A stretch of 43,808 nucleotides of DNA from a bacterium (lineage in GTDB: Bacteria > Bacillota_I > Bacilli_A > Izemoplasmatales > Izemoplasmataceae), in NCBI GenBank assembly GCA_018400875.1, contig JAGYLV010000005.1, positions 1 through 43,808 on the forward strand, in the 5' to 3' direction. The position numbers and the translations under genes were made by a program. Shown here one piece after another: positions 1 to 43,808 of the stretch (the stretch's first letter is position 1; each line of letters begins with the position of its first letter). The notes below the pieces were generated by a model. The model saw only the letters and a program-made list of their open reading frames with translations. It was not told where the DNA came from and ran no database searches.

Positions 1-769
1 GGGAGATAAATCCCACTGTATCCGATAACACAAAGGGTGGGATATTGGGCCGGTCAATGCGTCTAGACTTCGTGTCTAAGGTGGCGAATAATTGATCTTT
101 GGCGAGGACTTTTTTTTCAGGGGTTTTCGCATCAATGAAATGATTCATGAGCGTTGATTTTCCTGCGTTGGTGTACCCGACAATCGAAACCGTTGGGGTG
201 CCTTTTTTCAAACGACGCTTACGATTTTGAACGCGCACTTTCTTTTCTTTGGTGATTTCACGTTGGAGTTTGGCAATGTCTTTTTCTAAGACCCGTCGGT
301 TGAGTTCTAACGCCGTTTCACCCGGCCCTTTTAAACCAATCCCGCCTTGTTGACGATCGGTGACTTGAGTGAGCGCACTCAGACGCGGTAACATGTAGCG
401 CATTTGCGTGATGGCGACGAGTTTTTTCGCCAGATTGGAACTGGCTCTTTGGGAGAGTAATTCGAGTACCAGTAATGTGCGATCAATGACTTCAACAGCG
501 AGTTCGGCTTCTAAGTTACGCATTTGCGTGTTGGACAGTTCGTTGAAAAAGACGACCATGGAAACGTCGTCTATTTGCACTTTTTCTTTGAGCTCTTCCA
601 CTTTCCCTTTGCCAATCCCAAACGCCGCACTGGGCTTGGTGCCATTTTGGACGATCGATTGGATTGGATTAAGCCCGACTTGCCTCGCTAGTTCGCCGAG
701 TTCTTCTAAGTCATAGGGGAGGGCTTTATCTTTAGGCGTAGAGAGTTGCACTAAATAGCAATTTATCAT
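1..769 (-). CDS. hflX: GTPase HflX (5' part, runs off the window)
   Basis: Ribosome-associated GTPase that splits or rescues stalled ribosomes. Translating the minus strand from the ATG at 769 gives about 256 residues. They begin MINCYLVQLSTPKDK and continue through the HflX N-terminal domain (GIGKGKVEEL; the FFNELSNTQMRNLE stretch). Next come the family linker signature GGIGLKGPGETALELNRR and a basic coiled segment. The G domain follows, with P-loop GYTNAGKST and G3 motif DTVGF. The frame is open to base 1, so the C-terminal third lies outside the window. No in-frame start exists upstream of 769. There is no Shine-Dalgarno: only 6 nt separate the ATG from a TATACT -10 element, so the mRNA is probably leaderless. 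The family call rests on visible motifs and is secure. Confidence 0.95.
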   Translation of the reverse strand, partial: MINCYLVQLSTPKDKALPYDLEELGELARQVGLNPIQSIVQNGTKPSAAFGIGKGKVEELKEKVQIDDVSMVVFFNELSNTQMRNLEAELAVEVIDRTLLVLELLSQRASSNLAKKLVAITQMRYMLPRLSALTQVTDRQQGGIGLKGPGETALELNRRVLEKDIAKLQREITKEKKVRVQNRKRRLKKGTPTVSIVGYTNAGKSTLMNHFIDAKTPEKKVLAKDQLFATLDTKSRRIDRPNIPPFVLSDTVGFIS

Positions 770-775
770 GCGTTT

Positions 776-784
776 AGTATACCA
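776..784 (-). promoter_or_regulatory. extended -10 promoter of hflX (leaderless)
   Basis: On the minus strand the sequence reads TTTGGTATACT, which is an extended -10 (TGG plus TATACT, with the hexamer at 776-781). The hflX ATG starts at 769, six bases beyond the hexamer, where the transcription start should fall. The arrangement closely resembles that of pcrA at 22576-22584. The T-rich DNA just upstream is the U-tract of the nrdJ terminator. Confidence 0.6.
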
Positions 785-811
785 AAAAAAAGATGCTCAG
801 ATGAGCATCTT
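784..811 (-). terminator. rho-independent terminator of nrdJ
   Basis: AAGATGCTCA at 790-799 is complementary to TGAGCATCTT at 802-811. On the minus strand this hairpin is followed by a run of seven T (784-790). The stem includes part of the nrdJ stop codon (810-812), and the T run abuts the hflX promoter. Confidence 0.9.
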
Positions 812-3332
812 ATAAACCACATTTTAATTGGGCATTACAGTTGGTACAGGTGTTACATCCCCCAATTTCTTCCACGATTCCTTCTAAACAGATGGGGCAA
901 AGATCACCGACTTCATTCCCGATGTTCCGGTCTTGACGGTCACTGCGGGCCCCAGCATCTTTAACTTCTTTCGGTTCTTTTTTCTCTTCTGGGGTATCAA
1001 TGCCGTATTCCGCCATATCAAATTGTTTGGGAGAGTCATTATCGTCTTTGGTGAGTGAGAGAATTTGAGCATCTCGTGACCCATCCACATAGACCGTTCC
1101 GCCTTTCGCACCGCCGCGGTATAAACGTTGGTAAACTTCTTGAACTTCTTCAACGGTATATCCTTTGGGGGCGTTTACGGTTTTGGAGATGGATGAATCT
1201 ACCCAGTTTTGAATGGTTGTTTGAACATCGACGTGTTCTTCTGGTGCGAGTTCCATCGCACTGATGAAGACATCGGGGAGATTTTCTTTAACGTGTTCAG
1301 GGTGTTTGGTCAAATATTCTTCAACAATGGGTGCATTCACTTCGATGAATTTTCCGAGACGTCCACTGCGGAAATAGGAGAAGGCGAAGTAAGGTTCTAA
1401 CCCGGTAGACACCCCAATCATGGTTCCCGTGGATCCGGTTGGGGCAATGGTTAAGAGGTGAGAGTTACGAATCCCATGCTCTAATACCCCCTGGCGAATG
1501 TATTCAGGCATTTTTTTCATGTAGCCGGTATTCACCATGCGTTCACGTGCCGCTTGTGAGTCTAAGAAAGGATAGGACCCTTTTTCTTTGGCAATTTCAA
1601 TACTGGTCGCATACGCGGTTTCTGCCATGAAGCTAAAGAGTTTATCAATGAATACTAAACTTTCTTTCGATCCATAGCGATAACCCGCCCAGATGAGTAA
1701 GTCATGAAGGCCCATGACACCGAGTCCAATGCGGCGTTCCCCGAGCGCTTGGGTAGAGTTTTTATCGAGGAAGTAATGCGTTTTATCAATGACGTTATCT
1801 TGTAAGCGAACAGCGGTTTGAATGGTTTGTTTAAGTTTATCCCAGTCCGCATCGTTCCCGGCATCATTGGCAAAGTTGGCCATGTTGATGGCGGCCAAGT
1901 TACACACGGAATAAGGCGCGAGGGGTTGTTCCCCACAAGGGTTGGTACACACGACTTTTTGTTCGTACGCTTGCGCATTTGTTTGTTCGTTCGCGTTGTC
2001 GATAAAGAAGAGTCCAGGTTCGGCGGAATACGTCGCACAAATATTAATGAGGTTCCAAAGTTCTTTGGCTTGGATGGTGTAATAGCTTTTAACGGGGAAT
2101 CCCATTCTTTCCCATTCCCGAACGTCTCCACTTTGCTGCCAAAGCTCATCGTACGCTTTCTTTTGTTCAGCGTCGTAATTATCAATATCGGGGAACCTTA
2201 AATCATAGCTTCCATCGGATTCCACGGCATCCATGAAATCTTGCGTGATGGCCACTGAAATGTTGGCGCCGGATAAGAATTCGGAATTATTGACGGTGTA
2301 GGTTCCACCTTTATTTAAGCGCTCAAAAGCCGTATCAACAATCTTTTTACTAAACAACTCAGGGTTACTTTTAGAGGCTTCTAAAATGTATTCATTGATT
2401 TCAGTTTCTTCGTTTGATAGAGGCACGAATTTAAGTTTATTACGCGCCGCATCTTTGATGCGTTGATCGTTGGAAGTTTCTAATAAGAACTGGAGAATTT
2501 TGGGGTTTTGCATTTTTGAAATGATAAATTCGATGATATCGGGATGCCAATCAGCCAGCATAATCATCTGAGCCCCACGGCGAGACCCGCCTTGTTCGAC
2601 GAGGTGTGTGAGTTCGGATAAATCATGGAGCCAACTGACCGCGCCACTGGATTTACCGTTTACGCCTTTGGCCAGGGAATTTTTGGGACGTAGTGTAGAC
2701 CCATTGGTTCCCACACCGCCCCCGCGGGACATTATTTCCATCACTTCTTTACGGTGATCGGAAATACCACCTCTTGAATCGTGAACATAAGGCATCACAA
2801 AACAGTTAAAATAGGTGACTTTGGTCATTGAACCTGCGCCGAACAACACGCGTCCTGCAGGCACTAAATTTTGGGAAGACACTTCATGGTAAAAAGCTTC
2901 CTTGACCGCATCACTCTCATCTTCACCCAGGTGATTGGCTAACCGTTTGGCAATCTGCTCATAAAACAGCTCCATCGGTTTATCAATTTCTCTAAGTGTT
3001 CGTTTAATGGTGCCATTTTTATCGGCATCTTCAGTACTGCCTAAAAATTCATCTTCGACTTTGATCGTGATGGTGTCTCCATCAATGGCCACCACGTTGC
3101 CAATTCCCCGAGAAGGGAATTTAGGATCGTGACGGACAATGGTGATGACAAGATCGTCTTTTTTTAAAGTTTTTAGCGTGAGGTCTTTTTGAGTATACCG
3201 GTCAATCATGACCAACCTAGACACACCTTCTAAAGATAACTTCATTGAATCTTCTATGGGATATAAATGAGGGAAATTTGCCTTGATATCGGCATTTAAA
3301 CGCTCAATTTGAACATCTGAGTAACGCGCCAT
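810..3332 (-). CDS. nrdJ: Adenosylcobalamin-dependent (class II) ribonucleoside-diphosphate reductase
   Basis: Makes deoxyribonucleotides from ribonucleotides with a B12-derived radical, so it works with or without oxygen. The product is 840 aa. Visible motifs are the first redox Cys in FNCF near residue 176, the loop sequence RGGGVGTNGSTLRPKNS, the catalytic NPCGE near residue 460, and the APTGSTGTMIGVSTGLEP segment of the barrel. The C-terminus is a Cys-rich zinc-ribbon tail (CPIC, CNTCTNC, final CGL) that is typical of NrdJ and serves to re-reduce the active site. I chose the ATG at 3332 because AAGGAGGC lies just upstream; an ATG at 3383 would add 17 residues but has no ribosome binding site and overlaps the -10 region. 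The gene is transcribed alone, between its own promoter and terminator. No NrdAB or NrdDG genes are in the window. Confidence 0.95.
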   Translation of the reverse strand: MARYSDVQIERLNADIKANFPHLYPIEDSMKLSLEGVSRLVMIDRYTQKDLTLKTLKKDDLVITIVRHDPKFPSRGIGNVVAIDGDTITIKVEDEFLGSTEDADKNGTIKRTLREIDKPMELFYEQIAKRLANHLGEDESDAVKEAFYHEVSSQNLVPAGRVLFGAGSMTKVTYFNCFVMPYVHDSRGGISDHRKEVMEIMSRGGGVGTNGSTLRPKNSLAKGVNGKSSGAVSWLHDLSELTHLVEQGGSRRGAQMIMLADWHPDIIEFIISKMQNPKILQFLLETSNDQRIKDAARNKLKFVPLSNEETEINEYILEASKSNPELFSKKIVDTAFERLNKGGTYTVNNSEFLSGANISVAITQDFMDAVESDGSYDLRFPDIDNYDAEQKKAYDELWQQSGDVREWERMGFPVKSYYTIQAKELWNLINICATYSAEPGLFFIDNANEQTNAQAYEQKVVCTNPCGEQPLAPYSVCNLAAINMANFANDAGNDADWDKLKQTIQTAVRLQDNVIDKTHYFLDKNSTQALGERRIGLGVMGLHDLLIWAGYRYGSKESLVFIDKLFSFMAETAYATSIEIAKEKGSYPFLDSQAARERMVNTGYMKKMPEYIRQGVLEHGIRNSHLLTIAPTGSTGTMIGVSTGLEPYFAFSYFRSGRLGKFIEVNAPIVEEYLTKHPEHVKENLPDVFISAMELAPEEHVDVQTTIQNWVDSSISKTVNAPKGYTVEEVQEVYQRLYRGGAKGGTVYVDGSRDAQILSLTKDDNDSPKQFDMAEYGIDTPEEKKEPKEVKDAGARSDRQDRNIGNEVGDLCPICLEGIVEEIGGCNTCTNCNAQLKCGL

Positions 3333-3369
3333 GAAAGCCTCCTTAAAATTAAAAACAGACAGTGCTATA

Positions 3370-3399
3370 ATTATACAAGACATGCGAAATGTTTTTCAA
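3370..3399 (-). promoter_or_regulatory. promoter of nrdJ
   Basis: On the minus strand, TTGAAA (3394-3399) is followed after 18 nt by TATAAT (3370-3375). It sits 38 nt before the nrdJ ATG, with an AAGGAGG ribosome binding site in between. The spacing is good for a housekeeping sigma factor. Confidence 0.75.
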
Positions 3400-3499
3400 A
3401 TGATGTTGAAAGCCACTCAGATGTTAAAGGCTTGAAAAACACCTTAGATAAAAGATAATGAAACTTACTTTTTTTAAAACAAAAAACGTTTTAGTGCCG

Positions 3500-3528
3500 T
3501 TGAGAAAAATATACCATAAATTTATAAT
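3500..3528 (+). promoter_or_regulatory. promoter of cdaA
   Basis: TTGAGA (3500-3505), a 17-nt spacer and a perfect TATAAT (3523-3528) lie upstream of cdaA. They diverge from the nrdJ promoter about 100 bp away. The intervening A/T-rich DNA (3400-3499) contains only a weak AAGCC/GGCTT dyad near 3411-3434 and no riboswitch fold that I can recognise. Confidence 0.75.
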
Positions 3529-3564
3529 ATATTGGCAATTATTACACATCAATTTGGGGGAATC

Positions 3565-4299
3565 ATGAGCGCTTTTGATTTATTGATTATCTATGTCTAT
3601 TTGTTTACGCTGTTTACATCATCGGTTCGGCTCAAAGTGCATGTGGCCCTTTACCGGACATTAAAGGTGGTTTTAACTGCCATGATGGTCGTGGCGACCG
3701 TGTTATTTGTTCAACAATTCCCCGCAGACACCCAAGCCATTATTATTCATGTGATTAAGTTTGTCCCCGTTATCTTTTTAATATTTATCGTCAATCAAAA
3801 TGACATTAAATGGATGCTTAAAACCCTCCGGTTAGGCAAGTTTATGGGAAATCTGTATGAACAATCCCAAAACGACCTCATCGAAGGCATTCAATACCTC
3901 GTTGATCGCAAAATAGGCGCGATTATTACCATTGAGCGCGACGATGATTTAAGCGAATACATCGATAAAGCGAGCTCCTTGAATGCACCAATCAATGCCA
4001 ATCTAATGGCATCCATCTTTATCACCCAATCACCGCTTCATGATGGGGCGATTATCATTGTCGATCAGATGATGGTGTGTGCGGGGGCGTATTTCCCGAC
4101 CTCTGAATCCCAAGCCATCCCCAAACGGTTAGGCTCTAGACACCGGGCGGCCTTAGGCATCAGCGAAGTCACAGACGCTTTTACCATCATAGTTTCAGAA
4201 GAAACGGGGGAAGTTTCAATTGCCCTAGATGGGAAGCTAGATTTAGACATTTCAAAAGAATCGTTATTGCTTTATTTAAACCAATATTTCCGCCAATAA
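3565..4299 (+). CDS. cdaA: Diadenylate cyclase (c-di-AMP synthase), CdaA type
   Basis: Membrane enzyme that condenses two ATP into the second messenger c-di-AMP, which controls potassium and osmolyte uptake. The product is 244 aa. Three hydrophobic segments fill roughly residues 3-20, 30-47 and 55-75. The DAC domain follows with both signature motifs: DGA (D160-G161-A162, preceded by H159) and RHR (R192-H193-R194, in GSRHRAALG). The start is the ATG at 3565 after GGGGGAATC; an in-frame TTG at 3532 lies only a few bases beyond the -10 and is unlikely. In most Firmicutes cdaA is followed by the regulator gene cdaR and by glmM. Here a terminator follows immediately and neither partner is present, so regulation must differ or the partners lie elsewhere. 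Confidence 0.95.
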   Translation: MSAFDLLIIYVYLFTLFTSSVRLKVHVALYRTLKVVLTAMMVVATVLFVQQFPADTQAIIIHVIKFVPVIFLIFIVNQNDIKWMLKTLRLGKFMGNLYEQSQNDLIEGIQYLVDRKIGAIITIERDDDLSEYIDKASSLNAPINANLMASIFITQSPLHDGAIIIVDQMMVCAGAYFPTSESQAIPKRLGSRHRAALGISEVTDAFTIIVSEETGEVSIALDGKLDLDISKESLLLYLNQYFRQ

Positions 4300-4320
4300 A
4301 AAGCCGATATCGGCTTTTTT
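4299..4320 (+). terminator. rho-independent terminator of cdaA
   Basis: The perfect palindrome AAAAGCCGATATCGGCTTTT, starting in the cdaA stop codon and ending in a T run, forms an 8-bp stem with a 4-nt loop. It separates cdaA from the next operon. Confidence 0.85.
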
Positions 4321-4324
4321 AATA

Positions 4325-4333
4325 TGCTATAAT
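4325..4333 (+). promoter_or_regulatory. extended -10 promoter of the 4356-8900 operon
   Basis: TGCTATAAT is a TGN-extended -10, with its hexamer at 4328-4333 and no clear -35. It lies just after the cdaA terminator and 22 nt before the ATG, with GAAGGAG in between. The same TGCTATAAT string recurs before 8967 and 40267. Confidence 0.6.
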
Positions 4334-4355
4334 TAGACCCAAAGAAGGAGATGTG

Positions 4356-6443
4356 ATGGAGCTATTTGATGTGTGTGTCATCGGCAATGATATCAGTGCG
4401 TATGTAGCGGTGGCGACCCTCGAAAAAAGTGGCCATAAAGTCGCGCATATTAAAGCCTTCGATCATTACTTAGAAGAACAATTTACCCCCTCTAAGGGTC
4501 TTCCTGACATGAACCATGAAGACGGGCTGATTGGAAGTGAAGGAATCGCGCAAGAGATTCTTTCTTTTTTAGGTTTAGATCGCCCAGTTAAATTACACAC
4601 CCCTTCGCTGTATAAAGAGATTTTAACGGACGGGCGGGTACTCACGAGACATTATGATAAAGCGGCTTTTCGGATTTACCTGATTCGCCATTTTCCTCAA
4701 CACGCGGGTGCCATTGAACGGTGGATGAAAGATATTCACACCGTGTATGAGGCCTACAAAGCTTCTTTAAACCCCACGCAATATGAGACTATGTCCAATA
4801 CCTTCGATACCCTCGGCAAATGGGCAGGGTCCACCCTGGATACATGGTTGAATGGCTATTTCCAAGATGCGTCGCTTAAAGAGAGTGTTCAAGTGTTTAG
4901 TGATTTATACCCAACCGCACTCAGTGAAATTCCGACCGTTGAATATTTAATGTATTATTTCACGGCCTTTGAGGAAAAAGGCAGAGTGACATCTTTAAGT
5001 TTCACCGATTGGATTAAAGGCTTTAAAAAAGGATCCCACGCAACCTATTTCACCTCCGCATTAATGGACGTGACGTTTGATGAAAATGCCTACACCGTAA
5101 CGCTCAAAAACAAAGACACGTTTAAAGCGCGTTTCTTAATGGGCCAAGTCCATCGTTCAGATGCTGAATCCACGACGTACCGCTGGATTGATATCGAATT
5201 AGATCCTGACTATTATGAAAAAACTTTCAACGTTCCGATTCACTTTCGAGGCACACCGCTATTTGAATCCTTGAGAGTCATTCCGTTTCACACCATGAAT
5301 CCCAAGAAAAAAGGAAAGCTTCGATTGGAAGTGGTCTCGCAAGCGGATTCAAGTTTATTGGTGACGTATATGGACCGCCACTTTAAAGGATTTGAAGCCG
5401 CCATAAAGACCATCACTGAACGCCAACCTTTCCGTAAGAATATCCCTCACTTATATGAGTCGTATGCCCAATTTCACACGCTAGAAGTCCGGGAAGATTT
5501 ATGGGACGAACCCAAATGGATGCACGTTCCACTGAACGAATCGTTAAAAAGACCAATTTTGATGCGGCTATTAAAAGGGATGTACTTTGCGCTTGAAATG
5601 AATCAATTTATTCGTGAAGAAACCACCCCTAAACGGTCCAGTTTGATGGTGCAAGCAGCGGAACAGTTAATGCTGGTGATGAGCGCTAAAAAACGTCAAG
5701 CCATTGAGCTCAAAGCCGGGTATCAGACGGTGGCCATGACGGTCAATCAACTTGGAGCCACACGTATTGATACCGCTGAGACGCCGGTGCATGTCGATAT
5801 AAAAGCGTTACTCAATGCGAAAGAAACCCCCATTCGAGAAGCGGATATTGAAGCTGAGGATTCTTTGAAATCATGGTTTTTAAAAGCCATTAATCACCCC
5901 GTAAAGACGGATTCAAAAAAATGGCCCCTCTTTGGGATGCTGCTGAATGCAGCGGTCCTTATGGTGTTATGGGGTGTCCGCGATGATTCATTTGCGGCAT
6001 TTGGTTTCGGGGCGTGGTTATTATTTAAAGAAACGATTTATTTGATGCGTTACCGGACGTTCACTCGGTTTGAAAGTATTTTAGGCATTGCCCTAGTGCT
6101 ACTGGGCTTTGTGCAAGTCCTATGGCCGTTTGATATGGGTATTTTTTGGGTCTTTATCGGACTGACACTGATGATTGTCAACGAACACCAATTCGGCCTC
6201 ATTGACCGTGAGTTTTCATTTGATCCCATTCATCAAGAATTATCAAAACTGTACCTTAAAGCTTTTAATAGACGCATGTCCCATGCGATGAGTTTAACGT
6301 TTGTTATGATGGGACTTTCCTATTTTATCGATTCACTTTTGGCGCCCCTTTTACTGGCTTTCGCAAGTATGGTATTCATCCTTTGGACGTATTACGAAGA
6401 TAAACGGAATTATATTGATTATCATGGTGAGGAACTCATATGA
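4356..6443 (+). CDS. FAD/NAD(P)-oxidoreductase-like protein fused to a C-terminal membrane domain
   Basis: The product is 695 aa and its function is not known. The N-terminus (FDVCVIGNDISAYVAVATL) has the beta-alpha-beta pattern of a dinucleotide-binding fold, followed by SKGLPDMNHEDGLIGSEGIA. The arrangement resembles phytoene-desaturase/amine-oxidase-type FAD proteins, including a mid-protein helical region like theirs (near residues 165-220). However, the expected GxGxxG is reduced to GNDISA, so cofactor binding is uncertain. From about residue 525 to 685 there are five or six hydrophobic segments containing few charges. The start is ATG 4356 behind GAAGGAG; a GTG at 4353 is adjacent. The stop overlaps the next gene (ATGA), so translation is probably coupled to the PAS/GGDEF-like protein. 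I see a Rossmann-like half and a membrane half; the biochemical role is unassigned. Confidence 0.6.
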   Translation: MELFDVCVIGNDISAYVAVATLEKSGHKVAHIKAFDHYLEEQFTPSKGLPDMNHEDGLIGSEGIAQEILSFLGLDRPVKLHTPSLYKEILTDGRVLTRHYDKAAFRIYLIRHFPQHAGAIERWMKDIHTVYEAYKASLNPTQYETMSNTFDTLGKWAGSTLDTWLNGYFQDASLKESVQVFSDLYPTALSEIPTVEYLMYYFTAFEEKGRVTSLSFTDWIKGFKKGSHATYFTSALMDVTFDENAYTVTLKNKDTFKARFLMGQVHRSDAESTTYRWIDIELDPDYYEKTFNVPIHFRGTPLFESLRVIPFHTMNPKKKGKLRLEVVSQADSSLLVTYMDRHFKGFEAAIKTITERQPFRKNIPHLYESYAQFHTLEVREDLWDEPKWMHVPLNESLKRPILMRLLKGMYFALEMNQFIREETTPKRSSLMVQAAEQLMLVMSAKKRQAIELKAGYQTVAMTVNQLGATRIDTAETPVHVDIKALLNAKETPIREADIEAEDSLKSWFLKAINHPVKTDSKKWPLFGMLLNAAVLMVLWGVRDDSFAAFGFGAWLLFKETIYLMRYRTFTRFESILGIALVLLGFVQVLWPFDMGIFWVFIGLTLMIVNEHQFGLIDREFSFDPIHQELSKLYLKAFNRRMSHAMSLTFVMMGLSYFIDSLLAPLLLAFASMVFILWTYYEDKRNYIDYHGEELI

Positions 6444-7567
6444 TTTTCCTAGTCATTGGTGGGTGGGCCCTGATGATTGCGCTCAAATATAGCCGCTTAA
6501 AAAAAGGATTACTAGACATTTTATGGGCCGGAGCCATCACGGTTTTTTATGGGCTTGTGCTTTTTGATACGGTACCTTTTTTCGCAGGGCCAGAATGGAT
6601 TATTTATGGCGGGGCTTTAGGGACACTCCTCTTTTTTAATCTCGGGAGTGTCATCAAAGGTCAAGACGATTCACTGACGTATAAAGATTTAGAAACGAAA
6701 TACCATCACCTGGTTCAAAGTTCCGAAAATTTACGGAACCGGTTCTTAGGCACCTTAGATGTTTTAGAAGATGGACTCATCTTCCAAGATCATGAAGGCG
6801 GACTCTTTTTAACAGACCCCGCGCTTAAGTTATTTGGATTGCGCGAGGCTGAAATCGACGAAGACACTTTTTTATCCAAACTTCACCCCGATGATTTACC
6901 CACCTTAAAAGAGGTGTGGGAAAAAGCCCAAAAAACGCAAAAAAAATATCATACCAAGTACCGAGTTCAATCGGGACATAGTTGGCTATGGATGGAAGAA
7001 ATCGGCATCAGTTTGAGGGTGGATAAACATCCGATGGCCATCCGCCAAGTGCGCGGTGCCGAAGTCCGTTTGTTTCCCAAAACGGCCGTGGATGTGTTAA
7101 ACTATCTTCCCCAAGAAAGCGACTTAGACGCGCATCTTTTGAGCCTTCATCAAAAGGAAACCCCGGTCACTGTGGTGGCCATGCGCTTGACCAATATTCC
7201 GGGCATTAATGCCAAATATGGGCGGGATGTGGGTGACATGTTGATGGGGGAATTCTTAAAAAAAATGAAGTTTCATTTTATGAAACAAGACGCGATTTAC
7301 CGACTCCAAGGCATCTTATTTATGATGGTCATCCAAGACCTTCGTAAAGCCGACATGTTAGAAAAAGCCCTCAAAGAAGATAGCTCACTCTTACAAACCA
7401 CGATTGATATGGGCGGGATTAAAGAAAGTGTGTATCCGTATTTCGGGGTGGTTCATGTGAAAACCTTTGATCGCCACGCCCTTGATATTAAAACCCATGC
7501 AATCGATGCGTTAAGACTCTCCTTGCAAGAAGACCTACAAGAAAACTTCACCATCCAAGAGGTGTAA
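6440..7567 (+). CDS. Membrane PAS / degenerate GGDEF signalling protein (GdpP-like without hydrolase)
   Basis: The product is 375 aa. Three hydrophobic segments (about 1-16, 26-47 and 52-70) are followed by a short helical linker, a PAS-like domain (about 100-205; LDVLEDGLIFQDHEGGLFLT, then LHPDDLPTLKEVW) and a GGDEF-like domain (about 240-365). The GGDEF domain keeps the fold-defining GRDVGDMLMGEFLKKM stretch. Its active loop is lost: where RxGGDEF should be, the sequence reads RLQGILFMMV, so it should not make c-di-GMP. This order (TM, PAS, degenerate GGDEF) matches the N-terminal half of the c-di-AMP phosphodiesterase GdpP, but the DHH/DHHA1 catalytic half is absent and the gene ends cleanly with TAA. 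The c-di-AMP synthase lies two genes upstream. A sensory or scaffold role is plausible but is an inference. Confidence 0.65.
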   Translation: MIFLVIGGWALMIALKYSRLKKGLLDILWAGAITVFYGLVLFDTVPFFAGPEWIIYGGALGTLLFFNLGSVIKGQDDSLTYKDLETKYHHLVQSSENLRNRFLGTLDVLEDGLIFQDHEGGLFLTDPALKLFGLREAEIDEDTFLSKLHPDDLPTLKEVWEKAQKTQKKYHTKYRVQSGHSWLWMEEIGISLRVDKHPMAIRQVRGAEVRLFPKTAVDVLNYLPQESDLDAHLLSLHQKETPVTVVAMRLTNIPGINAKYGRDVGDMLMGEFLKKMKFHFMKQDAIYRLQGILFMMVIQDLRKADMLEKALKEDSSLLQTTIDMGGIKESVYPYFGVVHVKTFDRHALDIKTHAIDALRLSLQEDLQENFTIQEV

Positions 7568-7569
7568 CG

Positions 7570-7881
7570 ATGAATAAAAACCAACTCATGAAAAGTGCCA
7601 ATGACAAAATATTTTCCGGCGTCTGTGCGGGCATTGGAGAAACGTATAATTTAGATGTGGGATTGGTCCGATTCTTGACTGTTCTCCTTTTCCTTGCCAC
7701 AGGCGGGACTGCACTCATTGTCTATTTGGTCTTAGCCTTAGTGCTCCCCACCCGTGCAGAAGGGGCTGTAATCAACCATGCGAAAACCAAAACCGGCATT
7801 AAGAAAAAAGAAATTAACGAATATGAACTTGATGAAAGTGAATACATCATCGATGCGGATGATTACGAGTACAAAGACTAA
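7570..7881 (+). CDS. PspC-domain membrane protein
   Basis: A 103-aa PspC-family protein (phage-shock/envelope-stress membrane protein). The start NQLMKSANDKIFSGVCAGIG is the classic PspC pattern. One hydrophobic hairpin (about 30-58, rich in V/L/A) follows, ending ALVLPTRAEG. The C-terminal 35 residues are charged and very acidic (ELDESEYIIDADDYEYKD), an extension that could be cytoplasmic and serve for protein contacts. The gene starts 2 nt after the preceding stop, and its own stop overlaps the next ATG. Family membership is secure; the partner or stress is not visible. Confidence 0.85.
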   Translation: MNKNQLMKSANDKIFSGVCAGIGETYNLDVGLVRFLTVLLFLATGGTALIVYLVLALVLPTRAEGAVINHAKTKTGIKKKEINEYELDESEYIIDADDYEYKD

Positions 7882-8168
7882 TGCGACTCGATACTGACCA
7901 CGGCCCCTTTGAGCTGATTAAAGATCACAAAGAAGCCTTTGAAGTAAAAAGCTTTAATGAGCGTTACATTCCTTACTTTGATAAATACACCTTTATCGTG
8001 GGGGATATTAGCGCCGAAAAACTCAGGCTTAAAGGCTTTATGGAAGACGATGTTCAAATGATTCCGGACTTTTTGATGGAATCCGCCGTCCCAAACGCCC
8101 CTTATTTTATCGTTAAACGCGTGGGCGATCCACCCAACCGCGATGAGGAGGAAACCGATGAATCCTGA
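7881..8168 (+). CDS. yutD: YutD-like protein (DUF1027)
   Basis: A 95-aa protein matching the YutD family in its central pattern (AFEVKSFNERYIPYFDKYTFIVGDISAEKLRLKGF, quoted here only as a region at residues 19-53). A charged, disordered tail (DEEETDES) follows. The function is unknown. The order yutD, NifU-like, YutG-like matches the yutD-yutI-yutG cluster of Bacillus, which strengthens all three calls. The ATG at 7881 overlaps the PspC stop by one base, and its 3' end overlaps the next gene by 11 nt. Confidence 0.8.
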   Translation: MRLDTDHGPFELIKDHKEAFEVKSFNERYIPYFDKYTFIVGDISAEKLRLKGFMEDDVQMIPDFLMESAVPNAPYFIVKRVGDPPNRDEEETDES

Positions 8169-8391
8169 AGAAATTGAAAAACAAGCGCGCGTCATCATCA
8201 AAAAACTCAGACCGTACATCAACCGCGATGGCGGAGATATTAAGTTTGTGAAATATGAAGACGGCATCGTCTTTGTCCAAATGCTCGGTGCCTGCGTAGG
8301 CTGTGCGATTGTCGATACCACCTTAACGGATGGTGTGGAAGCCATTTTATTGGAAGAAGTGCCAGGTATCATCGGCGTTGAACAAATCTAA
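8158..8391 (+). CDS. NifU-like Fe-S cluster scaffold (YutI type)
   Basis: A 77-aa single-domain protein of the NifU C-terminal family, which holds or transfers Fe-S clusters in the cytoplasm. The characteristic IKKLRPYINRDGGDIKFV start and the cluster-binding CxxC in LGACVGC are present. The start is ATG 8158, preceded by GAGGAGGAAACCG; an in-frame ATG at 8143 would add five residues but has no ribosome site. It lies between yutD and a YutG-like gene, as in Bacillus, and overlaps the latter by one base. Confidence 0.9.
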   Translation: MNPEEIEKQARVIIKKLRPYINRDGGDIKFVKYEDGIVFVQMLGACVGCAIVDTTLTDGVEAILLEEVPGIIGVEQI

Positions 8392-8900
8392 TGGAACGCT
8401 CACCCTCACGTTTAGAAGATCTCGATAAGCGCAATGTGGTCGTTGAACGCATGCGTGAACGGGGTGTGGATTTAAATTCGATCGCCGCCATCACCCTCGA
8501 TTTACAAAGCCCATACATCGAAGGGCTTGATTTTGAGACGTGCCTCGATCACGTCGAACGCGTGGTCCGTAAGCGAGAAGTGCAACATGCGATTTTAACC
8601 GGCCTTGAACTCGACATCCTCGCCGAAAAAGATCTGCTTTCAGAGCCCCTCGCCTCCATCATTAAAAATGATTATGGCCTTTATGGCATCGATGAGATTT
8701 TGGCACTCGCGATCGTCAATGTGTATGGCTCCATTGGCTTTACCAATTTTGGCTATGTCGATAAAAAGAAAATGGGCATCATTAAAGATTTAGACATCGA
8801 AGGTAAAAAACCCGATAAATGCCATACGTTCTTAGATGACATTGTGGGAGCCATTGCGGCGGCAGCAGCGTCATCAATAATCACTCATCGATACGGATAA
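8391..8900 (+). CDS. YutG / phosphatidylglycerophosphatase A-like protein
   Basis: A 169-aa protein of the YutG/LtrC branch of the PgpA family. Recognisable conserved stretches are KREVQHAILTGLELD, GLYGIDEILALAIVNVYGSI, GFTNFGYVDK, and the C-terminal FLDDIVGAIAAAAAS with its paired aspartates. PgpA proteins dephosphorylate phosphatidylglycerophosphate. YutG-type members lack part of the membrane region, so enzymatic activity here is inferred from family only. It is the last gene of the operon, ending at a terminator. Confidence 0.8.
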   Translation: MERSPSRLEDLDKRNVVVERMRERGVDLNSIAAITLDLQSPYIEGLDFETCLDHVERVVRKREVQHAILTGLELDILAEKDLLSEPLASIIKNDYGLYGIDEILALAIVNVYGSIGFTNFGYVDKKKMGIIKDLDIEGKKPDKCHTFLDDIVGAIAAAAASSIITHRYG

Positions 8901-8921
8901 AAAGAGAGAAAGCCTCTTTTT
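8899..8921 (+). terminator. terminator of the 4356-8900 operon
   Basis: AAAAAGAG (8899-8906) pairs with CTCTTTTT (8914-8921) across a 7-nt loop, starting in the stop codon of the YutG-like gene. The stem is A/T-rich and therefore of medium strength. Confidence 0.6.
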
Positions 8922-8936
8922 GGGCCTAAAATATGT

Positions 8937-8944
8937 GCTATAAT
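8937..8944 (+). promoter_or_regulatory. extended -10 promoter upstream of the broken gene / pgi
   Basis: TGCTATAAT (hexamer 8939-8944) lies 22 nt before the ATG at 8967, with GTGAGGT as ribosome binding site. It matches the other TGCTATAAT promoters in the window. Confidence 0.55.
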
Positions 8945-8966
8945 ACGCCATAGAAAGTGAGGTATC

Positions 8967-9346
8967 ATGCAAGTTGAGATATTGTCAACGGCGAATAACA
9001 GCGCTAAAACCAGGGTATGGCGCATCTGGCCGTAAGATTGATGAAAATACCACCGGCCCAATTCACATCTGAGCTTCCAATCAATTTGTTCGTATGTGGA
9101 AGATTACGTAGAAGCAAGGTGACAAGATCGGGATTTAAAAAGTGATTGATAATATTGTGGATGACGGAAAAATTCTCATTGTCTTACAAGGCGCTTCTAC
9201 AAAAAGAAAACGGTATAACATTGAACTTGAAAGTGGTTTTAAACCGCTTGTGGAGAAATGTTAGAAAACTCGCTGGAAAACGCCCAAAAGATAGCGAATA
9301 GTGCTGTTTTTTTTTTGGGAAAAAAAACTCATATAGGAGAAAATAG
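8967..9346 (+). pseudogene. Broken or mis-sequenced gene, product not identified
   Basis: A promoter and ribosome site lead into an ATG, but the reading frame stops after about 22 codons (MQVEILSTANNSAKTR...). Protein-like fragments then alternate between frames: GRKIDENTTGPIHI, then DNIVDDGKILIVLQGAS and KRYNIELESGFKPLVEK, before the next gene starts at 9347. The fragments suggest one gene of roughly 110-125 codons with several indels. I do not recognise the family. It shares the indel-rich character of the adjacent first half of pgi, so the defect may lie in the sequence and not in the organism. Confidence 0.5.
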
Positions 9347-10662
9347 ATGAAACTTGATACCACGTACGTCCGTTCGTTTATTCTGGATGAGCTTTCTATG
9401 CGTCCACGGAAAAGATGCTGTTTTAAATGCATTTGATTCCTTGCACGATGGCACGATTAAAGGCCTGGGATTTTTCTTTTAGGGTGGGCTGCCCAATCCC
9501 TCTGAGTGAAAAGACGCCAGAAAGACTATTAAAGCCAAAAGAAAAATCCAAGATGCTGTAGATGTCTTGGTCGTGTTATTGGCATCGGAGGCTCTTACCT
9601 TGGAGCCAAAGCTGCCATGGATGTGCGCGAGTCCCCATTTTAATGATGACTCCGTGAAGCTGTATTCGCCGGCCATCAGCATATCGGCGGGCTTATTTAA
9701 GAACTCAGTGCCTATTTAAAAACAAACACTTCGCTATTAATGTAAGTATTCTAAATCCGGAACGACCACCGGAACTGGCCTCGCATTCAGAGTAATAAAA
9801 CGGCCTGATTGCGTAGGGCCTGAAAAAAGCGCAATCACTGATTGTAAGGCGACGACCGATCCTGAGCGGGGCGTTAAGAACACCTCGCCGATCAAGAAGG
9901 CTATGAGACGTTTGATGTGCCAAATGACATTGGGGACGTTTTTCCGTCTTTTCGGTCAGCGTTGGGATATTCCCCATGGCAGTCAAAGGCATTGATGTTA
10001 AGGCGTTTTTAAAAGGGGCCAGTGATGCATCAAAGACTTATCAAGAAAATCCCGCAGCGCCAGTTGAGTATGCGACCATAAGGCAAAGTTTATACCGCCT
10101 CGGGAAGAAACTGGAAATTTTTGTTTCCTATGAACCGAAACTACGCTTTACAGCTGAGTGGTGGAAACAACTCTTCGGCGAAAGTGAAGGTAAAGACGGA
10201 AAAGGCCTCTTTGTGACGAGCGCTGGATTTTCAACGGATCTGCATTCTTTGGGTCAAATGATTCAAGAAGGGGAAAAAGTCTTTTTCGAAACCGTGGTTT
10301 CCGTGAAAGAACCGCTCAGTCACTTGCGCGTTCCCATCGATCAAAAAAACCTGGATGGACTCAATTATTTAGCCGATCAACGGTTTGAATGGGTCAATGA
10401 AAAAGCGCGTATCGCCACCCGCATTGCGCATGTGGACGGCGATGTTCCAAATGTCCATATTGAGCTGGATAAACTCGATAGTTATCACTACGGGGAGCTC
10501 CTTTATTTCTTCTGTGTGGTCGTCGCTTTAAGCGGGGCGTCCAGTGGGGTCAATCCGTTTGACCAACCTGGCGTTGAAGCCTATAAAGTCAATATGTTTG
10601 CGCTCCTTGGAAAACCTGGATTTGAAAAAGAAAAAGCGGAAATTGAAGCCAAAAATAAATAA
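9347..10662 (+). pseudogene. pgi: Glucose-6-phosphate isomerase, N-terminal half frameshifted, C-terminal half intact
   Basis: Interconverts glucose-6-phosphate and fructose-6-phosphate in glycolysis. The ATG at 9347 follows ATAGGAGAA. From 9347 to about 9935 the pgi sequence is recognisable only by switching frames: DAVLNAFDSLHDGTIKG, VIGIGGSYLGAKAAMDV, ELSAYLKN, FAINV, then SGTTT. From about 9936 a single open frame runs to 10662. It contains FSVFSVSVGIFPMAVKGIDV, the signature WWKQLFGESEGKDGKGLF, FSTDLHSLGQMIQEG and the final GVNPFDQPGVEAYKVNMFAL. The longest intact product starts at ATG 9976 (228 aa), about half the usual 430-450 aa, and lacks part of the sugar-phosphate site. Errors cluster at homopolymers (e.g. 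GGGG for expected GGGGG near 9932), which favours sequencing or assembly error over old decay. Confidence 0.9.
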
Positions 10663-10665
10663 TAT

Positions 10666-10702
10666 AAAACGGCCTTCACTTAATGTGAAAGGCCGTTTTT
10701 TT
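10666..10702. terminator. bidirectional terminator between pgi and the lipid kinase gene
   Basis: AAAACGGCCTTCAC pairs with GTGAAAGGCCGTTTT (one bulged A), with a T run on the plus side and an A run (T run on the minus strand) on the other. It lies between convergent genes and includes the lipid kinase stop codon, so it can serve both. Confidence 0.85.
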
Positions 10703-11524
10703 AGCCGTTTTTTGAACGGTGAGAGTAGTTTGATCGGGCCACGTTTCACCGTCGGTTTGTAAAACACCCGGTTTGGATTGCTGAATGGTTATTTTTGCGG
10801 CTTGGGTGTGGAAGACATGCTTTTTAAAGGCTAAGTGCTTGCCGATATAAATCGATAAGAAAATCATGAGAATTTTTAACCGGCTGATTGAATGGACAAT
10901 GATGACATCCAAAGCATCATCGCTCAATGATGCATCCGGAGAGATGCGCATGCCGCTGCCAAAATATTGGCCATTACTGGCGACCACTAAATAGGTTTTT
11001 TCAAACGTATAGGGTGTGTCATCAAGGGTTACTTTAACGGTTTGGGGTTGATATCGCACGAGGGCTTTAATCGTCTCGAAAAAATACGTGAACCGGTTTT
11101 TGGTGGGAGAAGCGTTGACATGACGGACAATCTCTCCGTCGATGCCCATGCCCATCCCATTGATAAAATACCGTTTTTCTTGAGGGGTCTTCACTTCGTA
11201 AATGGATTGGGTTTTGGTGGGGTCTTTTTTTAAGGTCCGGTAAAAATCATTCCCACTGCCTAAAGGGACTAAGGTAATGGGGTAATCAAGTGGATGCAAT
11301 TCAAAGGTTTGATTGATAAAATGATTAAGCGTTCCATCCCCACCTAATAAATAGACCGGATCTTCTTTTGGATGGGATTTTAGAAGACTCAGAAGATCTT
11401 TTTCCGTCGTGATATCGATGACTTTATAATTTTCAACGTCTTTCATTTCTTTGCGGATAAACGTTCGAATTTTCTTTTCGGGTTTTCCGTTTCGAGATTT
11501 AGGATTATAAATGATTAACGGCAC
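10676..11524 (-). CDS. Diacylglycerol kinase / YegS-type lipid kinase
   Basis: Phosphorylates diacylglycerol or a related lipid so that it re-enters phospholipid synthesis. The product is 282 aa. The start PLIIYNPKSRNGK is followed by the nucleotide-binding GGDGTLNHF (residues 61-69) and the second motif PLGSGNDFYRTL (about 88-99). GMGIDGEIV and a C-terminal beta-rich domain (VASNGQYFGSGMRISPDA) complete the DAGK catalytic family. The start was set at the GTG at 11524 because GTGAGG lies six bases upstream; an in-frame GTG at 11536 is part of that Shine-Dalgarno. A minus-strand TATAAT at 11556-11561 is the probable -10. Whether the substrate is DAG, undecaprenol or another lipid cannot be told from sequence. 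Confidence 0.9.
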   Translation of the reverse strand: MPLIIYNPKSRNGKPEKKIRTFIRKEMKDVENYKVIDITTEKDLLSLLKSHPKEDPVYLLGGDGTLNHFINQTFELHPLDYPITLVPLGSGNDFYRTLKKDPTKTQSIYEVKTPQEKRYFINGMGMGIDGEIVRHVNASPTKNRFTYFFETIKALVRYQPQTVKVTLDDTPYTFEKTYLVVASNGQYFGSGMRISPDASLSDDALDVIIVHSISRLKILMIFLSIYIGKHLAFKKHVFHTQAAKITIQQSKPGVLQTDGETWPDQTTLTVQKTAKKTAFHIK

Positions 11525-11586
11525 ATTTGGCCTCACTTCAATTCATGATAGACTTATTATACCTTACCCCACTCAAGGAGTTCGAT

Positions 11587-12018
11587 GTGATTATTAAACC
11601 GATTCCGACCCTCGAAGATACCAAGCGCTTCGCCGAAACCTTTGCGCACCATTTAACGCCCGGAATATGTGTGGCATTGGATGGTGATTTAGGGGCCGGT
11701 AAAACCACCTTTGTGAAATATTGCGCCCACGCCTTAGGCATTCAAGATGCCTTAGATTCACCCACGTTCACGATTCTTAAAACGTACGGGCCGCCACGCC
11801 TTCATCACATGGATGCATACCGGCTCGATGGGGATGCGGATGATTTAGAGGATGCCTTGTTTGATGAAGATGCCTATATCTTTGTGGAATGGGCATCGAA
11901 CATAACGAATCGATTACCGAAACGCACGCTCTTTTTAACGTTCAGCCAAAACTCCCAAGAACGCGTGGTCAAAATCAACGGAAACGGAGTCTTAAATGAA
12001 GACCTTTTTAACGATTGA
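11587..12018 (+). CDS. tsaE: tRNA threonylcarbamoyladenosine biosynthesis ATPase TsaE
   Basis: P-loop ATPase that drives turnover of the TsaBD complex making t6A37 on ANN-decoding tRNAs. The product is 143 aa. Walker A is GDLGAGKTT (residues 33-41); DSPTFTILKTY and the LHHMDAYRLD strand with its Walker B-like acid are both TsaE hallmarks; VEWASNI follows. The GTG at 11587 is chosen because AAGGAG sits 6 nt before it; an in-frame ATG at 11527 lacks a ribosome site and overlaps the divergent promoter. The first gene of tsaE-tsaB-rimI-tsaD, it overlaps tsaB by 23 nt. Confidence 0.93.
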   Translation: MIIKPIPTLEDTKRFAETFAHHLTPGICVALDGDLGAGKTTFVKYCAHALGIQDALDSPTFTILKTYGPPRLHHMDAYRLDGDADDLEDALFDEDAYIFVEWASNITNRLPKRTLFLTFSQNSQERVVKINGNGVLNEDLFND

Positions 12019-12586
12019 TACCGCGACGGATGTGCTTTATATCAGCGTAATGAAAGAAGGCATCCTCGCCTTTGAATCGAGCGTAAAAGGCGATAAAGAT
12101 CATGCGATTAAACTGATGCCCACCCTCCTGGAAGCTTTAAAAAAATCGGATCTTCAAGGGGGGATGCTCGAAGGTATCTTAGTGGGTATTGGCCCTGGCA
12201 GTTATACCGGGGTACGGATGGGTGTAGTCGTGGCTAAAATGCTCGCAAAAGAATGGAAAATCCCACTTTTTAAAGTCTCCACATTAGCGCTTATGGCAAG
12301 TCAGGGTGAAGGTCAAATGATGCCGATGATTGATGCGCGTAATGATCATGTGTTTGGGGCCGTCTATGACATTAAAACCCCTGCCAAAGTTATTTTAGAA
12401 CCGGGGTATTATTCAAAAGCTACGCTTACTCAAACATACCCGGGTGCCATTCAAGTCGAGAGCGTTCAGCCAAACTTAGAAAAGGTATTATCTTCGGGCC
12501 TTTATTCAAGGGTTGAAAATGTGGATGCATTGACGCCTAATTATGTACGCAAAACGCAAGCGGAAAAAGAACGTCATGGTGCGTGA
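11996..12586 (+). CDS. tsaB: tRNA threonylcarbamoyladenosine biosynthesis protein TsaB
   Basis: Non-catalytic partner of TsaD in t6A synthesis. The product is 196 aa with an ASKHA-fold N-terminus (FLTIDTATDVLYISV) and the YeaZ/TsaB signature GIGPGSYTGVRMGVVVAKML. The later part is shortened relative to E. coli, as is common in Firmicutes. It overlaps tsaE upstream, and its stop lies inside the start region of rimI, so the proteins are translationally coupled. Confidence 0.93.
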   Translation: MKTFLTIDTATDVLYISVMKEGILAFESSVKGDKDHAIKLMPTLLEALKKSDLQGGMLEGILVGIGPGSYTGVRMGVVVAKMLAKEWKIPLFKVSTLALMASQGEGQMMPMIDARNDHVFGAVYDIKTPAKVILEPGYYSKATLTQTYPGAIQVESVQPNLEKVLSSGLYSRVENVDALTPNYVRKTQAEKERHGA

Positions 12587-13007
12587 ACTCAAGCGGGAAG
12601 ATTTACCTTATATCCATCAAACCCCCGCCCAACTTTTTGGGCCGAGTGATTCCTTTGAATCGATTGAATCCGCCATTTTTGGTCGCAAGGATAGTCTATA
12701 TCTGATCTATGAATCAACGCAGAAAAAAGGCTATATGGGGATGCATGTTGATTTAGATTCCGCGGACATTGCCACCTTATTTGTCCATCCCAATCACCGC
12801 CGTCAAGGCATCGGTGAAGCCTTAATTAAAGACGCCATGAATCGTTTAAAAATTCGTGGGATCAAACAGGTGTTACTTGAGGTCTCTATCCGTAATCATG
12901 CGGCGTTACATTTGTATGAAAAAATGGGATTCATAGCGATTCACACGCGCCCGAATTACTATCCCAATGGCGATGATGCCCAAGTTCTAACAAAGGAGTT
13001 AAGATGA
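12576..13007 (+). CDS. rimI: GNAT N-acetyltransferase, RimI-like
   Basis: A 143-aa GCN5-type acetyltransferase. The acetyl-CoA-binding motif is HPNHRRQGIGEALIKDAM (around residues 66-83), followed by LEVSIRNHAALHLYEKMGF, typical of RimI, which acetylates the N-terminus of ribosomal protein S18 in E. coli. Its position between tsaB and tsaD is the classical Firmicutes arrangement. ATG 12576 overlaps the tsaB stop by 11 nt; a more upstream start would be buried inside tsaB. The acetylation target here is inferred, not seen. Confidence 0.85.
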   Translation: MVRELKREDLPYIHQTPAQLFGPSDSFESIESAIFGRKDSLYLIYESTQKKGYMGMHVDLDSADIATLFVHPNHRRQGIGEALIKDAMNRLKIRGIKQVLLEVSIRNHAALHLYEKMGFIAIHTRPNYYPNGDDAQVLTKELR

Positions 13008-14023
13008 TCATTTTATCGGTCGAAACCAGTTGCGATGAAACCAGTGTGGCCATCACGAAAGATGGGAAACACGTCCTTTCGAATGTCGTCTTAAGCCAAA
13101 TTAAAACGCATACGCTCTATGGAGGTGTGGTGCCTGAAATTGCCTCCCGCGAACACGTTGAAGGAATCACTCTTGTTTTTGATGAAGCCATTCAGCAGGC
13201 AAACATTCAAAAAACAGATATCGATTTGGTGGCTGTGACTCAAGGGCCTGGCTTGATCGGAAGTTTACTTGTGGGAATTAATGCGGCCAAAGCATTCGCC
13301 TACGCCCATGATATCCCCATCATTGGGGTCCATCATATTGTCGGTCATATCTATGCCAATGCGATTGAAAATGCCTTGGAATTTCCCCTCTTAGCGTTGA
13401 TTATTTCGGGTGGTCATACGGAACTCATTGTCATGAAAAATCACATGCACTTTGAGCGCCTTGGAAAAACCCAAGATGACGCCATCGGCGAAGCCTATGA
13501 TAAAGTGGCACGATTATTAGATTTAGGGTACCCAGGGGGACCTAAATTGGATGAAATGGCGCAAAGTGGAGAGCCAACGATTTCCATGCCCACCGTTGCA
13601 TTGGATGGATTCAATTTCAGTTACAGTGGGTTAAAATCCCATGTGATTAACCGGTTGCATAATGACGCTCAACGCGGCGAGCAAGTGGATCCAAAAGCGC
13701 TCGCCGCAAGTTTTCAAAAAGCAGCATTCGATCAAATCTTTACCCAAACGCAAAAAGCGATTGATTACGTCCATCCTAAAAGATTGATTATCGCAGGGGG
13801 TGTGGCGGCCAATCAATATTTAAGAGCGCAGATGCATGACGTATGGGACCTTCCCATTGATATCCCAAAAATGGAATACTGTATGGATAACGCAGCGATG
13901 ATTGGCATTGCAGCTTATTTCCAATGGAAAGCCAACCCTGAGGGGTGGGCGCTTGATTTTAATGGATATGCCCGCATGGACTTCTTGAAAGACGCGTATA
14001 ATAAAGGCGAAGAGGTGATTTGA
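13004..14023 (+). CDS. tsaD: tRNA N6-adenosine threonylcarbamoyltransferase TsaD
   Basis: Catalytic subunit that transfers the threonylcarbamoyl group to A37 of tRNA. The product is 339 aa and full length. It starts ILSVETSCDETSVAI, contains the metal-binding HIVGH (H111, H115), then ISGGHTELI and LGKTQDDAIGEAYDKVARLL. Further on come NFSYSGLKSHV and IAGGVAANQYLR, all family signatures. AAGGAG precedes the ATG, which overlaps rimI by 4 nt. The stop TGA shares its last base with the next ATG. Confidence 0.97.
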   Translation: MIILSVETSCDETSVAITKDGKHVLSNVVLSQIKTHTLYGGVVPEIASREHVEGITLVFDEAIQQANIQKTDIDLVAVTQGPGLIGSLLVGINAAKAFAYAHDIPIIGVHHIVGHIYANAIENALEFPLLALIISGGHTELIVMKNHMHFERLGKTQDDAIGEAYDKVARLLDLGYPGGPKLDEMAQSGEPTISMPTVALDGFNFSYSGLKSHVINRLHNDAQRGEQVDPKALAASFQKAAFDQIFTQTQKAIDYVHPKRLIIAGGVAANQYLRAQMHDVWDLPIDIPKMEYCMDNAAMIGIAAYFQWKANPEGWALDFNGYARMDFLKDAYNKGEEVI

Positions 14024-15822
14024 TGATTAAAGGACTTTTTAAGCTCCTATTTGCACTCCTCATTCTCGTTTTAATTAGTCCGTTCGTAATCCTTGGGTTG
14101 ATGTATCAAGGGAATGCGGACGACAATATTCCTGCCGAAGATTACGTTCAAGAAGCGACGGTTGAAAATGTTTTGGCCGAAGAAATTGATTTGGCACTTA
14201 AAGGATTGAATACTCCCGAAGAAGACCTCGTTTTATCCATTTCTGATGCGACCATGAACGCGCTTATTTATGCGTTTTTAACCAGTGAAACTGGCCCCAA
14301 TCCAGACTATAACCCAGGGGACGATTGCACCAGCGATGCGTGTGTGATTTTTACCGAAACGTTTGATATTAATGCCAATGCGACCGGCACCTTAAGAGTC
14401 ACCGGCTTTTGGGTCGAACTCTTCGATAACCAACTGCACGTTCATTTGAACGCGTCGGTTCAATATAACGATGGATTTACCTATGCCACCAGCGTACGAC
14501 TTGATTTTAATATCGAAGACCGGACGGATGAATATTATTTATCCTTTGACCGAGTATCTTTAGGCAGACTCCCCTTAACGCAATCCTTATTTACCCGCGT
14601 CCTTGGCTGGGTGGAAAATGCGACGGGGGAAACTGTGGAAAACCTCGATGCTTTACCGGTGGGAACCTTGGATTTAGAAACGCTCAGTGTCACCATTCCA
14701 AAAGCTGAAATCATTCAATCCATTGAAGAAGACCCGGACCAAGAAAACGGCCCGCTCCTTGCGGAATTGTTGCGGATTGTATTTGCCAATGAATTACTCA
14801 CTTTTAAGGTATTAGATGGTCAGTTGGATGTCACACTCCAATCCTCCCTGCTTTTTAATGAGGGGCCGCTTGAGTTAGATCTTGCGTTAGAAGCCGTCTT
14901 TGAAAACCCCGAAGCGTTTGATCCTACCGCCTCACTCACGGGCTTATTGGAGTCCTTTATTTTAACGGCCGCATTATCGGGTGAAGGAACGCTGATGGTC
15001 GATGAACTATTATTCAATCAAGTGATTGCTCAGTCGACCGCCCAAGTCGATGGCCTAAGTTTTACGCAAACCTTCGCCGGCATTGAAGGGGAAGTGAGCG
15101 AATTGAGTGTGGGGCTCGATTCCTTATTGATGGATTTAACGGAGACTGGGATGATCCTCACGCTTTCTTTAGACATCAATGGAGCATACTCTCAGGTCCT
15201 TTTTACCCTAGATAAAGTGCCATCGGATGATCCGTTAGTATTGCTTTATGACGTGAGTCGGCTCAGCATCGGGGAAGATGAAAATGAGGCAGAATCTGAG
15301 TATCTGGTTTTAGATAACTTAACCCCGATTTTGGAAGCATTGAGTGCCAACTTATCGACGAGTGCTGTCTCGATTAATGAAGCCCAAAAAATCCAATTAG
15401 ATGGTCGCATATTACAAGCGACGTTAGAAGAATCTTTGGCCGGGGGTGGCATCGATTTAAGCGGCATCGATACTCAAGAAGATGCCGTCCTTTTATCCTT
15501 AACGTTTGATGGGATCATCAATGACACCATTACCGCTTACGGCGATGCATTGAAAGACCTTTTAGAAGATGACTTCGCATTATCGACCATTGAATCCGTG
15601 ATGAGTGCACTGCCTTCAGAAGAAGTTGATCAGCTATTAGAGTCCATGAACACTCTCAGTGATGAAATCACCGCCGGTAACCCCAGCAGTGAAACTGTGG
15701 ATGCCTTTGTGGATTCGTATGAATCCTTGAGCGCTTTAGAAAAAACGGCACTCATGGAGAGTTTTGAAACCATCATTGGTGCAGACCTTATTGATGATTT
15801 TGAAGGGATTATTCCTGAATAA
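14023..15822 (+). CDS. Large exported protein of unknown function
   Basis: A 599-aa protein that I do not recognise. Residues 5-28 (LFKLLFALLILVLISPFVIL) form an uncleaved anchor or signal segment. The rest is strongly acidic, with few Lys and Arg, as in secreted proteins. Much of it reads as amphipathic beta strands with regular hydrophobic alternation (for example LTFKVLDGQLDVTL and LELDLALEAVF), faintly like AsmA/TULIP lipid-binding folds; this is an impression only. A pair of cysteines (about residues 103 and 108) could form a disulfide. The last 100 residues look helical. ATG 14023 follows GAGGTG and overlaps tsaD by one base, so it is co-transcribed with the t6A genes. It ends at a strong terminator. 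Confidence 0.75.
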   Translation: MIKGLFKLLFALLILVLISPFVILGLMYQGNADDNIPAEDYVQEATVENVLAEEIDLALKGLNTPEEDLVLSISDATMNALIYAFLTSETGPNPDYNPGDDCTSDACVIFTETFDINANATGTLRVTGFWVELFDNQLHVHLNASVQYNDGFTYATSVRLDFNIEDRTDEYYLSFDRVSLGRLPLTQSLFTRVLGWVENATGETVENLDALPVGTLDLETLSVTIPKAEIIQSIEEDPDQENGPLLAELLRIVFANELLTFKVLDGQLDVTLQSSLLFNEGPLELDLALEAVFENPEAFDPTASLTGLLESFILTAALSGEGTLMVDELLFNQVIAQSTAQVDGLSFTQTFAGIEGEVSELSVGLDSLLMDLTETGMILTLSLDINGAYSQVLFTLDKVPSDDPLVLLYDVSRLSIGEDENEAESEYLVLDNLTPILEALSANLSTSAVSINEAQKIQLDGRILQATLEESLAGGGIDLSGIDTQEDAVLLSLTFDGIINDTITAYGDALKDLLEDDFALSTIESVMSALPSEEVDQLLESMNTLSDEITAGNPSSETVDAFVDSYESLSALEKTALMESFETIIGADLIDDFEGIIPE

Positions 15823-15846
15823 AAAAGTCCTTCGGGACTTTTTTTT
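15821..15846 (+). terminator. rho-independent terminator of the tsa operon
   Basis: AAAAAGTCC (15822-15830), a TTCG tetraloop, GGACTTTTT and further T. It is a stable tetraloop hairpin that begins at the preceding stop codon. Confidence 0.92.
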
Positions 15847-15882
15847 GGCACAATCTTTACAATATCTCATTCCGAAATAGTG

Positions 15883-15888
15883 TATAAT
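15883..15888 (+). promoter_or_regulatory. -10 element of the ABC transporter / glnS operon
   Basis: A perfect TATAAT 31 nt before the ATG at 15920. A TTTACA at 15856-15861 is 21 nt away, which is long for a -35, so the upstream element is uncertain. AAGAAGGACG is the ribosome site. Confidence 0.5.
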
Positions 15889-15919
15889 TACACCGAAGTC
15901 TCAGATAAAGAAGGACGCT

Positions 15920-18109
15920 ATGTTAACTCTTGAAAAAGTTTCTAAGTACTACCAATCCGATGACAATGTGACCCAAGCGCTGAAAAACATTTCACTGACT
16001 TTTAAACTCGGTGAATTTGTGGCCATTACTGGGGAATCCGGATCGGGTAAGACAACGTTATTAAATGTGGTTTCAGGCCTGGATTCGTACGAAGATGGCT
16101 CGATGCGCATTGCCGATGATGAAACCAGTGCGTATGACCAATCGGACTGGGAAGAATACCGGAAACGTTACGTCAGTTTTGTCTTTCAAAACTACAATTT
16201 AATCGATGCGTTTACCGTGTATGAAAACATTGAAATGGCCTTGATACTCAATCATCCCAATCGTTCTGACCGTAAAGAAAAAATTCTTGAGCTCATCAAC
16301 AAAGTGGGCTTAAAGGATAGTGCGTATCAAAAAGCTTCGAAGCTCTCAGGCGGTCAAAAGCAACGCGTGGCGATTGCCAGAGCCCTCGCCAAAGATGCGC
16401 CGATTTTAGTGGCCGATGAACCCACAGGAAATCTCGATCAAGCCACGGCGAAATCCATCGTCCAGTTAATGCGGGCCCTTTCCCATGATAAACTGGTCAT
16501 TTTTGTGACCCATGAATATGACCTTGTGAAAGATGTGGCCACCCGCCGGGTGCGTCTTTTTGACGGTGAAATCGTCGAAGATAAAACCATGCAATCGTTT
16601 GAAGAAAAACCCTACGAAGAAACCCCACTTAAAACGTTGAGACTTTCAGAAAAATTTAAACTCGCCTTAAAGAACTTAAAATCCACGCCCCGCAAAACGT
16701 TATTCACAGGACTTATCAGTTTATTTATTGTGGCAGTCTTTGCCAGTTCTTATGGCTCGTACGTGCAACAATCCAATGTCTCCAATGCGACCTTTCATCC
16801 GCTTTTTGAAAACCTCCATGAATCCAGACTCGTGGTGACTAAACAAGATGCCTCCTTATTCACATCCAGTGAACTGAATGGGCTGGCCAATGAACCCGGG
16901 GTGGAAGCGGTGATTGCGTTTGACCCCGTTATGGATATTTACGGACTCATCGATAATAGGAGTACCGGGTTCAACCAAGGATTCAACGATGCCAATCAAT
17001 TTATCTTGGGTTCAGAAAACCGCCTCTCAGAAGGCCGGATGCCTTTAGATGACCGAGAAATCGTGCTCTATGAAGATTATGGCTACCAAATCGGGGATGT
17101 GGTCACGGTGAATTTAAGTCCCTTAGGGTATCGCTATTTTGAAGGCGGCGTTGAAGCCGCCAACACGGTTGATATGGTCGTCGTTGGGTTCCACAACGAA
17201 TCCAATAACTTTCAATACTTCGCCTATGTGGATGATTCCTTTTTGACGTCAGATATCCTCGTAAACTATGCTTATTTGTCGGTCATTGATTGGCAAATTT
17301 CATATGCCGATGGACCGGTTGAACGCGTGTATGAAACGCGTATGAATACAAACTTGGAAGTCGATGAAATCATTTTGAGTGCGGATTATTATGCGCAATT
17401 AACGGGCGTACCTTTAGAATCTGAGACCATGATCGGTGAATCCATCACACTCGTCCTCAATCATCCGTATTTGGAAGACCCCGAAGAAATCACCGTCACC
17501 ATTGCCGACATCCAACGGGAATCTGAAACCGACTTTTTCATCCCAGCCCTCCAAGTCAGTGACGCGTTAATCAAGTCCTTGGGTCAAGATACAACCTATC
17601 AGGTGGCTTTACTCATGGACGGTAGTTTTTCTGCCAATCAATTACGGGATGATTTAGATGCCCAATTCATTGGGATTTATCCGGCAAGTTATGAAAATCC
17701 GTTCGATCAAATTTTTGGGGTCATTGGAAATATTTTCCAAGGTCTCACCAGCGTAATTTTATTGTTCATTATGTATTTTATTTCCTACCTTGTCTTAAAA
17801 AATGTCATCCGTTCGCAAGAGCGATCGACGTTAATATTGCGTTCGATAGGGGCGTATAAAAAAGACCTCTATCAAACCTTAATCATGGAACTCATGGTGG
17901 TCATGATGATGGCATTTGCCCTCGTCATTGGCTTCTTATGGGTCAATCAAATGGGACTCGACTGGGTACCTAATTACCTGCAATATTTTACCTGGTCCAA
18001 TTATTTGGTGATGATTGTGCTCTTGCTTTTGTTGGCGTTATTCTTAGGCCGCCGGTTCCAGAAAAAATTATTCACGCGTTCGGTCATGAGCGCCTTGAGG
18101 AGTGCTTAA
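15920..18109 (+). CDS. ABC transporter, fused ATPase and MacB/FtsX-type permease (first)
   Basis: A 729-aa single-chain half-transporter. The ATPase domain occupies residues 1-230: Walker A GESGSGKT (38-45), Q-loop FVFQNYNLID, signature LSGGQKQR, Walker [13 protein letters not shown] and H-loop FVTHEYD, the LolD/MacB subgroup. A membrane helix (about 258-280) is followed by a roughly 320-residue extracellular domain. Three C-terminal helices follow (about 600-720: the SVILLFIMYFISYLV, LMVVMMMAFALVIGF and LVMIVLLLLLALFLG segments), the FtsX/MacB topology. Such proteins use ATP for mechanotransmission or for export of peptides or lipoproteins, not for import. It is followed 1 nt later by a second fusion of the same design; the two probably form a heterodimer. 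Confidence 0.88.
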   Translation: MLTLEKVSKYYQSDDNVTQALKNISLTFKLGEFVAITGESGSGKTTLLNVVSGLDSYEDGSMRIADDETSAYDQSDWEEYRKRYVSFVFQNYNLIDAFTVYENIEMALILNHPNRSDRKEKILELINKVGLKDSAYQKASKLSGGQKQRVAIARALAKDAPILVADEPTGNLDQATAKSIVQLMRALSHDKLVIFVTHEYDLVKDVATRRVRLFDGEIVEDKTMQSFEEKPYEETPLKTLRLSEKFKLALKNLKSTPRKTLFTGLISLFIVAVFASSYGSYVQQSNVSNATFHPLFENLHESRLVVTKQDASLFTSSELNGLANEPGVEAVIAFDPVMDIYGLIDNRSTGFNQGFNDANQFILGSENRLSEGRMPLDDREIVLYEDYGYQIGDVVTVNLSPLGYRYFEGGVEAANTVDMVVVGFHNESNNFQYFAYVDDSFLTSDILVNYAYLSVIDWQISYADGPVERVYETRMNTNLEVDEIILSADYYAQLTGVPLESETMIGESITLVLNHPYLEDPEEITVTIADIQRESETDFFIPALQVSDALIKSLGQDTTYQVALLMDGSFSANQLRDDLDAQFIGIYPASYENPFDQIFGVIGNIFQGLTSVILLFIMYFISYLVLKNVIRSQERSTLILRSIGAYKKDLYQTLIMELMVVMMMAFALVIGFLWVNQMGLDWVPNYLQYFTWSNYLVMIVLLLLLALFLGRRFQKKLFTRSVMSALRSA

Positions 18110-18110
18110 A

Positions 18111-20519
18111 ATGATTACTTTAAAAGCGCTTAATAAGTACTACAACAAAAATAAAAACAACGAACTGCATGTCTTAAAGAATGTATCGATTACGCTCCCG
18201 GATAAAGGGATGGTGGTGTTACTTGGACCTTCGGGATCGGGTAAGACGACGTTACTGAATGTGCTTGGAGGTCTAGATTCTACCCACTCTGGGTCCATCG
18301 ATTTGATGAGTCAACACTTTGAGAAATATCAAACCAAACACTGGGATCACGTACGGGCCACAGAGATTGGGGTTATCTTTCAAAACTACAATTTAATCAA
18401 CCAAGAAACGGTCTATGAAAACATCGCCATCACGCTTAGAATGCTGGGCTATAAAGATGAAAAAGTCATCGAAAGCCGGGTCATGGATTTATTGCGTGCG
18501 GTGAAAATGGAACGCTTTTATAAGCGCCGGGCGATTCAACTTTCAGGCGGCCAACAACAACGCGTGGCCATCGCTAGAGCCTTGGCGAAAAAACCCCGCC
18601 TCTTGTTAACCGATGAACCGACCGGAAACTTAGATTCCAAAAACACCTACGATGTGATGCGCATCTTAAGAAAAGTGGCTGACCAAACCTTAGTCATCAT
18701 GGTCACGCACGAAGAAGCGCTCGCCACCCAGTTTGCCGATCGCATTTTAAGATTGGAAGATGGGCGTATCATCAGCGATGAAGCAAATACCCCTGAAACG
18801 TCTATCCATCAAACTTTTGACGGTGACATTTACCTGGGAGAATTTACCCACGAAACCAAAGCCAGTGCCGAACACCAGTCCTTGGCTTTGTACGCCGATG
18901 AAAAAATCGATACCCCAATGAATATCACCATGGTCTTAGACCAAGGCACACTTTATTTCAAAGTTGACCAACCCGAAATCAAAAAAATCATCCAAGTCTC
19001 CGACGATTCAGACATCCGCTTTAAAACAGGGAAACGCGAAGGTGCCACCGTGGATACGGCTGATGATTATGATTTAAGTGCGCTCGATCAATTTGAAAAG
19101 AAATCCGATGTCAAAAATGTCTTAGACATTAAAAATACGGTGAAACTCACCTTACAATCCCTAGCTCAATCATCTCGGGGGATGAAGTTTTTATACTTAG
19201 GTTTTATTTTAACAGGGGCTTTAATCGCCCTGTCGCTTGCCTTTTTAAATACGATTGTGATCATTCCAGAAAAGACGGTTCAAGTCTTCCCAGAAAGTAC
19301 CCTGGCCACGGAAAAATCATCCTTTGAAACCAACAGTCTTCCGGCGCTTATTGATGCCTATGAGGCCTCTAATACAGGGACCGTCGAAGCGTTTATTCGA
19401 CCCGATACCGGGTATGAATTGGAAGCTTTTCCGCTGTATCAAACCCGGAACACAATTTTTATGATGGCGGCCTTTTTTCCGGCGAACCTTTTAGAAGCGT
19501 CCGATCTATTAATCGGTCGACTCCCATCGGAAGGTGAAATCGTCATCGACCAGTTGCATGCCGAAGACATCTTAAGCAACAATACTTTGTTGGCATATGG
19601 CTTAGAAGATACGGACGTGCTCCTTGGCTTATCGATAAACTTAAGCGGCGAACGATTTGAAATCGTTGGAATATCTGAAGGGGTCGCGAATGGTATATTC
19701 ATTGGGAGTGCGGGATACGCATGGGTTCGGTCGAGTCAATTACCGAGCGTTTCGGTGTATGACACGGTCACGGATCAAGTAGAGTTTACTTCCGGCAGTG
19801 TGCCCAGTGATGATCAAAGTGTCTTGCTGAATTTGACGAATGAAACCATCGATCCTGAAAGTGTGCCGAACACCATCACACTCGGTAACGGGGTGAGCTT
19901 TAATGTGATTGGCACGTACCGCAGCGATACCGTGTTTGAACCCTTGATTAGTGTGGAAGGAGTAAACCGTATTTTACTGGCCGATTTAGCGGCGACCGAT
20001 ACGGTGCATTTGCTGGCGCCCAATCCCACGGCCTTAGAAAATCTACTCATCAGTCAATCGATTCCTTACGAGAATGCCTTGGACTTAGCCATCGATAATC
20101 AACGCGAAGATAACATCGATAATTCGGTGGGGTTACTCATCTTCACCTTGATTGCTTTAGGGGCCAGCGCCTTAAGTTTTTATTTCATCATTCGCTCTTC
20201 GCTCATTGAACGTGTGAGAGAAATTGGGATCTACCGCAGTTTAGGCATTCGCTCCTTTGACATCATGAAACTCTTCGTGGTGGAAGCGTTGATTATTTCA
20301 ACCCTCACAAGTTTGATTGGCTTCGTTGGAATGAGTTTAATATTAAATCAAATTCAACAAACCACCCGTGATATTATTGAAGTATTACGCGTCAGCAGTT
20401 TAAGCGTCATGGTGGGCATCTTATTCATCTATGTGGTGAATTTATTAGCGGGCTTATTCCCCGTATACACCCTGCTTAGAAAAACCCCCTCCACGATTCT
20501 TTCGAAGTATGACATTTAG
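18111..20519 (+). CDS. ABC transporter, fused ATPase and MacB/FtsX-type permease (second)
   Basis: An 802-aa paralogue of the preceding gene. Walker A GPSGSGKT (39-46), [30 protein letters not shown] and MVTHEEA lie in the first 230 residues. A charged cytoplasmic linker of about 110 residues precedes the first membrane helix (near 355-378), longer than in the upstream protein. An exported domain and three C-terminal helices (about 680-800) complete an FtsX/MacB-type permease, with the conserved [10 protein letters not shown] before the second of these. ATG 18111 follows GAGGAG by 8 nt. The pair gives four membrane helices each, as expected for a two-subunit MacB-like pump. The substrate is unknown. 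Confidence 0.88.
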
Positions 20520-20527
20520 GAGATTCC

Positions 20528-22135
20528 ATGGAACATTCAAACTTCATACGCACGATCATTGAAGACGATTTAAAAACGGGAAAACATGACCATATCGTGA
20601 CGCGTTTCCCCCCGGAACCGAATGGCTTTTTACACCTCGGTCACGCCCGGTCAATTATCATGAATTACACGTTGGCCAAAGACTTTGGAGGAACGTTTAA
20701 CTTACGGTTTGATGACACCAATCCCGTCAAAGAAGACGCGACCTTTATCGACGCCATCCAAAAAGACATTGAGTGGTTAGGCTGTCCGTGGGATGCGCTT
20801 TATTTCGCGAGTGATTATTTTGAAACGATGTATGAAAAAGCGTGTTTACTCATCCAAAAAGGCAAAGCTTACGTCGATGACCAACCGGCTGAGCTAATCA
20901 AAGCGACGCGGGGAGACTTAAAAACACCCGGTCAAAATTCGCCTTATAGAGACCGCTCGGTGGAAGAAAACTTAAGCCTTTTTGAAGCGATGCGCTCCGG
21001 AGAATTTAAAGACGGCGAAAAAGTATTAAGAGCGAAAGTCGATATGGCCTCGCCCAATATGAACATGCGCGATCCTGTGATTTACCGGATTCAACATGCG
21101 CATCATCACCGAACGAAAGACGATTGGTGCATCTATCCGATGTATGATTTTGCGCATCCGTTGGAAGACGCCATTGAAGGCATCACCCACTCTTTGTGTA
21201 CGCTTGAATTTGAAGATCACCGGCCCATTTATGATTGGGTGGTGCGCGAATGCGAAATGGAAAGCACCCCCCGCCAAATTGAATTTGGCAAACTGAAAAT
21301 GGCCAATGAAATCAGTGGGAAACGGTTCATCAATGCCCTTGTGAATGATGGGACGGTGGATGATTATTCCGATCCGAGGCTCGTCACGCTATCAGGCTTA
21401 AGACAAAAAGGCGTCCCAGTGGCGGCGATTCACCGGTTTATTCATTCTTTAGGACTTCCCAAAAGTGAAGGGGAAACTTCCTTACAAATGTTGGAAGAAG
21501 AGATTCGCTCAGAACTCTCCAGTAGCCCGAGAATTCATTTGGTGAAAGATCCCTTACTCGTGACGATTACCAATTATCCATCAGACGGGGAACTTTTAAC
21601 CCACGCCGCAGACGCCGAAGAAACCATCATGCGGGAGATTCCATTTTCCAACCAAGTCTACATTGAACGCGATGACTTTGTCTTAGAAAAACCGAATAAA
21701 AAATGGAAACGCCTGGCCTTAGGCATTGAAGTGCGCTTGATGCATGCGTATTTCATTAAAGCCGAATCGGTCGTGACCGATGAATCGGGTCAAATTGTTG
21801 AAATTAAAGCCACCTATGACGTCCAAACCAAAAGTGGATCAGATTTTAACGAACGTAAACCCAACGGCAACATTCATTTCGTGGATGCAAAACGTGGGAT
21901 ACCCATTACGTACACCGAATACGAGCCCTTGCTGGTGGAAAACGCCGATCGGAGCCAGTCGCTCGAATCCATCCTGAATCCGGATTCGATCAAAACGTAT
22001 CAGGCTGTGGTTGAACCGGCCGCCCTCACGTTACCTGGCCCTTACTTCCAAGCCATTCGCTCCAGTTATGTGATGCGGGACAGTGAACGTGCGTTCCACC
22101 GTGTGGTGGCCCTCAGGAGTTCATTTAAAGGTTAA
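20528..22135 (+). CDS. glnS: Glutaminyl-tRNA synthetase
   Basis: Charges tRNA-Gln directly with glutamine. The product is 535 aa, close to the E. coli length of 554. RFPPEPNGFLHLGHARSI contains the HIGH-type motif HLGH (36-39). Further GlnRS marks are LRFDDTNPVKED, SPYRDRSVEENL, MRDPVIYRIQHAHHHRT with DWCIYPMYDFAHPLEDAI, and THSLCTLEFEDHRPIYDW. C-terminal anticodon-binding beta-barrels follow. In the KMSKS position the sequence reads ANEISGKRF, differing from the usual MSKR. Most Bacillota and many Mycoplasmatota use GluRS plus GatCAB instead, so a dedicated GlnRS suggests lineage-specific acquisition. AGGAG lies 5 nt before the ATG, 8 nt after the ABC transporter stop. Confidence 0.95.
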   Translation: MEHSNFIRTIIEDDLKTGKHDHIVTRFPPEPNGFLHLGHARSIIMNYTLAKDFGGTFNLRFDDTNPVKEDATFIDAIQKDIEWLGCPWDALYFASDYFETMYEKACLLIQKGKAYVDDQPAELIKATRGDLKTPGQNSPYRDRSVEENLSLFEAMRSGEFKDGEKVLRAKVDMASPNMNMRDPVIYRIQHAHHHRTKDDWCIYPMYDFAHPLEDAIEGITHSLCTLEFEDHRPIYDWVVRECEMESTPRQIEFGKLKMANEISGKRFINALVNDGTVDDYSDPRLVTLSGLRQKGVPVAAIHRFIHSLGLPKSEGETSLQMLEEEIRSELSSSPRIHLVKDPLLVTITNYPSDGELLTHAADAEETIMREIPFSNQVYIERDDFVLEKPNKKWKRLALGIEVRLMHAYFIKAESVVTDESGQIVEIKATYDVQTKSGSDFNERKPNGNIHFVDAKRGIPITYTEYEPLLVENADRSQSLESILNPDSIKTYQAVVEPAALTLPGPYFQAIRSSYVMRDSERAFHRVVALRSSFKG

Positions 22136-22166
22136 CGCAATCTTTACGCGAAAGAAAAAAGAAACC

Positions 22167-22194
22167 TTGCATTATTATGCGTATGGTGTATTAT
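22167..22194 (+). promoter_or_regulatory. promoter of the cold-shock gene
   Basis: TTGCAT (22167-22172), a 16-nt spacer and TATTAT (22189-22194). It predicts transcription from about 22201 and a leader of about 94 nt, long for this compact genome. Confidence 0.6.
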
Positions 22195-22200
22195 AAGAGT

Positions 22201-22294
22201 GAACTTAAACGAAATATTGTGATGAGTATGGTTTTTCCATTCTTCAGCACCAATGGAGTAATTTAAGCACCTTTAAAGAATGGAGGAACACAAC
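22201..22294 (+). promoter_or_regulatory. structured 5' leader of the cold-shock gene
   Basis: The segment TCCATT (22236-22241) can pair with AATGGA at 22252-22257 (6 bp, 10-nt loop). It can also pair with a second AATGGA at 22279-22284 that contains the first bases of the GGAGG ribosome site, or through CCAT with ATGG at 22228-22231. These pairings exclude each other, which would suit a temperature-responsive leader as known for E. coli cspA. The pairings are seen; the function is inferred. Confidence 0.45.
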
Positions 22295-22495
22295 ATGGCA
22301 ACTGGTACAGTTAAATGGTTTAATGCAGAAAAAGGCTTTGGCTTCATCACCACTGATGAAGGTACTGACGTTTTTGCTCATTACTCACACATCAACAAAG
22401 AAGGCTTCAAAACTTTAGACGAAGGCGAAAAAGTAGAATTCGAAGTCGTTGAAAGTGAAAAAGGCCCCCAAGCAGAAAATATTAATTCACTTTAA
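22295..22495 (+). CDS. Cold-shock protein, CspA/CspB family
   Basis: A 66-aa single cold-shock domain, an RNA chaperone that melts secondary structure. Both RNA-binding motifs are visible: [12 protein letters not shown] (RNP1, residues 7-18) and VFAHYSHI (RNP2). The start is ATG 22295 preceded by TGGAGGAACACAAC. It is monocistronic, with a long leader and a strong terminator, the usual layout of a highly expressed csp gene. Confidence 0.97.
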
Positions 22496-22501
22496 TGTTT
22501 T

Positions 22502-22531
22502 AAAAATCAACCTTCGGGTTGATTTTTTTTT
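22502..22531 (+). terminator. rho-independent terminator of the cold-shock gene
   Basis: AAAATCAACC, TTCG tetraloop, GGTTGATTTT and a run of T directly after the stop codon. Confidence 0.92.
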
Positions 22532-22575
22532 ACCCAAAATTGACAGGGTCTCATCATGCAGGAGCGCCTTAAATT

Positions 22576-22584
22576 TGGTATAAT
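22576..22584 (+). promoter_or_regulatory. extended -10 promoter of pcrA (leaderless)
   Basis: TTTGGTATAAT gives TGG plus TATAAT (hexamer 22579-22584). The pcrA ATG is at 22592, seven bases later, where transcription is expected to begin. An isolated TTGACA at 22540-22545 is 33 nt from the hexamer and so is too far to serve as its -35. Confidence 0.6.
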
Positions 22585-22591
22585 TAAAAGG

Positions 22592-29552
<6,961 letters not shown>

Positions 29553-29569
<17 letters not shown>

Positions 29570-30287
29570 TTCCAACCGCAATAATGAACAAAAGCCTCAT
29601 AAAAAGGAAAAAAATCAAGAAGAAACGCGCCCCAACGATGCGCCTTCTAAAGACACGCCTTTAGATGAGATGAGTGATCAAGAAAAAATCGAGGCCTTGA
29701 TTCAAGAGTTATCAGAAAAAGAAGATGAATCGGGCCATGCATCCGATGATCATCCTGAGGCCAAATCCAAACGGATTACCGAACAAATCAGAGCCTTGAT
29801 GGAAAAAGCGAAAAAAGACACTAAGGCGAAGGACGAAACCCCAAAGACCCCTAAGCAAGACCGTCCGAAAAGACGCATCCTTATGATACAATTAGGGGGC
29901 GCTTTTCACGGAAATTTCACCATCAATTTAATCATGCTTTACTTGGTAAATTTGGTGGTCATTCTAGGTTTATTAGAAGGCCTGGGTTTAGGACAGTTTC
30001 CAAGTGAGCTTTGGATTCCCATTACGTTCGTGCTCATTTACACGACAAGTGAAGTGCTTTTTAAAGAATACATGGTGATGCATTTTTCCAAATATATCTT
30101 AATGACGTTTGGATTTATCTTTTATTTTGGTTACGTCATTTTATTTTATCTGGTCGATGCATTGATATTCTTCAACGTGCAAATCTTTGCGGGTGAAGCA
30201 GAACTTGCCGTATTCACCTTGTTGTTCATGCTTGCGCGTCAAGTCATGAGCATACTCATTAAAAAAGGATTGGCTGTAAAACTATGA
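29553..30287 (+). CDS. Membrane protein with charged N-terminal region, possibly YvlD/holin-4-like
   Basis: A 244-aa protein. Residues 1-108 are hydrophilic, rich in Glu, Lys, Asp and Gln, with predicted coiled or disordered character. Residues 120-240 hold four hydrophobic helices (around 122-140, 152-166, 178-202 and 215-235). The helix spacing and the segment EVLFKEYMVMHFSKYILMT recall YvlD (4-TM phage-holin-like family). In Bacillus the order is uvrA-yvlB-yvlC-yvlD-hprK-lgt, and here the gene sits exactly between uvrA and hprK. The family assignment is therefore supported mainly by position and topology. The long charged extension is not part of YvlD. The start could also be GTG 29559; no clear ribosome site distinguishes them. 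Confidence 0.55.
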
Positions 30288-31210
30288 CATTAACTGTCGG
30301 GCATTATGCCAAAGCGTTAAAATTGGAAATCATTGGCGGTGAAAGTGGCTTATCCAATGCGATAAAAATTCCTCAACTAACCCGTCCGGGGTTAGAGCTT
30401 GCGGGCCTTTTTGAGTTTTATGAAAAAGATCGTATCCAACTGATTGGCAGTAAAGAAATCACCTTCTTCCATTGGTTATCCAAAGATGATCAAACCATCC
30501 GCCTCCGGATGATGTTTGAACAAAAACCCCCAGCATTTGTGCTATCTAAGAATGTTTTAGTCCCCGAAATATTTAAAACGCTCGGGGATGAATTTGGTGT
30601 CCCGGTTTTAAAAAGCCACCAACGGACGAATGATTTATTTTCCAGCACGCTGAATTATTTGGCCCGAGAATTATCCCCAAGAACCAGCATTCACGGAACG
30701 CTGGTAGATATTAATGGGGTCGGTGTTTTAATCCGCGGGAAAAGTGGCATCGGGAAATCAGAAGTTGCCTTAGAACTCGTCAGACGAGGCCATCAACTTG
30801 TGGCCGATGACCGAGTTGATATTTACGAAAACACCGAAGGCGAAGTGATTGGTGAGGCACCTGAAATATTAAGAAAGTACTTAGAAATTCGGGGAATCGG
30901 GATCGTTAATGTGGTGAAACTCTTTGGGGCAAGTGCGTATAAAGAGTCAAAACCCATCCGTGTGCTCGTCGATCTTTTGACCTTTGAAGCGGCCGAAGAC
31001 TATGACCGCTTAGGTCTGGAAGAATCAACGGAACGGTTCTTTAACACCGATGTCACGACCGTTAAAATCCCGATTACGGCCGCCCGCAGTGTGCCAACCC
31101 TTGTGGAAGTCGCGGCGATGAATGCACGACTGAAATTTTTAGGGACAAACATGGCGCAAGAATTTGCCGATGAGCTAACGAAAAATATTCAAAACAAATC
31201 CAAAAAGTAG
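30284..31210 (+). CDS. hprK: HPr kinase/phosphorylase
   Basis: Phosphorylates or dephosphorylates Ser46 of the PTS carrier HPr, the central switch of carbon catabolite repression in Gram-positive-type bacteria. The product is 308 aa. The N-terminal MurF-like domain (about 1-125) precedes IHGTLVDINGVGVLIRG, the P-loop GKSGIGKS (152-159), VADDRVDI and the HprK signature LEIRGIGIVNVVKLFG. It overlaps the upstream gene by 4 nt and is followed by lgt, the conserved hprK-lgt pair. Confidence 0.97.
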   Translation: MTLTVGHYAKALKLEIIGGESGLSNAIKIPQLTRPGLELAGLFEFYEKDRIQLIGSKEITFFHWLSKDDQTIRLRMMFEQKPPAFVLSKNVLVPEIFKTLGDEFGVPVLKSHQRTNDLFSSTLNYLARELSPRTSIHGTLVDINGVGVLIRGKSGIGKSEVALELVRRGHQLVADDRVDIYENTEGEVIGEAPEILRKYLEIRGIGIVNVVKLFGASAYKESKPIRVLVDLLTFEAAEDYDRLGLEESTERFFNTDVTTVKIPITAARSVPTLVEVAAMNARLKFLGTNMAQEFADELTKNIQNKSKK

Positions 31211-31219
31211 GTGACACAC

Positions 31220-32098
31220 ATGACGCATGTATTTGATCCTTTAAGAAACAGTATTAGCATTGGCCCGTTAGACATTTATTTTTACTCCCTGTTTATCTTA
31301 CTGGGAGTTTTAATTGCGCTTTATCTAGGCATTAAAGAAGGCGAAAAAATTGGTATCAAGGGGGATTACATCCTCGATGGAATCATTATCATTTTGCCGC
31401 TTTCTATCTTAGGGGCACGGCTTTATTATGTAGCGTTTGAATGGGACCGTTACGCGGGGGATTTAGCCAGCATCTTTGCGTTCCGTGAAGGCGGCCTCGC
31501 GATTCATGGGGCTTTCATTGTGGCGGTGGTCAGTGCCTACATTTACACCCGGTACCGGAAGCTAGATTTTCTTAAAGTACTCGATCTCGTTGCGCCTGGC
31601 TTTTTAGTGGCCCAAGCGTTAGGCCGTTGGGGGAATTTCTTCAATCAAGAAGCCCATGGATACGTGATTGGAGGCGCGACGAACGGAACGCCAAATTTGA
31701 GCTTAGATTCCCAAAGAGCGTTTTTGGAACAATTTGGCATCCCGAATTTTATTGTGGATAACATGTATCTCCAAGGCCCCTCAGGGCTTGCCTATTACCA
31801 TCCAACATTCCTCTATGAATCCTTATGGAACTTGGTGGGCTTTGCGATTATGCTCATCTTAAGACGGACCCGTCTCATTCGCTCAGGCGATATGGTGGCC
31901 ATTTATCTCATTTGGTATTCCGTGGGCCGATTCTTTATCGAAGCAATGCGTACAGATTCTTTATATTTCGGGGATTCAGGGATTCGCACCGCGCAAGTCA
32001 TATCGATTATTTCCATCTTAGTGGGGGCGGGTATTTTAGTCTTAAACCGTACCGTCTTTAAACGCCCCAATTACCAAGATGTTCTCATTAAGGAGTAA
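31220..32098 (+). CDS. lgt: Phosphatidylglycerol-prolipoprotein diacylglyceryl transferase
   Basis: Membrane enzyme that attaches diacylglycerol to the lipobox cysteine of prolipoproteins. The product is 292 aa with about seven hydrophobic helices. Conserved elements are GARLYYVAFEW, REGGLAIHGAFI, the signature ALGRWGNFFNQEAHG, HPTFLYESLWN and the final GRFFIEAMRTDSL. ATG 31220 lies 8 nt after TAGGTG; a GTG at 31211, immediately after the hprK stop, is part of that ribosome site. A lipoprotein substrate candidate lies five genes downstream (34299). Confidence 0.96.
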   Translation: MTHVFDPLRNSISIGPLDIYFYSLFILLGVLIALYLGIKEGEKIGIKGDYILDGIIIILPLSILGARLYYVAFEWDRYAGDLASIFAFREGGLAIHGAFIVAVVSAYIYTRYRKLDFLKVLDLVAPGFLVAQALGRWGNFFNQEAHGYVIGGATNGTPNLSLDSQRAFLEQFGIPNFIVDNMYLQGPSGLAYYHPTFLYESLWNLVGFAIMLILRRTRLIRSGDMVAIYLIWYSVGRFFIEAMRTDSLYFGDSGIRTAQVISIISILVGAGILVLNRTVFKRPNYQDVLIKE

Positions 32099-32100
32099 CC

Positions 32101-33024
32101 ATGATTGATTGCTTAATTATTGGTGCCGGTCCCGGCGGGATGACCGCAGGGATTTATGCCAAACGTGCCAACTTAAAAACAGTCATGCTGGAAAAAGGGG
32201 CCCCAGGCGGCAAGATGACCACGACGTTTGAAGTGGATAACTGGCCGGGCAGTGGGCGCATTTCAGGCCCCGATTTATCCATGGAAATGTTTACCCACAC
32301 CCAAAATACCGGCGTCGAATATCAATACGGGGATGTCGCAAATATCACGGTTGAAGACGGTTTTAAACGCGTTCATTTAAACGACGGTTCTCACGTCGAT
32401 GCAAAAACCATTATCATTGCATCGGGCATGGACTCAAGACGGCTCAATGCGACCCATGAAGAAAAATATTTAGTCCGTGGGATAAGCTTTTGTGCCGTGT
32501 GCGATGGCGCTTTTTATAAAGGCCAACACGTCGTAGTTTTAGGCGGTGGTAATTCCGCCATGGAAGAAGCCAACTATCTCACTACACTCGATATCGATGT
32601 CACCATTGTCCACCGAAGAGAAGGATTTAGAGCCGATCAACACGCCATTGATATCGCAAAAGCGAACCCCAGAATTTCCTGGAAATTAGGCTATGTATTG
32701 ACCGAATATATGGGCGACAATTTTGTCGAATCCATTAAGATTAAAAACGTGGAAACGGGTGAAGAAGAAATCCTTGAAACCGCCGCCGTTTTTATGTTTA
32801 TTGGGCACTTACCGAATACGCAGTTTGTCAAAGATTTAAACATCACCAACGATTGGGGTTTTATTGACGCCAATGCAAAAATGGAAACAAGCGTTCCTGG
32901 CATTTTTGCGATTGGGGATGTGATCGATAAAGAACTTCGTCAGATCGTGACCGCGTCCTCTGATGGAGCCATTGCTGCACAAAATGCGGTCAAATATTTA
33001 GAATCTCAAAAACACCTGACTTAA
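32101..33024 (+). CDS. trxB: Thioredoxin reductase
   Basis: FAD enzyme that passes electrons from NADPH to thioredoxin. The product is 307 aa. FAD site LIIGAGPGGMTAGIYA (5-20), redox pair CAVC (C131, C134), NAD(P) site VVLGGGNSAMEEANYL followed by VTIVHRREGFRA, and C-terminal FAD motif GIFAIGDVIDKELRQIVTA. The HRREGFRA run with its arginines fits NADPH use. It lies 2 nt after lgt. Two exported thioredoxin-like genes follow three genes later. Confidence 0.95.
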   Translation: MIDCLIIGAGPGGMTAGIYAKRANLKTVMLEKGAPGGKMTTTFEVDNWPGSGRISGPDLSMEMFTHTQNTGVEYQYGDVANITVEDGFKRVHLNDGSHVDAKTIIIASGMDSRRLNATHEEKYLVRGISFCAVCDGAFYKGQHVVVLGGGNSAMEEANYLTTLDIDVTIVHRREGFRADQHAIDIAKANPRISWKLGYVLTEYMGDNFVESIKIKNVETGEEEILETAAVFMFIGHLPNTQFVKDLNITNDWGFIDANAKMETSVPGIFAIGDVIDKELRQIVTASSDGAIAAQNAVKYLESQKHLT

Positions 33025-33033
33025 GGAGCCACT

Positions 33034-33984
33034 ATGTCCTTTGCGCAAACCGTCAAACAAGAGCTTTTGCAAGCGGCACTAGAACCATATGAAACGCCCG
33101 CTTTTTTGTCGGCACTCTTTGCGATTAATGGGCATTATGATGGAAATACTTTAACCTTTAAATCTGTCTCACTGGGGCTCATTCGCCGGGTCATGGCGCT
33201 CATTAAAAGCATGTACGATGTGCCGATTGAAATCAATCATGAAGGCGATGAAAAGCTGACGCAACTCAAATATCATTATTTGATTTTACCGAAACCGGAT
33301 GTCTTGATCCATGAGCTTGGCCTCATGGAAAACGAAACCTTTGCCGAGCGTATCGATGAAGTCATCCTCACCCGTAAAGAAGCGAAAGCCGCCTATATCA
33401 AAGGGGCTTTCTTAGCCAGTGGGTCGCTTAACTCACCGGAATCATCGTCGTATCATTTGGAAATCAAAACCCATCAGCCGGAGATTGCCGAAGACATAAG
33501 GCAGTTACTCGAGTCGCTTTATTTACCGGCTAAAGTTTTAAAACGCAGACAATCCCTGTATATTGTTTACATCAAAGAATCGGAGAAAATTGCCGACTTC
33601 TTAAGAACAGTAGGGGCTAGAAACGCCCTTTTCACCTTCGAAGATGAACGGATCAAAAGGGACTTTTATAACTCCATTACCCGGGTCATGAACATTGAAC
33701 TGGCCAATCAAAACAAAACCATCATGGCGGCAGATAAACAGCTTAAAAATATTGCCATCTTAGAAAACATTGGGGATGTTGAAGATTTACCTGCCGGACT
33801 GATTGAAGCGATTGAACTGAGAAAAAAATATCCAGACTTATCGCTCATTGAACTCTCGTTAAAAGCGGAAACCGATTTCAATAAACGCATTTCTAAATCA
33901 GGACTTAATCACCGGTTCAGGCAAATCGAAGCGTTAGCAGTTTCGGCGATGGAGGGCTATCATGCGACCCATACTCGGCGTTGA
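33034..33984 (+). CDS. whiA: WhiA sporulation/cell-division regulator homologue
   Basis: A DNA-binding protein of 316 aa that combines a LAGLIDADG-like fold and a C-terminal helix-turn-helix. It starts SFAQTVKQELLQ and carries AYIKGAFLASGSLNSPESSSYHLEI, the degenerate homing-endonuclease motif. The HTH region is PDLSLIELSLKAE with KSGLNHRFRQIEALA. In Firmicutes whiA usually follows yvcJ (rapZ) and yvcK; those are missing here and trxB is directly upstream, a frequent pairing one step further away. It affects chromosome segregation or division in Bacillus; the role here is inferred. Confidence 0.93.
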   Translation: MSFAQTVKQELLQAALEPYETPAFLSALFAINGHYDGNTLTFKSVSLGLIRRVMALIKSMYDVPIEINHEGDEKLTQLKYHYLILPKPDVLIHELGLMENETFAERIDEVILTRKEAKAAYIKGAFLASGSLNSPESSSYHLEIKTHQPEIAEDIRQLLESLYLPAKVLKRRQSLYIVYIKESEKIADFLRTVGARNALFTFEDERIKRDFYNSITRVMNIELANQNKTIMAADKQLKNIAILENIGDVEDLPAGLIEAIELRKKYPDLSLIELSLKAETDFNKRISKSGLNHRFRQIEALAVSAMEGYHATHTRR

Positions 33985-34312
33985 TATTGAAGAACTTAAC
34001 CGGTTTGAATCTCCCAGTGAACAAATGGTCAACCGGATCCTTTCTAAGGCGGAAAAAAAAGTGTATGAAACGCTTCGATCCGAGAAACGCAAAAAAGAAT
34101 TTTTAGGGGGGCGTTTTGCGGCGAAAGAAGCGTATAAAAAAGCCTATCAACAATTCGATGAACCCGTATCTTTTCACGACGTTAGCATTCTAAATGAAGC
34201 GGACGGAAGTCCGGTACTCGCGTCTAAATACCGAAGTGAAGATACCGTGCTTGTTTCGATTTCTCACAGTGATCATTATGTCGTGGCGGTGGTGAGTGGT
34301 GAAACGACTTAG
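33962..34312 (+). CDS. acpS: Holo-[acyl-carrier-protein] synthase
   Basis: Transfers phosphopantetheine from CoA to acyl carrier protein for fatty-acid synthesis. The product is 116 aa, the normal size. Metal ligands are visible as D8 in GVDIEEL and E56 in RFAAKEAYKKA; SISHSDHYVVAVV is the C-terminal signature. It overlaps whiA by 23 nt and the next gene by about 14 nt. Confidence 0.95.
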   Translation: MRPILGVDIEELNRFESPSEQMVNRILSKAEKKVYETLRSEKRKKEFLGGRFAAKEAYKKAYQQFDEPVSFHDVSILNEADGSPVLASKYRSEDTVLVSISHSDHYVVAVVSGETT

Positions 34313-34742
34313 CCTCTTATTGGTCTTAGTATTAGCGGGATGTGGACCATCAACCTATGGCGATTATGGGTATAATGATTTTGAATCAATATCCGATTGG
34401 GCTGACCTGGCTAGCTTAGATGATGATGAAACCATATCGATGGTGTATTATTATAACCGCGACTTTTTCGGCACAGATTGTGCCGGGTGTAGGATTGTCA
34501 ATGAAGCTCTCTTCGAATACGGACAAACGAACGATGAAGGGATTGAATTAATCCTTGTAAATGAACGCACGGTGATGGGCATAAGACCACTTACGATCAA
34601 CCGTCAACCAACTGTGTTCTTTCTCAGTGACAATGAAATTACCTATTCGGTCTATTCGGCGAATGAGATATTAGAATTACTCGAAGCGTTAGAAAATAAC
34701 ACATTTGAATTCCCATTAATTGAAGGAGAAATGTATGAATAA
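34299..34742 (+). CDS. Thioredoxin-like lipoprotein
   Basis: A 147-aa exported protein. The signal peptide KRLSLLLVLVLAGC ends in a lipobox with C15 as the lipid-modified residue. The mature part has a thioredoxin-like core: SMVYYYN strand, a DCAGC pair (C61, C64), and NRQPTVFFLSDNE with the expected cis-proline and strand. It is smaller and more acidic than a standard thioredoxin. GTG starts at 34296 and 34299 are both possible. Together with the next gene it forms a pair of surface CxxC proteins downstream of lgt and trxB. An oxidoreductase or thiol-disulfide role is inferred. Confidence 0.75.
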   Translation: MKRLSLLLVLVLAGCGPSTYGDYGYNDFESISDWADLASLDDDETISMVYYYNRDFFGTDCAGCRIVNEALFEYGQTNDEGIELILVNERTVMGIRPLTINRQPTVFFLSDNEITYSVYSANEILELLEALENNTFEFPLIEGEMYE

Positions 34743-35184
34743 ACAACCCAATTGGATTGTCATATTATCCATCGTATTTATCGGTCTTGTGGGCGTCTTA
34801 GGCCTTGTGAATCTATTCAGTGAATCGTATGATTATGACGACCCAGAAATGGTTCATGTGGAAAATTGGTTAACCTATTCGGCTCAAGTGCCTCAAGAAG
34901 GATACATGGTGCTTTATCACTACTCAGAAAGCTGTAGTTTTTGTACGGAAATCCAAAATGATATCTTAGGGTTTGCATCCTCTAACCCCAATAATATTCC
35001 CGTGCTCTTAGCCGATGTAAACGATCCTGACTTGCGAGGCTCCGAGCAATTTTCACCCATTCAAATTTCCGGAACCCCGACCGTGACGGTGTATTTAAAC
35101 GGCCAAGTGATTGATCAAAAAGTGGGGACGACCCCGATTCTTGATTTGATTGACGATTTGAATGCGGGTACGTATACCCCTTAG
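34735..35184 (+). CDS. Membrane-anchored thioredoxin-like protein
   Basis: A 149-aa protein with an N-terminal anchor (residues 7-28, IVILSIVFIGLVGVLGLVNL) and an extracytoplasmic thioredoxin fold. This fold contains YHYSESCSFC (C67, C70) and the cis-Pro loop SGTPTVTVYLNG. ATG 34735 is chosen because GAAGGAG lies upstream; an in-frame start at 34720 would put the ribosome site within the coding sequence. It overlaps the lipoprotein by 8 nt and is followed 8 nt later by tex. Probably a disulfide oxidoreductase or thiol carrier outside the membrane. Confidence 0.78.
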   Translation: MNKQPNWIVILSIVFIGLVGVLGLVNLFSESYDYDDPEMVHVENWLTYSAQVPQEGYMVLYHYSESCSFCTEIQNDILGFASSNPNNIPVLLADVNDPDLRGSEQFSPIQISGTPTVTVYLNGQVIDQKVGTTPILDLIDDLNAGTYTP

Positions 35185-35192
35185 GAGAACCC

Positions 35193-37367
35193 ATGGATAA
35201 AAGTCTCATTGAGAGTTTAACGAAAGAATTAAAATTGAATGCTCAAACCATTGCGACCGTACTTTCCTTGCTTGAGGAAAATACGGTCCCTTTTATTGCC
35301 CGGTACCGCAAAGAACAAACGGGTGATTTAGATGAAACCACGATTCGCGCGATTGCCCATGAATATGACACCAAGAAGAAATTAGAGGATCGCAAAAGCG
35401 ATGTCATCCGGCTCATCGAAGAACGCGGGATGATGAATGAAACGTTGAAAGCCGACATTCTCGCCGCGACTAAGCTTGTGGAAGTCGAAGACTTGTACCG
35501 GCCGTACAAAGAAAAGAAAAAAACCAAAGCGACTGAAGCCATCAAAAAAGGCTTAGAACCACTTGCCAACCATCTTTTAACCCTCACGGGGGATGACCCT
35601 CGCGTGGTAGCAAAAAGCTATGTAAACGATGAAGTAAAAACGGTGGATGAGGCGCTTCAAGGGGCGATGGATATCGTCGCTGAAACGTATAGTGACAACC
35701 CCAAAAACCGTTTGGCCACACGCCGCTTCTTTGAACAAACTGGCCGGATCGTCATCAAAAAGAAAAAGACCGCGACCGATGAAAAAGAAGTGTACCGTGA
35801 TTACTACGATTACGATGCCCTCATCGCATCGTTAAAACCGTTTCGTGTGCTTGCGATTAACCGCGGAGAAAAAGAAAAAATACTTACTGTTGGCATTCGG
35901 GTCGATGACGATGCACTTTTAAAACAAATGATACACCGGTTGATTCCAACATCGGATCATCCGTCACGCGCTTTATTAATTAGTGCACTTGAAGATGGGT
36001 ATAAACGACTCATTAAACCGAGCATCGAACGAGAAATTCGCAGTCACTTATCCGAAACCGCCGAAACCCAAGCCATTCATGTGTTTGGCGAAAACCTTTA
36101 TCAATTATTGATGCAACCCCCGTTAAAAACCCAAACCATTTTGGGCGTAGATCCCGCATTTAGGACGGGATGTAAAGTGGCGGTCGTGGATCCTTTAGGA
36201 CGCTTACTGAAAAAAGATGTGATGTATCCCCATCAAAAATTTAAAGGGGAAAATGTTCCCCCAGGCCGTATTCAAGCTGCCAAAGAATTACTCACGTCTT
36301 TGATTCAGACCTACCACGTGGATACCATCGCCATTGGCAATGGGACGGCTTCAAGAGAAACCGAAACGTTTATCGGCGAGTTTATTCAAGAGACCCAGTT
36401 CGATGTGGCGTATGCGATTGTCTCAGAAGCGGGAGCCAGCGTCTATTCAGCCTCGCCCTTAGCTCAACATGAATTCCCTGATTTAAACGTTGAAGAACGC
36501 AGTGCGATCAGTATTGCCAGACGCCTTCAAGATCCCCTCGCAGAACTCGTTAAAATCGACCCAAAAAGTTTAGGGGTCGGTCAATACCAACACGACGTAA
36601 CCGTCAGTAAACTTTCCAGTTCGCTCACCGAAGTGGTGGAAAGTGCGGTGAACCAGGTGGGGGTCAACGTGAATACTGCCAGTGCCCCACTTCTAACCTA
36701 TGTCGCTGGCCTTTCTTCAAAAATGGCCGAAAATCTCGTCGCTATGCGTGATGAAATCGGGGCATTCACGTCCCGAAAATCCCTCAAAAAAGTGAAAGGT
36801 ATCGGGCCCAAATCCTTTGAACAAGCCATTGGATTTTTAAGGGTCACCGGGGGTAAAAATCCACTCGATCAAACCGGGATTCACCCCGAAAGCTATCCGG
36901 CAACCGAAGCATTATTAAAGAGGGTCGGTCTCACCGTGAAAGAGATTGGAACACCCGCTATGAAAGAAGCTTTAGAGCGTCTAGATATCCGTGAAACGTC
37001 GGAAGCTTTAGCCACCGGGAAATTGACACTGGAAGATATCATCGATAGTCTTCAAAGACCCCTCAGAGATATCCGGGATGATCTGCCTAAACCACTCCTT
37101 AAAAAAGGCATCAAGCATCTAGAAGATCTTAAAAAAGGCGATCAGCTGCAAGGGACGATTCGCAACATTGTGGACTTTGGGGCGTTCGTCGATTGTGGCG
37201 TTAAATCCGATGGACTCGTCCATATTTCTCAGCTCGCCAACCGCTATGTCAAACATCCTTTAGACGTCGTGAAAGTCGGCCAAATTGTCGATGTGTATGT
37301 GGTGGATGTGGATCTCAAACGTTCGAGACTTCAACTGACAATGCTGAAAGAAAATGTCGGCCTTTAG
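35193..37367 (+). CDS. tex: Tex-type S1 RNA-binding transcription accessory protein
   Basis: A 724-aa RNA-binding protein. Order: N-terminal helical Tex region (FIARYRKEQTGDLDE), YqgF-like RNase H fold (TILGVDPAFRTGCKVAVVD to about residue 460), helix-hairpin-helix repeats (VKGIGPKSFEQAIGFLR) and a C-terminal S1 domain (LQGTIRNIVDFGAFVDCGV). It is the last gene of the long run from pcrA and starts with AGGAGAACCC. No terminator hairpin with a T run follows it; the tRNA promoter begins within 5 nt of the stop. Confidence 0.96.
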   Translation: MDKSLIESLTKELKLNAQTIATVLSLLEENTVPFIARYRKEQTGDLDETTIRAIAHEYDTKKKLEDRKSDVIRLIEERGMMNETLKADILAATKLVEVEDLYRPYKEKKKTKATEAIKKGLEPLANHLLTLTGDDPRVVAKSYVNDEVKTVDEALQGAMDIVAETYSDNPKNRLATRRFFEQTGRIVIKKKKTATDEKEVYRDYYDYDALIASLKPFRVLAINRGEKEKILTVGIRVDDDALLKQMIHRLIPTSDHPSRALLISALEDGYKRLIKPSIEREIRSHLSETAETQAIHVFGENLYQLLMQPPLKTQTILGVDPAFRTGCKVAVVDPLGRLLKKDVMYPHQKFKGENVPPGRIQAAKELLTSLIQTYHVDTIAIGNGTASRETETFIGEFIQETQFDVAYAIVSEAGASVYSASPLAQHEFPDLNVEERSAISIARRLQDPLAELVKIDPKSLGVGQYQHDVTVSKLSSSLTEVVESAVNQVGVNVNTASAPLLTYVAGLSSKMAENLVAMRDEIGAFTSRKSLKKVKGIGPKSFEQAIGFLRVTGGKNPLDQTGIHPESYPATEALLKRVGLTVKEIGTPAMKEALERLDIRETSEALATGKLTLEDIIDSLQRPLRDIRDDLPKPLLKKGIKHLEDLKKGDQLQGTIRNIVDFGAFVDCGVKSDGLVHISQLANRYVKHPLDVVKVGQIVDVYVVDVDLKRSRLQLTMLKENVGL

Positions 37368-37371
37368 GCAA

Positions 37372-37400
37372 TTGACACTGATGCTTAAATATACTAAACT
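37372..37400 (+). promoter_or_regulatory. promoter of the tRNA-Ser gene
   Basis: A perfect TTGACA (37372-37377), 17-nt spacer and TAAACT (37395-37400) predict a start near 37407, nine bases before the mature tRNA. Confidence 0.65.
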
Positions 37401-37408
37401 ATTTAAGC
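37383..37408. repeat. inverted repeat across the tRNA promoter
   Basis: GCTTAAATA (37383-37391) and TATTTAAGC (37400-37408) are exact inverted copies separated by 8 nt. The repeat covers the spacer, -10 and expected start site of the tRNA promoter. No T run follows, so it does not look like a terminator. It could be an operator or a mRNA-end hairpin for tex. Confidence 0.6.
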
Positions 37409-37415
37409 TATCATT

Positions 37416-37506
37416 GGAGCAGTACTCAAGAGGCTGAAGAGGTGCCCCTGCTAAGGGCATAGGTCGGGAAACCGGCGCGAGAGTTCGAATCTCTCCTGCT
37501 CCGCCA
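37416..37506 (+). tRNA. tRNA-Ser (anticodon GCT)
   Basis: A 91-nt class II tRNA with acceptor stem GGAGCAG/CTGCTCC, discriminator G and encoded CCA (37504-37506). The anticodon stem-loop TGCCC-CTGCTAA-GGGCA gives anticodon GCT for AGC/AGT serine codons. A long variable arm (GTCGG/CCGGC type) and T arm GAGAG-TTCGAAT-CTCTC complete it. Standalone, with its own promoter and terminator. Confidence 0.97.
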
Positions 37507-37519
37507 TCATACTCATATG

Positions 37520-37544
37520 CAAGGCCTTTCGGCCTTGTTTTTTT
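37520..37544 (+). terminator. rho-independent terminator of tRNA-Ser
   Basis: CAAGGCC, TTTC loop, GGCCTTG and seven T, 14 nt after the CCA end. Confidence 0.92.
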
Positions 37545-37579
37545 ATGGTTAAACCGACTTCAATAGTGGGAAGATAAGG

Positions 37580-37585
37580 TATAAT
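37580..37585 (+). promoter_or_regulatory. -10 element of the SOUL-DUF368-M48 operon
   Basis: TATAAT inside AGGTATAATACTAG, 20 nt before the ATG at 37606. No convincing -35 is visible. AAAAGGTG is the ribosome site. Confidence 0.55.
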
Positions 37586-37605
37586 ACTAGCCAAAAGGTG
37601 AAACC

Positions 37606-38118
37606 ATGGGAAAATACCAAGAACCGCACTATGATGTCATTGAAAAAGATGGGGCGTTTGAACTTAGGCGATATGCGCCTTTTGTCAGTGTCGCCACCTC
37701 CGATAATACGCTCAGAGGCAGTGGGTTCGGTCGGCTTTTTTCGTTTATCAGTGGGCGCAATCAATCTGAGGAAAAAATGCCCATGACGATCCCTGTGTTA
37801 AACGATACCGAATCATCCACCATGGAATTTGTTTTACCCTTACACATGGTTAAAAAAAGCGATGCCCCATTACCCCTAGGCGATCAAGAAGAAATTAAAG
37901 AATATCACCTGGATTTAACAGCAGTCGTTCGTTTTAGTGGACGCTCAAGCCAGGAAAAGATAAATATGCAAACTCAAATGCTAGAAGCTTGGTGTGAAAA
38001 GAAAGGATATAAGCCAACCAAGGCTCCCCTCATTGCCAGGTATAACGCACCGATGACTCCGGGGTTTTTAAGACGCAATGAAATCATCTTACAGATTGAG
38101 GAAATCGATGAAAAATAA
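37606..38118 (+). CDS. SOUL/HEBP family heme-binding-like protein
   Basis: A 170-aa protein with the SOUL fold pattern: EPHYDVIEKDGAFELRRYAP near the N-terminus, GSGFGRLFSFISG, then MPMTIPVLNDTE and EFVLPLHMVKKSDAPLPL. It ends RYNAPMTPGFLRRNEIIL, the usual SOUL C-terminus. No signal peptide, so cytoplasmic. Eukaryotic members bind heme or porphyrin; binding here is inferred from family only. Its 3' end overlaps the DUF368 gene by 11 nt. Confidence 0.88.
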   Translation: MGKYQEPHYDVIEKDGAFELRRYAPFVSVATSDNTLRGSGFGRLFSFISGRNQSEEKMPMTIPVLNDTESSTMEFVLPLHMVKKSDAPLPLGDQEEIKEYHLDLTAVVRFSGRSSQEKINMQTQMLEAWCEKKGYKPTKAPLIARYNAPMTPGFLRRNEIILQIEEIDEK

Positions 38119-38974
38119 ATTCGATATAAAATTACTTCTAGGCGGATACTTCATGGGAATTGCGGCAATTATCCCTGGGGTTTCCAGCGGGACCGTTGCC
38201 GTCATTATTAAAGTGTATGACCGCTTAGTCTTAAGTGTCGATACACTCATCCGGCGTAAAGCGGGGTGGATGGCCGCGCTCATCTTTCTCCTCACGCTTT
38301 ATGGGGGAAACTTCTTAGCGCTCTTTACCCTCGCAGGACTCATGGAAACACTCCTTGAGAATTATCCAGCCTTCATGCGTATATTCTTCATGGGATTGAT
38401 AGTGGGGAGTTTACCTATCATTATCAAAAAGACCACAGAAAGTGACGATCAACGATTCACCGTTGGGACGTTTATCGCGTTTAGTTTAAGTTTAGGGTTT
38501 TTAGTCGGACTCAACTTAATCGTTAATACGGATATTGATGCCGATCCGATTACCACCCTAACTTTAGGCAATAGTTTCTTAATCTTTATTACGGGACTTG
38601 TGGCGAGTGCGACGGCGATTGTCCCCGGGGTATCCGGGTCGATGGTGCAACTGGCGATTGGGATGTATCCGACATTCGTCAATGCGTTATCGACGTTTAA
38701 CATCCCCATCTTAATTGTCTTATTTGGAGGGATGTTGCTCGGCCTGATTGGCGCAACCCGCTTGATTACGTATCTGCTTAAAAACTTTTATCAAATCACC
38801 TATTTCGCAATTATCGGTTTATTGATTGGATCGATTTATCAAATTTGGCCGGAATCATTTGATCTGACCGTTGGACCGATACTGATTGCGCTGGGTGTTT
38901 TCATCGCCGGATTTTCATTGGCTTATATGTCCCATGTTTATGACCGGTTTAAAACCAGAGTAAACAACGTTTAA
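38108..38974 (+). CDS. DUF368 membrane protein (undecaprenyl-phosphate transporter, PopT type)
   Basis: A 288-aa polytopic protein with about eight hydrophobic helices. The duplicated family motif is clear: MGIAAIIPGVSSGTVAVI near the N-terminus and ATAIVPGVSGSMVQLAIGMY in the second half. DUF368 proteins have been reported to recycle undecaprenyl phosphate across the membrane for cell-envelope synthesis. This implies that the organism uses such a carrier, which is notable if it is wall-less. ATG 38108 follows GAGGAAATCG. Confidence 0.9.
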   Translation: MKNKFDIKLLLGGYFMGIAAIIPGVSSGTVAVIIKVYDRLVLSVDTLIRRKAGWMAALIFLLTLYGGNFLALFTLAGLMETLLENYPAFMRIFFMGLIVGSLPIIIKKTTESDDQRFTVGTFIAFSLSLGFLVGLNLIVNTDIDADPITTLTLGNSFLIFITGLVASATAIVPGVSGSMVQLAIGMYPTFVNALSTFNIPILIVLFGGMLLGLIGATRLITYLLKNFYQITYFAIIGLLIGSIYQIWPESFDLTVGPILIALGVFIAGFSLAYMSHVYDRFKTRVNNV

Positions 38975-38988
38975 AAAGGAGGTCAATC

Positions 38989-40230
38989 ATGGAACTTTTT
39001 GTGATTATAGTATTACTTGTAACCTTTGCTTTTGAAGCCACCCTAAAAATATTAAACGAACGCATTAAAAGTCAGCCCATCCCTGAAAATGTATCGGATA
39101 TTTTTGATGAGAAGCGGTATCAAAAATGGGTCAACTATACCCGCGTCAATTCTCGGTTTGGCTGGATTTCAAGAGGGGTATCGCTGGCTTTAACCTTGGC
39201 CTTATTGTTATTTAATGGCGCGCTCATTCAAGTGATTTTTGGCTGGGCCAATATTGCTTCAAGTGAGCTTTTAACCGTCTTGTTGTTCTTAGGCATCTAT
39301 CAGCTCATACAGTTTATTCTAGGGATCGGGTTTAGCTATTACCGGACCTTCAAAATCGAAGAAGATTTTGGGTTTAATAAAACCACACAAAAAACGTTTG
39401 TGACCGATAAAATCAAACAACTCCTATTAACCATTGTCTTGGGCGGTGGATTAATTACTGGGCTATTCTTTTTATATGAAGCGTTCCAAGATAATCTCTT
39501 TGGATTTATCTTGATTGCCTGGGCGAGTTTGATGGCCATTTTTGCGCTTATCTCATATTTATATACGGCCGTGTTTGTGAAGATATTTAATAAGATTGAA
39601 CCCTTAGAAGAAGGATCGTTAAAAACATCCATTGAAACGCTCGCAAGTGACATTGGCTTTAAAGTTAAAGCCATTTCTAGGATGGATGCGTCCAAACGCT
39701 CGACAAGATTGAATGCGTTTTTCTCAGGCTTCGGGAAACAAAAAGAAATTGTCTTATTTGATACGCTGATTGATAAGATGGAAGAAGATGAAATCTTAGC
39801 CGTCTTGGCGCATGAGTTTGCGCATGGCAAGCACAAAGATGTGCCGAGAATGTTTATTCAACAAGCGATTCAAATCTTCTTGTATGTGTTCTTGTTTTAT
39901 CTCATTTTGACCACCGAAAGCTTATACACGGCCTTTGGATTTGAAGGCATCTTCTTAGGATTTGGGGTCATCTTGTTTGGGATTTTAATCGCACCTTTGG
40001 ATATTTTAGTGTCCCTGCCAACGATGGCGTTATCACGCTGGGCCGAATACCGAGCGGATGCGTATAGTGTTTCTTTACTGGGGCCTGATCCGATGGACCG
40101 AGCGCTCCGTAAGCTTGCGAAAGAATCACTTTCCGATTTAAATCCGCATCCGGCTTTTACCATGGTTTATTATTCTCATCCTCCGATGCATAAACGCTTA
40201 GCAGCCATATCGAAAAACGTCTCGGCATGA
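38989..40230 (+). CDS. M48 family zinc metallopeptidase (Ste24/CAAX-protease-like)
   Basis: A 413-aa integral membrane protease. The zinc motif is HEFAH (H275-H279) in VLAHEFAHGKHKD; the third ligand is the Glu in RWAEYRADAYS, about 80 residues later. Up to seven hydrophobic helices frame the site, and the N-terminal region matches the Ste24 layout (RYQKWVNYTRVNSRFGW, FGFNKTTQKTFVTDKIK). Ste24-type enzymes open a large intramembrane chamber. A role in membrane-protein quality control, like HtpX, is more likely here than CAAX processing. AAAGGAGG precedes the ATG. Confidence 0.92.
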   Translation: MELFVIIVLLVTFAFEATLKILNERIKSQPIPENVSDIFDEKRYQKWVNYTRVNSRFGWISRGVSLALTLALLLFNGALIQVIFGWANIASSELLTVLLFLGIYQLIQFILGIGFSYYRTFKIEEDFGFNKTTQKTFVTDKIKQLLLTIVLGGGLITGLFFLYEAFQDNLFGFILIAWASLMAIFALISYLYTAVFVKIFNKIEPLEEGSLKTSIETLASDIGFKVKAISRMDASKRSTRLNAFFSGFGKQKEIVLFDTLIDKMEEDEILAVLAHEFAHGKHKDVPRMFIQQAIQIFLYVFLFYLILTTESLYTAFGFEGIFLGFGVILFGILIAPLDILVSLPTMALSRWAEYRADAYSVSLLGPDPMDRALRKLAKESLSDLNPHPAFTMVYYSHPPMHKRLAAISKNVSA

Positions 40231-40239
40231 GACGTTTTT
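40213..40239 (+). terminator. rho-independent terminator of the SOUL-DUF368-M48 operon
   Basis: AAAAACGTCTC, GGCAT loop, GAGACGTTTTT: an 11-bp stem that includes the protease stop codon. Confidence 0.9.
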
Positions 40240-40243
40240 ATTT

Positions 40244-40251
40244 GCTATAAT
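40244..40251 (+). promoter_or_regulatory. extended -10 promoter of the SDR operon
   Basis: TTTGCTATAAT, with the TATAAT hexamer at 40246-40251 and an upstream TG. GAGGGG follows as ribosome site, 16 nt before the ATG. Confidence 0.6.
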
Positions 40252-40266
40252 TAAAGAGGGGAAATC

Positions 40267-40977
40267 ATGAAAACAATTATCATTACAGGCGCCAGCTCTG
40301 GCATTGGATTTGCGTTACTCCAAGCGTGGGTGGACCGTGCGAAAGTGGTGGGGGTTTACCATCCTGATGATGCCTTCACATTTGACCACCCCAACCTGAC
40401 AAAAATCACGGTCGATTTATCCGATCCCAACAGCCAATCCACATGGATGGATCAGTGGCCAAAGCATGTGGATATTTTCGTTGCCAATGCCGGGTATGCC
40501 CGGTATGAGAAAAACGGATTTAATCGAGATGCATTCCAGAGGATGATGCAAACCAACGCGTATGCCATCATTGAGCAATACCATGCGGCAAAAGTGAAGT
40601 ACCCCGATATGACTTTTGTGGTCATGTTATCGGCGATGGCGTTTTGGCCCTTGCCAGGTTATGCGATGTATGCGAGTACGAAAGCTTTCTTGGATGGTTA
40701 CTTTAAAGCCATCAGTTGGGAAGATGAAACTCAGGTACTCAGAGTGTATCCTGTGGCCGTCAATACTGGATTTTTTGCAACCTCGAAACAACCCCACCGG
40801 TCTTGGCTTATTCAAGAACCCCACGATGTGGCCCGGAAAATTATTAAAGCCATTCGCAAAAACCGCAGAACGCTTCATACGTCCAGCCTCTTTAAATGGA
40901 CGCACCGAATCATACCAAGGGCCTTAAATTTTTACCTCAAACGCGAACAAAAAAAATATAAGGAGAACTTTAAATGA
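40267..40977 (+). CDS. Short-chain dehydrogenase/reductase
   Basis: A 236-aa NAD(P)-dependent oxidoreductase with the Rossmann motif TGASSGIG (7-14), structural NAG (74-76) and catalytic S122, Y135 and K139 (YASTK). The segment after the active site (RVYPVAVNTGFF) is also standard. The C-terminus ends in a basic, aromatic tail (FLNFYLKREQKKYKE-like), which might associate with the membrane. The substrate cannot be told from sequence. It is the first gene of a four-gene unit and overlaps the next by 4 nt. Confidence 0.88.
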   Translation: MKTIIITGASSGIGFALLQAWVDRAKVVGVYHPDDAFTFDHPNLTKITVDLSDPNSQSTWMDQWPKHVDIFVANAGYARYEKNGFNRDAFQRMMQTNAYAIIEQYHAAKVKYPDMTFVVMLSAMAFWPLPGYAMYASTKAFLDGYFKAISWEDETQVLRVYPVAVNTGFFATSKQPHRSWLIQEPHDVARKIIKAIRKNRRTLHTSSLFKWTHRIIPRALNFYLKREQKKYKENFK

Positions 40978-41309
40978 TTACACGTAAAGAATTACTCACA
41001 CTTGATTATTATCCTGGTTACACAATTTCTGAAGTTTTAGGTTACGTCAAAGGCTCCACCGTTCAAACAAAAAACATCGGCCGTGACATTGGGGCGAGTT
41101 TAAAAAGCATCGTGGGGGGAGAAATTAAAGGCTATTCAGAGATGATGGAATCGGCCCGAAAACTTGCTACGGAACGTTTACTCAAAGAAGCCGATGACAT
41201 GGGTGCGGATGCCGTCATTGGATTTAGAATTCAAACCTCAGGAGTCATGGCCGGCGCCGCAGAAATCATCGCGTATGGCACCGCCGTGAAACTCAGTAAA
41301 GATGCCTAA
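40974..41309 (+). CDS. YbjQ/UPF0145 family protein
   Basis: A 111-aa protein of the heavy-metal-binding/YbjQ family (function uncertain, forms a pentameric ring in known structures). Typical features are the GYTISEVLGYVKGSTVQTKN start, a GRDIGASLKSIVGGEIKGY middle and the helix ARKLATERLLKEADDMGADAVIGFR. ATG overlaps the SDR stop, and its end overlaps the next gene by 8 nt. AAGGAGAAC serves as ribosome site. Confidence 0.88.
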   Translation: MITRKELLTLDYYPGYTISEVLGYVKGSTVQTKNIGRDIGASLKSIVGGEIKGYSEMMESARKLATERLLKEADDMGADAVIGFRIQTSGVMAGAAEIIAYGTAVKLSKDA

Positions 41310-41742
41310 GATTCCAACATCGGTGAGAATTCTAACGATTCTTGGCCTTGCCTTTCAAGGCATTGGCATTGCGCTTACCAGTGGACTCTTCTTGATCATC
41401 GCGCGCTTACCAGGCTTTTTCATGATGTTCTTAGAAGAGGCATTTGTCACCGCCGATGAACTGAATGCTTTCTTTACGGTATTACCATTTATCCGGGTGG
41501 TAGCAATTGTCATTATTGTGATTCAGTGGGTCTTTTTCATCGTCAATATGGTGTTATTCATTCCTGTATTGCAAGAAAAAAAGACGTCCGAACAAGCTTC
41601 CACCATCTTTTTGTATCAAGCCATCTACGGGGGCATTACCTTATTTAGTAATCAACTCGTGGGGGTCCTTCATCTTATCAGTGGCATCATTGGCCGCAAC
41701 AAAATGGAACAAGATTCTGAACCGGTTCGTGACGGGATTTAA
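41302..41742 (+). CDS. Four-helix membrane protein of unknown function
   Basis: A 146-aa protein with hydrophobic stretches at about 9-32, 35-43 (short), 58-85 and 100-125, a short charged tail and no motif that I recognise. The layout (VRILTILGLAFQGIGIAL start, IVNMVLFIPVL) recalls DUF4064-type small membrane proteins, but I would not name it. Its stop overlaps the next start (TAATGG). Confidence 0.6.
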   Translation: MPKIPTSVRILTILGLAFQGIGIALTSGLFLIIARLPGFFMMFLEEAFVTADELNAFFTVLPFIRVVAIVIIVIQWVFFIVNMVLFIPVLQEKKTSEQASTIFLYQAIYGGITLFSNQLVGVLHLISGIIGRNKMEQDSEPVRDGI

Positions 41743-41948
41743 TGGAACTTTCTGCCTTTTGGCTGTGGATTTCAGTCGCGCTAAGCATTGAAATCATCGC
41801 GCGCATATGGGTCACAGTCCTCATTTGGAAACCGTCCAATCAGGCCCCGTATTTTCGCCCGAGTACCTGGACGTGGATCATATGGATTGTGTATTTTGGA
41901 TGGGTGTTTTATCTCACGGTATCAATGACTGCCCAACCAAAGAAATAA
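41742..41948 (+). CDS. Small two-helix membrane protein
   Basis: A 68-aa protein rich in Trp, Ile and Tyr: helix 1 about residues 5-28 (SVALSIEIIARIWVTVLIW), a linker with several prolines (KPSNQAPYFRPSTWT), and helix 2 about 43-62. It starts with ATG 41742, sharing a base with the preceding stop. No family recognised; likely real because of the overlap and coherent composition. Last gene of the SDR unit. Confidence 0.6.
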   Translation: MELSAFWLWISVALSIEIIARIWVTVLIWKPSNQAPYFRPSTWTWIIWIVYFGWVFYLTVSMTAQPKK

Positions 41949-41981
41949 GCGTTTATGGTTTCGTTTAAAGCCATCATACCG

Positions 41982-41987
41982 TATTAT
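41982..41987 (+). promoter_or_regulatory. possible -10 element of the heliorhodopsin gene
   Basis: TATTAT in CCGTATTATGAAATT, about 50 nt before the ATG, in the 90-nt gap after 41948. A -35 is not obvious (TTTCGT 17 nt upstream). The gene therefore probably has its own promoter. A strong AGGAGG (42028-42033) precedes the ATG. Confidence 0.4.
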
Positions 41988-42038
41988 GAAATTACGTAAG
42001 AAATGCAGCAAAAAATTTAGACCTCACAGGAGGCCACC

Positions 42039-42806
42039 ATGCAAAGAATCGATAAACTTCTATCCTTTAATCGTTGGATGGGATTGTTCCATTTAATCCA
42101 AGGGACGGCCATGGTTATCTTAGCGTTAACCGTGGATGTCTTTAGAGATTTTAGACCTCAAATTTATGCCCGTTTCTTTGAAACGGAAGGTGATCTATAT
42201 TTCCCCGGTACGCAAGAATTGTTTGAGCTCCCATTTTCTTTGATGGTTGCGTCCTTTTTATTGCTCAGTGCGATGTTTCATTTCATCATTGCCTATCCCA
42301 TGAAAGAAAAATATCAGCGCAATATTGTGAACGGGATAAACCCCTATCGCTGGTATGAATATGCGCTGAGTTCATCCGTCATGATCGTCTTGCTGACGAC
42401 CATGTTTGGCCTTTTAACCATTGAAGCTTTGATTTTAATTTTCGTGATCAATGCCTTAATGAATCTCTTTGGTCTGTTGATGGAAAAGATGAATCCACCG
42501 CACCGCAAAGTAACCGATTGGCAACCGTATATTTTCGGTTGGATTGCCGGGATGGTTCCGTGGGTGTTAATTCTCATTTATCTCTTTGGGAATACGGACA
42601 TTTCACTCCTTCCATGGTTTGTGATTCCCGGCGTTCTTTTTTACTTCTTGATCTTTAATGCGTTTGCGCTGAACCAATACTTACAGTATAAAAAAATCGG
42701 CCGGTGGGCCGATTATATCTACGGTGAACGTGCCTATGTATGGCTTTCACTGTTTGGTAAAAGCATTCTTGCTTGGGTCATTTTTACCGGCGTCTTACTC
42801 GCGTAA
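42039..42806 (+). CDS. Heliorhodopsin (retinal-binding seven-helix membrane protein)
   Basis: A 255-aa protein with seven hydrophobic helices (about 13-33, 65-85, 106-126, 128-148, 165-185, 190-214 and 231-253). The heliorhodopsin signature [10 protein letters not shown] (104-113) supplies the counterion-position E107. Helix 7 carries [19 protein letters not shown] with K241 as Schiff-base lysine and S237 nearby; these numbers coincide with those of the reference protein 48C12. H81 and H18 are in the right helices for the conserved histidines. Unlike type-1 rhodopsins, heliorhodopsins have the N-terminus inside and do not pump ions noticeably; a sensory or enzyme-regulating role is proposed in the literature. 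Strong AGGAGG ribosome site. No carotene-cleaving or lycopene-cyclase gene is nearby, so retinal must be made elsewhere or taken up. Confidence 0.93.
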
Positions 42807-43160
42807 AGATTCAATCAAGAACGCTGCCGTTTTGTTGTTCGTGGCAAGGGGAATGTGATAAACATCCGAAAGCCGAAATAACGCAGAGACATCGGGTTCA
42901 TGCGGTTGGGCCGTTAAGGGATCTCGGAAGAAAAAGAGCATATCAATTTCCCCGTTCGCAATCTTTGAGCCCATTTCTTGATCGCCACCTAGGGGTCCGG
43001 ATTTAAACCGGTGAACGTTAAGCTTAGTGGCTTCGGTGATTTTTAATCCCGTCGTTCCCGTCGCAAATAATTGATGATTTCTTAAGATATGAATGTGTTC
43101 TTCACAGAAGGCTATCATATCTTTTTTCTTTTTATCGTGGGCAATCAATCCGATATTCAT
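42795..43160 (-). CDS. mgsA: Methylglyoxal synthase
   Basis: Converts dihydroxyacetone phosphate to methylglyoxal, a glycolytic bypass when phosphate is short. The product is 121 aa. The start [11 protein letters not shown] has the substrate-binding H8; [11 protein letters not shown] is the phosphate loop. [10 protein letters not shown] contains the catalytic acid D60, and [12 protein letters not shown] contains H87. ATG 43160 is used with GAGGCG upstream; starts further upstream lie within the preceding gene. It follows the thioredoxin-like gene by 1 nt, and its 3' end overlaps the heliorhodopsin gene tail-to-tail by 12 nt. Confidence 0.95.
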
Positions 43161-43161
43161 A

Positions 43162-43470
43162 TTACGCCTCAAACATATCGACGAGTCGGTTGATTTTCTG
43201 CGCATCGATGAACCGTGATTCTCTTAATAGTTCTTTCCCTTCCGAATAGACCATCACGGTGGGGACGGTAAAAATCATGAACTTCCCACGAAATTCATCG
43301 TGGTCATCAATGTAAATTTCAACGATATTCATCGCGTCGAGTTTAGGCACTTGGGCTTTTAAATAATCGAGCGTATTTTTACACACACTGCACGGATGCG
43401 TTTTGGCTAAAACAAGGGTGAGTGGTTTACTGAGTTCACTGTCGAGGGCGTCGATAGAATTGATGATCAT
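43162..43470 (-). CDS. Thioredoxin-family protein (YtpP-like)
   Basis: A 102-aa cytoplasmic protein with a thioredoxin fold: strand [14 protein letters not shown] (C27, C30), [12 protein letters not shown], and [21 protein letters not shown] with the cis-Pro and the following strands. The CSVC pair is unlike the classical CGPC, which suggests a dedicated redox or monothiol-exchange role. AAGGAGTTTTC precedes the ATG. Co-transcribed with mgsA. Confidence 0.85.
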
Positions 43471-43496
43471 GAAAACTCCTTGAGAATATGATTTGC

Positions 43497-43527
43497 TTGA
43501 AAGGACAAGGACTGTATAAACTATAAT
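43497..43527 (+). promoter_or_regulatory. promoter of the CopZ-like gene
   Basis: TTGAAA (43497-43502), 19-nt spacer, TATAAT (43522-43527), in the 97-bp gap between divergent genes. TATTAT at 43540-43545 is an alternative -10. I see no clear CopY or CsoR operator. Confidence 0.4.
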
Positions 43528-43567
43528 CCCTACTCATCCTATTATACGCAACGAGGTGTAAATAGAT

Positions 43568-43771
43568 ATGAAAAAAACGATAAAAGTCGAAGGCATGACA
43601 TGTGAACACTGTGTTCAAACCATCAAAACAGTATTGAACGAGCTTGGTCTTTCGCGCTTTGAAATTGAGCTCAAAGAAAAAGAAGTGCATTATGACGGAG
43701 ATATTCCAGATTTTAAAACCATCAAAAAATCACTCAATAAAACTGGCTACGACGTCGAACCTATTTTGTAA
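43568..43771 (+). CDS. Heavy-metal-associated domain protein, CopZ-like
   Basis: A 67-aa single HMA domain with ferredoxin-like fold: KKTIKVEGMTCEHCVQTI with metal ligands C12 and C15 (CEHC), then helix, EIELKEKEVHYDG strand and final helix. Such proteins carry Cu(I) or similar soft metals to a P-type ATPase or repressor in the cytoplasm. CEHC with His inside the pair is a common variant. GAGGTG precedes the ATG. The partner ATPase is not in the window and may lie just beyond its end. Confidence 0.93.
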   Translation: MKKTIKVEGMTCEHCVQTIKTVLNELGLSRFEIELKEKEVHYDGDIPDFKTIKKSLNKTGYDVEPIL

Positions 43772-43777
43772 AATTTC

Positions 43778-43805
43778 TTGGGATTAATGCGATATAAGGT
43801 ATAAT
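43778..43805 (+). promoter_or_regulatory. promoter pointing out of the window
   Basis: TTGGGA (43778-43783), 16-nt spacer, TATAAT (43800-43805), immediately after the CopZ-like stop. It resembles the GGTATAAT promoters of the window, and the gene it serves starts beyond base 43808. Confidence 0.55.
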
Positions 43806-43808
43806 AGG

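Follow-up and report, generated by a model that had tools for sequence, protein, structure and literature searches.

A sharply bordered burst of small insertions and deletions across pgi in an Izemoplasmatales-like draft genome is almost certainly an assembly artefact

Introduction

Does a broken reading frame in a draft bacterial genome record the loss of a gene from the living cell, or an error in the sequence? The question is raised by pgi, encoding glucose-6-phosphate isomerase, and the gene preceding it in the draft of an Izemoplasmatales-like bacterium, where both are interrupted by a burst of lesions while the adjoining sequence reads cleanly. Residual indels are a recognised problem of long-read metagenome assemblies, seen as truncated predicted proteins, and residual indel errors have been discussed for rumen metagenome assemblies, with the IDEEL check (PMC6785717). 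Here we compare the locus with intact orthologues from the same genus, and search the draft for further stretches of the same kind.

Materials and methods

The window, i.e. the whole stretch of DNA analysed, is one complete contig (C31) of 43,808 bases from a draft (G000) of 662 kb in 35 contigs, most likely derived from a metagenome, with estimates of 81.5% for completeness and 0.08 for contamination. Intact orthologous proteins of a reference genome from the same genus (G002) were aligned protein-to-DNA with frameshifts allowed. This replaced plain DNA alignment, which at 70-80% identity was noisy with paired indels. The counts of frameshift steps are minima, as adjacent compensating lesions merge in the alignment. 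A control alignment of G002 DNA with G001 protein gave no frameshift steps.

Patches were sought with a three-periodic coding HMM over 374 kb of the draft, of which the window forms part, in place of a simple scan for gaps between ORFs, in which spurious opposite-strand ORFs masked the patch. Five stretches flagged by the HMM were tested, each of which has a syntenic counterpart of orthologous DNA in the same genus. Genes in these stretches were named mostly by Pfam, argS by TIGR00456 and the DEAD helicase by sequence alone. A hydrolase on C35 was left out of the counts, its reference being out of frame (10 stops, 45% identity).

Results

Extent of the patch

Frameshift-tolerant alignment to the G002 orthologues places at least 27 frameshift steps in the interval 8976-9932, i.e. 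within 957 bases at a density of 2.8 per 100, and none in the flanks (Table 1). If lesions were scattered uniformly over the window, all 27 would fall in one such stretch by chance with a probability of about 1e-42. The burst is likewise visible in DNA alignment, and the earlier note's description of indels with sharp borders over pgi and the gene before it is thus borne out. The remaining frame changes in the window seen by the periodic coding HMM are junctions between listed ORFs. Separately, 408 bases between two ORFs (22136-22543) contain no 90-codon open frame, and the HMM raised no patch flag there.

Lesions that leave the frame intact extend the patch slightly on either side. At about 8876-8890 the window reads SSIITH, compared to SSIAH or SSVAH in relatives carrying the motif, and this extra codon among the conserved last residues of the upstream PgpA/CobZ-like gene forms the left border. 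At about 9960 another extra codon gives FSVFSVSVG, compared to FSVFSAVG in same-genus Pgi. On the basis of these two lesions we draw the patch as approximately 8876-9966. The earlier note's view that reading is perfect from about 9936 therefore stands for frame-breaking lesions, the last of which is at 9932, but overlooks the extra codon near 9960.

Despite these lesions both genes remain recognisable. The small S1-domain gene is 87% identical in aligned codons to a 108-residue G002 orthologue, which itself matches PF00575 (E 6.9e-19). In the comparison with a close relative's pgi called for by the earlier note, made here with G002, all 17 frameshift steps lie at 9389-9932, with none beyond, and the C-terminal half (9976-10659) is 88% identical to its G002 counterpart over the part present on the G002 contig. 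This intact portion matches positions 220-447 of the 448 in NF010697, the glucose-6-phosphate isomerase family model.

Table 1. Features of the pgi locus and error patches elsewhere in the draft (the first four rows give positions in the window)
Feature	Location	Strand	Observation
PgpA/CobZ-like gene	8391..8900	+	upstream; in frame throughout, 0 frameshift steps (aligned part 8391-8897)
Error patch	8876..9966		dense small insertions and deletions, excess substitutions; clean on both sides
Small protein gene, one S1 RNA-binding domain	8967..9298	+	entirely within patch; 10 frameshift steps, 8976-9285
pgi, glucose-6-phosphate isomerase	9347..10662	+	N-terminal half scrambled to ~9966, C-terminal half intact
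Patch	C1:72942-73891 (L150)		frameshift steps: MFS transporter 15, queA 8
Patch	C2:11966-14108 (L116)		frameshift steps: Gfo/Idh oxidoreductase 20, ECF-S riboflavin transporter 14, DEAD helicase 11
Patch	C30:6700-8819 (L144)		frameshift steps: purine permease 3, unnamed protein 13, purB 22
Patch	C33:11357-12180 (L146)		frameshift steps: dinB 26
Patch	C35:2205 to at least 2916 (L148)		frameshift steps: argS 29

Recurrence of the patch on other contigs

The pgi locus is one of several. In the 374 kb scanned, at least five more patches, alike in signature and of similar density, lie on five other contigs, each carrying 23-45 or more frameshift steps. Their borders fall within genes and they run across neighbouring genes on opposite strands, so that the bursts are indifferent to gene borders and strand; they are indifferent also to essentiality, as the sole argS found in this 81.5% complete draft is among the scrambled genes. 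Only 2 of 175 frameshift events lie beyond the drawn borders, and genes covered in part are clean outside the patches. Roughly 50 kb sampled across three same-genus relatives yielded no patch of this kind in the same HMM scan.

A stretch at C2:2308-4312 (L116) is a probable further patch, in which pieces in different frames resemble one glycosyltransferase; two fragments from it gave no match in Pfam, and it is left uncounted. Other stretches that the HMM called non-coding look ordinary, with short ribosomal-protein-like genes on L137 and a tRNA cluster on L145. Equally ordinary in appearance is a purine riboswitch in the L144 stretch, which lies inside the C30 patch (6775-6873, minus strand), still scores above the Rfam threshold and adjoins the purine permease gene.

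Error signature

Inside the six patches deletions outnumber insertions, 109 to 64. The earlier note had placed the lesions often at homopolymers, and this is not upheld, as 81 of 173 events (47%, event positions being approximate) lie near a run of three or more, compared to 45% of all patch positions. This excess of deletions over insertions is unlike raw PacBio reads and would lean towards nanopore, whose errors, however, are often expected to favour homopolymers, a preference that these approximate positions do not reveal.

Differences from G002 fall at codon positions 1, 2 and 3 in 23, 13 and 52% inside the patches, and in 14, 7 and 49% outside. Their concentration at third positions is retained, and the genes in the patches were therefore under selection until recently. 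The earlier suggestion that few amino acids have decayed is broadly right, although identity to G002 is nonetheless lower inside the patches than outside (0.76 versus 0.86).

Discussion

We conclude with high confidence that 8876-9966 is an assembly artefact, in which, most likely, single-molecule long reads were used uncorrected to join or fill the sequence and were left unpolished by accurate reads. Four observations argue for an artefact. The patch borders ignore genes; the third-codon-position bias is kept inside the patches; about three frameshifts per 100 bases are accompanied by little loss of protein signal, which is far from substitution-dominated neutral decay; and a cell requires arginyl-tRNA synthetase, yet the only argS found is scrambled, the incompleteness of the draft leaving a small loophole. 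The living cell very likely carries intact genes for both Pgi and the S1 protein.

The principal alternative is real and recent pseudogenization, in which pgi and the S1-domain gene decayed once the lineage no longer needed them. The reading frames are indeed disrupted in the sequence as it stands, no second, intact pgi was found in the draft, and as in bacterial pseudogenes the frameshifted gene remains and is recognised by homology. Nevertheless we consider this explanation very improbable. Lesions in a pseudogene would follow the gene as a unit, with selection relaxed along its whole length, but those in pgi end abruptly mid-gene, leaving 228 perfect codons and no lesion after about 9966, and elsewhere they cross gene borders. 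Pseudogenes would also be expected among dispensable genes, but like bursts strike unrelated and essential ones, and a search of 41 genomes, relatives among them, finds a pgi match kept in 40. Bacterial genes in neutral decay should gather more substitutions than indels, whereas the patches show the opposite, and the density of lesions is too high for a codon-position signature still to be present. The recurrence of the patches, their indifference to gene borders and strand, and the damage to argS are together close to incompatible with pseudogene decay, and sustain the earlier note's preference for an unpolished patch over recent gene loss.

Slightly less probable again is that divergent strains, rather than raw-read errors, were collapsed or chimerically assembled into the scrambled stretch. 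Metagenome drafts can indeed mix strains, but a mixture of intact strains would show itself in substitutions and in-frame changes, and at most in a frame break where two strains meet, rather than in about three per 100 bases through housekeeping genes, and the contamination estimate of 0.08 also speaks against it. Least probable of all is that the living cell itself very recently underwent a mutagenesis that packs dense indels into tracts of 1-2 kb at several loci, inactivating pgi, the S1-domain gene and others in the sampled population: this would account for discrete, sharply bounded tracts at several loci, but the tracts show no regard for gene, strand or essentiality and would inactivate the sole argS found, whereas the diversification systems known so far act on particular genes and make chiefly substitutions.

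If, as we conclude, the patches are assembly artefacts, their confinement to discrete stretches in an otherwise clean assembly suggests that gaps were filled locally with long reads, or that polishing failed locally. Accurate contigs may have been linked by single-molecule reads that were never corrected, or the short reads used to polish a long-read assembly may have missed the patch sites. The lesions resemble the residual indels of single-molecule long-read or hybrid assemblies, in that small frame-breaking indels truncate the predicted proteins while homology remains readable across frames, but differ from them in forming discrete patches of about 0.7-2.1 kb.

The burst is thus almost certainly an ordinary matter of assembly quality and no real biological feature, and its practical value is mainly as a quality flag for the draft. 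Such patches can be flagged without reads, by a scan for loss of coding signal combined with frameshift-tolerant alignment to the orthologues of relatives. The genes pgi, argS, purB, queA, dinB and others in this draft should not be called lost or pseudogenes, and this bears on claims of reductive evolution in the Izemoplasmatales and their Mollicutes relatives.
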